DNA from: Pseudomicrostroma phylloplanum
Lineage: Eukaryota; Basidiomycota; Exobasidiomycetes; Microstromatales
Direction of reading: 5' to 3'
Length of the DNA: 64,000 bases
NCBI GenBank assembly: GCA_039545275.1
Contig: BCHS01000014.1
Span: 429,725 to 493,724 of the forward strand
Position 1 is the stretch's first letter, and each line of letters opens with the position of its first letter. The position numbers and the translations under genes are program-made. The notes under the pieces are model-generated. The model was not told the origin of the DNA, did not search any database, and was given only the letters and a program-made list of their open reading frames with translations. This document shows positions 1-64,000 of the stretch, piece by piece.

Positions 1-268
1 ACACCCTCAAGTTTGTCCCTCCAAGATCCAGAGCGAGATAAGTGCCCGTCTCTGTCCCATCGGGCACACCGGTGACGAAAGCGGGGATCATGGCCATGTC
101 TGCGCCCTTTTCTGCCAGACCTTGGTCCATGAGCGTGACGAAGCGCTGCACCAGGAGATTGAGAGAGGTAGTGGGGAGAGCGAGGGAGGTGCGGATGGAG
201 GTGAGGGCTGATTCGAGGGCGTTGGGCCCGCTGCCCGAGGAGGAAGACGAGGAAGGAGTGGGAGCCAT
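1..268 (-). CDS. Hexokinase/glucokinase, N-terminal part (runs off window)
   Basis: This is the first 89 codons of a sugar kinase that phosphorylates glucose (or other hexoses) with ATP in the cytosol at the entry to glycolysis. Reading down from the ATG at 268, the frame stays open to base 1. It begins with a Ser-rich stretch, continues through a helix typical of the hexokinase N-terminus (LLVQRFVTLMDQGLAEKG), the segment MIPAFVTGVPDGTETG, and then YLALDLGGTNLRV, the phosphate-1 ATP-binding motif of fungal hexokinases and glucokinases. The spacing from Met to this motif fits the family. The rest of the gene lies outside the window, so hexokinase and glucokinase cannot be told apart and activity cannot be judged. 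It is divergent from the gene starting at 1016. Confidence 0.9.
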   Translation of the reverse strand, partial: MAPTPSSSSSSGSGPNALESALTSIRTSLALPTTSLNLLVQRFVTLMDQGLAEKGADMAMIPAFVTGVPDGTETGTYLALDLGGTNLRV

Positions 269-1015
269 GCTTGCTGCGAGAGGGAAAGATACGCAGATGG
301 ACCTTGGGGAGAGTAGAGAAGCGGCGATGCGACAGACTTGGCGGGGACGGAGAGAGTCGGGTTCTGGCTCTGCCGTATGCCTTGCGAGAGTGAGAGATTA
401 GATACGAGTCCAGACGATGTCGATGGTAGACTACGGAGACTACGGAGCAGGATCTGGCGGTGCAAGCAGGCAAGCAAGGAAGCAAGCAATGGGGTCGGGT
501 GAGCTTCTCCCAAGGTGCGGCTTCTGATTCCCTTGGCTCCGCTCCATCGATCCTCCGCGGGTGCGTGCACAGTGACGCCGAGCGGGACTTGGGTGAAACC
601 ACGTGGCTTTAGCAGTGTGGAGCCAGGCGAGTCCAGCCCAGGGACCTTGCTTGGTTCTCGACGCTTCCCGCAGGCAGTAACATCACACGACCAAGATGAG
701 GAGTAGACCAGGAGAAGCAAGCAATCAGTGGGCGCAAGGATCCTCTTACAATGGCAATGGCTTCGAATCTGGTCTGATGCTAAAGAGTTGTTAATCAAGA
801 GTGGAGTCCTTCAGCAACGCTGGAGCGCGGCGGGAGGCGCTTCATCTCTTCTGCCGGGTGGAATCAAGCAAGCCGCTGCCAGGGATCAGAGGGAGTGTGC
901 GATTGCTCTCTAGACGTTCTCGCGCCGGCACCCGTCTGTGGGAAGCTACTGATCTTCTCTCCACTCCAGCCTTCACTTCTCACCTTACTCTTCTCCCCGA
1001 GATGTAACGCCCACA
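269..1015. promoter_or_regulatory. Divergent intergenic region, hexokinase / unknown gene
   Basis: These 747 bases separate two divergently transcribed genes and should hold both promoters. Open frames here on both strands have no recognisable protein similarity and compete with the hexokinase exon. A run of AAGC/AAGG-type short repeats lies around 460-490. No clear TATA box was found. Confidence 0.5.
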
Positions 1016-4000
1016 ATGACCACCTCCCTCCCCCTCACACCCACCAAGCTCGCCGCCATCCCCGAGGCTCCACACAATCTACAAGTCCTCAACTTCATCG
1101 CCGCGCAGGGCCACTTCGTTCACGAAGCCCGGCCTCCCTCCCTCAGCCCAATGAGGAACACCCAAGATCGTCTCTTCGGCCAGGAGCAAGGAAGAGCATC
1201 GCTCCAAGGACGACTGAGGTCAAGGTCAGCATCGATCCCTCTGCCTGCGACACCGCCTAGTCCGTCTGTCTCGAGGATGGCTGAGCAACTCAGCAGCAGC
1301 CCAATCTTGAAGGAGAGGGCGAACAACCTCCCAGTACCTGAGGCGCCGAGGCTATCTCCTGATGCTCTGGCGGTTGACCCTGATCTCGAATCCGGCGTGG
1401 ACATAGACAAGGTCAAGAAGAGGGCAAGAGGTGCTCTGCAGGCCAAGAAGGTACCTCAACGAAAAGCGAGCACGAAGAACGCTAAGCCGGAGCCAGTACT
1501 GGAACTAGAAGAGACGGCCCAGCGTGAGCATATCAGCATGGATACAAGCCTCCAGCAACCCTTTCTGACTCAGATCTTACCCCCTCCTCCACTCTCGCAG
1601 GTCTAGAGCTACGCAGGACACGGCGCCGCGAGAAAGCCTTGATCGTGCAGGATCGCTCTCGACCAGTCTCGGCACGCCTGCGCAGCGAAGCTCGAGCCAA
1701 GGACAGGCAGAGTAAAGGAAGGAACAAGGAGAACATCGCCGATGATGGCAGAGCTACTGTCAAAGCAGCTACCAAGGAGAACAAGAAGCTCAGAGAAGCC
1801 GTACTGGCAATGGAGGCGTATAAGCCTGTGGGGAGACTAGGCTCGGGTAGGATGACTACAGTGAGTTCGATGAAGCGGCACAATGTCGCGGCAATTTGGG
1901 GTCTCACTGGTGCCGTACGCTTGCTATTCCTTGCGTATGTGTGTCCCTAGTCGGAAGGTATCGTCAAGCGGGGCCTCTTCTCTAAGGGAGCTGCGTCCGC
2001 TCCAGTCAAGGTCAGCAACAAGTTCACTCGACAGGACAAGAAGGGTAAGACGCCCGGGAAAGGAGGGCAGCTGGCTTTCTGCGAGGCTCGCTTCTTGCAG
2101 ACGGAGCGAGAAGGGTCAGAACCTGACACAGACACAGAGGAGAGCGCTACAGAGCCACATGACCAGACTACTACAGGCGAGTTACGGCAGCCGCGAAGTA
2201 AGAAGCACTACAAGTCTGATCAGAGGGCTCAAGCTCGTAAGCGACCATCATCTCAGCTTGATCATGAGTCTGAACATGATGGAGACCAGGCTCTCACCCA
2301 CGAGTCTGGCAGTGAGGGCAGTTCCATAGAAGCTTCGCCTGAACACCACTCAAGAGACCGTCAGAAAGGCCGCAATGGCGGAGTCGCCTCAAATGCCAGA
2401 CCTCACTACGGCCGACGACGCAAGAGGACGTTGCTGACTACTGGTCAACCACGCAATCTGTTGACCAGCCCCAATGGCGCAGCGGAGGACTCGTGCTCTT
2501 CGGCAACGGATGCTCCTGATTCAGATGGTGACTCTGGCTCAAATCAATCCGATCTCTCAGAATATTCGAAGGCACGCAGGAAGAAGGCCAAAGCGCAGCA
2601 GAAGCACGTTGAGACGATCAGAGCTCGTCAGGCTCGTCAAGCCAAGCTCAACGCGAGTAGGTCAAGAGGAAGAAGGTCTCGAGGAGAAGAAGACGATCAC
2701 TCTGCCAACCACGATTCTTCTCGACGCGGAGGCAGAGCAGCCACCTCGAAGCAAGCCGAGACGACCGCAAGAGAGGCTGCAGGATCTCAAGCTGTTCGAG
2801 AACTGCCGACAAGAGACCGATGCAAGACTGCCGTTACAAACGGCTCCGACGACAGCATCTACTTCGATGTACGAGTCAAGGCAAAGCCTGCGACCTCACA
2901 CAAACGCAAGCTGCTTGGGGCGACAGTAGATGAGGAAGCCTTGCGTGCCAGCTTTGAAGTTGAGCCATCACCTAAGGCCCTTGTAACGCACTATCGACCG
3001 AACGAAGCGCACCGTGACCGCACCGAATACCAACATGGACGGAAAGGCGCAGAGCACGCTACAGGCTCTGGCGCACATGATTGCGTGCCTTCAGAGGTGT
3101 CACGTTGGCGTGGCTCCGCCTGGACTTCTCCCAAGGACGACAAAGCATCGTGCTCGAAAGTCTCAGCACTGCAGGCAATTGACACTGAGATAGAGCCAGT
3201 AGTGCCCGCCGCCTATGCCAATGAGGCAGAGTCGCTGTCCTTCGACGATCTCCCCCAGGATCAACCCGATAATAGCCCACGAGCACCCACACCATCGGAC
3301 TCAGTACCAAGCCGCCTCGATCTTGCTGACTTGGCCAATGGCTGGCGATTGCAGCACACCAGGCCTCAGCTCCACTCGGCAGGCACCGCAGACGTACTGC
3401 GCCGAGCCAACACTTTCGCCGGCTGCAGTATCGAGCAGACGGCGCTACTCGGGTCCTCGTCGAGTCCTAGGGCTTCATTGCAGGACATCAGATCTGCTAG
3501 TACGCATACCCCACGAGTGTTGACCTCTAGCCCTCGACACAATACAGCCCTGCTGTCCTCCACGGGCCTGGATGCTCTGCAACTGACGGATCTCTCTCAC
3601 ACATGCGAGCAGCCAGAAGAAGAGCATCAGCTGCACGCAGGCGATCAGAGGCATGCAGCATCGGACCGCTCTGCCTCGCAATCTTACCGAGCTAGCGGAC
3701 CTTGCACGGTGGACGAAGAAGTAGAGGAGATCGAGATCGAAGAGGACGCGGGCAGCCTCCGGCCCTTCACTGCCGCTGCCGCCTCTACAATCTATGCTGG
3801 TCGAGCGGCATGGGAAGACATCAAAGAAGCTGTGGACGAGCGGAATCGTTCCTTCTCCTCCGATCGACCACATGAAGAGCGCAACGATGCCGTGTGGGAA
3901 GCAAGCAACGATGATGCGCTGATACTCAATGCTCCAAGAGCTGCGACTCCGCACCGCCGTATGTCCCACCGCCGTCTGAGTCATCTGGGCAGCGACGCTC

Positions 4001-4842
4001 CTGTACATGATGCGAGCTTGGAAGAAGACATCGCCTTGACTCGTCAGCCATCGCCACTCTGCCTCGATAGACGAGGTGACGAGAAGGCAGGACCTTTCGC
4101 CGAGCACGGATACAGTGAGGAAGACGTCTTCCACTCTGCGGATGACGAGGGAGCGGGTATTGTGTCTGGCCCTGTTTCGCAGTGGAGCAGGCAGGGGAGT
4201 GAAGTAGTCGAGTGGCTCACGCCACACAGCTCGCAAGCCAGCCAGCCCTGCGTGCTGCAACAGAACCTGCGAAACACAACCTCTGTCCATCTTGAGCCTC
4301 ATCAGCGACTACCCTCCGCCACGACGGCGACTCGCTTCATTCCTCGAGCAGCAGTGAGCAGGCTGCAGCTCGAGGAAAGGACCACCTCCACCTCGACGAA
4401 TAGCAACAGCTCTTTTGACGACTTGGACTTCTTGTCCATCCGGCCTGGTCCTGGGAGGGTCGCTGCCATCGCCGACGCCAGCCAAGCTCGTGTACCTCTG
4501 CTCTACGGCACTCTCGTCGGCACAGAGGCAGGCGCAGCAGAGGTAGCTGGGACACACAGAGTCTCGTCCACTCAGACGAGGACGAGGTACAGTGCTTCTG
4601 GCGCTTCTCAGGTACAGACGGGGACGAGCACACTTGCACGTCCTCACGTACCTCTAGGTACAGCGCAGCAGCAGCAGCAGCAGCGACAGGGCAGTACGAA
4701 CTTCTGGACACGACAGCAGGCGCAAGACACTCGTGCGGACATCTCCACCCTCTTTCGTCGTGAGAGCACCGAGCAGCAGCAGGAGATGCACCGGGCTGCT
4801 TCTAGTAGTCTAGATCCGCTTGATATGGATTGGGATGATTGA
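1016..4842 (+). CDS. Large disordered basic/acidic protein of unknown function
   Basis: Three exons, 1016-1523, 1601-1860 and 1951-4842, give 1219 residues. Introns are 77 and 90 nt with GTGAGC and GTGAGT donors and CAG/TAG acceptors; both joins keep frame. I do not recognise the protein. The N-terminus (LTPTKLAAIPEAPHNLQVL) looks folded or motif-like. A short charged predicted coiled coil (KENKKLREAVLAMEAYK) lies near residue 225. The centre is rich in Arg, Lys, Ser and acidic residues, with basic patches that could be nuclear localisation signals or AT-hook-like (SRGRRSRGE). The C-terminal third has a poly-Gln stretch and ends LDMDWDD. The composition suggests a nuclear scaffold or regulator, but that is inference. 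The exon structure is well supported; the function is open. Confidence 0.75.
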
Positions 4843-5085
4843 GTGAGCTAGGATGGCTGTGTGAGCTGAGCGAGGCACTTCTGTCTGTACGTCTGTTGTG
4901 GCTATGAACAAATTTTGAATTGGCTGGGGTCTGCCTGAGTGTGTGAAGAGTGGGATCATCGACTAGACCTACTCGTGCTGGGGGAGTAGCGCCCATACTA
5001 TGCTCCTGTCTTCTACGAAGTGAAGTGCTTCTCCTCTACTCCAAACCTCTCCCATCCCATCCTCTCCACTCCCTTCTCTCCCTCT
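4843..5085. other. Convergent intergenic gap
   Basis: This short gap lies between the 3' ends of the unknown gene (+) and OST2 (-). It should contain both 3' UTRs. I see no gene in it. Confidence 0.5.
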
Positions 5086-5728
5086 CTACTGCAGATAATT
5101 CACCACGAAAAAGTGCAATATCACACTTGCGAATAAGAAATCGGTAAAGGCCCTCTCTGGTGTGATCTTTGGGAAATCACCCTGGTTGGAAGGCGTGGTC
5201 TGGATGCGTAGCGAGGCGAGGAGGACGAATTGACCTGCGGTTGAGATGAACCTGCGTGCGTAGCGTAGGGTAGCGTGGGGATGAGGGGAGGTGGGGAGGG
5301 AGGTGAGCTGGTGCGTGCGTGCTAGTCTCAACTCTTGGCCCTAGTCGGCATACTCACGCAGCAATCCAGCTATTGAAAGGAAAGGTAGTCACGAGCAACC
5401 CATGGGCGAATATGATCACTCCTGCCACAATGTAGAAGACGAGAAAGGCGTCGATGAGCTTGTGTCTGGGTGGGGTGGACTCGGCATAGGCCTTGTACAG
5501 GGCGGGGAGGGGGTTGCTGCGATAGGTAGGGAGAGTGAGTAGTCAGTAGCTGTACGAGAGGAGGAGACGGACTGCTGGCTGGCGGGTTACTCACGATGAT
5601 GCTGCAGCAGCAGGGGAAGATGCACCTGGGAAGAGCTTGCCGGAGATGGCTGGAGTGGAGGACGACGATGAGGATGACGATGCCTGGCCTGGCTGTGCTT
5701 TTGCTGCGGGGGGTTTGCGTGCAGACAT
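5086..5728 (-). CDS. OST2: Oligosaccharyltransferase subunit OST2/DAD1
   Basis: Small membrane subunit of the ER oligosaccharyltransferase, which transfers the lipid-linked glycan to Asn in nascent secretory proteins. Exons on the minus strand are 5595-5728, 5358-5516 and 5086-5251, giving 152 residues. Both junctions restore conserved sequence: NPLPALYKAYAESTPPRHKL at the first, and WIAAFISTAGQFVLLASLRI at the second. The signature TPERAFTDFLFASVILHFFV near the C-terminus is the DAD1 hallmark, and three hydrophobic segments match the known topology. The first ~45 residues are a Ser/Ala-rich extension, longer than in animal DAD1 (113 residues). The gene is divergent from SUP35 and probably shares its promoter region. 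Confidence 0.95.
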
Positions 5729-6197
5729 GGCGTGCGATGTGAGTGGTAGGAGTGAGTACTGACTGCTGACTGACTGGTAGTGACTTGGGATGCAGTCAGT
5801 CATTCTCAGTAGCACTCCCTCCCTGGCTCTCGGGCCACCGCACACTCCCTCCCTCGCTCGCTCTGGCGGTGGCTGCCAGCCTCCCTGGGTGAGGGAGCGT
5901 GATGGTGCGCGCGCGAGGTCTGCCCGCCGGTCCGCCTGCCTGCCTGTGCGCCTGTGCGCCACTGCCCACTGGCCTCGGCCATTTTCGCCAATCGTCGTCG
6001 AAGATTTGGAGGCAACGCAGAGGAGCGCTGTCCGTACGCATATCACTTCTACCTACTTCACCATCACACCAAGAGGATCAGGTACAAAAGGGCAGACTGA
6101 TCACATCTACACACCAGCATACATACATCCCGCCATCTCTTCAGCCCCTCGCCCTTTGCCACATTCACTCTCCCTCACACCACCCATCTCTCCGGGC
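5729..6197. promoter_or_regulatory. Divergent promoter region OST2 / SUP35
   Basis: These 469 bases lie between the start codons of OST2 and SUP35. The SUP35 frame stays open upstream to 5790, but that extension is low-complexity and lacks family similarity, so it is more likely 5' UTR. CT-rich tracts near 6130-6190 precede the SUP35 start, as is common in fungal promoters. Confidence 0.55.
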
Positions 6198-8606
6198 ATG
6201 AATCCCAACGCCCGCAACTTCGCCTTCAACCCCTCTGCCCAAGGCTTCGCTCCTCCTCAACAGGGCCAGCAGGGCCAACAGGGCCAACAAGGTCAACAAG
6301 GTCAATACCAGCAGGACCCAAACGCCTACTATAATCAGGGCTTCGGCGGTCAGGCTCCCTACTACCAGCAGCAACCCCAGCAACAAGGCGGCGGCGGCGG
6401 CTACTATGGATCTGGCTATGGCCAACCTCCACAGGCTGGTGCAGGAGCTGGAGTTGGTGGAGGCTACTATGCTGGATTCGGGCAGCCACAACAGCAGCCT
6501 GGTCAGCAGGGAGGAGCTGGTGTCGGCGTAGGTGGAGGATACGGAGGATACCCCCAGCAGCAGCAGCAGCAAAGGGGCATCCCCAGGCCACAGCAGAGCG
6601 CTGCCTCCCCAGCCCCCAAGCCCGCTGGCAGTGGTCTGCCCCCTAGGCCATCGGCCACAAATGCAGACGGTGAAGCTCGCAAGCCCGTATCTCTCTCGCT
6701 GGGAGGAAGCACATCATCGGCATCGTCCTCCGCTCCCCGCAAGCCAGTCAGCATCAGCCTTGGCGGTGGTGGTGGTGGCGCTGCTGCTGCTGCCCCACCA
6801 GCCGACAAGAAGCCCGTCAGCATCTCCATTGGCGGCTCTTCGACCAAGGCAGCAGGCCCAGCTGCTGCTGCAGCCAAGGGCAGCGCCGAGAGCGAGGTCA
6901 AGCCTACCCCTCCTGCTGACACTGACAATGCAGAGCCTGCTCCCGCCGCTGCCATTGCCAGCATCAAGGCCGAGGAAGCTGCCCCTGCCGACGTCGCTGC
7001 TCCCTCTGCTGGCGATGTCCCTGCTGCTGCAGCTACTGCCCGGTCTGCTTCTCCCACTCCTAATGCCACCAGCAGCACTTCCTCTACCACCCCAACAAAG
7101 ACGGGCGGAAAGAGCGCAAAGCAGTCTGCCAAGGTCGAGGCCAAGGTCGAAAAGTCGCAGACGGACGCCGAGAAGATTCTCGCCGAGGCCAAGCAGGTGA
7201 CGGACGAAGAAACGCTCAAGGACTTGTTTGGTGACAAGGCCGAGGACATGAAGTCCCACCTCAATGTCGTCTTCATTGGCCACGTCGATGCTGGAAAGTC
7301 GACCATGGGTGGTAATCTGCTGTACCTCACTGGCATGGTGGACAAGCGTACATTGGAGAAGTACGAAAAGGAGGCAAAGGACGCTGGAAGGGAGAGCTGG
7401 TATCTCTCGTGGGCGCTGGACTCGACTCCTCAGGAGAGGGAGAAGGGAAAGACGGTCGAGGTAGGACGAGCATACTTTGAGACCGGCAAGAGGCGGTACA
7501 CCATTCTCGACGCCCCAGGCCACAAGACATTCGTGCCCTCTATGATTTCCGGCGCCGCTCAGGCCGATGTGGCCATCCTGGTCATCTCGGCTCGACGAGG
7601 AGAATTCGAGACTGGATTCGAAAAGGGCGGACAGACAAGAGAGCACGTGATGCTGGTCAAGACGGCCGGTGTGCAGCGTCTGATTGTCGTCATCAACAAG
7701 ATGGACGAGAGTACAGTGAACTGGGAGGAGTCGAGGTACAGCGAGATCACTGGCAAGCTCACCCCCTTCTTGAGGGGATCCGGGTTCAATCCCAAGACGG
7801 ACGTGGTCTTCATCCCCGTCTCGGCCTATGCTGGTCAGAACCTGAAGGAGCGCGTGCCCAAGGAAGTATGCAGCTGGTACGACGGTCCTGCCCTCCTCGA
7901 GTACCTGGATGACCTCTCCCTGGGCGACCGCAAGATCAACGACCCGCTCAAGATGCCCATCAGCGAAAAATACGCCGACATGGGCACCGTCGTCGTGGGC
8001 AAAGTCGAGAGCGGTAAGCTGAAGCGTGGAGACTCTCTACTGCTGATGCCCAACCGGACGAGCGTGGAAGTGGTGGGCATCTTCAATGAGCAAGAAGAAG
8101 AGGTGCCCGCGGCTATTTCGGGAGACAATGTCAGGATCAAGATCAAGGGCATCGACTCGGAAGACGTCAATGTGGGCTACGTCCTCACCGACCCTGCCAA
8201 GCCGGTGAATGTGGTCACACAATTCGAGGCCCAGCTCGCCATCCTCGAGCACAGGAATATCATCGCCGCCGGCTACTCGGCAGTGATGCACGTACACACC
8301 CTGTCGGAGGAAATCACCATCCCGGCCTTGCTGCACTACTATGACAAGAAGACGGGCAAGAAGAGCAGGAAGCCACCTCAGTTTGCCCGAAAGGGAATGA
8401 AGATCGTAGCACTCATCGAGACGACGGCGCCCGTGTGCATCGAGCGATTTGCGGACTACCCTCAGCTGGGCAGATTCACCGTGCGAGATGAAGGAAGGAC
8501 GATTGGAATTGGCAAAGTGACCAAGCTACTCAAGAAGAGCGCAGTCACCGGTGAGACGGTGGGTTTGGGAGAGGTGGAAGAGGGAGTGGGAGCGATGAAG
8601 GTCTAA
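6198..8606 (+). CDS. SUP35: Translation termination factor eRF3 (GTPase) with prion-like domain
   Basis: eRF3 binds eRF1 and uses GTP to drive stop-codon recognition and peptide release on cytosolic ribosomes. A single exon encodes 802 residues from the ATG at 6198 (MNPNARNFAFNP), chosen because Q/G/Y-rich N-domain sequence begins right there. Residues 1-140 are Gln/Gly/Tyr-rich with GQQ repeats, like the prion domain of yeast Sup35. An Ala/Pro/Lys middle region follows to about 340. The GTPase domain shows GHVDAGKST (about 360), DAPGH (about 438) and NKMD (about 500). EF-Tu-like beta-barrel domains 2 and 3 complete the C-terminus. All catalytic motifs are intact, so the protein should be functional. 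It is longer than yeast Sup35 (685 residues) because of the N and M regions. Confidence 0.96.
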   Translation: MNPNARNFAFNPSAQGFAPPQQGQQGQQGQQGQQGQYQQDPNAYYNQGFGGQAPYYQQQPQQQGGGGGYYGSGYGQPPQAGAGAGVGGGYYAGFGQPQQQPGQQGGAGVGVGGGYGGYPQQQQQQRGIPRPQQSAASPAPKPAGSGLPPRPSATNADGEARKPVSLSLGGSTSSASSSAPRKPVSISLGGGGGGAAAAAPPADKKPVSISIGGSSTKAAGPAAAAAKGSAESEVKPTPPADTDNAEPAPAAAIASIKAEEAAPADVAAPSAGDVPAAAATARSASPTPNATSSTSSTTPTKTGGKSAKQSAKVEAKVEKSQTDAEKILAEAKQVTDEETLKDLFGDKAEDMKSHLNVVFIGHVDAGKSTMGGNLLYLTGMVDKRTLEKYEKEAKDAGRESWYLSWALDSTPQEREKGKTVEVGRAYFETGKRRYTILDAPGHKTFVPSMISGAAQADVAILVISARRGEFETGFEKGGQTREHVMLVKTAGVQRLIVVINKMDESTVNWEESRYSEITGKLTPFLRGSGFNPKTDVVFIPVSAYAGQNLKERVPKEVCSWYDGPALLEYLDDLSLGDRKINDPLKMPISEKYADMGTVVVGKVESGKLKRGDSLLLMPNRTSVEVVGIFNEQEEEVPAAISGDNVRIKIKGIDSEDVNVGYVLTDPAKPVNVVTQFEAQLAILEHRNIIAAGYSAVMHVHTLSEEITIPALLHYYDKKTGKKSRKPPQFARKGMKIVALIETTAPVCIERFADYPQLGRFTVRDEGRTIGIGKVTKLLKKSAVTGETVGLGEVEEGVGAMKV
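6261..6305 (+). repeat. 9-nt tandem repeat coding for QGQ in SUP35
   Basis: Five consecutive 9-nt units (cagggccaa and near-identical variants) encode the repeated tripeptide Gln-Gly-Gln in the N-domain of eRF3. Third-position changes between units (gggccag, gggccaa, aggtcaa) show that the peptide has been kept while the DNA drifted. Confidence 0.85.
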
Positions 8607-9435
8607 GCGGGAGTGCCGTAGACGTCGTGGAATAGATTGCGTATCAGCTCAGCCCATTTCACTGTGCTCGGCCAGTCGGCCTGTCAGGCAGGCGTCCCTG
8701 ATGTTCGTCCTGCCTGCCTGTGTGCTGCCTTGCTTGACTGCAATGCAATGCCATGCCCCTTCAACCATGCTACTGTGTCCTTTTAGTTCTGACTGTGTTG
8801 CTCCCTCTAACACAGGCGCTTGACCCGCCAGGACAGCATCACCACCGTGGTGGACTCTCCAAGTCGGTTGATCTTCTATGCGTGTGCGTGTTCCACGCCT
8901 GTCATTCATTTCCCTGCTGTCTGTCTGTTCCCCCTCTCGCGGCGGCGCGCCCCTCTAGTCTCATTCCGCGCCTGAGGACCCAACACCGCCTCGCGGATGC
9001 GCGTGGGCGTGGGCGTGGGCGTGTGTGTGTGTTGAGGCTCCGCGCGTGTGTGTTGTGCGTGCGTGAGTGTGTGTTTCTCTCTGCGCCCCTATTCCCAAAC
9101 AACACTTTGGCTGTGCGCCCCTTTCCGCTTGCCTCACAGGAGACGCAAAAGGAAGAGGGGACTGACTGACTGACTGACTGACTGACTGATCAATCGACAG
9201 AGAGACATCCGCTCCCTCCTTCTCGTCGTACCGCATCCTCCTCTCTCTCTCCTCTTCGATGCTCTGCTGCTGCAAGACTGGCACGCACGAGGTTCATCGC
9301 AAGTAAAGACCGTATTTGACAACGAGCCAGGAGGCTCCTCTATACCCCTGCAACCTGCAAGACTCAAGAACAGGCTGTGTGATCGAGTGCAACTAATCTC
9401 CGCATACTAGCTCGTCGTCCCATCCAACCGCCACC
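8607..9435. other. Intergenic region SUP35-IQGAP with simple repeats
   Basis: This stretch of 829 bases holds the SUP35 3' UTR and the IQGAP promoter. It contains a GTGGGC/GT run at about 9001-9032, an (ACTG)n run at about 9161-9188 and a CT-rich tract near 9238-9255. The open frames here are low-complexity Cys/His/Ser peptides caused by these repeats. I see no gene. Confidence 0.6.
9161..9188. repeat. (ACTG)n microsatellite
   Basis: Seven perfect ACTG units lie upstream of the IQGAP gene. Confidence 0.9.
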
Positions 9436-12400
9436 ATGGACGGCTACTCTCCCACCCGCTCGGGGGCCGCCTCTTCGAGCAGGGACCAGCCTCTCCGCAC
9501 CTCCTCCTCTTCCTCTACGGCGGCCATGTCCCCCTCGCGCTCCTCGCCATTTGCATACCAGCAGAAGCTCCTCGAGCGCTCGGGATCCAAGCCCGCCGCT
9601 CTCGCCGGGAGCAGTACCAGTACAGTTGGGGGCGGAATGACTCCTTCGACCAGCCTGCGCAAATACCCCATGCCGGGGGGTCATCGTCACACCAGCTCTT
9701 TCGATCCAAGCAAGTTCGCAGCCGGCGCTACAGGGGCAATGGGCAATGGCAGTGCGAGCAGGCATGCTCTTTCGGATGGACCAGCCTCTGCCTCTGCTCC
9801 CAGGTCGGGACTAAGTGGCTCGCCTCCCAAAAGCAGCTATCGCAGTGGGATGAGCAGCGCTGCTGCCCCTTCCACTCCTCCGAGCGCGCTGGGCAACGCT
9901 GCCTCCTCCAGGGTCAATCGACACTATTCGATGCCACCAGCGCCCAGAGAGGCAGACAGCTACTCCTCCTCTTCCCAGCCACCCTCACCTGTCAAGCTCG
10001 GCAGCGTATTCCCTGGAGCACCTCGCCCCCTTTCCCCGACGAAGATGTATTACGACCGGCCTCCTTCCCCGCACAAGAGTCCAGGCAAGGACGATGCATC
10101 GTGGATCAAGAATGGCGTTGGAGGAATCAGCAGTGCGCCTGCAGATGGAGGGTCCTTCTGGTCTCACTCTGCGGCAGGTTCACCATCTCAGGCTCCCGCT
10201 GCCGTGCACCTAGGTGGGGTAGGCGATCTCAAACGGTCTAGTGTCGGAGCCCTGAAGATGATGAGGAACTTCACCGCCAAATCGGATCCGGCTTCGCCCT
10301 CTTCACACAACGCTTCTGGTGGAGATGCTGGGACGATGCGCATGACAGTTGGGCGTGCTAGGGCCGAAAGCAGTCACAAGCCTGCCGTTCCTCCCAGCTT
10401 GGGGCTGGACTCGGTGGCTGAGGACCAAAGGCCTGAGCGTCCAGGTCGGATAGAGTCGGAGGATCAAGAGGGAGGCGAGATCTACATCCCGGGAATCACT
10501 ACTGGCGCAGAAGACGTTTCTGGACTGCATGGACGTATTCGTCTAGCTAGACAGGACACGGCTGGACCCGGGACTATTGCGATGGGCAAGTCCAGTAGTA
10601 GTGCCGGCGGGCCCGTGGTAGCAACGAGCAGCATGACCTCATCTCTTCCCTTTTCCGCCAATTCAAAGTGGATGGACACACAACGCCACCTCTTGCAAGC
10701 TTACGAGTACCTCTGCCACTGTGGAGAAGCCAAGCAGTGGATGGAAGCCTGCCTCCTCGATGCTCACGACGAAGCCGCCCTGACTGAAGGCGGAGGCGTG
10801 GGGGATGTGGTGGACATGGAGAACCAGATGCGCAACGGAGTCACCCTTGCCAAGATTGCCCGCCACTTCGAGCCAGAACTCGTACCGAGGATCTTCACAC
10901 ACCCAAAGCTGCAGTATAGACACACGGACAATGTCAATTACTTCTTCAAGTTTGTCCACTGGGTTGGACTGCCCGTCTTTTTCCACTTTGAGCTGACGGA
11001 TCTGTATGAGAAGAAAAATTTCCCAAAGGTGATCTACTGTATTCACGCCCTGAGGTGAGTGTCGGAGAACACGAGTTTGAGCATGCTAGCGTATAAACAC
11101 ATCGCTGACAGTCCTCTGCCACGATGATGTCTCTCTTTGGTCCTGACAGTCACATTCTCGCCCGGCAAGGCAGGTCGGTAAAGGTCAACAACCTCATCGG
11201 CAAGCTTGAATTCACAGACGACCAGCTACAGCAGACGCAGCGAGGCCTCGATGCCGCTGGAGTTGCTATGCCTAGCTTTGGAGGCTTGGGCAAGGCTCTC
11301 GCCAAGGAGATGAATATCGAGCCAGAGCCGGAGCCAGAGCCAGAAGAGACGGAGCAAGAGCGCATCGACCGTGAGTTGCAAGAAAACGTCGCATCTGTCG
11401 TAGCTCTGCAAGCCGCTTGCAGAGGAGCCCTAGCACGAGACGAGTTACAGATCCGGCGAGAAGCTGCCCGACGAGCAGAAGCAGAACGACAACGAGCGAT
11501 CGAAGAAGAGCAGCAACGACGACGGCTCCTCGAGGAAGAAGAGGCCGCGAGACTTGCTGCCGCTGCCGAGCGACAACGACGCCTCGAGGCCTTTGCTCCC
11601 CGTCTCCAATCTGCCGTCCGAGGTGCCCTTGTTCGCAAACGCTTCTACAGCCGCTTTGCCGCACTCGAAGCGCACGACTCGAAGATTGCCGAATTGCAAG
11701 CTCGAGCGAGGGGAATGCTTGGCCGACGTGCTCACCAGCAACTCCTCTCCCGTCTTGCAGAAGCTACCCCTGACATTATCAAGGCACAGACTGCTGCCAG
11801 GGCCCTCTTGGCCAAGAGGGCTCTGCTGACCAAGATCAGAAGTATGAGATCGGTGGATGGCGAGATCGTGCTGGTGCAGGCTCAGATCCGAGGTGTGCTG
11901 GCGAGGAGGAAGCAGAGAGCGCTCGGCTCGGCATTGCAGAGGGCGGAAGTCACTCGCTCCGTAGGTGGGGTGCAGAGTCTCGCCCGTGCCGTCTTGGCTC
12001 GACGCAAGCACCAAGAACAGCAGAAGCAGCTCAGCTACGTCTCGGAAGACGTCACGGCTCTGCAGGCACAGATCCGCGGGATGATGGTCAGACAGGAGTA
12101 CGACTGGTGGAGGAACCACATCCACGAGAACGAACCGGTGGCGGTGTACCTGCAGTCACTCGTGCGGGGTATGCTGGCCCGCAGGGCTTTCCGCAACAAG
12201 ATGCGTCACTACCACGAGCACATGGACAAGGTCGTCAAGATTCAGTCCCTCTTCCGTGGCAGACAGCAGGGGGAACAATACCGCTCCCTCACTATGGGCA
12301 AGAACGTGCCCGTCTCTACCATCAAGAACTTTGGTCACCTACTCAATGACTCTGACCACGACTTTGAGGACGAGATTGAGGTGGAGAGACTCAGAAAGCT

Positions 12401-14729
12401 CGTTGTGAGGAGTATCAGGGAGAATCAGACCCTCGAGAATGACGTCACGGAGCTGGACGGGAAGATTGCCCTGCTGGTCAAGAACAAGATTGGCATCGAG
12501 GAGCTGATCAAGGCCAAGAATGAGAGGGGACTGCTTAGACCCAGAGAGGCCAATGCCGCCACGTCATCCGTCTTGGCTGCTGCTGGTGATCCATTTGCCG
12601 ACGAGACGCTGGACAAGGCGGCGCGCGCGAAGCTGGAGCTCTACCAGGAGCTCTTCTACTCTCTTCAGACTCGACCAGAGTACCTTGCGAGACTCTTTGC
12701 CAGGGTGGGCAAGCTGGACATGGCCGACCGCCAACGCAAGCAGGTCGAGAAGATCGTCCTGACCCTCTTTGGTTACGCTCAAAAGGCGCGCGAGGAATTC
12801 CTCCTGCTGAAGCTCTTCCAGCGATGTGTTCCCGAAGAGCTCGTCCTTGTCAACTCGGTGCAGGACTTTATGCGTGGCAACCCGCAATTCTTCAAGCTGG
12901 TGGTGCAGTACAATCGAGGTGCAAAGGAAAGGCAGTACCTCTGCGATGTCCTCTCACCGCTCGTGAGGAGCATAATCGACGATGAGGGGCTGGACCTCGA
13001 GACGGACCCGTGCGCCATCTATCGAGGCACAATCAATCAGGAAGAGATGGAGACAGGCAGAGCCTCGGCGCGTCCCCTCGAGGTCGACTTCCAGGAAGCT
13101 TTGGCCGACCCAATGGCTCGCACGATCTTCATTCGTCACTTGCAAGCTCTGCGAGCCTCCACTGAGGCTTTCCTCTCGCACATCACAGCCTCGACTCGTC
13201 GCATGCCCTTTGGTGTTCGCTACATCGGCCGAGAGGTCTTCCGCGCCCTGCAAGCTCGCTTCCCACACGAATCAGAAGATAGCCTGATCAAAATCGTCGG
13301 ACACCTTGTCTACTACCGCTACCTCAATCCGGCCGTGGTTGCGCCAGAGTCGTTTGATGTCATCGAGAGTGTCATCGGGCCTCTGCAGCGCAAGAACCTT
13401 GCAGAGGTGTCCAAGATGCTCACGCAAATCTCAAACGGACGTCTCTTCTCCGACGATAATCCTTACCTGCAGCCGCTCAACGAGTACGTCACTCAGGCCT
13501 CGGCGAGGTTCATCCAGTGGCTGTACGCCGTTATCGATGTGCCCGATGCCGAGGAGCACTTCCACGCGGATGAGTTCCTGGACCATGCTGCTGTACAGGC
13601 GCAGCGTCCTGTCATCTATATCTCGCCCAATGAGATCTACTCGATGCACCTGCTGGTCTCGCAGCAGCTCAGCGCCATTTGCCCCGATATGGAGGATCCG
13701 CTGAGGGTGACACTAGAGGAGCTGGGCGCGCCGCCTGTCTCGAGCACGCAGGAGCTGAGCGATGCTCGTCTGGGCGAGATCACATTTGAGCTGGTGAGCA
13801 GGCGAACCTCTCTCAGGGACCCAGAGGCGGACACAAAGGCCCTCTTTGTAGAGACGAAGCGACTGGTCCTCTCCCTGCTCAAGGTCCAATCGGGCAAGAC
13901 GCTTGTGGATGTCTTCCTTACCCCGATCACAGACCAGGACGAGGCTACGTGGCAGGAGATTGTGGCTCTGGAGAGCCAGCAGCTAGCTGCCAGTCAGCAA
14001 CACCAGCAGCAGCAACAGCGTCGCCATGCCCCTCGCCTAGAGGATGTCCGTCTCATGTCTCTCACGGAGCTCAAGGCTCGGACGATGGAAAATATCCTTC
14101 AGCTGGAGAAGGCAGGCAAGGTGACGCGTGCAAGCGGGTACACCGAGATGCTCAACAGCATTGCGTCGGACATCCGGCAGAAGCACCGCAAGCGCGTGCA
14201 GCGCGCAAACGAGAAGAGCTCCATGCTGAGCACCCTGGACAATCTAGCGCAGAAGAAGCGCTACCTCGAGGAGCAAATTGCCTCGTACCACTCCTATGTG
14301 GACGCCTCGATGCAGACGATGCAGAAAAAGGGCACAAAGAAGCGCTTCGTCGTGCCCTTTTCCCAGCAGTACTTCCACCTCCGCGAGCTCAAGCAACAAG
14401 GGAAAGTCCCACAATTTGGCTCCTACAAGTACCCCGCTGCGCGTCTGCACGAAAAGGGAGTGCTGCTCAGCATAGACGACTTTGGCGAGCGGGCTGGGCA
14501 ATTTGACCAGCTCACACTCACCATCTCCTCGGACCAGCCGGGCGTCTTCACAATCGACGCGCTCCTCCTGGGCGTCAAGGCGGGCAGCACGGACCTGCGC
14601 ATCGAGGAGCTCCTGGAGCTCCAGGCCAACAACAGCGATAATGTGCAGGAGATTGCCATTGGCGGCGCAAAGGCCAGACTCAATCTCAATCTGCTCATCC
14701 ACTTGATCAACAGGAAGTTCTACGCGTAA
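9436..14729 (+). CDS. IQG1: IQGAP-family cytokinesis scaffold
   Basis: IQGAPs link F-actin, calmodulin/myosin light chains and Rho-family GTPases, and assemble the contractile ring in fungi. Exons 9436-11054 and 11150-14729 give 1732 residues. The 95-nt intron uses the AG at 11149; this makes CIHALSHILARQG, the normal CH-domain end, whereas the AG at 11111 leads straight to a stop. Residues 1-400 are disordered and Ser/Pro-rich with CDK-like sites (SPTK, SPHK). A calponin-homology domain spans about 411-550. An acidic EPEPEPE linker follows, then many IQ motifs (about 620-870). The GAP-related domain (about 1060-1340) contains LVYYRYLNPAVVAPESFD. The conserved RasGAP C-terminal domain covers about 1497-1732. 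Family knowledge says the GAP-related domain binds Cdc42/Rac-type GTPases without GAP activity. The assignment is secure. Confidence 0.95.
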
Positions 14730-15093
14730 GGAGGGAAGCTTTGCACTTGGCGATCGAGAGCGAGGGATGGATGACGGATGCACCAATGGACGCAATGGAC
14801 TCTCAGTACCCTGTTTCGCTTTCTCGCTTTCTCCTCATTACACTTCTGCTTTTCCCTTTCCCATGCTCTGCGCTGCCCGCTCAGACCCAGAGATGAGATC
14901 AGGGGAAGAGATAGGGCAGATTTTCAGGAAAGATGTGCAAGTGCGAGCATCGCTGCCTTGTCCGTCTCTGAGTGCTGAGCTATGTTCGTCATCTGTTGAC
15001 ATGGGGACGGTGAGCAAAGATGTAGTGGCTACACGCCTGGCAGCATTGAGGTGATTGTTGAAGGAGCACTGAGCTCGTACAAGGGACCCCCGC
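14730..15093. other. Convergent intergenic gap
   Basis: These 364 bases lie between the 3' ends of IQG1 (+) and the HNH gene (-). No gene is visible; they presumably hold 3' UTRs of both. Confidence 0.5.
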
Positions 15094-16582
15094 CTATTGC
15101 ATTCCTTGTTGCTCTTCCACCCATCGTCTAGTCTCTCGTTCCTGCAACACCTCCTGCCACTGCTCCAACATTACCTCCCTCCGCTCCTCGATCCAGTGCA
15201 GCTTTGAAGCGACCTCTTGTAGTGGCTCCTCACTGACAAGGAAATCGAACAGCGAGCTTGCTGCGGCGGCGTTACCGGTCGTCTTGACGCATGTCTGAGA
15301 AGAGGCTTGCAGATCCTCCGCAAGGGCTGAAGCGGCAGTGTTCAGGACGAGATCTTGCTCGTCGTCCAGCGACTGCCACTCTTGATGCCACGAAGCACCA
15401 AAAGGAGCGTCGCCACTTTGCATGTCACTTTGTTCAGCAGAGAAACTCTCATTTGGCTCTTGATCCTCTGGCTCGATGCTGTCGGAATATAGGGCAGCAT
15501 CTTTGGCCTTGCTCGCGAGCTGCAGTGAGGACGTGTCCGTAGCAGGGGGGCGCAGGATAGGTAAGCTGGGCCATCGTCGTAGTCGTGGAGAGGACAAAGT
15601 CGACAAGGGTCGGTCGAAGGGCAGTGCAGGGAGCACGGACGGCCTTTTGAGGGTTTTGAAGTAGTCAGGCGCGGGAGACCCCAACATGTTGATGACATAA
15701 GACATGACATCGAGGTCTTCGAGGAAAGAAGACTTGTAGCGTCGACCAGACGCACGGCTAACGAACCACATTTGTGACACTGCCACAGCGATGACCGACA
15801 AAATTGACAGCGGTGCCTTGAAGGTATCCAGGCCATGTTGCAGGGAATTAGGGTAGGTTCTGACTCCTGGCTCCTCCCTGAGCTGCTGAAAGGACGGGGG
15901 GGCCTTACAGTTGAAGATGTTTCTTGGCTTGAGATCGAAGAATTCGACTTGATACTCATACTCGGCACGGCACATTGTCCCAATCGTGTGTTTTCGTGGC
16001 CAAGCGGCATATACGGTTTCTTCCCAGCGGGGCTGCCATGCTTGTTGAGAGCTTTGTGATTCTCTCTGGAGGGCGTCCTCGAGCACCTTGACCAGCTGTA
16101 AGAGGTCCCGACGGGTCGGTCGAATTATTGCTGCTCTATCATCTCCGTCCGTCAAGTGTTGGTGAAGCGTGTGCTGGAGAGGCACGAGGTTTGCGGAAGA
16201 GACTTTCCATTTGCACCTTTCCCGTAGAGTCATGGGCGCAAGTTCCATGAGCTCTAACCACAGAATCTGGTAGGCATAATTGCGGGAATCAGCTGTACAG
16301 TCGCGCTTTTATAAGGTCCGGGTCTCTCACCAGACGTGGACAGTCCTTTTCAGCATGGGGGATAACATGTGCCCTCTCAGCGTTGGTAGTGCCTGTTATC
16401 CAGCAGTCACCCTCTTCTACCCCATTTACCACGGCGAAGTGCCTTGCGAGTGCTACCTCTGCCGCGGATGGGCGAGGTCTGCAGTCGCTCCTCTTTCCTA
16501 CGGTGTCGGAGAATGATCTGTATACCAGGGTGCTCACCCTAGGGGCGGGTGAAAAACTCTCAGGGCTGGAAGAACGGGACAT
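15094..16582 (-). CDS. HNH-nuclease-like protein
   Basis: Two exons, 16331-16582 and 15094-16266, separated by a 64-nt intron (GTGAGA...CAG), give 474 residues. The join links an N-terminal half-motif CWITGTTNAERAHVIPHAEK (Cys-x3-Gly, then Ala-His-x2-Pro, residues about 58-78) to SSANLVPLQHTLHQ (Asn and His, about 105-118). Together these form the outline of the HNH_2-type domain common in expanded fungal families. The C-terminal 300 residues have one hydrophobic stretch and an acidic tail, with no recognised domain. In these families the domain is thought to be a beta-beta-alpha-metal nuclease fold, but the function in fungi is largely unknown. The start at 16582 gives MSRSSSPESFSPAPR; an upstream in-frame Met is possible but less natural. 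Confidence 0.65.
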
Positions 16583-17176
16583 GGTGACCTCGACTGGGCA
16601 GGAGCGTGGCAAGTGGTGAAGCCTGTGAGGTGCGATGCAAGGGTAGGCCCCGAAGATGGTAACTTTACGAAGCGATTGCAAGTTGAGAGCATGAACCGAG
16701 ACCCACAGAGGCACCGGAAGCAGATACTTTCCCGGACCGGCACAAGACTGACGCGATGTAGACTTGACATGGCCGCACCGACTTGTCACTGCATCGATGC
16801 ACGGTGCTCTTGATGTGAGTCGCTGATCATGCATGCCTGTCTCGGGCAACCTGGGCAGCCTCGCGCTCACGACTAGGCCCCCTTCCCGCTCCGCCGTGGC
16901 ATTTCTGTCTATCTTGCTCTTCTACACTCAAGACATGGATGGATAAGATGCAGGGCTATGGATTCTTTTGCAGCCAAAGTCGAGCGAGACGAAGAGACAT
17001 GGTAGTCTACAGGTTGCGCCATCTCAGGACGCCATACACAGAAGTCAAGACTTGGCTCAGAGCTCCGAGCAACTTTCAATCATTTGCAGCTCTACAGTCT
17101 GTCTTATACTGCTTCTGTATGGTAACTCTCTGCGCTGGCTTGGAATGGCTACGAGCTACACCCAGATGTGCACTGG
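16583..17176. other. Intergenic region upstream of HNH gene
   Basis: These 594 bases include the promoter of the HNH gene and the 3' flank of NDC1. Upstream in-frame sequence on the minus strand is open to 16870 but looks non-coding. No other gene is visible. Confidence 0.45.
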
Positions 17177-19534
17177 CTACGATACCATGCCAAATCCTCT
17201 CGCCAGGCCCTCCCGACCGCGTTGCGCCTCTTGCACGAGGAGTCGCCACTCCCAGCCTGCCTCGTCTACCTTCCCTGCTCCTCCTTCCGTCTTCTGGTCC
17301 TTTTCTTCTTTCTCACCTGTCGACACGGCTGGCACCATTCGCCTAGCCGCCCTCTCTACCCTCCCGCCCACCGCGACCCATCGCTCCACGCCCAGCGCGC
17401 GCCGCTCGCTCAGCGTGACTGAGCCCCACTCGTCTTCCTGCAGGGAGAAGAGGAGGAGAGTGTAGAGTGCGTGGAGCGTGAGGAGGAGGTGGAGCAGAGC
17501 GTCGCCGTCGTTGCCTCCTGTGTCTGTTTGACTGGGTGCAGCGGAGGGAGCGGAAGGGAGGAGGGAGGATACGTGTGCCGGGAGAAGGGAGGAAGTGCGC
17601 GACCCTAGTGCCTGCAGGGTACTTGCAAGGGGAGCGAGAGCGCCCATAGAGCTCGAGGCAGGGTTACCCGCTCCTGCAGAGGCTGCCGGAGTAGTTGCGA
17701 CTTGCGAACTTGACGTTACTGAGGTGGAAGAGGATCCGGCACCTGCAGACGGTGGAGGAGCGACGAGTCTCTGCCAGACGGTCGTCTGCCCTGCCTCTGC
17801 GGATCCAACAGCCGAGGACTGACCCTGAGCGGCTGCCGGTCTTGCACTTGATGCCGTGGCCGCTGGCGGGGGTGCGCTACCAACTACTCCGCCCTTGACG
17901 ACCTCGAGCTCTTTTCCTTTGCTGCGGGCGGCGATAGCCACAGATGAATCGGCTCCTTTTTTGACCTCGCCAGTCTTCTGAGCTGCAGCACCGGCTCCAG
18001 CGCTTGCACCCTTCTCCCACCCATCGACTGCGCCTTCCACGATACCCAACAGTACTTCACTGACCCTCTCCCAGGCGCTGACGGTCCCACCGCCTCCTCC
18101 TCCTCCTCCTCCGGCAGCAGACGTAGAGGCAGACGTAGAAGCACTGGCTACGCTGGGAACGGCAAAGTGCTTGAAGAAGGCCCGCCTGACTTGTGCGCCT
18201 TGCGTGGTAGTGTCGGTGCAGAGGGCTGTAAAGTCGAAGAGGGCGTGGGTGAAGAGAAAGGCGCGTTCGGCTTCGCTCTCGGTTGCAGTGCTGGCAATAG
18301 CTGCTGGTGTGCTTCTCGGGGCGTACTTCTCCAGAGCGCCAATCATGACCTCGAGGGACTTGCCATTGGCTCCCTGAGCCATGGGGCTGGCCACTTGAGT
18401 GGCAGTGATCGCCAGAGGGTGAGTGGCGTACACTTCCCAGAGGTTGGCAGCTAGTGCCGTAGTCGCACCTTGCACCATCGCACATACTCCCGATGTGAGG
18501 AAGAGGGTAGAGAGGTGGGAAGTCGTGGTGAGGCTGAAGCCGCTCCGCAGCGATGGGATGACCATACGGCGGAGGGACGAGTAGGGTGGGAGGAGAATGA
18601 GCAGCAACCGGAAGAAGGGCAGCCGGAATGGGAGGTAGAGGAGCAGAAGTGCCGTGGAGAGGACGAGGTGCTGCAGCGCTGCCTTGACAAGCAAGGGTGG
18701 AATTGTGTTCGACACCCTCTTGGACAGCGTCGAAGATACCAAAGCCGCTCCGCCGACGGACGCTGGGAGGCTATTAATGAGTGAAGTGGGGAATTGAGGA
18801 ACCCGCAATGGTGGTACAGACCACCTGCCACGAGGTAGAGTCGACGCCAGTAGACTGGAAGCTACGCCCAGCACGAAGGGTTGGAGGAGCATCAGCCATA
18901 CAGCCTCATTGGGCCTCCAGTGATGAGTGGTAGTGGTGACTGTTCTACCGAACGAGCCTATACTTCTGCGGGTCGAGGGTACACGCTGGTATGGCATCCA
19001 CCAGGTGGGCTCTGAGGAGTAGGCGGCAAAGGAGGCTACAAGGATTGCGTTTGACAGGAGCGATGCCGAGCCATGGAGGGCTGCGGACAGCCAGGTGGAG
19101 GAGAGGGAGAAGCGGTACAGCGCTTGACCAGTGGTAGTACCAGCTGGTATTCTGACTCCTAGTGGGAGTTTCACGACTGCTGGGGTTGCTGAAGGCGAGG
19201 CTGCTGGCCCACATAGAGCTGCCTGCCAGGTGGTCCTTGCGAGGATCCTGCGCCTGACTACGAGTGTTGGGAGTATGCCGACGATGAATGCTGAGAGTGA
19301 GCAAAGGAAGAGGGTGGGCCGCAGTGGGAGAAGAAGGATGACCAGTGTAGAGTGAAGCGATGTGAAGAGGTGGACGATGCTGAGGGTCAGGTGCAGGAAT
19401 ACGAGGGTGAGAATGGGCAGCCGCACCAGACGTGGGGAGAGGGAGCGCTTGACCAAGTCGGACCACTGGGGCGTTGCGCCTACCAGAGGCGGCGATCCCG
19501 CTGTAGCCGCAGTAGAGGTAGCCGCCAAGGACAT
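17177..19534 (-). CDS. NDC1: Nuclear pore / spindle pole transmembrane nucleoporin NDC1
   Basis: NDC1 anchors nuclear pore complexes, and in fungi the spindle pole body, in the nuclear envelope. A single frame encodes 785 residues. The N-terminal half has about six hydrophobic segments (starting near residues 38, 62, 140, 220, 300 and 350). The C-terminal half is soluble. The segment NLWEVYATHPLAI, followed by the helical region RAFLFTHALFDFTALCTD and WERVSEVLLGIVEG, follows the Ndc1/Nup family pattern. Low-complexity Gly/Ala/Ser stretches separate C-terminal helices. The identification rests on topology and family-like motifs rather than on a catalytic signature, so some doubt remains; another multi-pass nuclear-envelope protein is the alternative. 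It is divergent from the M28 peptidase gene. Confidence 0.78.
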   Translation of the reverse strand: MSLAATSTAATAGSPPLVGATPQWSDLVKRSLSPRLVRLPILTLVFLHLTLSIVHLFTSLHSTLVILLLPLRPTLFLCSLSAFIVGILPTLVVRRRILARTTWQAALCGPAASPSATPAVVKLPLGVRIPAGTTTGQALYRFSLSSTWLSAALHGSASLLSNAILVASFAAYSSEPTWWMPYQRVPSTRRSIGSFGRTVTTTTHHWRPNEAVWLMLLQPFVLGVASSLLASTLPRGRWSVPPLRVPQFPTSLINSLPASVGGAALVSSTLSKRVSNTIPPLLVKAALQHLVLSTALLLLYLPFRLPFFRLLLILLPPYSSLRRMVIPSLRSGFSLTTTSHLSTLFLTSGVCAMVQGATTALAANLWEVYATHPLAITATQVASPMAQGANGKSLEVMIGALEKYAPRSTPAAIASTATESEAERAFLFTHALFDFTALCTDTTTQGAQVRRAFFKHFAVPSVASASTSASTSAAGGGGGGGGGTVSAWERVSEVLLGIVEGAVDGWEKGASAGAGAAAQKTGEVKKGADSSVAIAARSKGKELEVVKGGVVGSAPPPAATASSARPAAAQGQSSAVGSAEAGQTTVWQRLVAPPPSAGAGSSSTSVTSSSQVATTPAASAGAGNPASSSMGALAPLASTLQALGSRTSSLLPAHVSSLLPSAPSAAPSQTDTGGNDGDALLHLLLTLHALYTLLLFSLQEDEWGSVTLSERRALGVERWVAVGGRVERAARRMVPAVSTGEKEEKDQKTEGGAGKVDEAGWEWRLLVQEAQRGREGLARGFGMVS

Positions 19535-20016
19535 CGTGAGCGGCGCGATGCTGATGGACGGCGTGAGTGGTGCTGGTAGAAGGGAAGGGGTGCAGGAAGC
19601 GGAGCAAGGTAAATTGAGAGAGCAACATCGACTGTGGTAGGAACGGAAGCAGGGCGGAATCTAGACTAGGCGAGGGCGTGATCTGAGCGCAACCCACAAG
19701 CTCCTTCCGCCCGTCGAGGCACTTGGCCAGAGCTCACCCAGCCGGGCAGGGGGCAGAGCGCCTAGGCACTCGCACTCGCACTCACTCACTCAGCGTGTAG
19801 TGTACTGATCTCATCCCATCCAAGGCGCTGATACCAATCCGCACACACCATTCCACCCACTCCCTCCCTCCGTATCATCGTCCACGCCGCCACGGACAGA
19901 TGCTCATCTGGAGCCACTTGGCTTCTGAGCAACACACGCTTCACACCCGCCAGCATCGCCATCAGCCTCACCATTCCATTCATTCACACCACCTCCACCG
20001 CCAGCCGCCGCACACC
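19535..20016. promoter_or_regulatory. Divergent promoter region NDC1 / M28 peptidase
   Basis: These 482 bases lie between two divergent start codons. Short CA/CT-rich tracts precede the peptidase start (CCACACCATG-like context). No gene is visible. Confidence 0.5.
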
Positions 20017-23000
20017 ATGACCATCCGCTCACGCTCACAGCAGGATGTGCAAGACAGTCCTCCTCCTTATACCATGGACGCAGACACTTATAGTGCCGAC
20101 GTCAAGGCACCCTTGGACGGTCACCCCACCGACACAAAGTGCTCGTCACTGCTCCCTTACTCCACTTCTCACAACGCACCACCACCACGGAGATATCTGA
20201 CCCTCCGCACTCTGCTCCTAGCCCTCGGCTTGTCTGCTGGATTCACATACTATGGACTATGGAGCACACCCGACACATCCGTCTATGGCGAAGAAGTCAA
20301 GTTCCACTCATGGTCTGCATCCCTATCTTGGAAGAACAAGGGACATCACCCACACTCGCACTCCCACCCGCACGCCCCCTCCTGGTGGAAGTCGCTCACA
20401 GGAGCATCCTCTCACTCACACTGTCCACACCGTGCAAGAGTACAGCGTACAGTCAATGGCATGCTTGAGTCACTCCATGCCAATGCAGCCTATGCTGAGC
20501 AACACCTCAATGCTGACGACAGCGACGACAACTCTGCGGGCAACACATCCCTGACGGCCACTATGCCTAACATCGCCAAGTACCTCGAGGAGCAGTTCCT
20601 CGGCGTACCTGACCCCCAGAGCGCACGCGCAGCTCTCAAGAGCTATACGAGTCGGTAAGTAGAACCGCAAGAAACCGCGTATCACCCCATCGGGAGACAG
20701 GCAGGGAGACGTGGAAGCTGACAACGCAGGCCCCTCTTTGATTCCCGCCAACAGTCTCCACCTGGCGGGCACAGATCAAGACTACCAATCTGCTCTACAG
20801 ATACAGACAGAATGGGCGGAGCTACTTGGTGCTCCTAAAATCGACGACCCTACCGATCTCCTCTTTGACGCTGGCTCACCCGAGAGCATCCACTACCTCA
20901 CCGGAGACTGGACCGCAAGCGGCAACAAGCCTCGTGTGTGGACAGACACCTACTACGTTTGGCTCAACTACCCCAAGAACTCGTCTCTCTCACTCAACAA
21001 GCCAAGTGGCGAGACGACCTTCACTGCTGACCTCTCAGAGGACGTTATCGAGGAGGACCCTACCAGCTCCCAAGGCAACCGCCCCTTCCATGGCTACAGC
21101 AAGCCAGGCTCAGCCTCCGGGCCCATCGTTTACGCTGGCTTCTGTACCATCGATGACTTTGCTGCTCTCAAGACGAAAGGTGTCAAGGTAGAGGGCGCCA
21201 TCACCCTCTGTAGGTACGGGGGTCCCTTCCGAGGTCTCAAGGTACGTGCCTCTGCCGATGCCGGGGCAGTAGGCACACTGATCTACAGTGATCCTCTCGA
21301 GGACGGCAACGTGACCGAAGCCAACGGCTACAAGCCCTACCCACATGGACCAGCTCGTCAACCACACTCGGTTCAGCGAGGGAGCGTACAAGCCCTCAGC
21401 TTCTACCCTGGAGACCCCGGAACACCAGGCGAGCCTAGCTATAAGAACGCTACACGCCTCGATCCCGACGAGGCCGACTCTCTGCCCAAAATCCCCAGTC
21501 TTCCCATCAGCTACTCGAATGCCAAGCCCCTCCTGGAGGCTCTTGCGGGCCATGGTGTCAATACAGCCGAGCTAGAGACTAAGGATTCCCTTTGGGTGGG
21601 CAAGGTACCCGGCGTTGAAGAGTACTGGTCTGGTCCAAGCGAGGTGATCGCATCGATGGAGAACAACATGACTTCCATTGAGTCCAAGGCCATCTGGAAC
21701 ACCTACGCCTTCATCCCTGGGCTTGTATCGGATGAGACTGTAATCACTGCTGTACATCGAGATGCCTGGACTTTCGGTGGGGCAGACCCCTCGAGCGGGA
21801 CAGCTGCTATGCACGAGCTTGTCGCTGGTCTGGGACACCTCACCAAGGATTTCCACTGGAGGCCTATGAGGAACATCCTCATCGCCAGCTGGGACGCCGA
21901 AGAATACGGCTTGGTCGGCAGCACCGAGTTCGGCGAGGACTACGCGCAGTGGCTCAGGGAGCACGTCGTAGCCTACTTCAACACAGATGTGGCAGCTGCC
22001 GGCTCCTACCTGAAGATGGGAGCCTCTCCTTCCCTAGCGCAGCTCTACAGAGATGTAGCTAAGAGCATTGACGATCCGAATGCCAAGGACGGGTCCAGCG
22101 TTAAGCTCAACATCACTAAAGTAGGCCCTCTTGGCTCAGGTTCAGACTACTCTGTCTTCTTGCAGCACCTCGGTATCCCCTCGTCCGACATTGGCTTCGC
22201 GTACAGTGCACGAGACGGGGATGCTGTGTACCACTACCACTCCAACTACGACTCCTTTTACTACATGGACCACTTCGGCGACCCGGGCTTCAAGCGCATC
22301 ACCACAATCGCCAAGGTCCTCGGACTGGCCACCTGGCGCATGTCGCAGACTCTCTTCCTGCAGCTCGACGTGAACGAGTACGTCTCGGTGATTGGGGAGT
22401 ACATCGATGAAGTGCAGATCAAGTTCAACAAGGCCAAGAAGGACGGTCCGCTCGGTAAGGGAAGAAGTAGTTCCAGTGGGAAATGGCAAGGCTGTCATCA
22501 TGCGCTCTTCAAGGATCTGAGGAACTCTCATGCAAAGCTACAAGCAGCTGCCAAGGAGCTGTATGACGAGAAGGCGCGAGTGGACAAGGAGCTCAGGGAT
22601 CTGGCTGGAGACCACACCATCTCTGACTCTGATTCTGCAGTCTTTGCCGAATCATCGTCTTCAATGTCCTCCAACCTCTCAAGCGAAGCGCACTTCAGTC
22701 TCTCCCGCCTTGCTCAGCTCTCCTCCTCTCCGGCACCCTCCCCTCTCCCCGCCCTCCTCGCTCGCGTCGCCAGCATCAACCGCTCCCTGCGCCTCTTCGA
22801 GCAGACCTTCATCTCCCCTTCGGGCCTGAAAGACCGTCCGTGGTACAAGAGTCTCCTCGTGGGCCCCGGCAGGTGGAGGGGCTATGGCGCTACCCCCCTT
22901 CCCGGGTTGATGGAGGCGATTGTGCTCGACGGAGACTGGGACGAGGTGATTGCCGAGGCGAAGAGGTTGGAGGAGGCGATGAGTCGGGCGGGCAAGGTTC

Positions 23001-23044
23001 TTAAGAGGGGGGCTGGGAAGAAGCGGGGAAAGAAGTGGAATTGA
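20017..23044 (+). CDS. Type II membrane M28 metallopeptidase (PSMA/transferrin-receptor family)
   Basis: Exons 20017-20654 and 20755-23044 (100-nt intron) give 975 residues. The junction restores TSRLHLAGTDQDYQSALQIQ, a block conserved in glutamate carboxypeptidase II. Residues 1-60 are cytosolic, about 60-82 form a membrane anchor, and a His-rich stretch (HHPHSHSHPH) follows in the lumenal or extracellular part. Then come a PA domain, the M28 catalytic domain and a TfR-type dimerisation domain. All five predicted zinc ligands are present: VHRDAW, GGADP, SWDAEEYG, YFNTD and YHSNYDS. The enzyme is therefore probably active, cleaving C-terminal acidic or other residues from peptides. In yeast the relatives are Vps70 and the Rsp5 adaptors Tre1/Tre2, so a role in vacuolar sorting is possible. 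Substrate cannot be inferred. Confidence 0.92.
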
Positions 23045-23788
23045 GGAGGAGCACGTCGAGATAGAAGGTCGCAGCCAAGAGAACGCAGCCGACAATAGCT
23101 GTCAGATCCCCTCATATTGACTCGGTTCCCTTGTGCTCTATAAGTCACACTCTATTTCCTTCGGTACGATTCGCTCCTCGTTGCCTTCCTGATGACGGCC
23201 TCTCTGTCTCCACCGGCTGTTTTGTCGGGTGACTCCTCCATCGTTGCTATCGTCTTGTCCGCATCTCTCCCGAGACTCGGAATCGGAAGCAAGACGTGGA
23301 GTCCTGGCGGAAGGCGGAAGGCGGAAGGCGAAGCAACGCAGCAGCTGCCAAAACGTTCGCCCTGGGGGCCTCCGCCACACCTTGGTCCTACCTCTGACAT
23401 ACCTGGCCCCATTTCAGGCATCGAATCCCTTTCCACATCGTCTGCTCTATATGACTCTAGCCTCACTTCACACTCTTCGTCTTCCTCCGGCCTCGTTCAG
23501 TTGAGCTCAAATCGGGCACTAGTTGCCACTGAGCAGTGCATTGCTCGGCTCCCTCTGCGAGCATCGCATATACCCTGCCGCGAGCTCAAGGGTTCCTATC
23601 TTCGACCCGCCGATCTCGCTCTGACTCTCGACTGGGGTCCTTTTCTGGATATCAGGACTGAATTCCCTCTGGAATAAAATCTTGCGCGTAGCTCTCTTCT
23701 GCCGGACAGAGGCCGCTCGTTCCTGTCGTCTCAAGGCAGGATCGGCGTCCCTGAGCCCGGTGAGGAGGCGTCGCTCAGACCGTAACGC
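23045..23788. other. Intergenic region M28 peptidase - IBtk-like gene
   Basis: These 744 bases hold a 3' flank and the promoter of the next gene. A short GGAAGGC tandem repeat (three units) lies around 23310-23330. Open frames on both strands lack recognisable domains. Confidence 0.5.
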
Positions 23789-26700
23789 ATGGCGCCGTCT
23801 AGCACTGCAGGTGCGGGCATCCCCACCTTGATTGATTGTTGGCGAGTGCGAGACCTGCAGAGGTTCCGTGCTGTGCTAAAAGGAGGTCCTGCTGCCGCTG
23901 GCTTGAACAGCTCGGGTCATAATCAGCATGCGTCCTCCTCGTCCTACTCCAAATCGCCTACCTACCACTCTTATGGCGGGAACTCGTATGGATCTTGGAA
24001 CAGCGGACAAATCGCACCTGCCCCGCCCAGTGAGGTGAACCGACGTGACCACTACGGCAGAACTGCGTTGCATCTCATCGCAAGCTCGGATGAAGGTATC
24101 AGCATTGACTTCCTCTTGGCTTTGCTGAGTCACCCGAGCTGCAACGTGAATGTTCAAGATGGCGAGTCAGGTGAGTAGCGCGATACCATTCCTATAGCTC
24201 AGTGAAGCTGCGACAGAGATGAGAGGCGAAATCTTGGTCTGACCTCGACCCGATCTTCTCACCTGACAAACTCAGGGTACACCGCTCTTCATCGGGCCCT
24301 GTATCATGGCAATCTGCATCATGCCCTCACTCTGCTACGGCATACCGCCATTGACGTTCGGCTGAAGGATGCCGAAGGCCTGAGCGCTTTCGATCTCTAC
24401 AACTCCACCGTTTCTGGTACCAATCCGACCCCGCCCAACCTCCTGGCAGACTCGAGTGTACGAGGAAACGCCACGCCAGGCGATCTCTACCTCTGGGGCT
24501 CCAATCGGAACTACACACTTGGCCTTGGCGATGGCAATGATCGTGCCCTCCCAGACTCTGTCATGCTGAAACGACCAACAATCGAGGGGAACGAAGCTCA
24601 AACTTCGTATACTCTGCCTGCGGGACGTCAATTTGATCGTATCACGGTCAAGGATGTACAGATGTCAAAGATGCACACTGTGGTGGTGACCAACGAAACC
24701 AGCAGCGGGAATGTCTGGGTAGCTGGAATCGGATCGAATGGCCGTCTGGGGCGTCATGCCTCTACGCAGCCTACTCTGATACCGCTGGCCGACTTCAAAG
24801 AGACTGCTGCTAGTGTCGCCGTTGGGCCGGATCACACTCTCATCGTCACAACGTCCGGCAACATCTACTCTTTCGGCTTGAACAAGTTCGGCGTTCTGGG
24901 CTATACAGTCGAGTCAGGGCAGGGACTTGTTGCATCCAGTGGAACAGGGAGTGGGTCCGGTACTAGCGGTCAGTCCACGAGCTCTTCCACGAAGATCCTA
25001 GATGTACAGATTACGCCTCGGAAGATCGTCGGGCCCCTGAAGAAAGAGGGAATTCTTGGTGCAGCTGTGAGCAAGCTGCACTCTGTAGCTTTCTCCGCCG
25101 ATGCACTATACACGTGGGGCTCCAACACTGGGCAACTTGGGTACGACAAGACTGCGACGCCCTTGCAGATCCAACCTCGCAAAGTCACGTCTGTCACGTC
25201 GCAAGTTCGGCAAGTGGCGTGTACTGACCACGCCACCGCCTTGCTTCTCAACACATTCGATGTCCTGGTCTATCACGGTGATCTCAATTTCAGGCTGCAA
25301 TTTCCCATGACGCGATTCAGCGAGAAGATGTCCGTCTTCAGACCGCGGCAAGCTCAACCGAAACCTAGCATCGCCAAGATCACCAGCTCAGGCAGCACTT
25401 TTGCCGCCTTGAGTGACTACGGAGATCTGTTCACATTCAGCCTTGGTCATCCCAGCGAGTATGCCACTGGATCTTCCGTCAGCTCGACTGCGACGAAGAG
25501 AGTACCTGCCCCGGAGCCTCAGCTCGTCTGGTCTGTCAGAAAGAAATTCACTGCCGTGAGAGACGTCGCCATCAGCCTGGATGGCTCCATCATTCTGTGT
25601 ACCTCATCCGGCCACGTCTTTGTCCGTTCCCGCCGTTCGGGGGAGGCAACCTCGGCGGCTAAGCCTTCCTCCAAGACGGGAAGTGCCCGGGCATTCAAGT
25701 TCGCACAAATTCCGCTGCTACAACGAGTCATCAAGGTCGCCACCAATGAGAGTGGCGGCTTTGCAGCCATTCGTGGTCATCCTCCTGTCAAGGACATTCG
25801 CATCAAGGGCGCCACACTGGCAGAGGACATGTCCAGATCACTGCCTTTCCTGCGCATATCTTCAGAGCGAAGCGGATTCTCGGACAACAAAGATAGCCAT
25901 ATCACTGCGGACATCGGCCTCGATGTTGTCAATGACGAAAAGGCTGAGGCTGATTCGTCAGCGTCAGAGAGGGACGGCGACGACTCCGACGACGAGAGGG
26001 GCGATTCGACAATACAGCGTCACAGCGCTATTGCTTCACTCTTGGCAGAGGCCGCTCGTCGGTGGGACAGCGCACAGGAAAAGTATGGACCCAAGGCTCT
26101 CGACCCACCTTCAGGCTGCGACATGTTCATCATTGCCGGGGGCAAATACTTGCCAGCTCACCGCGCCATTGTCGCTGCTCGAATCCAGACGATTCGTCAA
26201 TGGCTAGAATACCCTCCCGACAAGGGACTAGGAGGTAGCTTGGAGGGAGTCGTGATTAAGCGACCGCGCTCAGATGTGACAACCATGTTGCTACCCCAAT
26301 GCAGCTTCCATACCGGTCTCTTTTTGCTCTACTATCTCTATACAGATGATCTACCTGCCATTTGGACCGCCAGCGTCGGCATGAGGGCGGACCGGCAACT
26401 CAGCCTGGCCAAGGTCAATCGCAACACTGTCCAATCTCAGCTGAAAGAGCTCGCAAGCATCCTGGCATTGCCCGCTCTTACACCTTGCCTCAACAGTCCG
26501 GTGCCTCGTACGCCAACACCGACACTTTGCACTGATCTACGGAGCTTCTTCCACTCTTCGGTAGATTGCGCTGTCGCAGCTTCTCCTCTCCACGATATCG
26601 AGCTACGTCTGTCAGACCGCACAGTGCCTGCGCACTCTGTTATTCTACGCCGGTCCCCTTTCTTCTCTGCACTGTTGCAGCCGGATTGGTCATCTTCGCG

Positions 26701-28915
26701 CTGGTCAAGTGGCAAGATTGCAATCGACCTAAGTCATCTCCGATGGGATGTACTCGGAGTGCATTTGCAATACCTATACGGCGATGCTGCGTCTGGCGAG
26801 TTTCTGGATGGCAGGGACAAGGGCATGACTCAAGACGAGTGGATAGACTATCTGACTGAGATCCTCGGAGCAAGCAACGAGCTGCTGTTGGACCGCCTGA
26901 AGCTCATCTGTAGCTCGCTACTGCGCGCCAGGACTTCGCCCACCAACATCGCGGCTCTGCTTACCATTGCGGATACCTTCTACGCCTTACCTCTCAAGGA
27001 GGCCAGTCTACTATACTGTGCACAGAACCTCGAAAGTCTACTCGAGGGCGGCATGCTCGACGATCTCGAACATAGAATGATCCGCGACCTTGCCCAGTTT
27101 GTCAAGAAGAAGCAAGACGATCGTTTACACAGGTCACTCCAGAGCGACTTTCTCAGCGCACTGATGGTGAAGCACCAAGAGTACCATGAGTCACTGGACG
27201 TTCCGCCTCCGTCGCTCAACTTATCGTGCTACAAAATTGGCAAGAGACCGCCACTTCCAGCCTCGTCGTCTCGCAAAGCGCTGAGGATGCCGGCCAGCCC
27301 GCTCGCCTCTCCCGAGCTCCGGCCTGCAGTCTCCCAAGACTCGGCGTTGTTCGATATGGACGAAGAATTTGCAAGCAGCCCAAGTCTTGGAGCTGTTGCC
27401 GACCGCAGCCTTCAAACGCAAAGGCTTCAGGCTGACGCTTTCCAACTGCCAAAGGCCCTCGAAGGGAAATCGGCGGCTGCTCCTTGGATCAGCAAACGTC
27501 CACAAAGCGAGGTGGCATCAGCGAAGGCGAAGCAAGCATCAGCGGCAGCGGCCGGAAGTAGTGACCTTCGCAGTATCATGGCTGCCGAAAGAAGCCGTGC
27601 CTCGACGTCAACCCCTCTGCCCGCGGTACGCTCCTCGGCTGTGCCCGCTCGAGGCTCTAACACCTCCAGCGGGATCAACACACCTCTGCGTCCTCCAGGG
27701 ACCCCCGTGGTGAACACGGAGGCGAGTGGCAGCGGGACAAGCGACGTGCCAGACCTGTCTGCGCTAAGCATTGCTCCCAAGCTGAGCCAGAAGGAACGAA
27801 AGAAGCTCGCTCAACAGCAAATGATGGCGTCGACAAGCCAAGACACCAATGCGCAAGAAGGTGCCCTGAGTACTACACCAAGCAAAGGTTCCCCTTGGAA
27901 GGTGGTGGAGACACCTCCCAGCCTTCGCACCGCAGCTGCAATCAATGAGTCGGTGTCGCCGAATCCAAACAGACCACCTCTACGTTCCGGCCCGGCAGGC
28001 GGGTCGTCCGATCAACGCACGCCATCTGGATCTTTCCCCTCGCCGCATCTCGGTCCCACTTTCACTCCCGTCAAAGTCACCGCTCCGTCTCTGTCGCGCA
28101 GCACTTCTGAAGCTGTCTGGACAAGAGCGGGTGCTACACCTCCACCCGCCCAGCGCGCATCTGCCTCCGGCAGGTCTCAGTCGACCTCACAGCACACTGC
28201 TGTCTCGCGGACAAGCGCGGCTCCCCTCTCACCCTCACCTAGTCCGAGTACGGCGGGGATGACATTTGCAGAGATCCAAGCCCAGCAAGTAGCCGCAGCG
28301 ATGGCTTCCGAGGCCATGACTCCCCAGAAGAAGTCTTTTGCTGAGATCCAGGCCGAGGACCGCCAAGCCGAGGTGGAGAGGCTCAGGGCGGAAAAGGAGC
28401 GATTAGAGTTTGAAAAGTGGTTCGAGGAAGAGAGTCGCAGAGTCAAGGCGGAAGAGAAGGCAGCGAGCCGGCAAGCCGGTGGCGGTGGCAACAGCAAGGA
28501 GGGCAAGAAGAAAGGCAGGGGGAGCACTGCCAACAAGCAGGGAGACGAGGGTACCAGCGGGCAAGGGACCCTCGTCAAAGGAGACTCTGCGACGCCGAAG
28601 CCACAGAATCAAGCTCCGCCCAAAGGCCCCAAGCGCTCGTCGGAAATTCACAATCGCGGCGGCGATCAGCAAGATCGTGGTGGACGCGGAGGAAGCTCTG
28701 CACGTGGTGGTCGGGGCGGAGGCTCCTCCCGTGGTGGTGGTGGTGGTGGTGGTGGAAGGGGAGGCAAAGGGACGGCCCACGCTGCGCCAGAGACAGCCGG
28801 ATCAGCCATACCCACTGGCCCAAAGTCGTCCTCCCAGCCTCGGCCTGCTGAGTCCGCTACGCTGTCTGCTGCTGCTCCTTCGTTCCAGCCGTCCGTCTCG
28901 TCTTCAGGACAGTAG
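23789..28915 (+). CDS. ANK-RCC1-BTB protein (IBtk-like) with RGG tail
   Basis: Exons 23789-24170 and 24276-28915 (105-nt intron) give 1673 residues. The junction yields DGESGYTALHRALYHGN, a clean ankyrin repeat. The order is ankyrin repeats (about 75-200), RCC1-type repeats (LYLWGSNRNYTLGLGDG, NIYSFGLNKFGVLGY, LYTWGSNTGQLGYD; about 210-560), a first BTB/POZ domain split by an insert (starting DMFIIAGGKYLPAHRAIV), and a second BTB (LRLSDRTVPAHSVILRRSPF). This is the architecture of IBtk, a substrate receptor of Cullin-3 ubiquitin ligases. The last 400 residues are disordered, with a predicted charged coiled coil (AEVERLRAEKERLEFEKWF) and a glycine/arginine RGG-box tail, which suggests RNA binding. 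A ubiquitin-ligase adaptor role is inferred from family. Confidence 0.88.
28730..28757 (+). repeat. (GGT)n microsatellite coding for poly-Gly
   Basis: A run of GGT/GGTG triplets inside the last exon of the IBtk-like gene encodes the Gly stretch of the RGG tail. Its length may vary between isolates. Confidence 0.8.
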
Positions 28916-29435
28916 AGGTGTTCCACTTGCAGACGGTGATTCGCGACGTACACAGATTGAAAGAGCCGTGTAACATTATTCCCATCCGGAGAAATACCAG
29001 AACCATGACGACTGTCCGTGAGAGAAGGGAGCTATGATTGCGTTGGCGACGAGAGGTAGCTTTGTTGGAACGAGCGACGACAAACGGTGCACGGCATCCA
29101 GGATCCACGATTCGGGGCGGCGTCTATGCAGACAGAAGAGGAATCACCCTGAACTTGTGATTGAAGGCTGGGATTCCCAAGACGTTGTTGTCCGGTGTTG
29201 GCGGAGCTGAGCACGTGACGTCTGGACACTCCGTCCGTCATGCTTCACACTGTAACTTTGGCACTCTTTGCTCTCTGTCTCGAAGATCATCATAACATTC
29301 GATCTCCTCATGACTGTGACATCCGGCGACTTCTCACGAACCCATACGCCACCGCCTGAAGCACCACCGTACCACCACTCCATCCAACCATGGTCTTCGT
29401 TGCTTATGCAACGACTCGGTCGCAGGGCTGTAACC
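28916..29435. other. Convergent intergenic gap
   Basis: These 520 bases lie between the 3' ends of the IBtk-like gene (+) and the siderophore transporter (-). No gene or RNA is recognisable. Confidence 0.5.
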
Positions 29436-31421
29436 TTAAAACAACAAGCCCTTCACCTGGCTCTTAGTGTCCAGCCTGACATCTCGAATGATGAAGATAC
29501 ATACGAGCGAAAAAGCCATGAAGATGGTACCAGCGGTGACCATCCAAGTCTGAGTGTCGCCATAGGCCTGCGAGATGGCTGTACGGGTCACGTTGCCCAC
29601 TGGATAGCTCAGCTGTACATCCAGAGAGTCATAGATAGTCTCCCAGTCGCCTACACTTTCTTCCGGGAGCAAGGTCTGGAGGTAGTTGGGGAAGAGTTGC
29701 GTCCAGATGGCACCAGAGACGGAGGCGCCGACGGCGTCACCTACGGTTCCGAACATCTCGAGGATAGCCAAGGCAGAAGCAGCGTCGTTGTGAGTGGGAA
29801 CGGAGAGGATCGCAACTTGCTCCACGATGATAATGGTACCACCGCCGATAGCCATGAAGATTTGACACATGATGATGTAGCCAATGTTGGTCCCCTCCTT
29901 TCGGAAGTAGATGAGCAGTCCTTCGCCGAGGATGTACAAGGGTACAGACCAGTACAACATCCATCTGAAGCGACAGGTTCGTCGAATGCAGTATCCTACA
30001 CCAAGCAACCAGACCCCTGAGACAACATCGAAAATGTTACCGATGTAACCGGCGTCTGCCAGCGACCTGTTGTATACGACTTGCAAGTAAGAGGAGAAGT
30101 AATCGTCCCAGCAATAGTAGGCGATCTGGTAAACCAGATCGAGCAGGCAAGCACCAAGAATGGTACGGTTCCGTAGGACTGAATAGGGAATGAAAGGCCT
30201 TGGCGCGACAAAGCGTTCGAAAAGAGCGAAAGCGACCAGGAGGACGAATCCTACCACTAGCATCGCAATGATGTGCGGAGCAGCCCATTGATCTTCTGTT
30301 GAACCAGCGATAATGAATGGCAGCAGGAAGAGGGACATACCACCGGCCAAGAGGATTACGCCCGCCACTGTCAGAAGGAAGACGAAGAGCGGCGACGTGA
30401 GTCGCAGTGATGAGCGAGGGCACCGCTTCGGCCTAGTATATTAGCGTAGTCAGTCACACTCACAGTCGAATTCGATAATGAAAACCCATAGCCAGGCCTT
30501 GACGCTCTTCTTGTCCGATACTGGCTGAATGAGATCACCAGAAGCAAATGCCTTCTTCTTGTTGTACAAGAGAGTACCATACAAGGGGATACAGACGAAG
30601 GGCAAGATGATGGCAAAACAGCCATAACCCCAGCGCCAGTTGTAGTCGTTGAAGCCTTCAGCTGCTTTTGGCCCTGCAAAGGCACTGATGATGTATGGCG
30701 ACGATGTGAAGGCGTAAGCAAGACCACGATCCCTCAGAGTCGAAGTATCCAGTGTGATGACATCAACACAGAAGATAAGGCCTTGGAATCCGACGTAGTA
30801 GAACACCTGCGCAGCACAATACACTGGTAAGCTGTTGCAAGCGGCTGACAGGATCAAGCCCAGAGTTGCAATGGCAGCCAAGAACAAGAAGCCGTTACCT
30901 CGATCCCAGACGTTCAGCATGCGAGCGATGGGCATAGTCATGGCCGTCGCCATGATTGACGATACTGTTCCGATGACCGTGACTAGTGGTGCATCTTCAA
31001 AGTCGCTTGCGATATAAGCCGCAAGATTCGAGGTGATAGAACTCTGGAACGCGTTGACAAGGTAGATCAGCCACATTCTGACAGGGGAAGATCCTGGTAT
31101 TGGATCAGTAAAAGCTGCCGAGCGGACCCCGCTCACGACCCACCTCGCAGGGACATGGGCTACCCAGGGCGACCCGCCCTGTCCATCGTTGACTCACGAG
31201 CCGTAAGCAGTATAGAGCCAGCCTTTGGACCAGTTCAAGGTGATGGCTTCGACCGCTTGCACACCGTGCTGCGCCATCGGAGAGATCTGCTGAGGATCCC
31301 CGTCAGATTCATTGTATCCTTTGGCGTCTGGCTCATAAGAAACATCATCTGGGTTTTGCTTCTCTGCGCCATCGCTGTTCAGTCTCGGTGCGGTCTCGAG
31401 CTCAGCGATACTGCCGGCCAT
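29436..31421 (-). CDS. Siderophore-iron transporter (MFS, SIT family)
   Basis: Proton-coupled plasma-membrane importer of ferri-siderophores. Exons 31198-31421, 30464-31077 and 29436-30367 (introns 120 and 96 nt) give 589 residues. The junctions read TAYGSMWLIYLVNAFQSSI and EFDLAGVILLAGG, both typical of SIT transporters at TM1 and after the central loop. About 75 hydrophilic residues precede TM1; 12-14 membrane segments follow. Family-like features are LAAYIASDF after TM1, RDRGLAYAFTSSPYIISAF in the first half, RPFIPYSVLRNRT and the YLQVVYNRSLADAGYIGNIF loop. The substrate siderophore cannot be told. A perfect iron-type GATA element lies 286 nt upstream (31707-31715), consistent with repression by an Urbs1/Sre1-type factor when iron is plentiful. 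The start at 31421 was chosen over upstream Mets because it begins the acidic N-tail typical of the family. Confidence 0.9.
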
Positions 31422-32650
31422 CTGTGAAGGTATGGAGTGCTCAGAACGGTGTCGATGAAGGCGTTTTGCGGTGCCACAGGGACGTTTAGAGGAGGCTCGT
31501 TGAGGCTGTGGGCCAAGAAGATTCGATCGAACGGGACGAAGAAGAGCAGGACGGGGCCGGGGGATGAGGGACGACATCAAGACCGAGCAGCCTCTCATGA
31601 GACCTTTTCTACCCTTGACCGTCAAGGTACTCCCTCATCTGGGGTCGTCCCTCGACCATGCTACTACTTCGATATTGGGAAAAAGTGAAACTTCCCGCTC
31701 TGCTCTTATCTGATACTGCTCTTTTGCCTTTACGACAGTATCGCGGCTGCAAGGGCGCAAGAGCCGAATCGGCCGAGACCGCCACGCGTAGGATTCAACG
31801 TCCGCCTGGAGTTGCCGCTCAGCAGGGCAAGGGGTCAGTCAACAAGACGGGGCTTCTACGGCGAAAGGCTCCGACTAGCCGTTGGCGTATGCATATGTGC
31901 GGCAATCAGGAAGAACCAAGACGAGCCGCAAGACGAGACCAGCGGATGAACCTCGCTCAGAATCGACGCTCGCTGGACAGAGAGGGCTGCCGAGGGCTCA
32001 GACTATCTTCGCAATGCCGAGATTGGGCTTTGCCTCTGCGCGTCCCTGATTTTCGCTGCGCCAAGCCCAAGCGCTCATGCAGGAACCTCACCGCTTCTGC
32101 ATCACTCGGCGGATTCTCCGTAATATTCGCCGCATGCTCCCTTCTTGATGGTCGGGGGCCTCTGACATTTGGTTGCGAGGTGGCACCGCCAGCCTGAGAT
32201 AGAGCTGAGGTACTACATGATGCGACCGAACGAGTCCGCTGCTCTTGCAAGCGCAGAGTTGTCCCATGAGTCGTCTCCTTGAAACCCATGGGATGAGGAC
32301 ATTAGAGAGAGCATCTCCGGAAGGCGGTAGCGCCTCTTTGATGACCACATAGTGTACAAACGAAGTGCGGGAGGCCAGGTCCGTCGACAGACCAAATGGC
32401 AGCGGCAGCACACAAGACTCCCAGAGGACGTGATGATTTGCCCATGTATTGCTCCGATTGGGCCGGTCGGTGAATGAAGCAAGCGGGCTCCGGGGCAACG
32501 TGGAGCATAGCATTTACTAGAGGGAATCTTTACAGTGGAATACAATTCGCACGACATCACCGGGGTATCACGACTGCATGACAGTCTACATTGGAGTCCA
32601 CGTCCTGGTCTGGAGTCCACGATCCCGTCTGCTGATACGTAAGGAGAAGC
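31422..32650. other. Intergenic region upstream of siderophore transporter
   Basis: About 1.2 kb lies between the transporter start and the 3' end of the flavoenzyme gene. Apart from the GATA element listed separately I see no gene. Open frames of 140-180 codons occur on both strands, but they overlap each other and have no recognisable motif. Confidence 0.5.
31707..31715 (-). promoter_or_regulatory. Iron-responsive GATA-factor site (ATCWGATAA)
   Basis: The minus strand reads ATCAGATAA, a perfect match to the extended consensus ATCWGATAA recognised by fungal iron regulators (Urbs1, SreA, Sre1, Fep1). It lies 286 nt upstream of the siderophore transporter start codon and on that gene's strand. 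The consensus is established knowledge; that this site is used is inference. Confidence 0.65.
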
Positions 32651-33773
32651 TCACCTTCTCGCGTGTGCCAAGTCTTCGTCGCCGAGTTCTTTGCCAGCCA
32701 TGACAGCGGCCAGCTGCCCTTGCGATACAGCATTGATGACATTACCCATGAAGCTTCCCGAATTGCCGGCCCAGAATAGGCCTGTGATAGCTGTACGAGG
32801 CTCGTCGCCCATCAGTTGCGGCAAAGGGTCTCGCCCTCCGAGATCTTTGGACTCGGCCGGCATAATGCTTCCATTGGGAGTCAAAGGCTTGCCCAGGAGA
32901 TTTTGATCGAGAAACGCCGAGCTATGAGGATTTGGTGACCAAGAGCTGGGCATGACGGCCATGTAACCGATGGACAAGGGCTCTCTTTGGTCTCCAAAGT
33001 GGACCAGCAGCCCGTCCGGCGTGTCCTCGATGCGTGAGATCTTCTCTGTGATGATCATATGACCCTTCGTCTTGATGATGTTCAGATTCGACTGCAGACC
33101 CGACTCGACAAGCTGACTCTCATCCGTAATGTCTAGACCGTCCGTGAGGTAGTAAGTCGCAGGATGATGTAGAGAGGGCCAGAGGCTCAATGAGGCGCTC
33201 ACTACCATCGGGTTGAGACGAGGATTCTTGGCATTGAGGAGAAATGCAAAGGGTGAGAAGCGGGTCTCGGTGCCGTGGCAGAAGATGCAATGGAGTGCTT
33301 TCGTTCCCCATGCCTCGGCGACACCTGCATAGCGAGCAGCAAGGTTGAGTGTGAATCGAGAGACTGTAAAGGGAAACACAGGAAACATTCTGAGGATACG
33401 TACCAGGAATGTCTGGCAGATTGTCCTGGATACCTGTGGCGAGCACAACCTTGCGGGCATTCAACGATGCTCCATCGACGTCCGAGGCCTCGAACAAGCC
33501 CGACTCTGACTTCTCAAGCTTGGCAATTTGGCCACGCCGGATTGTGACCCACGGATAGGATGCCTGGATCTCCGCAACGACGTCTCTCCTCCATTCAGCT
33601 GGACTTTTACCATCGTACCCGGGAATAGTATGCGTCTCTTTGCTCTGTGCGTTGCGATACAGGCCAGAATCGTACAGTATTGCTGGTCTGGCGAGGCGAG
33701 CGAAGACAAGGGCGCAGGTAAGTCCGGCTGGGCCGCCGCCTACGATGAGGAGATCCGTGGTCAAGGGGGCCAT
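32651..33773 (-). CDS. FAD/NAD(P)H oxidoreductase, thioredoxin-reductase-like (GliT-type)
   Basis: Exons 33404-33773 and 32651-33324 (79-nt intron, GTACGT...CAG) give 347 residues. The N-terminus has the FAD-binding LLIVGGGPAGLTCAL motif and a second Rossmann-type signature VVLATGIQDNLPDIPG. The join gives PGVAEAWGTKALHCIFCHGTE. The Cys-Ile-Phe-Cys motif sits where thioredoxin reductases and fungal dithiol oxidases such as GliT/HlmI carry their redox CxxC. The C-terminal FAD motif GLFWAGNSGSFMGNVINAVSQG is complete. Length fits the fungal GliT-like group (about 330-350). It may reduce or oxidise a disulfide in a small molecule, but no biosynthetic cluster surrounds it, so the substrate is unknown. 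A 17-nt poly-C run lies just upstream of its start. Confidence 0.82.
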
Positions 33774-34175
33774 CTTTCGTTGCTCAACTGGGGGGGGGGG
33801 GGGGGGACGAGGTCACGCAGGACACATGGTGAAGTCTCGTTATAAGCGACTCGAGGTCCATCCAAGCAGTAGCGAGGGCAATGCTTTCCTTGGACGACCT
33901 CGCTTCATGCTCAGTGTCGAGTCAGTCGGGTCAGTCGAGTCATCCGCCGAGCCGAGGCGGCCAAGAAGTCGCCGGACCTCCGCATGCACGGACCTCCACC
34001 CGTGCTCAATTGCCGAGGCAATTGGCACTTCGCGCACTCCCTCCGTGGGGAGTGTACAGCTTCCCGAGTGGGGAGGCCGGAGATCACATCCCCTCCTTGC
34101 ATCTGTGGAGAGAGGCACAACGGTGGAGACGAGGACATTGCAAAGGTGAATCTCATTGAGTGTGGAGAATAGTCG
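33774..34175. other. Intergenic gap flavoenzyme - RhoGAP
   Basis: These 402 bases contain the flavoenzyme promoter and the 3' flank of the RhoGAP gene. A homopolymer run is listed separately. A GTCAGTCGGGTCAGTCGAGTCA short repeat-like stretch lies around 33920. No gene is visible. Confidence 0.5.
33790..33806. repeat. Poly-G/C homopolymer (17 nt)
   Basis: Seventeen consecutive G on the plus strand (C on the coding strand of the flavoenzyme gene) start 17 nt upstream of its ATG. Such runs are unstable and error-prone in assembly. Confidence 0.9.
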
Positions 34176-37010
34176 TCACCACGATGAGCCTTCGCCGATG
34201 TGGGGAGAGGAAGCGGGGGTCACATACTGGCTCGATAGTCCGCTGCTCTGCAGTGATGAGAGGGACGGCTGAGGTATCAGGGTAGAGGGCGTCGCGTGCT
34301 TGTCTCCGAACGCACTGGGCGCGGAACAAGATGACAATAGGAATGACGGGACTACTGGCGAGCCTGCTCGCGAATGTGTGCGATCTCGGGAGGTCTGGGT
34401 GTGGAGATCATCATCAAGTAGGCCGGGCGAAGGAGACGTCGACCAAGCCGCTGAATGAGGATGAATCTGAAAAGCTCCTTCCTCTGAAGCTGTAGAAGCG
34501 AGGGTGTTGAGACTGGACGTTGCTTCAGAGGAAGTCCCGTAATCTGGCAATTTTGGATTGACGAAAGAAGAACTCGAATGCTGTGTTGATGCTGTGCCCG
34601 TATGTGAAAGGGACAGGGAAGCCATGCTCGTTGCAGCTGAGTCATGGCGCTGATGATGAGACGCTTCCGAGCCATTGCACCGCTGTGTGAGCCAGGTCAG
34701 AGCCGGCGCTGCCTTGAGCGAAGCTCGCTGATCAGTGCCAAAGTCCTGGACGCAGCTAGGCTCGGCCTTTTGCCGATGTGCAAGGATGGTGGAGATACTA
34801 CTTGCATTTGACTGCCGATTCGTATCGACAGAAGTCTCCCCGAAGAGCAAGCTAGCTCTGCGAGCACCTTCGGAAGGGCCCGCGGGGCTCTGTTCTCGGC
34901 GCTGTGGACGGTGACCTGGGGCATGAGCAAAGAGTACATCGTGTTGTTGCACAATGAATCGCAAGAGGGGGACGGGAATCGACAGCGTGGGCGCAAGCAC
35001 CAGACATATGTTGGATAGAGTCATCCGTGTCTTTGCTACATGTTCATTGGAGGAGACCTCTAGAAGATGCAAGGCGATCTCTCTCAGAAGATACCATTCG
35101 TAGACACCAGAGTCCTGTAGGCTATGTCGAGCTTCGTCGAGGTCGAATTTATCTCGGGAAAGCGAGCTCTCGAGCCTTCCAAGCTGGAGCCTGGTGAGAA
35201 GCGGGTGAGGAAGCTCCCGAAGGTACGCCTTGAAGATCGAACACACCGAATTGATATCGCAGTCGACGGGTGAGACGAGCTTAAGGTCTAGGTCGTGGGC
35301 AAAGGAGCCTTCTGGCACCCAAGGAGGCGCACACAGTCCATCAAAGAGAGCTCGGAGTCTGGCGGTATGGGAGGACCGACCAGACAGCCGGTAGATTCCT
35401 TCCTCTTGTAGTCCAAACGTCTCTAAAGACTCGAGGCACCTAGTCACAAATCTAGGCAGCATATGTTGCCTTGCGCTTTGACGATCAAGAGGCTGCGAAT
35501 CAACGCAAGGAGACTCTGGTGAAGGGGCCTTGGAGGTAGTGTTCGAGGAAGATACGACTGTATGATTTGGCTGAAAGCCACAGCTGTTGCCCGCTTCTCC
35601 TATCAAAAACGACTCAGGGAAAGTAAAGTCTGCACCGAAGTCAAGAGTGCCAAGTGTGGTGGGTGTAGATTCTGAGGGAGCGTAGCATAGACTTCCGTCT
35701 TGCTGTCTGCTACGATCGCTCTTGCTACGGATACCCAAAGAGTGATCTGAGTCTGCGCCTGGCGAGACGAGTCGAGTCTGAACTACAGCCGATGCAAGAG
35801 GTACGCCGAAGATTAGGCCACTGCCCGTAAAGGATTCTGACACCTCTGCATACTCCAGCTGCAGCCACCGCCGTGTGGCGTCGTTGGGTGGATCCCTCTG
35901 GACGAACAACGTTAGCGACGCTGCTGATCGATCTGCCTCCGTTTCTGGCGCCCCTCCTCGTCCGCGAACCACTGTCCAACCCTTTCTTCCGACAGATTTG
36001 ATGCTTTTCGTTACGACCGATGAAGTACTCTTGAGTTTGAGCTTACTGGTAGATCTCGGGAGCGGGGAAAAGCTCTGAGAGGAAGAGGGTCTATCGGAGC
36101 CTTTACACCCCTCCGGGGCGATGTCCGAGGACGAGGGAGGTGTTGGCGATTCCGATCGCGCAGCAGCACCAACAGATCGCGATACGTCTCCAACATGCTC
36201 ATGCTTCTCTAAAGGCCTTTTAGGTGCGAGGATTTTGCGACGTATACTGAAGCCATTGGCGCTCAGTAAGGAGGCAGAACTCAAGCTATTGCTCCTGCGA
36301 TGAGTTCGACTGATGTTAGAAGAAGTCCCTGGAGTGATGTGAGAGCCGTCGAGGCTGCACGACGCCAGACTGATCGAAGGGTCGGCCTGTTGAGATCGGG
36401 GAAAAACGCCTTGCCTGATGTAGTGTTCCACGTCTTCGCTCTTGTATACTCGGCGAGGAGCAGAAGGAGATTCTCGGGCCACGCTTTCGTCGACTGCACC
36501 CGTCATGGCAGCGGGGGCTTTGTCGCCTGCACGAGAAGGGGACTTGCCACGCGTGAGCTGGGAGAAGCTAGATCTTCTCTGACGGGTCTGTGTGCCGTGC
36601 GTCGGATGGTCCAGGGGTGGTGTCTGCGTCAAAGGAAGGGAGGAGGACGAGGACGCGAATCGAGGCGAGGTGGCGAGATTGAGTCCACTCGATCTGCGGA
36701 AGAGGGAAGAGTAGCGCCCTGACCTGTGATGGTCCTGAGCAGGCTCTGACGCAAGCGCCTGAGAAGGAGTCATCGGCCTCTGGAGCGAGGCTCTTGCTCT
36801 AGGCTGGCATTGTGGACTTGAAAGTTCGGCGCCGGGCCTTCCTGAATTAGGAGACGCTTTCCCTTGATTGGCATCTTTCCCCAAGAGATTGCGGGCGAGA
36901 GCCAGAGCAGACTTAGGCCGAGGGGGCGCCCTGCCTTCTGCCGTGTCTCGCAAGGCGTAGGCTGCGCGAGGTTCCGGACGATGTGAGTGCGAAGGTGAGA
37001 GCGCTGCCAT
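34176..37010 (-). CDS. RhoGAP-domain protein
   Basis: A single frame encodes 944 residues. The RhoGAP domain spans about 515-695. It contains LPRFVTRCLESLETFGLQEE, then GIYRLSG with the predicted catalytic arginine finger (about 540), FKAYLRELPHPLLT (about 597) and SNICLVLAPTLSIP (about 667). Such domains speed GTP hydrolysis on Rho, Rac or Cdc42 and act in cell polarity and cytokinesis. The flanks are Ser-rich and disordered, with many RRxS and SP sites that could be phosphorylated. A moderately conserved-looking stretch at about 310-400 (KGWTVVRGRGGAPETEADRS) could be part of a lipid- or membrane-binding region, but no domain is recognisable. Target GTPase is unknown. Confidence 0.9.
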   Translation of the reverse strand: MAALSPSHSHRPEPRAAYALRDTAEGRAPPRPKSALALARNLLGKDANQGKASPNSGRPGAELSSPQCQPRARASLQRPMTPSQALASEPAQDHHRSGRYSSLFRRSSGLNLATSPRFASSSSSLPLTQTPPLDHPTHGTQTRQRRSSFSQLTRGKSPSRAGDKAPAAMTGAVDESVARESPSAPRRVYKSEDVEHYIRQGVFPRSQQADPSISLASCSLDGSHITPGTSSNISRTHRRSNSLSSASLLSANGFSIRRKILAPKRPLEKHEHVGDVSRSVGAAARSESPTPPSSSDIAPEGCKGSDRPSSSQSFSPLPRSTSKLKLKSTSSVVTKSIKSVGRKGWTVVRGRGGAPETEADRSAASLTLFVQRDPPNDATRRWLQLEYAEVSESFTGSGLIFGVPLASAVVQTRLVSPGADSDHSLGIRSKSDRSRQQDGSLCYAPSESTPTTLGTLDFGADFTFPESFLIGEAGNSCGFQPNHTVVSSSNTTSKAPSPESPCVDSQPLDRQSARQHMLPRFVTRCLESLETFGLQEEGIYRLSGRSSHTARLRALFDGLCAPPWVPEGSFAHDLDLKLVSPVDCDINSVCSIFKAYLRELPHPLLTRLQLGRLESSLSRDKFDLDEARHSLQDSGVYEWYLLREIALHLLEVSSNEHVAKTRMTLSNICLVLAPTLSIPVPLLRFIVQQHDVLFAHAPGHRPQRREQSPAGPSEGARRASLLFGETSVDTNRQSNASSISTILAHRQKAEPSCVQDFGTDQRASLKAAPALTWLTQRCNGSEASHHQRHDSAATSMASLSLSHTGTASTQHSSSSFVNPKLPDYGTSSEATSSLNTLASTASEEGAFQIHPHSAAWSTSPSPGLLDDDLHTQTSRDRTHSRAGSPVVPSFLLSSCSAPSAFGDKHATPSTLIPQPSLSSLQSSGLSSQYVTPASSPHIGEGSSW

Positions 37011-39399
37011 CTCGCCGTACGCGCTCGTGGGATGGAGAAGGAGGGGCGGTCCAGTCTGCGCTGTACAGCAGTACTAGGGCGAATCCAGTGCTGCCAATGC
37101 ACATGGATACGGTGACGGGTTGCTAGCGCTGGGTGGAGTACCAAGAGGCAAGAAGGATTGTCAGGGGTACCGCTGAGGTGTGGGGTCCATGTCGTGGTTG
37201 GTTCAACGAGGAACACCAGCTTCCCATCTCCGCCGCGCCGCGACCCGCGCCTGATTCACAGTTGCAACTCCGCCCACAATCAACCCGCAAGCCACGCGCT
37301 TCTCGAGACCCTGAAACGGACTCGTCAGGGCTGCTCACGAGGACGAATTGCCGCTGCCCTCACGCGAGCAGTGATACCTTGTCTCAATCTCCCTTCGAAA
37401 ATAGTCGGTCATACAGACTGAATGGCAATGCCATGCAGTAGACTGCTACGTCAACGAACGATCAGACACAGCCCCAGCCCGCCGGGAGCCTCCCTGTGGC
37501 CCATCGGCAAGGCGTCAAGGATTGCAAGTCACCAGGTGAAGTAGGGATCGTTCGGACAGCCCGCGCAGGGTTTTGTGTCTTTCCTGTTGCGGAAACTCAC
37601 GTCCATGTTGTATGCTCATATGTTACTGCGAGGACGGAACCCACGAGAAGAATGATGAGTCGCCAGTCGCATTTGATGAGCCGTTGACGTCCATTGGGAG
37701 ACCAGAGATGCCGACGACCACCTGCCGGAAGGCTAGACCTGGAGCTAAGTCAAGCAAAGATGCCCTCATGCAGCCCGCATCAGGCTCACAAGCATTATGT
37801 CTCGCCGTCGCAAATCGTATCACTTCAGCGGTGTCTTTGTCAACATCGCAGACATAGGCATGGTCCTGTCCAAGGCATGGGAACAGTGTGGCGTATTCAG
37901 ACCTGCCAGCGGCTACTTCCTGCTGCTTCGAGTTTCTGTCATGCTACGCTGGAAGTTGAAGCAGCCTCGTTCAGATGGGAGTTGCTAGGAGAACTCTCAG
38001 AGAGATCTCACCGCCGCACTGAAAGCTTCAAGTGAAGGCGTGGACCATTGAAATGGGTCCACTTTGCCGGTCCGGAACAGATCGAGGGCGAGTAAAGCAC
38101 ACAAAGCTCAATGTGGAGCGGGAGAAAAGGCATACGCCGTGTTCAGGCCAAGGAAATCAACGGCATGGTCGTCCTTAATTCATGCACCGCAGCGGCATGT
38201 TTCATGAAAGCTCCAAGGGCTTCCGATGGAACGCATGGCTTCTTGCATGCCGCATGCCGTCCACACGATGTTACCTCATACGCGTGGAGCCGCAAGGCTC
38301 GGACCAAGGTCCGTGGCGAGATAGACTTCGGTCGGCCAGGGGCAGCGGGCGTCGCGGGACACCAGCTGATGGAACGGCTGACATTCGGAACTTCGTGGGC
38401 AAGGGCCGAGCAACCAGAACGAGACCATACATACCTTCGCCTGGAAGCAAACTTGGTCATCTCTCCTATCGACGATGGTTCGTAAAGTCAGGAGACTGTC
38501 AGATAGGGGATCCCCGGGCTCCGGCAAAGTCTCTGAGGAAGCCACACCTCAAGGTTTACATAGCAAGCACATACGAAAACGTTCAACGTCAAGGCTTCTA
38601 CTGCTGAAGACTGATCTTTACTCTGCTGCTGCCTGGCTGTCTGGCTTGCTGGTATTGGATGGATGTTTCGGACTTTTGCGCAGGAGCCTGCTTGGGGTTT
38701 ACCAAAGCCCATCCCCACGGTCACCGGTGGACGATCTAAGATTACATTTCCGAGACAGGCAAGTCACTCCGATCGACCCGCTTTGTTGCTTGCCCCTCGT
38801 GAAAACTATGTGGTCGGCTGAGCACGCTTGCTACAACTCTCTCGGGCAGTCAGTGACGTCGGAAGCTGTTCCGCGCGTTTGACATGTTTCCCTCAGGGAT
38901 TGTACACCTCTGTCTTGCACTCAATCCCGGGCACGAGAGTCTTGCAAAACGCAACATGAGGTCAATACTGTACAAGGCTGAAGCTGCAAGTTTACTTCTC
39001 CATGTGACGTTCTTGTTCCTGTACAACAGTCTGGTGTCTGACTCCCTGAGACTCCGGGTATCCTCATCAGGCCGTTGCAGATGTCCCGTTTCCCTGACAC
39101 TGCCTTGCATTGTGCACCGCAATCCTCCGCAGTTCTCCCACACCAACTGCGATACTGCTGTACGGCACTTTTTGTAGCTGCTGTAAGGAGAGATCAACAC
39201 CCCATTGGTATAGAGTCACTACCGAAGATGACATTGTGATTGACAATCTGATCCTCTCTAAATTCAAATTGTCGAGGGGAGTCCGATCCTCCTGTCCCGT
39301 AGATCAGCAAGCGCTGTGGTAATCCCCTTCGTACGCAGACGTGTACTGAAAATCATACATCTGTCTTTGCCAAACATCGCATGCATGAATTTTGAAGTC

Positions 39400-39560
39400 A
39401 CAGTACTGTACTCCGCGTTGCTTCCAATTGCGTAATCTTGCACTCCTAGTGAGCAATGTTTGCAAGCAATTGCGTAACAATTGCATACACGCGTAATTTT
39501 GCAGAGCAATGCGTAAAAGCAGCAGTCCAATTGCGTAATTTTGCACAATTTGCGTAAAGT
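39400..39560 (-). repeat. Island element, copy 1
   Basis: Read on the minus strand, units of 21, 21, 18, 21, 22 and 21 nt each begin TGCAA or similar and carry TTACGCAATTGG or a variant. Perfect core matches occur at 39527-39539 and 39424-39436. The copy ends in a CGGAGTACAGTACTGT motif. Confidence 0.75.
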
Positions 39561-39698
39561 GACCAGAGGCTTGACAGCCTAGAGTCACAGACTGTCTTTG
39601 GAAATTTGAGGCAGCAGTGTGAGGGGAGAAGCAAGTGCAAACAACTGTGTAAGAAGCTTTTGTGCAGAGGCTAGCGCTACCAGGGAATATCACGGATA

Positions 39699-39873
39699 TC
39701 AGATTTACGCAGATTGCTGCAATTTTACTCATTTGCTGTGCAAATTTACGCATCTGTTGCAATTATTACGCAATTGGACGCAAAGATTACTCATCAGAGC
39801 TGCAAAATTATGCACTACCTGCAAAAGTTACGCTTTTGGCTGCAATGTGGAGTAAGCGGAAATACTGTACTCA
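39699..39873 (+). repeat. Island element, copy 2
   Basis: Units of about 21, 19, 21, 22, 19 and 21 nt follow an opening ATTTACGCAGATTGC. The core ATTACGCAATTGG is at 39765-39777. The copy ends TGCAATGTGGAGTA...ATACTGTAC. It is opposite in orientation to copy 1, about 140 nt away, so the two form a diverged inverted pair. Confidence 0.75.
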
Positions 39874-41036
39874 GGCCGGACTGCGGGCACATCGTCTCAA
39901 ATATCTGCCTATTCAGACAGCGGCACTCTGCGACCAAGGGCCCCGACGTGTACTTACTGTACTGTAGTACCGTTCGACCGACCGACCCTGTTGTTGTGCA
40001 AGGCAGGCCGTTCGTGCAGTTGCCCCGCCGCTACAAAAGAGGTCGAAGCCAGCTGTCAAAGCTGTCAGTCTCCGATATCGAACACTAGTCTTTCTGCGAC
40101 TCAAATCTAGCCAGTGATGCTGAGTTTGGCAGCTTGTTCTGGAGTCTGGCAGCCTGACTCTCGTTGTGGCCTTTTGAGCCATGAATCAGTCCACACTTTG
40201 GCCAACGCCGGGCACTACTCCTTCGTCACTCAATTTCAGCCAGCGACAGCATATTCTAGCCGATTGCCTCAACATTCTGCAGGCGCAAGAAGACTGTAGC
40301 AGCCCGCAGGTTCAATTACAGTAGGGCAGCTAGACACTGCTCTAGTGCCTGAGTCCTGCTAGATTAGACTGTGGCTTGACCTCAAGCTCAGCTCGCTGAA
40401 CCGCGAGGCAGCCGCCAGATCTCACAAACGCCTGCCAATCTGGATCTCATTTGACTCGGTCTGAGTGACGAAAGGATACTCAGCCGCTTCTTGAGAATGT
40501 CACTACAGTATCTGTGGTCTGATTGCGCAGACTCGCCCGGTCATAGTGATGTCTGACCGCTACGACAACTTGTACCGCAACATTGAACTTGGGAGTGAAT
40601 GGTAAAGAATGGAGAAGTTTGTGCGTCGAGTCTTGCGCCCACTTCTAGGAACTGGCGGATCCTCACAGTGTGCAGGACAAGCTTTTTGGGCGCAGAAAGT
40701 TTCGGAAAAAGCTTTTCTTCTGAGGAGAGATGAGAAGGTACAGGCATTGCCAAGTTCAGAGCGAAATCTAGATGCAATGACGGCAATGTCCACGCTCACT
40801 GCGGGCTTCATTGCCATATTGAGACCGCTACTGTATTGCCGCGCCATGGCCTGTTGTCAGCCGTAGTACGACGAAGAATTGCAAGTGGGGTGGAGATTCC
40901 AGCCTCCTTCCCGCAGGCTCCTTTCGTCACTCACTTCTGCTGCTGTGCCCAATTGCTAGCCAGTGGAAAAATATCTTGACAGCATGCATGTCCAAAAGTA
41001 GCCGCGTGACAATGCTCGAGTACACGAGCTGTTGAA

Positions 41037-41182
41037 AGTCTGAAGCGTAATATTTGCAAGCAGTGCGTAAGTTTGCAGTATCAATCAGTAATTGTTGCAC
41101 CCAATTGCGTAATCTTTGCAGTTCATGCGGATTGTTGCACACCAATTGAGTAAGTCTGCAGCATCTGCGTAACATCTGACAG
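41037..41182 (-). repeat. Island element, copy 3
   Basis: On the minus strand the copy opens ATGTTACGCAGATGC and continues with units of 21, 19, 21, 22, 19 and 21 nt, matching copy 2 in unit lengths. The perfect core lies at 41101-41113. Confidence 0.75.
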
Positions 41183-41281
41183 CGTCTTTCGACATCAATT
41201 ACCGAGGCGGCACTGTATTTGTATGCCATTACATGAATGCAGATAGATCCTTCTCCTGAGTGCTGCAGTCAAAACTGCACA

Positions 41282-41304
41282 AGCTCTCCTGCTGCAGGAG
41301 AGCT
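41282..41304. repeat. Perfect palindrome (11-nt arms, 1-nt centre)
   Basis: The arms AGCTCTCCTGC and GCAGGAGAGCT are exact reverse complements separated by a single T. The palindrome sits directly in front of island element copy 4. Confidence 0.9.
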
Positions 41305-41306
41305 CG

Positions 41307-41457
41307 CTCATACAATTTGTGCAAAATACGCAATTGGTACTGTATGCTGCTATCACGCCTTGCTTCGCAAAGACACGCACATATGCAGGCATTACGCAAT
41401 TGGCCGCAGAAATCACTTACTTTTGCTGCACAACGTGACGCGGAGTATTGCGTAATG
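41307..41457 (+). repeat. Island element, copy 4
   Basis: The copy opens CTCATACAATTTG and has units of 21, 24, 19, 21 and 22 nt, ending GACGCGGAGTATTGCG as in copy 1. The perfect core lies at 41391-41403. Confidence 0.7.
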
Positions 41458-41491
41458 TCTGGCAGCAACATTGAACCAACATGGCATGCCT

Positions 41492-41650
41492 CTCCTACGC
41501 AGGTCGTGCAAAATAATGCAAGAGTATTGCTGCTATTATGCATTGCTGTGCGAAATCACGAGTCTGTGCAATAATGATGCGATTCCTCGCAAAGATTACT
41601 CACTATCAGTACAAGATTACACTGATGGCCGCAACAAGGACCACAGTCAC
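41492..41650 (+). repeat. Island element, copy 5 (diverged)
   Basis: Units still begin TGCAA, TGCGAA or CGCAA at about 18-24-nt spacing, and the unit CGCAAAGATTACTCA is identical to the matching unit in copy 2. The other cores are degraded. Confidence 0.6.
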
Positions 41651-41727
41651 TGTTGCTGCCCGAGAAAGGAAGAACGGACATGTGAAAGCTGAGACAGCTG
41701 CCAGAATGTTGGCATGTCTTGTCTGTC

Positions 41728-41875
41728 AGGTCATCTGCAATTTGCGGTGCAGAAGTAGACACATACTGCCACTATTACGTGATGGACCGCGAGGAGCACT
41801 CACTTCACCTGCGGAACTCCTACACGCTACCTGCAGCTTTCGCGCTTTTGGATGCAATGTAGAGTACTGTATTAC
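41728..41875 (+). repeat. Island element, copy 6 (diverged)
   Basis: This copy has lost most TTACGCAATTGG cores but keeps the unit spacing and order. It ends CGCGCTTTTGGATGCAATGT, close to the end of copy 2 (TTACGCTTTTGGCTGCAATG), followed by AGAGTACTGTA. Confidence 0.6.
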
Positions 41876-42870
41876 TTCCGTACTTGAAAAAATCTGACAT
41901 CAGCAGTTTGAGATCAAGTCTGGCAGCCTGCCTCGCGATCTAGCTAAGCTGCACGACAGAACGTTCCGGAGGTTGATCGACCGTGCAAGTGTCCGGACAC
42001 GACCACTGTGATATTGACTTTATGGCGGCCTCATTTGCCTCTCTGCTCTCATCCGCTACATTAGGGTAAGATGGTCAACTCTGCCGCAGCCTGTTGAATC
42101 TCTGTGCTCTGCATAGCCCGTGAGAACAGGTTTTCCCCCATTCATTTCATGGGCAGTCATTGCTCAAGCGGCAACAAAGCAATTTGATATCTCTCAGACC
42201 GTCCCATACTGGAGGTACAGTACAGCGTACATGCCCGGGAAAGGCAGAACCGTTGTCATGGGCTTTCACTCCGAAGAGGGCGGCATCGCTAACGCGTGTG
42301 CGAACATAGCTGAGTGAAGACACAGGTATACTCGACCATAACATGGTCGGAGGAGCATTTCTGCCATCATGTTGTGTCATAAGTACTGGTCTTGCTGTCT
42401 ATCGCGGCGTGCAGAATGGCGGCGCGACGCTTGCCTTTCCGGACACCCAAGCGAAGTCGTCCGGGAGAGGTTGTCACAGCTGCTCCGGCTGGCGCCTGCC
42501 CCCGCATACTGTGGACAAGGGCATGCGGGACGTCTGTGACATCAAAGCTGCCGGAAGTGCCCACTTTCGTCGACTCTCATGAATGCAATGCAATGACAAT
42601 GATCATGTGGAACTGCCGCGACAGAGCGGGAAATGTGGTCATCTAGCCGACAATGGAGCAGGAATTAAGACACATTGCGCGGTGCGACTATCACCAGCGG
42701 ACATCAATTGAATTGGAGGACGGAGAGAAACAAGGCAGAATCTTTGGCTAGCGCAGAGCACGATTTGTTATCGTATACCGCTTTGGTGGGTAGAAGGAGC
42801 ATGATAGAATGTGCCCCTCACGCCCTAGTAGGCCGCGAGGAAGTTGGGAGGAATCCGAGAGAGAAGTTGA

Positions 42871-44721
42871 CTATGCCGCAACCCCAATACGATCGATATC
42901 CGGTGCATAGCGACTGAGATAATGGCCTCCGCTTACGGCCAGAGTGTTCGCTGTTCCAACATTGAAGCCACTCAAGTCAACCTTGAAGCCCTGCCACACA
43001 TCTTGCGCCCAATTGTAGCCCGAGAGAGGAAACAATATTTCTTGTGGATTGCCGCCATTGACTCGGACATTGGCTCCAATAGCAGAGGTACCATTGGTAC
43101 CAATGTATGAGATGTTGGCGTTGACATAGTCAAAGTAGACGGTCTGAGTAGTAGCCTTTGATGCTACGTTCGCAAAAGTCACCGTACCAACGTAGCCAAC
43201 GTTCCTACCTCCACTGCATCCAGCACACGCTTGTGCTACTGCGCCCCCTGAAAGAGCAGCAGCTTCGGCTTCATAGTACCTCAGACTTGGTGCGGCGGCG
43301 CTCGATGCTACGAGGTTGGACAATCGGAGAACGATCACTCCGTGAGGGAGAACAGTGCCAGCGAACGAGGAGACCTTTGTGCGCCGCTGCTTCGACCAAA
43401 GCTCGTACATGTCGGCTGTCGAAATGCCGAATTGGGAAAAGTTGATCGTGTACGAGCGGACTTGGTTGCCCTGCTCGATTAGGAGGACGATACGATCTCC
43501 GTTGGCCAAGGTTCCCTGATATAAGTCGTAAGCATTCGAGTATCTCTGTACAAGCCTCACAGGCTCTCCCTTGGTGTCTTGGTTGAGTGCGATAACATCC
43601 GTGTTCTTAAGGATGGTCAGCGTGTTTTGGGAAGCGCTGCTCAGGTCTGTGGAGATCTGTCGTGATCAGTACAAGGACGGCAGTGGGTGAGCCTTGGTTG
43701 CTATCATCGAAGTGTCAACGTCCGTGCACCACCGTGTGTACGGTTCCGATGGGTAAGATGAAAACACATACCATCAGAGGACTCTTCAATGCCGCCCAGA
43801 GCGTGAAGTGCGTCTTTTGCTCTTCGAACGTCAAGATGTTGTTACCGATCTCGAGGAGATCTGCGTCGGCATAGGAAGAGGGCCCGCTGAGACCTTTGTT
43901 GACGATGTGCATGGCCTGATTTGAGATACGGACCACGGATACCCAGTCGTTGCTGATATCGTCGCTCAGACGAAAGCTGGTAGACAAATTAGCTGTCCAT
44001 TGCGCAGGGCCCTGCAGGCCCGAAGCGCTTGAGTACGGAACGCCCCACTGGCACACCTCCATTCCGCCGATCCCTTGGGCAGTCAGGGCCCTCGACATGA
44101 CACTGTAGCGAGTGATGAAATCGGACGCTGGGGTCTTCGGGGCATTGTTGCGGCCGTCGACGAAGCAGTTGTCCACTTTGACCGTGACGGTGCCGAGCGA
44201 TTTGAAGAATGCGGCATCGGCGGCTTCATGACCCAGTGAACCGATTGCTCCGCGACTGAGGTCAGTGTCGCAGCTCAATTGTCCCTGATCGGTATACATG
44301 CCCCAAGCCATTCCAGCAGCTCGCACGTCATTGGCAAGCTGTTGGAAGCCGTTGGGAAAGCGGTCAGCCACGACAGAAATGGCTCCGTTCGAGCTGTTTC
44401 GGAAGCTTGCCTGCCAGCCGCAGTCGACCTGGAACAGAGAATACCCCAGCGAAATGAGACCATTGGATTTCAGAGCATTGAGATTTGCCCGAGCCTTGGC
44501 CTCGCTCGGGGCGCAGCCGTATGCGTTGTATGAATTCCAGCCCTGAGGACGGGAAAAGCAGGCAAGGTCAGACTTCAACTGGCCAGAAAGTAGCGCGCAG
44601 AGAGCCTTACCATTTGCGGCAGAGCGCCAACGCCATCATTGCGCTGTGCCAGGACGCCTGCCGACCATGTGAATGCTGCCGCTAGGAGCAGAGCGGCCAG
44701 AGAGCCCAGTGAAGTATGCAT
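42871..44721 (-). CDS. Secreted alpha-galactosidase, GH27 + CBM35-like module
   Basis: Hydrolyses terminal alpha-1,6-galactose from oligosaccharides and galactomannan outside the cell. Exons 44611-44721, 43772-44542 and 42871-43656 (introns 68 and 115 nt) give 555 residues. Exon 1 encodes a signal peptide (cleavage likely after VLA, about residue 25). The junctions give PQMGWNSYNAYGC and SPLMISTDLSSAS, both standard GH27 sequence. The catalytic nucleophile is the Asp of KVDNC and the acid/base lies in RLSDD. An antiparallel beta domain follows. Residues about 430-555 (YYEAEAAALSGGAV to SRYAPDIDRIGVA) form a CBM35-like carbohydrate-binding module. A TATA-like sequence lies about 100 nt upstream. 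Both catalytic residues are present, so it should be active. Confidence 0.95.
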
Positions 44722-46091
44722 TGCTCAAAGATTTTGGAGTTGAGGCTCAAGGGGGCAGGGGACTGCGAGGAGGTCAATTGAAGAACGGGCCACTGGGTAC
44801 GCTCGTCCAAGGCCGCTTTTATATGCGCGCCTCTGCGAGTCCACCTCATTTCTGGGTGAATCCGCTTTGGAGGTGAACACAATCTCCATGGGGGACCAGT
44901 TGTCAGCATGCCTCTGCGAGGTGAGCAGCCGTCGGCAATTGTGGTGTCACGTCCGGCTTCGCGAGAGAAGAGTGATGTGGAGCGGGTTACTTCCGACGCG
45001 GAGAAGGTGAAGGCGCGACAGGTGAGAAAGCCGAGCCCGTTTCGGTGTCGGCGTTGACGCCGATATGGGGGCGGGACGTGTGGAGCTGATCACCCGACAC
45101 ACAATTGTATGCTAACCGAGTCTCTGACCCACGCAAGGAGAAGCCGCCGGGAATTCGTCGTTTTCTGGACGCCTGCGAAGTCTTCGTGAGCAGCAAATTG
45201 CAGCAAATAACTTTGAGTCAGTCCTCGTCCCTGGCACCCCGCGGACCTCGATTTCTTGCATAGCTGGGTCAGCCCCAACGTGCAGCATACCTCGGGTACA
45301 CCAATCTTCTCCCACGGTTCGGAGAACTCGTGATTGCTTACTTGGAAGTCTTCGCTAATGCCTGTCAGCAAACTCGGATCTAGTGTCACTGACACCCTTT
45401 TCATCGGCCTAGGGCAAATGTGGCTGGAGCTTTACTCGATGGGTCACGCTGCCGAAAGCTAGCACACAACGCGGTCCGTCCACTCGTGAGTGCATCGGTA
45501 GCTTTCAAGTCTCTCAATTTCGGTAATCTCACAAAAAGCCGGAGCGCTGCATCCTGGCGCTCGCACGAAGAGTTGCTCTGATATGCGTCTGCAGCATGAC
45601 CTCTACCGCTGGGGTCCGCAGAAGGACAAGAATCACGTGAGCTCACAAAGCGCTGAGCGATGCGAGTCTGCTTCCTTCGAGTCTCGCGGGAAGATCATGC
45701 AGCCCTTCGGCCACCGATGCAGCGACGGAGAGCATTGGACGCCAATGTCAGGGCTTGCAATATTGAGAGGACGACCGGTGGCGCGAGCCATTCGCTAAGG
45801 ACATGACCGTACTCGTCAGGGACACTTGTGAGAGGCTCTGCAAAGGGCCAGGGGAACGTACAGGCCTGCTCCACCCTCCAGTCACAAGCTGCTTGCCGCC
45901 TTGGAGCGCTGGGTGGCGGTTCACATCTCTTCTTCTGTCTCACCTGTCGCACAGCCTTTTCAATCAGCTTCTGAGCGCAGCTGTGTGTGTGTGACACGTT
46001 CTCAGAAACAGAAAGCAGGCGGACACCACGTATGCATTGAGAAAGCAAAGCAGAATAACGATGACAATACAATAGGCAAAAGAAGACGTGT
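44722..46091. other. Intergenic region GH27 - SEC7
   Basis: About 1.37 kb contains the GH27 promoter and the 3' flank of SEC7. I see no gene, RNA or clear repeat. Open frames up to 165 codons overlap on opposite strands and have no domain signature. Confidence 0.5.
44817..44823 (-). promoter_or_regulatory. TATA-like box upstream of GH27
   Basis: The minus strand reads TATAAAA about 96 nt before the GH27 start codon, a usual position for a regulated fungal promoter. It is a sequence match only. Confidence 0.5.
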
Positions 46092-49000
46092 CTAGTCCTG
46101 CTCCGGAGGGGTTGGAGCGAAAGTGGCATCTGCACTCGTAGGCCGACCGACGGGCACGCTGTCAACGGGTCTCTCCCCTGCAGTGCGGTCACCCGTAAAG
46201 GTCTTGGGCGCCGGTGGTTCTCGCAGTCTGAAGTGCTGCTGCTGCTGCTGCTGCTGTTGTTGTTCAGTGTCTAAGGAAACGGTGCGCAGACCCTTCTCCC
46301 TATCTCTTCCCTCCTGTATCCTCCGTCTCCTCTCCCGATCCAATTGCTCATCGATCATGCCTTGAGCAACGCCTACCTTGTAGAAGAAGGTCCGCAACGC
46401 CTCGCCAATCGAGGTGGGCAGCGGTTCGCGCGAGAGCAGGTCGACTGCGAGAGGGTAGAAAATCTTGGCATGATGGGTGAAAACTTGACCCCCCATGTCT
46501 CTAGGGCCTGCAGAGGATGCAGACTCCTCGTCGTTGATTTCTTCTCCTTCGGTGACATCATGGAAGGTGCAGAGCCCACTGAAGACTTCGGCTACGACGG
46601 GCGTCCAGGCTGCAACATTCCTTCCTTGCGTCTCAGGGTCCAGGGGAAGGTAAGAGTTGACGACGGCCTCCCCCAGGGGCACGAGCGTCTTTCGAACCTT
46701 GGCCCGCAGAGATCGATGCGATGGTCGCCTGTCCCCGTGCAGCCTCACCAGCACGTTGATAAGTGTGGCAGCTGAAGAGCTTTCTTGCTTGAGCAGATTG
46801 GGCAACTGCTTCATGAATCCGACCTTCCAGAGCGCCATGCGCAGCTCCTTGTCAGAGTTGAACTTTCTGCTGAACTGATAGCTCTTCTCCAGCACCTCCA
46901 TCAGCCTGAGGAGCTCGGCCGGAGGGATCAGCTCGTACACAATCGGTTTCGCTAACAAGCTATGTGTAGTTTCGATGAGTAGCAGCTGCAGGACACATTT
47001 GACAATGATCTGCTTGAAAGCTCGTCGCCGCTCCGATGATGTCAAGATTGGTCGACGAGATGTGTAGTCCGGCTCGCCTTCGTCTTCGCCAGCGCCGGCA
47101 GCTTCAGAGGGGATCACTCCGGGGCTTAGGGGGTTGATCGCTGCCTCTCCCGAATTGTGAGATCGCGAGGGGCCGCCTGGCGATGCTGCAACACTCTCCG
47201 CTCGTAGAGCAGGATCAAAGAGCTGCTGTGCTGTCGTGGTGCGGAACAGCTCCAGAAATGTGTCGACGACTTCGGTCCACTGAGGATCCGATAATTTGCG
47301 CACATTCGCCTCTAGCAGCTGTTGGAGGCATGACGTGCCGATGCGAGCGAGAGTGTCGTTCTCCTGACAGATACAAGCGCAAAGCAAATTGAGCAGCTTC
47401 GGCAGGAGCAGTTCCAGCGTTTCAAAGTAGTACGTCCAGAGAGTAATGAGATTGCGCAAGGCCTGAATCATCGTCGTCGAGAGCCAGACGCTCATATCTT
47501 CTTGCGTGCTGAACCTCGATACGTCTGAGCGCGATCGCAAGACGGCAAAGATGGGGAAGATCACCTCCTGGCATACCGTAGCCCAGAAGTCGTGCCTAAA
47601 TGTGGAACCGTAGCGTCTCAAAATCTCAAAGAGGGAGTCCAGCGCTACTCTGCGCACTTCCAGATCATCACCATTCATGATGACGTCGTAGAAGCTAAAG
47701 AGACTTGGGAACCAGAAGCGCACCATCGGATCGTCGGCCGGAGCTTGAGCTTGCGATGGCCCGGGATCGTTGTGAGGATGTAGAGGGCAAATTGGCGAAG
47801 CGAGCATGGCTGGTACAATTGAAGAAAGGAGCTCCACACTCCGGAGGGCGATCTTCTGAGCTTGCGTTGCCTTGGCAAAGTCGGTCAGACATACCGTGAG
47901 ATCTGCGAACGCGCCGGCCTGGATGATGTCGTCGAAGCGGTCGGTGTAGAGGCCGCGCACCAGCTCAAAACCGTTGGTCGCTACCCTCTCAGACGACTTG
48001 GCAGAAGCCGCCAGAGTACCTAGCAGTGTTCTCCATCCCGAGCGCATGTTTTGGATCCGCGAGAGGATCATCTGCTGAAGACAGCTGAGTACCATCTCCT
48101 TGGACTCGGTGCTCGTTGTATTGCGCATGGTGTACTCGAATGGTTTGAGAAAGTCCTTCTGAAACTTGAAGAGAGGCAATTCCTCCAGCTCCAGAAAGCG
48201 GTTGGACAATTGACGCAGCGAGTCGAGGGCAAAGGCTGACACTTGGGGTCGTGGGTGGACACAAACTCGATTGAAGTGCTGACCGAGGACAGCCCAGATG
48301 GAGCTCCACTCTAGTCTGATGCGGTTCATGTTGTAGTAGGAGATCTCTACCAGCTTTTGCAGAGAGAAGAGGCGGGGATGCTCCGTCATGCTTGATGACT
48401 GGATCTCCTCCCACGAATTCTCGACGAGGCATTGTACAAAGTCGACGATAGCTTCGCCGGAGAGCCTCGCAGAGGATGAGAAGACCATGTCGGCAGCTAC
48501 AGTGACCTCTGTCGAGCCTCCCGCTAAAACGACGTCTTCGTCTGGAAGCGCCAGAGGGGCCCGGCCGTTGGCGGTTGCTGCATTGCGAGAGTTGCGTCTT
48601 CCGATGTCTGGTATTTGACGCTCGTCGACGCCACCCGAGATAAGTTGGAAGCGCTCCAGCTGACTCACGCAGGCGAGGACTTCTCGCCAGCTGCCTTTCA
48701 AATAATTGCCCTCAGTCTGAGCGACACCAAGCAAAGTTTTGATCGCCTCAACATTCTTATTCTTCATCTCGCCAAGATTGTTGAGGAAAGTGAATTTTGC
48801 CAGCGTGGTGATAAAGGCGTTCCTCTCCAGTTCCATGCCAAAGAGACAGACGATGTGGATGGCGTCCCGAAAGGCGGCTAAACAGAGCGCAATCGTTTCT
48901 GCATCGTCGGACTCCTGCATAGGGCCAGAGACACCTGCCAAGAAAGCCATCCAGGCGACTTCGAACATGGGTCGTACGTGCTCAAAGTGGCTCGCAGAGA

Positions 49001-52000
49001 AGAACTGCTCGGCGGCAGCTCGCTGCTGAGGATGTATGCGTCGCTGGGCGCGGACCATTGTTCTGAAGAGGGCCTCAGTCTTACTTGCCATGCCCTCGGA
49101 CTGTAAGACGTATGCCTCTCGCTGCAGGTCCCTGCCCACCGTCGCAAGGGCGCCGGCCAGACCGGTCGCGGGCGGCGGCGCAGTAGTACTAGCTGCAAGC
49201 TGTTCGTCCTTCATTTTAATCTCGTTCGTCTGAATCTCCTCAAAGACGCTGCGAACGTACTCTTCAGGGAGGCTCTTGCCATCGTCGATGCCTTCATTGT
49301 TGCGCACAAAGTCCTTGAGCGTCATGCGGTGCTTGACTTGGGCATTGTGGGCATCTGTGTTGAGCATAATGACCGAGTAGGCAAAGACGTATGCGGTGTC
49401 GGCGTTTGCAAAGGTGGAAGGATTGCCTGCGACGTAACGCTCAGCAAACTTGAGCATGTATCTATCGATCTTTTGAGACTCTCCGGGTAGACGGAACGCC
49501 TGGAGAAAGCGCCGCAGAGCCGTTGTGAAGGGCATGTTGTCAAAGTCCATCAGGTCCACAAATGCGTGCATCGTAGCGATGTTCTCAGCATCGCCTTCTC
49601 CAAGGTACTCTCCAATCTGAGCCTTGTTCAGTCCATCAGCGTAGAGGAGGAACCGAGCGATGTCGCTCGGCTGGCGAGAGCGAAGGAAGCCGTGCTGGTG
49701 CAGAAACTCGATCCCCCGCTTGGGCTTGAAATTGAACTTGCGAATGCCTTCCAGGAGGATGGTCTTGCGTTGCTTGGCATCCTGGAATCGGGTTGGATCA
49801 TCATCTGCAGATGCTGTTTTGCCGTTGATGTCTGGCGTGGCAACTCGTGAGTGGTCAATACTAGTGCCATTGGAACCAGCGCTGTATCCCAACGGCTGTG
49901 ATTCCTTAGAGACTCCGATCAAGTCATCTCCTTGTCGTATGTCCTCGCTGGTTCGAGGTGAGTGTGGGCATTGCCCAGTCTCAAGGCTGATGCTGGCATT
50001 GCTGACGCTGCGTGGCAATGTCATTGTCGAAGTCGATGGATCAGAAGGAGATGCTCCTCTTTGAGACCAGACTACAAGAGACCGCAGGACAGCACAAAGA
50101 CAATCTAGAGATTGACGCTTCAGCCTCACTTCGACGGGACTGTTGCCCGGTCCGTCGGCTCCACCAGTGTTGGAAGATGTGACGTCGGATGAAGCGACCT
50201 CAGAGGTCGAGAGCTGCGGTGGCAGTGCCACGGTGCCAGAACCAGAGCTGGAGATGTTGCTTGATCTGCTCATTCTACTTGCTGCAGGAGCATTTTGCTG
50301 ATCAGCTTCCGCGGCCAACTGCGCTTCTCTCGCTTTGTCTTTGACTTCTTGACTGAGATGGGTCTGACTAATCTTGGAAATGACAGTGATGAGACGCTCG
50401 TAAACATTGTCAAGAGCTGTGCGATCGCAGTCATAGTTGAGATAGATCTCGACGAGGGCTTGAGGATCCCGGCAGACCCGCATCAAGATGGCCAACAAGA
50501 TACTCTTCTGCGTAGTGGTAGAGGTCCGCATCTCCAGGATCGGCAGGAAGATTTCGCTGAGCAGGACCTCGATCTCTTTCTGCGATGCGTCAAAGAAAAG
50601 TCCTGGTATTAGTATGGGTCTCCCGTGATCATGGTGTCTCTTGACTTACCTTCAACTTCGTTCTCAGCCCATCAAGGACTCGCCAAAAAATTTCGCAAGA
50701 GACTTCGAACACTTGGTTGACAGGCGAGACAGCATTTCGACTGAGACTGAGGCAGAGGTACTGCTTGACCGCCTGCACTAGCGGCGTTCGCTCACCCGTA
50801 GTTGAGCTTGAAAGTGAGTTGCTCGGGTCTTGAAACACTCGCAGATGACCTTGCAGAATACCGAGGATGAGGTGAAGAGCAAGAAGTTTGCTACGCATTC
50901 CATGAGATCGAACATCACGCTCAGAGTCGGCGCCCAGTGGCTTCCAGCTAAGCTTGCAGAGGGCCCTCAGAACGAGGAAGGCGTCTTTGGTCAGAAGCTC
51001 GTCCTCTGTCAAATCACTTGACTTTCCTTGGGTGGAAGTGGTTGCATCGTCAACAGCACCAAACTTCCCGGTCGTCCCATTACTGCCGTCTCCCCGGCTT
51101 GTTGATCCGGATTGCAATCCCGGCGCTTCCTGGTCGAAAGAGGCTCTCGTCTCTAGATCTCTCAATGTCACACGACCCTCAACGGGTGTAACTTCAGTCG
51201 ACTCAGCTTCAGAAGCCTTGGGTGCAAGTTGAGCACTACCGTTTGCGCTGCCAGCTCCGTCCGGCACGGCTCCTCCTTCAGCCCCACTCGCAAACTCGCG
51301 AACCTTGACCCGGCTGAAAGTAGAGCTGCACATTTGAGTCAATACGCCTTGAGCGACTGCTTGCGTCTGAGGGTCTTTGGAGAGAAGGAAGACATCGTAT
51401 GCTGTCCGGACGGCTTGCAAAAGGGAACTCTGTCTAGCAAGACCAGCCAAGACCAGCGCGAGTAGAGCTTTAAGCTGTTGAAGGCTGACTGCGCTAGGAC
51501 TTGTGGGCGGCAATTGACATATCGTCGCGACGACAGTATCAGATAGACCTCCCTGACCTCCAACAGAGCTGTTCGCCCCGGAGAAGAAGCCGTAGCTGAC
51601 CATCTTGCCAACGCAATCTAGTGCAATTGTATGCGTCGTCGTACTTCGACCAGGTTCGCAGGCGAGTCGTAAAGGCTCGAAGATGACCCTTGGATCATAT
51701 TCGGCGCTCGCATCTCCGGCAACACTCTTCACGAGGTCACGGGCTGCTTCGGCGGCCTCTCGTAGTTGCTTTGCAGCGCTCTTGGAGCCTTTCGCGTCCT
51801 TCGATGAAATCAACTGGTCTAGTGCCGCAAGGATGAAGACCGAAGGTCCGCCCAGCGGGACCGACGAGAAGCTCCGCGGTTTGAGCGTCGCCTCTACAGA
51901 AGCATGTGTGCCCTCGTCCATCTGCGCAGCTTGCTCCGCAGAATCCCCTCGAGGGTATTCTGCATTGCCCTGACCCTCGACACTCGGGGCAGGCACTTGC

Positions 52001-52437
52001 GACTGTTCGTCAGCATCATGAACAGCTGCTTCAGCTTCGACAACATTCTGTCGGTCCGACACACTGGTGTAAGCGTCCTCGATGCTTGTTTTGCTCACGC
52101 TGACTTCTTGGTCCTGAGTACCATCGCTGGTTGTGGGCTCTTCTTGAGCCGATGGTACTTGCCCTTGAGGTAGGATTGAGGTCCCAGCTGATAGACTTGG
52201 TTTGCGCGTCTCATTACTGCCCTCTTCAACTCCCACTACCGCATCTTGGACTACTGGAGCAATCACTGTCGTGTCCTCAGCTGCCGGATCCGAAGGCGTT
52301 GCGACAGATGGATGTGAAATCACCGCATCCGACTCGGCTTGAGAGGCGGTGGCAGGGTCTACGTGCGGATCCTGCGAGGTCTGACTGAGGGTGCTGTTCA
52401 ACTCTTGCGAAGTGCTTGGATTGTCTTGTGGGTCCAT
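46092..52437 (-). CDS. SEC7: Sec7/BIG-type ARF guanine-nucleotide exchange factor
   Basis: Activates ARF GTPases at the trans-Golgi to drive vesicle budding. Exons 50650-52437 and 46092-50579 (70-nt intron) give 2091 residues. The AG at 50580 restores KLKKEIEVLLSEIFLPILE, the conserved region before YLNYDCD; the earlier AG would break frame. Residues 1-190 are disordered. The DCB domain spans about 195-410, the HUS region follows exon 2's start, and the Sec7 domain lies at about 865-1060. The Sec7 domain contains the glutamate finger in IGEYLGEGD and the motif FRLPGESQKIDRYM. HDS domains fill the rest. A poly-Gln run and a short Pro-rich tail end the protein. All catalytic features are intact. 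Confidence 0.95.
46231..46263 (-). repeat. (CAG)n coding for poly-Gln near SEC7 C-terminus
   Basis: A run of CAG/CAA triplets on the minus strand encodes about ten Gln residues near the SEC7 C-terminus. CAA interruptions at its 5' end suggest some stability. Confidence 0.85.
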
Positions 52438-53290
52438 GACCCTCGTCGCAGTCGCCTGGACCAAGTGGACAGCGTCCGGGATGGATCTTCCTCGTAGGGA
52501 AGCAGCTGAGGTCTGCGCAGAGAGATCGGCCGAGAGGTAGAGAGAAGGAGAGTGGTGAGACTTTGCTGGATATACGTGGCAGCGATATGGGGCGTCCACG
52601 ATGCTCTGGGACTGGGAGACGTCGACAACGACCTTGACGGGTCTGCTGGTGTGAGGCGGTACAGTGGTGGGAAGGAGAGGAGGCGTGTGTGAGCGTTGGC
52701 GTGTGTGTGTTGCGTTGCGTTGCGTTGCATTGAGCCGAGGCAAAAGGCGCACCGACCCGCCTGTGCGTGGCCGACGCGCGGTGCTCTGCCCGTCTGGGTG
52801 GCAGCCACGACGCCCTTTCCGTTGCCGCCGTGCCGCTCCCACCCCGCACCGCACTGACAGGTGACAGGTCCCGAAGCTCGTGCCGAGTGCAAAGTGACGA
52901 CGGGACATCGTAGTCAAGTGGTTGGCGAGTACGGAGATGGGAGACAGGGTGACAGGAGAGACTTCCCATTGCACTGGACCCCGACAGCGGGACGCAAGAC
53001 GGATGAGGTTGTATCAGTGCTAGGGACATTCACGCAGGCAAACAGCAACACACGACCGAACACTATGTATGGTCAGAGCTCCAATGGACGCCATGATGGA
53101 TGAGAGGGGTATATGATTGTACGGCTTATTTCGGAGGTGCGGGATGGGGACACGCCGCGAAGAGGAATCAGAGCTGGCCCAGCGTCAGCGAGCCACCCAG
53201 ACTCCCAGTGCAGAGATCTCTGGACGTTACACTTTTCCCACGTAGAAACCCTGATCTTTGCTTCTGCGCCCCGCACCAGTCGAAGTACTT
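52438..53290. promoter_or_regulatory. SEC7 upstream region
   Basis: These 853 bases hold the SEC7 promoter and the 3' flank of the next gene. The SEC7 frame is open upstream to 52974 but is low-complexity and His/Arg/Thr-rich, so I treat it as 5' UTR. A TTGCG pentanucleotide repeat lies at about 52711-52732, next to a GT run. Confidence 0.5.
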
Positions 53291-54418
53291 TTACGGAATC
53301 GACGCACTGACAGCGTTGATCATGTTGATAATGGTAGGTCGGAAGGTCGTTAAAATCCAGCTCAGCACTCTTCTGGGGAGCGTCTGGAACTGCAACATGA
53401 CCTCTGCGCGGTGTACACTCCCGGTCCAGATCTCAACCAGGTGGACCTGCAGCATTGCGGTCGATCTGGCAGAGGGCTGGTTGCCCTCGCGTAGCGGCAG
53501 ATCTTCTGCGTGCAATTCAAATGCCACGAAGACCTCGTATATGGGGCCTTGCGAGCAGATAGCAATGACCGGCAAACGTTCAGAGACCCGGGCGCCGCCC
53601 AAGTCGTGGTAAGCATCTCGAAGACTCCGAATCATTGCGAGTGCTTTAGCTGCCCCATGAGATACCTGATTCTCAGCAGCCACAAGATGCCCAGTGTCAG
53701 ATTTAGCCTCGTATATAATGCAGGGAAAAGCGAGGTCGGTACGTCCGGGCGTGATAAAAGGTTCGATGCCGCTTGTGGTCATCAGATGCGCGAGTACGCT
53801 CGAGGACAGAGGATCACCCTGCTCGAGGGACATCCCCACAGTGGCTAGCCCGAATAAGATGTCGGGGACTGGAGTCGAAAGGCGGATGTTCGAGGTGCTC
53901 GTTGGGCCGACTTGGGCGTCAAACCTGACGTCCTGGGTTGTCACAAGTGTGTCGTCGTCCAAAGGGCTCAAAACGTTCTTGTTAAAATCCATCCACTCGG
54001 TTCTCGTTTTCAGGCGATAGCGCCTTGCTCGTTCGGCAAGGGCAGCGGCAGTCTCTCGAGCGGCAGTCTCTCGAGCGGCAGTCTCTCGCAAGGGGTCATT
54101 TATCAAGGCGTTTAAGGACGGCAACACAGACGAGGATGGGTCAAAAGCAGGGTCTTCGAGAGAGACGACGAGAGTCTCGATATCGGGTGGCCAGTCCCGA
54201 CGTGGAAGTATGTGGATGAAGATATTAGCCGGATCCAGGTATCTTGTACGGTAGGTTGCAGTTTCCACGTTCCAACTCGCCGCAGAGGATGCGTGGGATG
54301 CAGAGGGTGGGCGGGACAGCAGGCTGTATACGTGGCTAGGAGAGCCGCTATTGAGACTGTGTGCAGAACTGCTGGGTCTCCTAATGCGTCGACGGGGGCC
54401 TGAGCCTCGGTCAGACAT
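53291..54418 (-). CDS. Orphan protein with PD-(D/E)XK-nuclease-like core
   Basis: A single frame encodes 375 residues from MSDRGSG (54418); an upstream Met at 54478 adds a Thr-rich tail made by a microsatellite and is less likely. The N-terminal 100 residues are Ser/Arg-rich. The central part has PDILFGLATVGM, then DLAFPCIIYEAKSDTG and AENQVSHGAAKALAMI. This Asp / Glu-x-Lys pattern followed by a Gln-containing helix resembles the PD-(D/E)XK nuclease-like domain (PDDEXK_12) widespread as fungal orphans. A charged AARET repeat (three copies) precedes it. Function is unknown; nuclease activity is not proven. The gene shares a divergent promoter with the TBC gene. Confidence 0.65.
   Translation of the reverse strand: MSDRGSGPRRRIRRPSSSAHSLNSGSPSHVYSLLSRPPSASHASSAASWNVETATYRTRYLDPANIFIHILPRRDWPPDIETLVVSLEDPAFDPSSSVLPSLNALINDPLRETAARETAARETAAALAERARRYRLKTRTEWMDFNKNVLSPLDDDTLVTTQDVRFDAQVGPTSTSNIRLSTPVPDILFGLATVGMSLEQGDPLSSSVLAHLMTTSGIEPFITPGRTDLAFPCIIYEAKSDTGHLVAAENQVSHGAAKALAMIRSLRDAYHDLGGARVSERLPVIAICSQGPIYEVFVAFELHAEDLPLREGNQPSARSTAMLQVHLVEIWTGSVHRAEVMLQFQTLPRRVLSWILTTFRPTIINMINAVSASIP
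54044..54088 (-). repeat. 15-nt in-frame tandem repeat (x3)
   Basis: Three perfect copies of a 15-nt unit (plus strand agcggcagtctctcg) encode RETAA-type pentapeptides inside the PD-(D/E)XK-like gene. Identity between copies points to recent expansion. Confidence 0.9.
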
Positions 54419-54731
54419 GGCAAGGTCGTGTTTTCGGCAGGGAGCGGTGATGGTGGTAGTAGTAGTAGTAATAATCAAATTAAAGCCGACCTAGGTCTGG
54501 GAGACCCATGCAGCGGTAGTGAGATGTGAGAAGAGTATGAAATGCCCATTTAGTCTAGGGCGGGGCGGGGCGGGGCGGAGCTGAGTCTGCTGTGCAGTTT
54601 AAAGCCTGCGCGCCGGGTAGCCTATCCTGCATTTCAGCTCTGAACCTCATCGTCGGTGTCTAGACTATCATGACATGGTCATGAACAGCAAAGCCTCCCG
54701 CCCGGCATCTCTCCTCATACAATAGCCAAGG
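54419..54731. promoter_or_regulatory. Divergent promoter with GTA and GGGGC repeats
   Basis: These 313 bases separate the PD-(D/E)XK-like and TBC genes. They contain a GTA-triplet run at about 54453-54470 and four G-rich GGGGC-type units at 54558-54580, which could act as GC boxes or form a G-quadruplex. Confidence 0.55.
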
Positions 54732-57281
54732 ATGGCCGCCTCGGTCGAGGAGTTCGTAGAGGTAGGTCATGCTTCCAGGCAGGCCAGACCATCAGGCTCT
54801 GCGCACGGCCCCCGCATCTCACCATCTCTCCCTCTGCTCCGCCCGCCCGTACCACCATCCAGCTACTCTCTTCAGAGCAACATGTGGACATTGCTCGTCT
54901 GAGGCACCTCTCGCGGCATGGCGTCCACCCCGCAGTGCGTGGCGAGGTGTGGATGTATCTCCTCGGCGTCCTCTCCCCGGACAAGAGTCAAGAGATGACT
55001 TCTGTGCGGGCCCTCTACAACACCTATGACGGACTCTTCTCCTCGTACTCTCATCCACGCTCCTTCTCGCCAAAGGTGTCCGAGCTCATCAGACAGGAGG
55101 CGGAACGAGTCTGGAGGCATCGAGTACCTCATGATTTCGACTACCTCCGCGGAGATCAGCGCACACAGTACGATGCATCGTCTTCACAGCATCCGCCCGA
55201 GCTGCCAAAGGCTAGGGAAGGAAGTATTGGTCGAGCTCTGCCCACAAAGGCCAAAGGCGCACGTGATCGTGGCCCCCTGAGGCCGATTAGGGCGATGAAC
55301 TGCCACAGCGCCCCCGGTGATGCTGGCAGCGGTCCACTCTCCAAGTCCACGTCGTCACTCGCAGCGGAGGAGCCTCTGTCACAGGCGGCCATAGAGCATG
55401 AAGAGCTCAAACAACACTTCATCAAGCGCATACACAATGTCCTTAGCGTCTGGATTGGCAGGAGGTCGTCAGAGCAAAGAGAGGCCATGAGACTGCGTGA
55501 GAGGTTACTACATGAGGCGAGCGTATCAAGAGAGGAAGAAGCGTCGAGCTCGGGCACTGCATCCGAAGCGACCTCATATGCAGGCACGAATCTCTCAGCC
55601 AATGAGACTGCTTCAGAAGATAGCTCCCCATCTTCACGAGCTGCCAATACGGGACCCCACACGGTGGCTCTAGGTCGACCTGGAGAAAACGAAGAGATGT
55701 CGACCCCACGTCCTCCTCGGCAGGATCCAGGGTGGCCGGTCGAGCAAAGTGCAAGCTATGCAAAAGCACTGCCTGGTCGACTGGGTAGCTCAGGTCATTT
55801 TGAGGAGCAAGCCGTCGATGACGATAGCGGGGACGAGCTGTTTGACCCTGCCATGGGTATGGGCGTTGAAGATGACGATGACTATGGCTATCCAGATGAT
55901 CTCGCCTCCTTCGACGGTCCTCACCCACACGCTCGGAACAGATCGAGAACAGATAGCAAAAGGGGCGCGACTCGCTTTGCACACCAGACTGCGATGGATG
56001 GGGACTTCGATGCCGCTTCTGATGACCCAGGCATAGCAAGCAGCGCTGCTGACCCGCAGGCAGTCCCCGTCACAGCGGCCAATGGCGAAGATCAAGTGGG
56101 TCTCGGAGTCTCGGGGTTGGACCGATCAAGGGGCCATTTCTCCTCTTCCCCTTCACAACAAAGCAAGTCGCGCTTCCGGTCCCGCCTAAACTCTGCTGGA
56201 CGACCAAGGTCACCCCATTCGGGGTATACCTCTCCTCATCGTGTCCGAGCAGGTCATCTTGGTTCGTACTCGCCCAGGCCTCGATCGCATGGCTCGCCCT
56301 CTTCCGCCGGATCGGACGAGGAGGATGACGAAGAGCAAGAAGAGAGTCGTGCGATAGACGAAGAGCTTTTGCAGATTCAGGAGAGGCTTTGGTCACCTCA
56401 TCTTGTGCAGCTTGCCAGCCCTTTTGTCTTCATCAGTGGCAAGAAGAGGGTGGAAGCTGGAATCTTCTTCGCCTTTGAGAAGCTGATGACTTTGATTGGT
56501 GAGCATTTTGAAGAGCGACTGAGGCCCTCAGCAGACTCGTACTAATGTTTGGTTCTCCACCTTGTTCTCCATAGAGTCTCGCCGCAGAGCTTTCCCCCTC
56601 TCGCACATCCTGGCAACCTTCCACTCCCTCCTTCGCCGGACCCTTCCCGATCTCAGAGCCTACTTCGACGATGAAGGTCTCGATGTGACTCCCTTTGTCA
56701 AAGGGTGGCTTGAGTCCCTCTTCAGCGGACAAATGAAGCTCAGCGAAGGAGGCTGTCTGCGCCTGTGGGACGCCTACTTCTCCTCCCTGCCAACAATGGA
56801 CGTCGTGTCTTCTCTTTCCGACCAGAACGCTCCAGCAACAAATGCAGCGACGGCGGCGAAGAGAGGCCACATTGAAGTCGGAGCCGGCGATGGCGGCGAA
56901 AGTGGAGCAGTCCTTCCGCCGTCATCCTCGACGCCTCTATCTCTACATCTGTACGTCTGCCTGGCCATTCTCCTGCACTGCAAAGACACTCTCGAGGAGC
57001 TGGACCGTTCCGAATGCGAGTCCTTCCTTCGCGGTCTGCCGGAGTTGGATGTGGAGAAGATTCTCAACGAGGCCGCAAACCTGCGGCTAAGCCATCGGCA
57101 GGCCATCCTCACTTGTGGGGAAGGGGAGGGAGACGTGGACGTGGATGGATACGGGCAGGAGCAAGGACAGCGAGAGATGGAGCGGGCAATCTGGAGGGAC
57201 ATTATGGTCGAGGAAGAGGTGGTGGGACAGGCCCCGGACGTAGAGGGAGAATTCGGAGAAGATCAGGAAAGGTCGTCTTGA
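54732..57281 (+). CDS. TBC-domain (RabGAP-like) protein, probably degenerate
   Basis: Exons 54732-54761, 54863-56498 and 56575-57281 (introns 101 and 76 nt) give 790 residues. The tiny first exon encodes MAASVEEFVE and joins LLSSEQHVDIARLRHLSRHG. The TBC start is clear: HGVHPAVRGEVWMYLLGVLSPD (about 25-46). A large disordered insert (about 95-520) follows. The domain resumes with SPHLVQLASPFVFISG, then ESRRRAFPLSHILATF and FVKGWLESLFSGQMKLSEGG, ending in helices around residue 760. The usual IxxDxxR arginine finger is not visible (HDFDYLRG sits nearby), and YxQ is reduced to HLVQ. The protein may bind a Rab without catalysis, as TBC1D7 does in the TSC complex; that parallel is inference. Exon choice is well supported by frame. 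Confidence 0.82.
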
Positions 57282-57512
57282 CCCAGCTCCACCTGCCGAG
57301 CTCGAGTGGACGGCTCGTCGAGTGCCTGCAGGATGTAGTTGTATTTCGCAGTGCGACGGTTCGGAATTCAAAGTCTAATGCGAATGGGGCACTCAGAAAG
57401 GGCACAAGTAGGCATGCGTAGGCGAGCTTGGACCCACAGGCGGTATCGGGGTATATGGAAAAAAAGAAAGATGAGGAGAAGAGATAGAAGCACGTGTGTG
57501 CGGCAATGCTAA
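57282..57512. other. Convergent intergenic gap
   Basis: This short gap lies between the TBC (+) and hydrolase (-) 3' ends. No gene is visible. Confidence 0.5.
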
Positions 57513-59412
57513 TCATGCGACATCGCCAACCAGCCAACCCCTGACGACTTGATCGACCTTCTCCTGCGCTCTGGGCATGAACGTCGACGGAAGAACATTG
57601 AAGTGCGTGGGTGTGTCAATCGCCTCCAAGAGCGAGATTTCCAGCGATCTGTGTTGGCTGGCGTCTCGCTTTCGGTCTTGAACACATTGAGACCTGGCAA
57701 TTGAATCGAGGTTGCGCGAGAGGGAGGCTGCTTCACCACAAAAGACAGAGTCTTTTCCGCAGAAGATGAGATAACTCGTGACAGGTAGCGCAGCAGCGCT
57801 TTCGCTGGAAGCGCGTTGTCTGCCCAGGAGAGACAGGACAGCCGTATTGAAGGGTCGGGAGTCGTCGATGGGTAGACCGGGGCTGAGCAGGGGATGCTCC
57901 ACACCGAGTGTGGGTATGCTGGAGAGGAGAAGCTTCGTCATCTCGCGGGGCTGTGTTGACAAGCGCTTGGCGAAGGACATTTGCTGGTCATCCGGACCAG
58001 CGAGCCCGTGGTCCTCGTCCAACGACGGGGACATGGAGGACGACGACGCATCGAGCTCGATGCCAGAGTCTGAGTCTTGCTGAGAAGGCGCGCGAGAGAG
58101 TTTGGAAAGACGGAACGACGGTCTGGCCGCACTCGAAGAGACAGCCCAGCTGTTGACTGGCAGGACAGAGGAGACGTAGAAGTCCCGTGCTTCGCGAGAG
58201 ATACGGGGCGAGATGATGTCAAAGGCAGCTGGGAAGAGGGAGGTGAATGCAACGGGTGAGTCGAACGCGGCTTTGACTTTGCTTCCTTCAGCGATCTCGG
58301 TTTGTATACTGACCGTTCGTCTGCCAGGTGGGGCTCCTCATCGTGAGATCACACCAGGGTGTCCATAGGATGACCTTACCCGGTCGACCCAGGTTGGCGC
58401 CCCTGCCGTCGTTGGCCAAAGCGCTCAACCAGATCATGAGCCCCATTGCCACGCCTGCTCCACTACCCTCCGCTGTGAGACAAACGTTCTCTGGCTTGAA
58501 ACCCAGAGTTCGCACTAGGTGAATGTAGGCCTGCAGTGCGTCGTTGAGACCGGCGGGAAAGGCTCCTTCTCCAGCGCTGGAGGAGGGTACCGGTTTGCGC
58601 CAATTGACGCAAAGCGTCCGTAGGCCAGAGAGGTTGACGAGGTTGCACGCCAAGAGGCCAGCGACGGGGTCCCGGTCTGCGTAGCTGGCTCCGGACAGGA
58701 GGAGTATTACTCGCTCGTCCTCTCTGGCCGCGCCTGCTCCAATGCCGCCACATGAGACGGCTGGTTTGAAAGATTGGACTGCGTGGTGGTGCACATTGCT
58801 TGCGTGGCTCTTCCAGATGAACACGGCGCTACCTGCAGAATCATTGTCCCTTTGAATAGGCTGGACATTGTCTTGAGGAGCCCTGGAAGGTACCCTCACC
58901 GCAACCTCCGCTGGGAGTGGGTCTAATGTGATTGATACACCCCCAATGGACCAGCCCTGATGTTTAACGCCGAAGAGGTTCTGCGAAAAGTAGGGAATGA
59001 GCTTCTCGGCTGAAGGACAGAGTTGGGTACGGGACAATCTGGTGAATGCCGGTAGGAGGTGTGATACGACTGCAACCGAGGCAGTGTCGCGGAGGCTCCA
59101 GTTGCGAGCTCTGCGGATGGGGAAGGAGACGCGAGGTGGTCCGCCACCCCTTGCCCACATGGAGCGGTTGAGGAATATGTGGCTGGTGACTGCGAGACAG
59201 AGGGACAGTGGCAGGAGGACAAAGACGTGCACCCATGCTGCTATCAGTTCGGGCAGGGCATGTATGGAAGCCCGTGAGATGGGCGAGCGAGGGAAGAGGG
59301 ATAGCACCGCCGAGAGGGTGGCATCGGCGTATGTGGAGTCCTCTTGCTCGTCGCTATCTCTACGTTGATTGAGGTCGAGGTCGCCCCGGACGGCGTCAGA
59401 GTCGGACGCCAT
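57513..59412 (-). CDS. Membrane-anchored alpha/beta hydrolase (lipase/steryl-acetylhydrolase-like)
   Basis: Exons 58314-59412 and 57513-58228 (85-nt intron with an unusual GTCAGT donor and CCCAG acceptor) give 604 residues. The join yields WQTNAAFDIISPRISREA, as expected for the region after the LWTPWCDLT-type strand. A hydrophobic anchor lies at about 57-82. The nucleophile Ser is in AEGSGAGVAMGL (G-x-S-x-G, about 316). Asp is in IFCGKDSVF and His probably in PTHFNV near the C-terminus. The usual HGG oxyanion motif is replaced by LLLSGASYAD. The family includes steryl acetylhydrolases and hormone-sensitive-lipase relatives of the ER; the substrate here is unknown. If the intron is retained, the frame stops soon after and the Asp and His are lost. 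Confidence 0.8.
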
Positions 59413-60143
59413 CTGTGTGGTGGACGAAGGAGGGCGAGGTAGAGGGAGAATGATGGAAGCTGGAGAAAAGGTAATGCTACGACGGTATCAGCGGTCAAGG
59501 CGAGTGCAGGTATGCTGCTGCTGCTGCCCTATGCGGGGGAGGAGTGTAGCATCTACTTCCGCCTTCAGGGTCTGGTTTCTGTTTCTGCGCTGCTGCTGCT
59601 GCTGCTGCTGCATGATCGCGTAAAGTGGCCGGGCGGTGCCCTTGGATGGTTGCCGGGTTTGATCGGGCGTGGCGCGGGCGAGTCGGAGTGTGAATGCCTC
59701 TGTCGTGAGCGAGCGCGGGTGTGTGTGTGAGAGAAGACGCGCACTTGCAGGAGCGCCCTTGCTTCTCCCACTTCCCTCTCTCCCCGCTTCCGAAGCTCTG
59801 GCCGACGCAGAGGTGCTACCTACGTGTGTGTGTGTGTGACCAGCATCCACTCCTTTCCTCTCCACCATCACCATCACCATCACCACTCATATCGTCACCG
59901 CCGCGTCTCCGCACCACGTTCGGTATACCTCGGCGTCTCGCTCTTTACGCTGGGGCCAAGACCCTCCCACACCTCGTCCAGTTCGGCACTCCTCTGCGCG
60001 TTCGCGACGCAAGTCACGCGAATACTATACGCGCATCCCGCTGACAAGCACTCAGTCCGGCATCGGTACACAACAGCACAGGCCGTCCTGCTACTTCTCG
60101 CACATCTGCATCTGCCACCTCGCCTCGTCTGGCGCAGTCAGCC
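59413..60143. promoter_or_regulatory. Divergent promoter region hydrolase / ISWI with microsatellites
   Basis: These 731 bases hold both promoters. Simple repeats are dense: CTG at about 59512-59527 and 59589-59611, GT at about 59718-59730 and 59823-59838, and CAC/ATC triplets at about 59862-59886. Low-complexity open frames arise from these repeats. No gene is visible. Confidence 0.55.
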
Positions 60144-63100
60144 ATGCCTTCCCCTCCGACTTCCACGTCGAAGATCCCGGCGGTGGAGATCTCAAAGACG
60201 ACGCCCTCGGTAGGCGGTCTGGACCAAGATCAGCTGTCCGACTACATTCCCGTCTCCGGTGAGCTCAGTAGGCAGCCCACAGCCAGCGCAAGCGTAAGCA
60301 GAGTCCCCTCCAAGGCACCCAGCGCAAGCAGCGAAGATCTCGAAGAGGAAGATGCTGACGAGGCAGATGCTAGCATGAGCTACAATGGTGCCGACGGGTC
60401 ACCAAGCAAGACTGCTCGCCAGATGGAAAAGGAAAAGGAGAAGTCCCAGCGGGCAGAGGAGCGCAAAGTCAAGGGCGAAAAGAAGGCAGCCCAAGTCTCT
60501 GACCTCACTTCCACGCGGGAGAAGCAGCAGGCTCGCAAGACGGCCGACTCCATGAAGAGGTTCAGCTACCTCCTGGGTCAGACCGAGCTTTTCCAGCACT
60601 TCATCGACATCAAGAAGGACCGTGACCCAGAGTTCGCTAGGCTACTCGAGGAGAGCTCTGCCCAGAATGCCAAAGCAAAGGGGAAGAAGCGGGGAGGCTC
60701 CAACACAGGTGGTTCTCGCAGGAGAAAGACGGAGAAGGAAGAGGACGAGGAGCTCCTTCAGGAGGGCGACGATGAAGATGCGCCCTTCACTTTCCACGAG
60801 AGCCCGCCCTATGTAAAGGGTGGTGCTATGCGCGACTATCAGATCCAAGGTCTCAATTGGATGATCTCCCTCTATCACAACGGTATCAACGGCATCCTTG
60901 CGGACGAGATGGGTCTCGGCAAGACGCTACAGACCATTTCTTTCTTGGGCTACCTGCGAGACTACAAAGACACTCCCGGTTACCATCTGGTCGTCGTTCC
61001 CAAAAGTACGCTCGACAACTGGAGAAGAGAGTTCGAGAAGTGGGTCCCAGGCTTCCGGGTCGTGGTCCTACAAGGTACAAAGGAGGATCGAGGCGACATC
61101 ATTCAGGACGTCATCCTCCCACAGAAGTTTGACGTACTCTTGACCACCTACGAGATGTGTCTGCGAGAAAAGGGTTCCCTCAAGAGGCTTTCTTGGGAGT
61201 ACATTGTCATCGATGAGGCGCACCGTATCAAGAACGTCGACTCCATGCTGTCGCAGATTGTCCGAACCTTCTCATCTCGTAGTCGTCTCCTCATCACCGG
61301 CACGCCCCTGCAGAATAACCTCATGGAGCTCTGGAGTTTGCTCAATTTCCTCTTGCCCGACGTCTTCTCCTCGTCTGCAGATTTCGAAACCTGGTTCAGA
61401 GGCAAGGGCGACGAGTCGCAAGACGTAGTCATCCAACAACTGCACAAAGTCTTGCGACCTTTCTTGCTTCGACGTGTCAAAGCCGACGTAGAGAAGTCCC
61501 TTCTGCCAAAGAAGGAGATCAACATCTTTGTAGGCTTGACCGAGATGCAGCGCAAGTGGTACAAGAGCATTCTGGAGAAGGACATCGATGCCGTCAATGG
61601 CGGTGGCGGAAAGAAGGAAGGCAAGACCCGTCTACTGAACATTGTCATGCAACTGCGAAAGTGCTGCAACCACCCCTACCTCTTCGATGGAGCTGAGCCG
61701 GGACCGCCCTTTACCACCGATGAGCATCTGGTCTTCAACTCCGGCAAGATGATCATTCTGGACAAGCTGCTCAAGTCAATGAAGGCCAAGGGCTCGCGAG
61801 TCCTTATATTCTCACAGATGAGTCGTGTCCTCGATATCATGGAAGACTACTGCTTCTTCCGTGACTATCAATACTGTCGAATCGATGGATCCTCGGCCCA
61901 CGAAGACCGCATCGCTGCCATCGACGACTACAATAGACCAGGTAGTGAGAAGTTTATCTTCCTCCTCACCACCCGAGCAGGTGGTTTGGGTATCAATCTC
62001 ACCACCGCTGATGTCGTCGTCCTCTTCGACTCCGATTGGAATCCTCAGGCCGATCTTCAGGCGATGGACAGAGCTCACAGAATCGGACAGACGAAGCAGG
62101 TCTATGTCTTCAGGTTCGTCGCTGACAAGTCCATCGAGGAGAGGATTCTTGAGCGAGCGGCTCAGAAGCTGCAGCTGGACAAGCTCGTCATTCAGCAGGG
62201 CCGAGCACAACCTGGCAAAAGTGCCCAGAACAAGGACGAGCTGGTCGACATGATCCAGCACGGAGCCGAAGAGATCATCAATGCCAAGAATGCAGTCACA
62301 GTGGATGAGGACATCGACGCCATCATCAAGAGCGGAGAAGAGCGTACCACTCAGCTCAACGACAAGTACAAATCGTTCAACTTGGACGAGCTCAACAGCT
62401 TCAAAGGTGGAGAGACCGCCTACAACTGGGAAGGCGAGAACTTCCAACGACCGGGCGGTTCAGGTTCCGGAAGCGGTCGGCTCCCACTTTGGATTGAGCC
62501 CTCTAAGCGAGAGAGGAAGAATAACTACTCCGTTGACGCCTACTTCAAAGAGGCCATGCGAGTTGGCCCCTCCAAGCCTGTCAACAAGACACCCAAGCCT
62601 CCTAAGCAGATCAGTGTCAATGACTGGCAGTTCTTCCCACCGCGACTGATTGAGTTGCAGGCGAGGGAAACTGCCGCCTACCAAAAGAGCATCAACTACA
62701 AGGTACCTTCGCGCGAGACCAAGGAGGGCGAGAGTCCCGAGGATGTAGAGCAAGAGCGCGAAAAGGAGCAGGCCTTTGTCGATCAGGCTGAGCCGCTTAC
62801 CGAGGAGGAAGAGCAGGAGAAGGAAGACCTCGCCACGCAGGGTTTCGTTGACTGGAATCGCCGCGACTTCCAGCACTTTATCCGTGGCGCCGAGAAGTAC
62901 GGCCGGACAAAGTATGCGGACATCGCCGGCGAAATCGAGACGAAGACGGAAAAGGAGGTGCGCGAGTACTCGAAAGTCTTCTGGGACCGGTACACGGAGG
63001 TTCCGGATTATCAGCGCCTGGTGGAGCGCATCGATGCTGGAGAGGAGAAGCGCAAGAAGGTCGCGCACAGCGAGGAGCTGCTGCGCAAGAAGGTCGGCAC

Positions 63101-63524
63101 AAACGGCTTCCAAATCCCGTACGCCAACAGCAACAAGAGCAAGACGTTCGACGAGAATGAGGACTTGTTCATTCTGCAGCGCCTGGCCGAATATGGGCTC
63201 AACGACGGGGAGGTATACGACAGGATCAAGAAGGACATTGCTACCTCCCCTGGCTTCCGCTTCGACTGGTTCATCCGCTCTCGCACCCCTGCGGAGCTAT
63301 CCCGACGCTGCACTACTCTCCTTGGTCTCTTGAATCGAGGGGACGGAGCCGAGGAGATCAAAGGCGGTAGTACCACACTCAATGGAGGCGCCACGGGCGA
63401 GAAGGGTAAAGGAGGGAGAAAGAGGAAGGACTTGGACGTCAATGGAGGTGGCAGCGGGGCTGGCAGCAGCCGAGCTTCCACTCCGGCTGGACCGGCAAGG
63501 GGCAAAAAGGCCAAGAAGGCTTGA
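60144..63524 (+). CDS. ISWI-type chromatin-remodelling ATPase
   Basis: Slides and spaces nucleosomes using ATP. A single frame encodes 1126 residues. The first ~130 residues are acidic/basic and disordered, then an N-terminal region (SMKRFSYLLGQTELFQHFID) precedes the SNF2 ATPase. Motif I DEMGLGKT is at about 252, the DEAH box at about 356, and the C-lobe shows SQMSRVLDIMEDYC and the motif VI-like AHRIGQTKQVYVFR. The HAND domain (AYNWEGENFQ, NNYSVDAYFKEAM), SANT and SLIDE domains fill about 760-1060. The tail is Gly/Lys-rich with a nuclear-localisation-like end (KKAKKA). It is an Isw1/Isw2 relative; which one cannot be told here. All catalytic motifs are present. Confidence 0.95.
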   Translation: MPSPPTSTSKIPAVEISKTTPSVGGLDQDQLSDYIPVSGELSRQPTASASVSRVPSKAPSASSEDLEEEDADEADASMSYNGADGSPSKTARQMEKEKEKSQRAEERKVKGEKKAAQVSDLTSTREKQQARKTADSMKRFSYLLGQTELFQHFIDIKKDRDPEFARLLEESSAQNAKAKGKKRGGSNTGGSRRRKTEKEEDEELLQEGDDEDAPFTFHESPPYVKGGAMRDYQIQGLNWMISLYHNGINGILADEMGLGKTLQTISFLGYLRDYKDTPGYHLVVVPKSTLDNWRREFEKWVPGFRVVVLQGTKEDRGDIIQDVILPQKFDVLLTTYEMCLREKGSLKRLSWEYIVIDEAHRIKNVDSMLSQIVRTFSSRSRLLITGTPLQNNLMELWSLLNFLLPDVFSSSADFETWFRGKGDESQDVVIQQLHKVLRPFLLRRVKADVEKSLLPKKEINIFVGLTEMQRKWYKSILEKDIDAVNGGGGKKEGKTRLLNIVMQLRKCCNHPYLFDGAEPGPPFTTDEHLVFNSGKMIILDKLLKSMKAKGSRVLIFSQMSRVLDIMEDYCFFRDYQYCRIDGSSAHEDRIAAIDDYNRPGSEKFIFLLTTRAGGLGINLTTADVVVLFDSDWNPQADLQAMDRAHRIGQTKQVYVFRFVADKSIEERILERAAQKLQLDKLVIQQGRAQPGKSAQNKDELVDMIQHGAEEIINAKNAVTVDEDIDAIIKSGEERTTQLNDKYKSFNLDELNSFKGGETAYNWEGENFQRPGGSGSGSGRLPLWIEPSKRERKNNYSVDAYFKEAMRVGPSKPVNKTPKPPKQISVNDWQFFPPRLIELQARETAAYQKSINYKVPSRETKEGESPEDVEQEREKEQAFVDQAEPLTEEEEQEKEDLATQGFVDWNRRDFQHFIRGAEKYGRTKYADIAGEIETKTEKEVREYSKVFWDRYTEVPDYQRLVERIDAGEEKRKKVAHSEELLRKKVGTNGFQIPYANSNKSKTFDENEDLFILQRLAEYGLNDGEVYDRIKKDIATSPGFRFDWFIRSRTPAELSRRCTTLLGLLNRGDGAEEIKGGSTTLNGGATGEKGKGGRKRKDLDVNGGGSGAGSSRASTPAGPARGKKAKKA

Positions 63525-64000
63525 AGTAGACTCGATGTTCGCTATAGAGGCACGATGCGGTCTTTGGTTGCGTAATAGATATAGTGCGAACAACATGCTG
63601 TGAGTAATGAGGATCGGCGACGCTGGTACGCATCACGTGCCTGTTCCATCTAGAAATCGAGGCGGTCAGAGTCCTAGCGTAATGGCATGTGTAATGCTGC
63701 TGGCCCTTGCTGGCCTTTCCATCACGGGTCTTCGATTCCGTCAGAGGAGGGGACGATTCCGCGAAGACAAAGAGACGACAGCTTGATGTAGAAAGAAATG
63801 CTGAAGGGAATGCTGAGAAGCACGACCGCCAAGACGGACTCCTTGTGAGCGCTTGGCTGCTCCTGTGAACGATCCTCTGAGCAGGCGACGATTGCTGCAC
63901 AGGCGAAGGGAGCGAAGACTTCGGCGCAGAGAAGGTTTTAAATTCGGCAATTCCGGATCTGCGGCCCCGGTCCCCGGCCTGTGCTCTCCCTTCCCTCTTG
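63525..64000. other. 3' flank of ISWI gene to window end
   Basis: These 476 bases contain no recognisable gene. A segment around 63680-63750 resembles tRNA promoter boxes but does not fold into a tRNA (see rejected items). The last 60 bases become very pyrimidine-rich, as in promoters of this genome. Confidence 0.45.

What the first reader, a model, noticed from the sequence alone, without database searches (positions are those of the whole stretch)
39400..41880. Undescribed ~150-nt element in at least six copies, both orientations
Seen directly: six blocks share an ordered set of about seven subunits. The unit order is conserved, not just the 21-nt theme: for example the penultimate 22-nt unit reads CGCAAAGATTACTCA in copies 2 and 5, with related forms in copies 1, 4 and 6, always after a unit resembling TGCAATTATTACGCAATTGG. 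Copies 2 and 3 agree in unit lengths (15, 21, 19, 21, 22, 19, 21). So the blocks descend from one ancestral element, spread in both orientations, and are diverged. I know of no named family like this. It could be a non-autonomous mobile element, a structured non-coding RNA locus, or a protein-binding array.
Basis: seen in the sequence. Interest (0 to 1): 0.78.

Follow-up and report, generated by a model that had tools for sequence, protein, structure and literature searches.

The report
Transposon-built putative centromere, one per chromosome
The repeated blocks are arms of small mobile DNA elements that, in this fungus-like genome, were found only at one short spot on each of its 20 contigs, which is the pattern expected of centromeres, the sites that pull chromosomes apart at cell division.

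Summary
The blocks are real, but the unit is larger than 150 nt. Window 39409-39854 is a 446-bp element whose two ~150-bp arms are inverted copies. Copies about 98% identical, with the same sharp ends (TACTCC...GGAGTA), lie on contigs C2 and C17 in unrelated flanks. It is a non-coding, hairpin-forming MITE ("A"); other blocks are decayed copies. A second MITE family ("B", 256 bp, TIR CTCCTTTCGT, 8/10 like plant Stowaway) shares the locus. Hits fall in one short cluster per contig: A 36/36, B 80/80, an LTR query 6/6, a B-end 25-mer 57/57 with reversed control 0. Together 20 of 20 contigs have exactly one cluster. All 14 clusters read as DNA are GC troughs. Best reading: these are the centromeres. 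TACWGTA is about 30-fold enriched there (191 per 63 kb against 10 per 104 kb) and overlaps 10 of 27 five-base insertion sites between copies against 10 of 329 other short ones; it is probably the MITEs' excision footprint. One trough holds a chromodomain Ty3/gypsy frame. Argonaute and RdRP matches exist.

The parts
37011..42870 (.). Putative centromere region: 5.9 kb without a recognised gene; GC minimum of the window (lowest 2-kb window 0.49, start 39251)
   Evidence: Composition; none of the 14 ORFs of 100 aa or more lying wholly in it (list) has a Pfam match; flanking genes
39409..39854 (+). MITE A, 446 bp, ends TACTCC...GGAGTA; copies about 98% identical at C17:10542-10988 and C2:1237439-1237885
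   Evidence: hairpin z -6.5
39409..39556 (-). Left arm of A (block 1): phased TGCGTAA motifs
39700..39854 (+). Right arm of A (block 2): phased TTACGCA motifs
40099..40217 (-). Fragment of MITE B (74% identity)
   Evidence: one search hit C14:469823-469941
40216..40476 (+). Old copy of MITE B (70% identity); its joined flanks match the inside of a B copy on C8
   Evidence: one search hit C14:469940-470200
41020..41444 (-). Decayed A copy in reverse orientation (blocks 3 and 4); 41043-41421 aligns, the ends are inferred
   Evidence: z 30.8
41496..41640 (-). A left-arm remnant (block 5)
   Evidence: z 39.8
41740..41866 (+). A right-arm remnant with end GAGTA (block 6)
   Evidence: z 14.8
40317..40323 (.). 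TACAGTA, seen as a 5-bp insertion relative to a C8 copy: putative excision footprint
41338..41344 (.). TACTGTA, seen as a 5-bp insertion relative to a C3 copy: putative excision footprint
38966..42222 (.). Span of 11 TACWGTA sites: 38966, 39404, 39863, 39955, 39960, 40317, 40504, 40829, 41338, 41865, 42216; 2 others in the rest of the 64-kb window
34176..37010 (-). Left flanking gene, RhoGAP domain
42871..44578 (-). Right flanking gene, alpha-galactosidase (two ORF pieces)

Best explanation
The array is part of a short regional centromere. In this genome each contig (probably each chromosome) has one GC-poor locus of about 3-9 kb that is built from nested copies of at least two TA-flanked, Stowaway-like MITE families (A and B), their excision footprints (TACWGTA), and in places a chromodomain Ty3/gypsy element or what look like its solo LTRs. 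The MITEs would be moved by a mariner-type transposase supplied in trans. Insertion duplicates TA. Excision leaves two-base CT overhangs on both flanks, which join through a central T:T mismatch and are filled in to TA-C(A/T)G-TA. Repeated rounds give TA(CWGTA)n chains. Insertions elsewhere are avoided or lost, so the elements pile up at the centromere and now form its sequence. Shown: one cluster per contig, the GC trough in the 14 loci read, sharp ends, TA flanks, one TA empty site (for B), enrichment of the footprint-like word, and 5-bp insertions that form it. Inferred: kinetochore binding, the transposase class, the overhang chemistry and the cause of the confinement.
For: One cluster per contig: the 25-bp end of B gives 57 genome hits (<=3 mismatches), reversed control 0; they fall in a single cluster on each of 19 contigs, on C13 7.8 kb apart on either side of a gypsy element. 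C14 is covered by the window and the B search. A: 36 of 36 hits (12 contigs), B: 80 of 80 (19 contigs, all but C13), LTR query: 6 of 6 (4 contigs), all inside the same 20 clusters. The 14 loci read as DNA are GC troughs. A has copies of about 98% with identical ends in unrelated flanks and folds end to end (z -6.5). Two pairs of B copies on different contigs are 98.8% identical over exactly 256 bp. For the C20 B copy the joined flanks align to C5 with no gap at the TA junction. TA-CWG-TA: 191 in 63 kb against 10 in 104 kb; TA-CT-TA 24 against 2; TA-CA-TA 10 against 10, which favours a source element starting CT (as A and B do) over one starting CA. Chains of 2-4 steps have mixed A/T; 131 single sites show no longer motif. 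With alignments at one place merged, five-base insertions between copies overlap TACWGTA at 10 of 27 sites against 10 of 329 for other lengths from 1 to 12, p 1.2e-7 (unmerged 12 of 29 against 13 of 442). A chromodomain Ty3/gypsy frame lies in the C13 trough.
Against: No kinetochore, CENP-A or Hi-C data. Six loci (C1, C6, C12, C15, C16, C18) are known from search hits only, so their GC trough is untested; the C13 trough runs to the edge of the stretch read. C13 rests on two 25-mer hits with 3 mismatches, the LTR element and the trough: it has no A or B search hit and one exact TGCGTAA. The weaker 19-bp A-end pattern with up to 2 mismatches gives 27 hits, 17 in the clusters and 10 outside, with 10 control hits; its 8 hits with 0-1 mismatch are all in the clusters. 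No transposase: DDE_1 (control silent) and DDE_3 gave nothing, and 10 trough ORFs tested had no Pfam match. TACWGTA is not enriched over the whole genome (1275 sites against 1791 for the reversed word), and its chains also occur outside the clusters (list cut at C10). The commonest published Stowaway footprint (TA...GTA) is not the form seen here, and TA-C-TA is not enriched (52 in the troughs against 73). A's TIR matches the Stowaway consensus at only 4 of 10 positions. Of 25 joined-flank queries (22 B pairings, 3 A) only 6 aligned across the junction, none of them A: C20 has no gap there, C14 has none but decayed ends, C8:5463, C17 and C19 carry about 4-5 extra bases (read here as earlier footprints), and C8:4920 lacks 11. 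TA stands at both ends in 15 of the 22 B pairings. That the contigs are whole chromosomes is assumed.
Confidence: 0.8

Rival explanations
1. Subtelomeric or generally repeat-rich islands that collect MITEs, not centromeres.
For: 15 of 20 clusters lie within about 70 kb of a contig end (positions, contig lengths).
Against: Five clusters are far inside (C1 600 kb, C2 1237 kb, C7 312 kb, C13 195 kb, C15 275 kb). No contig shows a second cluster in the A, B, LTR and 25-mer searches. In the window genes continue for about 21 kb beyond the cluster, Sec7-like and ISWI-like among them.
Confidence: 0.1
2. The A arms are functional protein-binding arrays: kinetochore- or replication-linked factors bind TGCGTAA every ~20.5 bp, and the mobile look comes from gene conversion between centromeres.
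For: Strict two-turn phasing, 38 of 38 spacings; the exact 7-mer is present at 14 of 14 loci read.
Against: Conversion would not be expected to stop exactly at TACTCC/GGAGTA in three loci. TA empty site for B. Several loci keep only 1-2 exact motifs (C4, C9, C11, C13).
Confidence: 0.25
3. TACWGTA is not a footprint but a host-factor site or an insertion hot spot for these MITEs.
For: Several B ends abut CTG/CAG; the word is present genome-wide at low density.
Against: Five-base insertions overlap it at 10 of 27 sites against 10 of 329 for other lengths; 5-bp-step chains with mixed A/T; no conserved flanks beyond a mild C/G preference; TA-CT-TA is co-enriched and TA-CA-TA is not.
Confidence: 0.2
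4. Structured non-coding RNA locus.
For: A folds into a long hairpin.
Against: No Rfam match at gathering in the window or at E 0.1 in 38800-42400. The hairpin is what long inverted repeats give.
Confidence: 0.03

Closest known systems
Short regional centromeres of Malassezia (eLife 2020, PMC7025860; passages read)
   Same: One per chromosome, at a GC trough in an intergenic region, 3-5 kb, enriched for a short motif in both orientations.
   Different: In M. sympodialis no direct or inverted repeats were found, and these species lack RNAi machinery. Here the locus is made of MITEs and footprints, the motif is carried by a mobile element, and Argonaute and RdRP matches are present.
Stowaway MITEs and mariner-like elements of plants (PMC1925063, PMC3660474, PMC4561436; passages read)
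   Same: TA target duplication, TIR starting CTCC, small, non-coding, palindromic, excision footprints holding 1-4 bases of the ends, re-insertion beside footprints.
   Different: Not a plant. Found in one locus per contig only. A's TIR departs after CTCC and its ~150-bp arms carry phased repeats. The dominant footprint-like word is TACWGTA. No transposase found.
Repeat- and retrotransposon-bearing centromeres of fungi (Verticillium PMC7482064 and Ganoderma PMC10817607, search listing only; Salmacisia PMC10849329, passages read)
   Same: Centromere sequence associated with mobile elements; here too a Ty3/gypsy element with a chromodomain lies in one locus.
   Different: Those predicted in Salmacisia are 32-181 kb and LTR-rich. 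Here 3-9 kb and mostly DNA-transposon MITEs.

Membership tests
Centromere (regional, short) | Exactly one locus per chromosome | tested here: met
   20 of 20 contigs have one cluster; that contigs equal chromosomes is assumed
Centromere (regional, short) | GC trough / gene-poor | tested here: met
   14 of 14 loci read are GC troughs; 5.9 kb without a recognised gene in the window, 14 of 14 ORFs without Pfam match; 6 loci not read, gene content of the other 13 not mapped
Centromere (regional, short) | CENP-A / kinetochore occupancy | not testable with these tools
   needs ChIP-seq
Malassezia-type centromere | Lack of repeats | tested here: not met
   MITE families A and B and an LTR element
Malassezia-type centromere | RNAi machinery absent | tested here: not met
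   Piwi 1.0e-77, RdRP 6.5e-75; Dicer not searched
Stowaway MITE | 2-bp TA target duplication | tested here: met
   TA at both ends of the three A copies and of 15 of 22 B pairings; TA empty site without a gap at the junction for one B copy, C20; none available for A
Stowaway MITE | 10-bp TIR consensus CTCCCTCCRT | tested here: inconclusive
   B CTCCTTTCGT 8 of 10; A CTCCGCGTTG 4 of 10 (counted by eye; consensus from PMC1925063)
Stowaway MITE | Small, non-coding, hairpin potential | tested here: met
   446 and 256 bp; A z -6.5 (B not folded); frames over A have no Pfam match
Stowaway MITE | Mobilised by a mariner-like transposase | tested here: inconclusive
   DDE_1 and DDE_3 gave no match in the assembly; the DDE_1 control was silent
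Named transposon family in a repeat library | Match to a library entry | not testable with these tools
   no repeat library on hand

The most novel reading that the evidence does not exclude
A centromere system that recruits and feeds on its own DNA transposons: Stowaway-like MITEs insert only into centromeric chromatin, and their phased subterminal arrays and TACWGTA footprints have become the sequence recognised by the kinetochore, giving short, sequence-defined centromeres in a fungus that keeps RNAi genes.
Probability: 0.2. Interest if true: 0.88.

Novelty: new variant of a known kind. Interest (0 to 1): 0.68.

Why it matters
If confirmed, it gives a full set of 20 small, sequence-readable centromeres in one genome and a clear case of cut-and-paste DNA transposons, rather than LTR retrotransposons or satellites, building centromeres. 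The strict confinement makes the question of how mobile elements home to centromeres testable. It is also a candidate counter-example to the proposal that short centromeres go with loss of RNAi (proposal as in PMC7025860, passages).

Tried and rejected
Structured RNA: Rfam gave nothing; tRNA none. Transposase by DDE_1 and DDE_3 in the whole assembly: none. Ten long trough ORFs against Pfam: none. A Sleeping-Beauty-type source starting CAG for the footprints (recalled) was considered first; TA-CA-TA is not enriched while TA-CT-TA is, so the CT-ended A/B families are preferred. A strand bias of TACAGTA on C1 was not pursued, because the hit list is cut. A first gap analysis returned nothing, probably because BLAST rejected the scoring settings; it was rerun with other settings and with neighbouring alignments merged. 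C1:1279000-1288999 was fetched after a 2-mismatch end-pattern hit and proved to have no trough; it then served as background. One fetched contig-start stretch that reads N was left out of the background. Organism naming by a protein search failed (19 hits, no organism names). Paper searches for a fungal centromere of this kind, for Stowaway in fungi and for footprints listed nothing that describes it; only titles and abstract starts were seen, except for passages of PMC7025860, PMC1925063, PMC3660474, PMC4561436, PMC10849329 and PMC9977792.
Full report
WHAT IS THERE. The window is the last 64 kb of contig C14 of a 17.08-Mb, 20-contig assembly (contig length). It is a eukaryote: an EF1A/HBS1-like GTPase, IQGAP-like RasGAP, RhoGAP, Sec7/BIG and ISWI-type genes by Pfam, long uninterrupted frames, about 57% GC. 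The finding lies in the window's GC minimum (2-kb windows of 0.49-0.50), in 5.9 kb without a recognised gene between a RhoGAP gene (ends 37010) and an alpha-galactosidase gene (starts 42871). None of the 14 ORFs of 100 aa or more lying wholly in that stretch has a Pfam match (list; 5, 9).

THE ELEMENT. They are arms of a larger unit. A genome search found the stretch 39408-39854 at C17:10542-10988 (98%) and C2:1237439-1237885 (98%), with similarity stopping at the same letters and unrelated flanks. The unit A reads TACTCCGCGTTGC...GCAATGTGGAGTA. Its arms pair end to end (z -6.5 against 100 shuffles) and hold TGCGTAA motifs with quantised spacing: 38 of 38 consecutive spacings of 100 bp or less, over 14 loci, are 19-22, 39-42, 60-61 or 81 bp. 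Window 41043-41421, 41496-41640 and 41740-41866 are decayed A copies or parts (z 30.8, 39.8 and 14.8).

ONE CLUSTER PER CONTIG. All 36 A matches lie on 12 contigs in one place each. Enriched words in the troughs led to a second family, B: a 25-bp end motif with 57 genome hits at 3 mismatches or fewer (reversed control 0), one cluster on each of 19 contigs (on C13 the two hits are 7.8 kb apart). A full B copy gave 80 matches on 19 contigs, C14 included and C13 not, all in those clusters. An LTR from the C13 locus gave 6 matches on C9, C11, C13 and C20, again only there. These searches score only the best candidates, so counts are lower bounds. A weaker test is less clean: the 19-bp A-end pattern with up to 2 mismatches gives 27 hits, 17 in clusters and 10 outside, and the reversed control gives 10; its 8 hits with 0-1 mismatch are all in clusters. 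I read 14 of the 20 loci as DNA: all are GC troughs, 1-kb minima 0.46-0.50, in flanks mostly of 0.53-0.58; the C13 trough runs on to the edge of the stretch read. C1, C6, C12, C15, C16 and C18 are known by hits only. C13 is the weakest member: two 25-mers with 3 mismatches, the LTR element and one exact TGCGTAA. Fifteen of the 20 loci lie within about 70 kb of a contig end, five well inside (positions; lengths).

MOBILITY. B is 256 bp in 7 of 22 end-to-end pairings and 181-305 bp in the others. Two pairs of copies on different contigs (C8/C9 and C17/C20) are 98.8% identical over exactly 256 bp in unrelated flanks. TA stands at both ends of the three A copies and of 15 of the 22 B pairings, and I see no longer duplication. 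Joined flanks were compared with the other loci for 25 queries; 6 aligned across the junction. For B in C20 there is no gap at the TA junction against C5 (a 34-base gap lies 10 bases to the right): a TA empty site. C14 also has no gap there but its ends are decayed. B at C8:5463 sits inside an A copy, with five extra bases in the joined site; C17 and C19 carry about 4-5 extra bases; C8:4920 lacks 11. No A copy gave an empty site.

FOOTPRINTS. Of all TA-NNN-TA words, CAG/CTG stands far out: 191 in 63 kb of troughs against 10 in 104 kb of background. TA-CT-TA is also enriched (24 against 2), as is TA-CAA-TA (15 against 2); TA-CA-TA is not (10 against 10), nor TA-C-TA (52 against 73), nor TA-CTC-TA (5 against 4). 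Chains TA(CWGTA)n of 2, 3 and 4 steps occur 20, 4 and 2 times with mixed A/T; the background has none. Single sites have no longer motif (131 sites; a mild C/G preference next to the TA). Between repeat copies, with alignments at one place merged, 10 of 27 five-base insertion sites overlap TACWGTA against 10 of 329 of the other lengths from 1 to 12, p 1.2e-7 (unmerged 12 of 29 against 13 of 442). Two of them are in the window (40317, 41338). A two-base CT overhang at both flanks, joined with a central T:T mismatch and filled in, gives TAC(A/T)GTA; that chemistry is my inference. Published Stowaway and Osmar5 footprints keep 1-4 bases of the ends, and an insertion beside a footprint is described (PMC1925063, passages; PMC4561436, passages), but the commonest form there is TA...GTA. 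Over the whole genome the word is not enriched (1275 sites against 1791 for the reversed word); two-step chains are (72 sites on one strand, reversed control 15), and in the part of the list shown, C1-C10, some lie outside the clusters.

OTHER CONTENT. The C13 trough holds a 1254-aa Ty3/gypsy frame with reverse transcriptase, integrase and a C-terminal chromodomain. Argonaute and RdRP matches are present; Dicer was not searched. No DDE_1 or DDE_3 transposase was found (the DDE_1 control was silent), and 10 trough ORFs had no Pfam match.

READING. Unrelated repeat families (two MITEs and an LTR element) confined to one short GC trough on each of 20 contigs is what centromeres would give. Subtelomeres would be expected at both ends and not inside. 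The closest described case I saw is Malassezia (PMC7025860, passages): single 3-5-kb GC-trough centromeres enriched in a 12-bp motif, but without repeats and in RNAi-deficient species. The mobile elements work like, and B by its ends resembles, plant Stowaway MITEs; A matches that TIR consensus at only 4 of 10 positions, so I do not file A as a Stowaway member. Why the elements stay at these loci (targeting, selection or conversion) is open. Kinetochore binding is the missing proof.

Noticed in passing
C13 locus, L048:5680-9444 (-): Ty3/gypsy pol frame of 1254 aa with a C-terminal chromodomain inside the putative centromere; ~500-bp LTR-like copies on C9 and C20, fragments on C11.
   Followed up: partly
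contig positions of the 20 clusters: 15 of 20 putative centromeres lie within about 70 kb of a contig end, so most chromosomes would be strongly acrocentric if the contigs are complete.
   Followed up: partly
L051:1-77 (C12 start), L054:1-66 (C18 start), L056:84-133 (C5 end): No TTAGGG or CCCTAA in the first 600 bases of four contig starts or in two 250-base ends looked at; three of these ends show repeated stretches with periods of 64, 50 and 17 bases.
   Followed up: partly
G000:C1:2033724-2101577: A second, looser group of TACAGTA sites on C1 (25 listed), away from the C1 cluster at 600 kb.
   Followed up: no
window 63569: Single exact TGCGTAA outside the trough, the only one in the rest of the window.
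   Followed up: no
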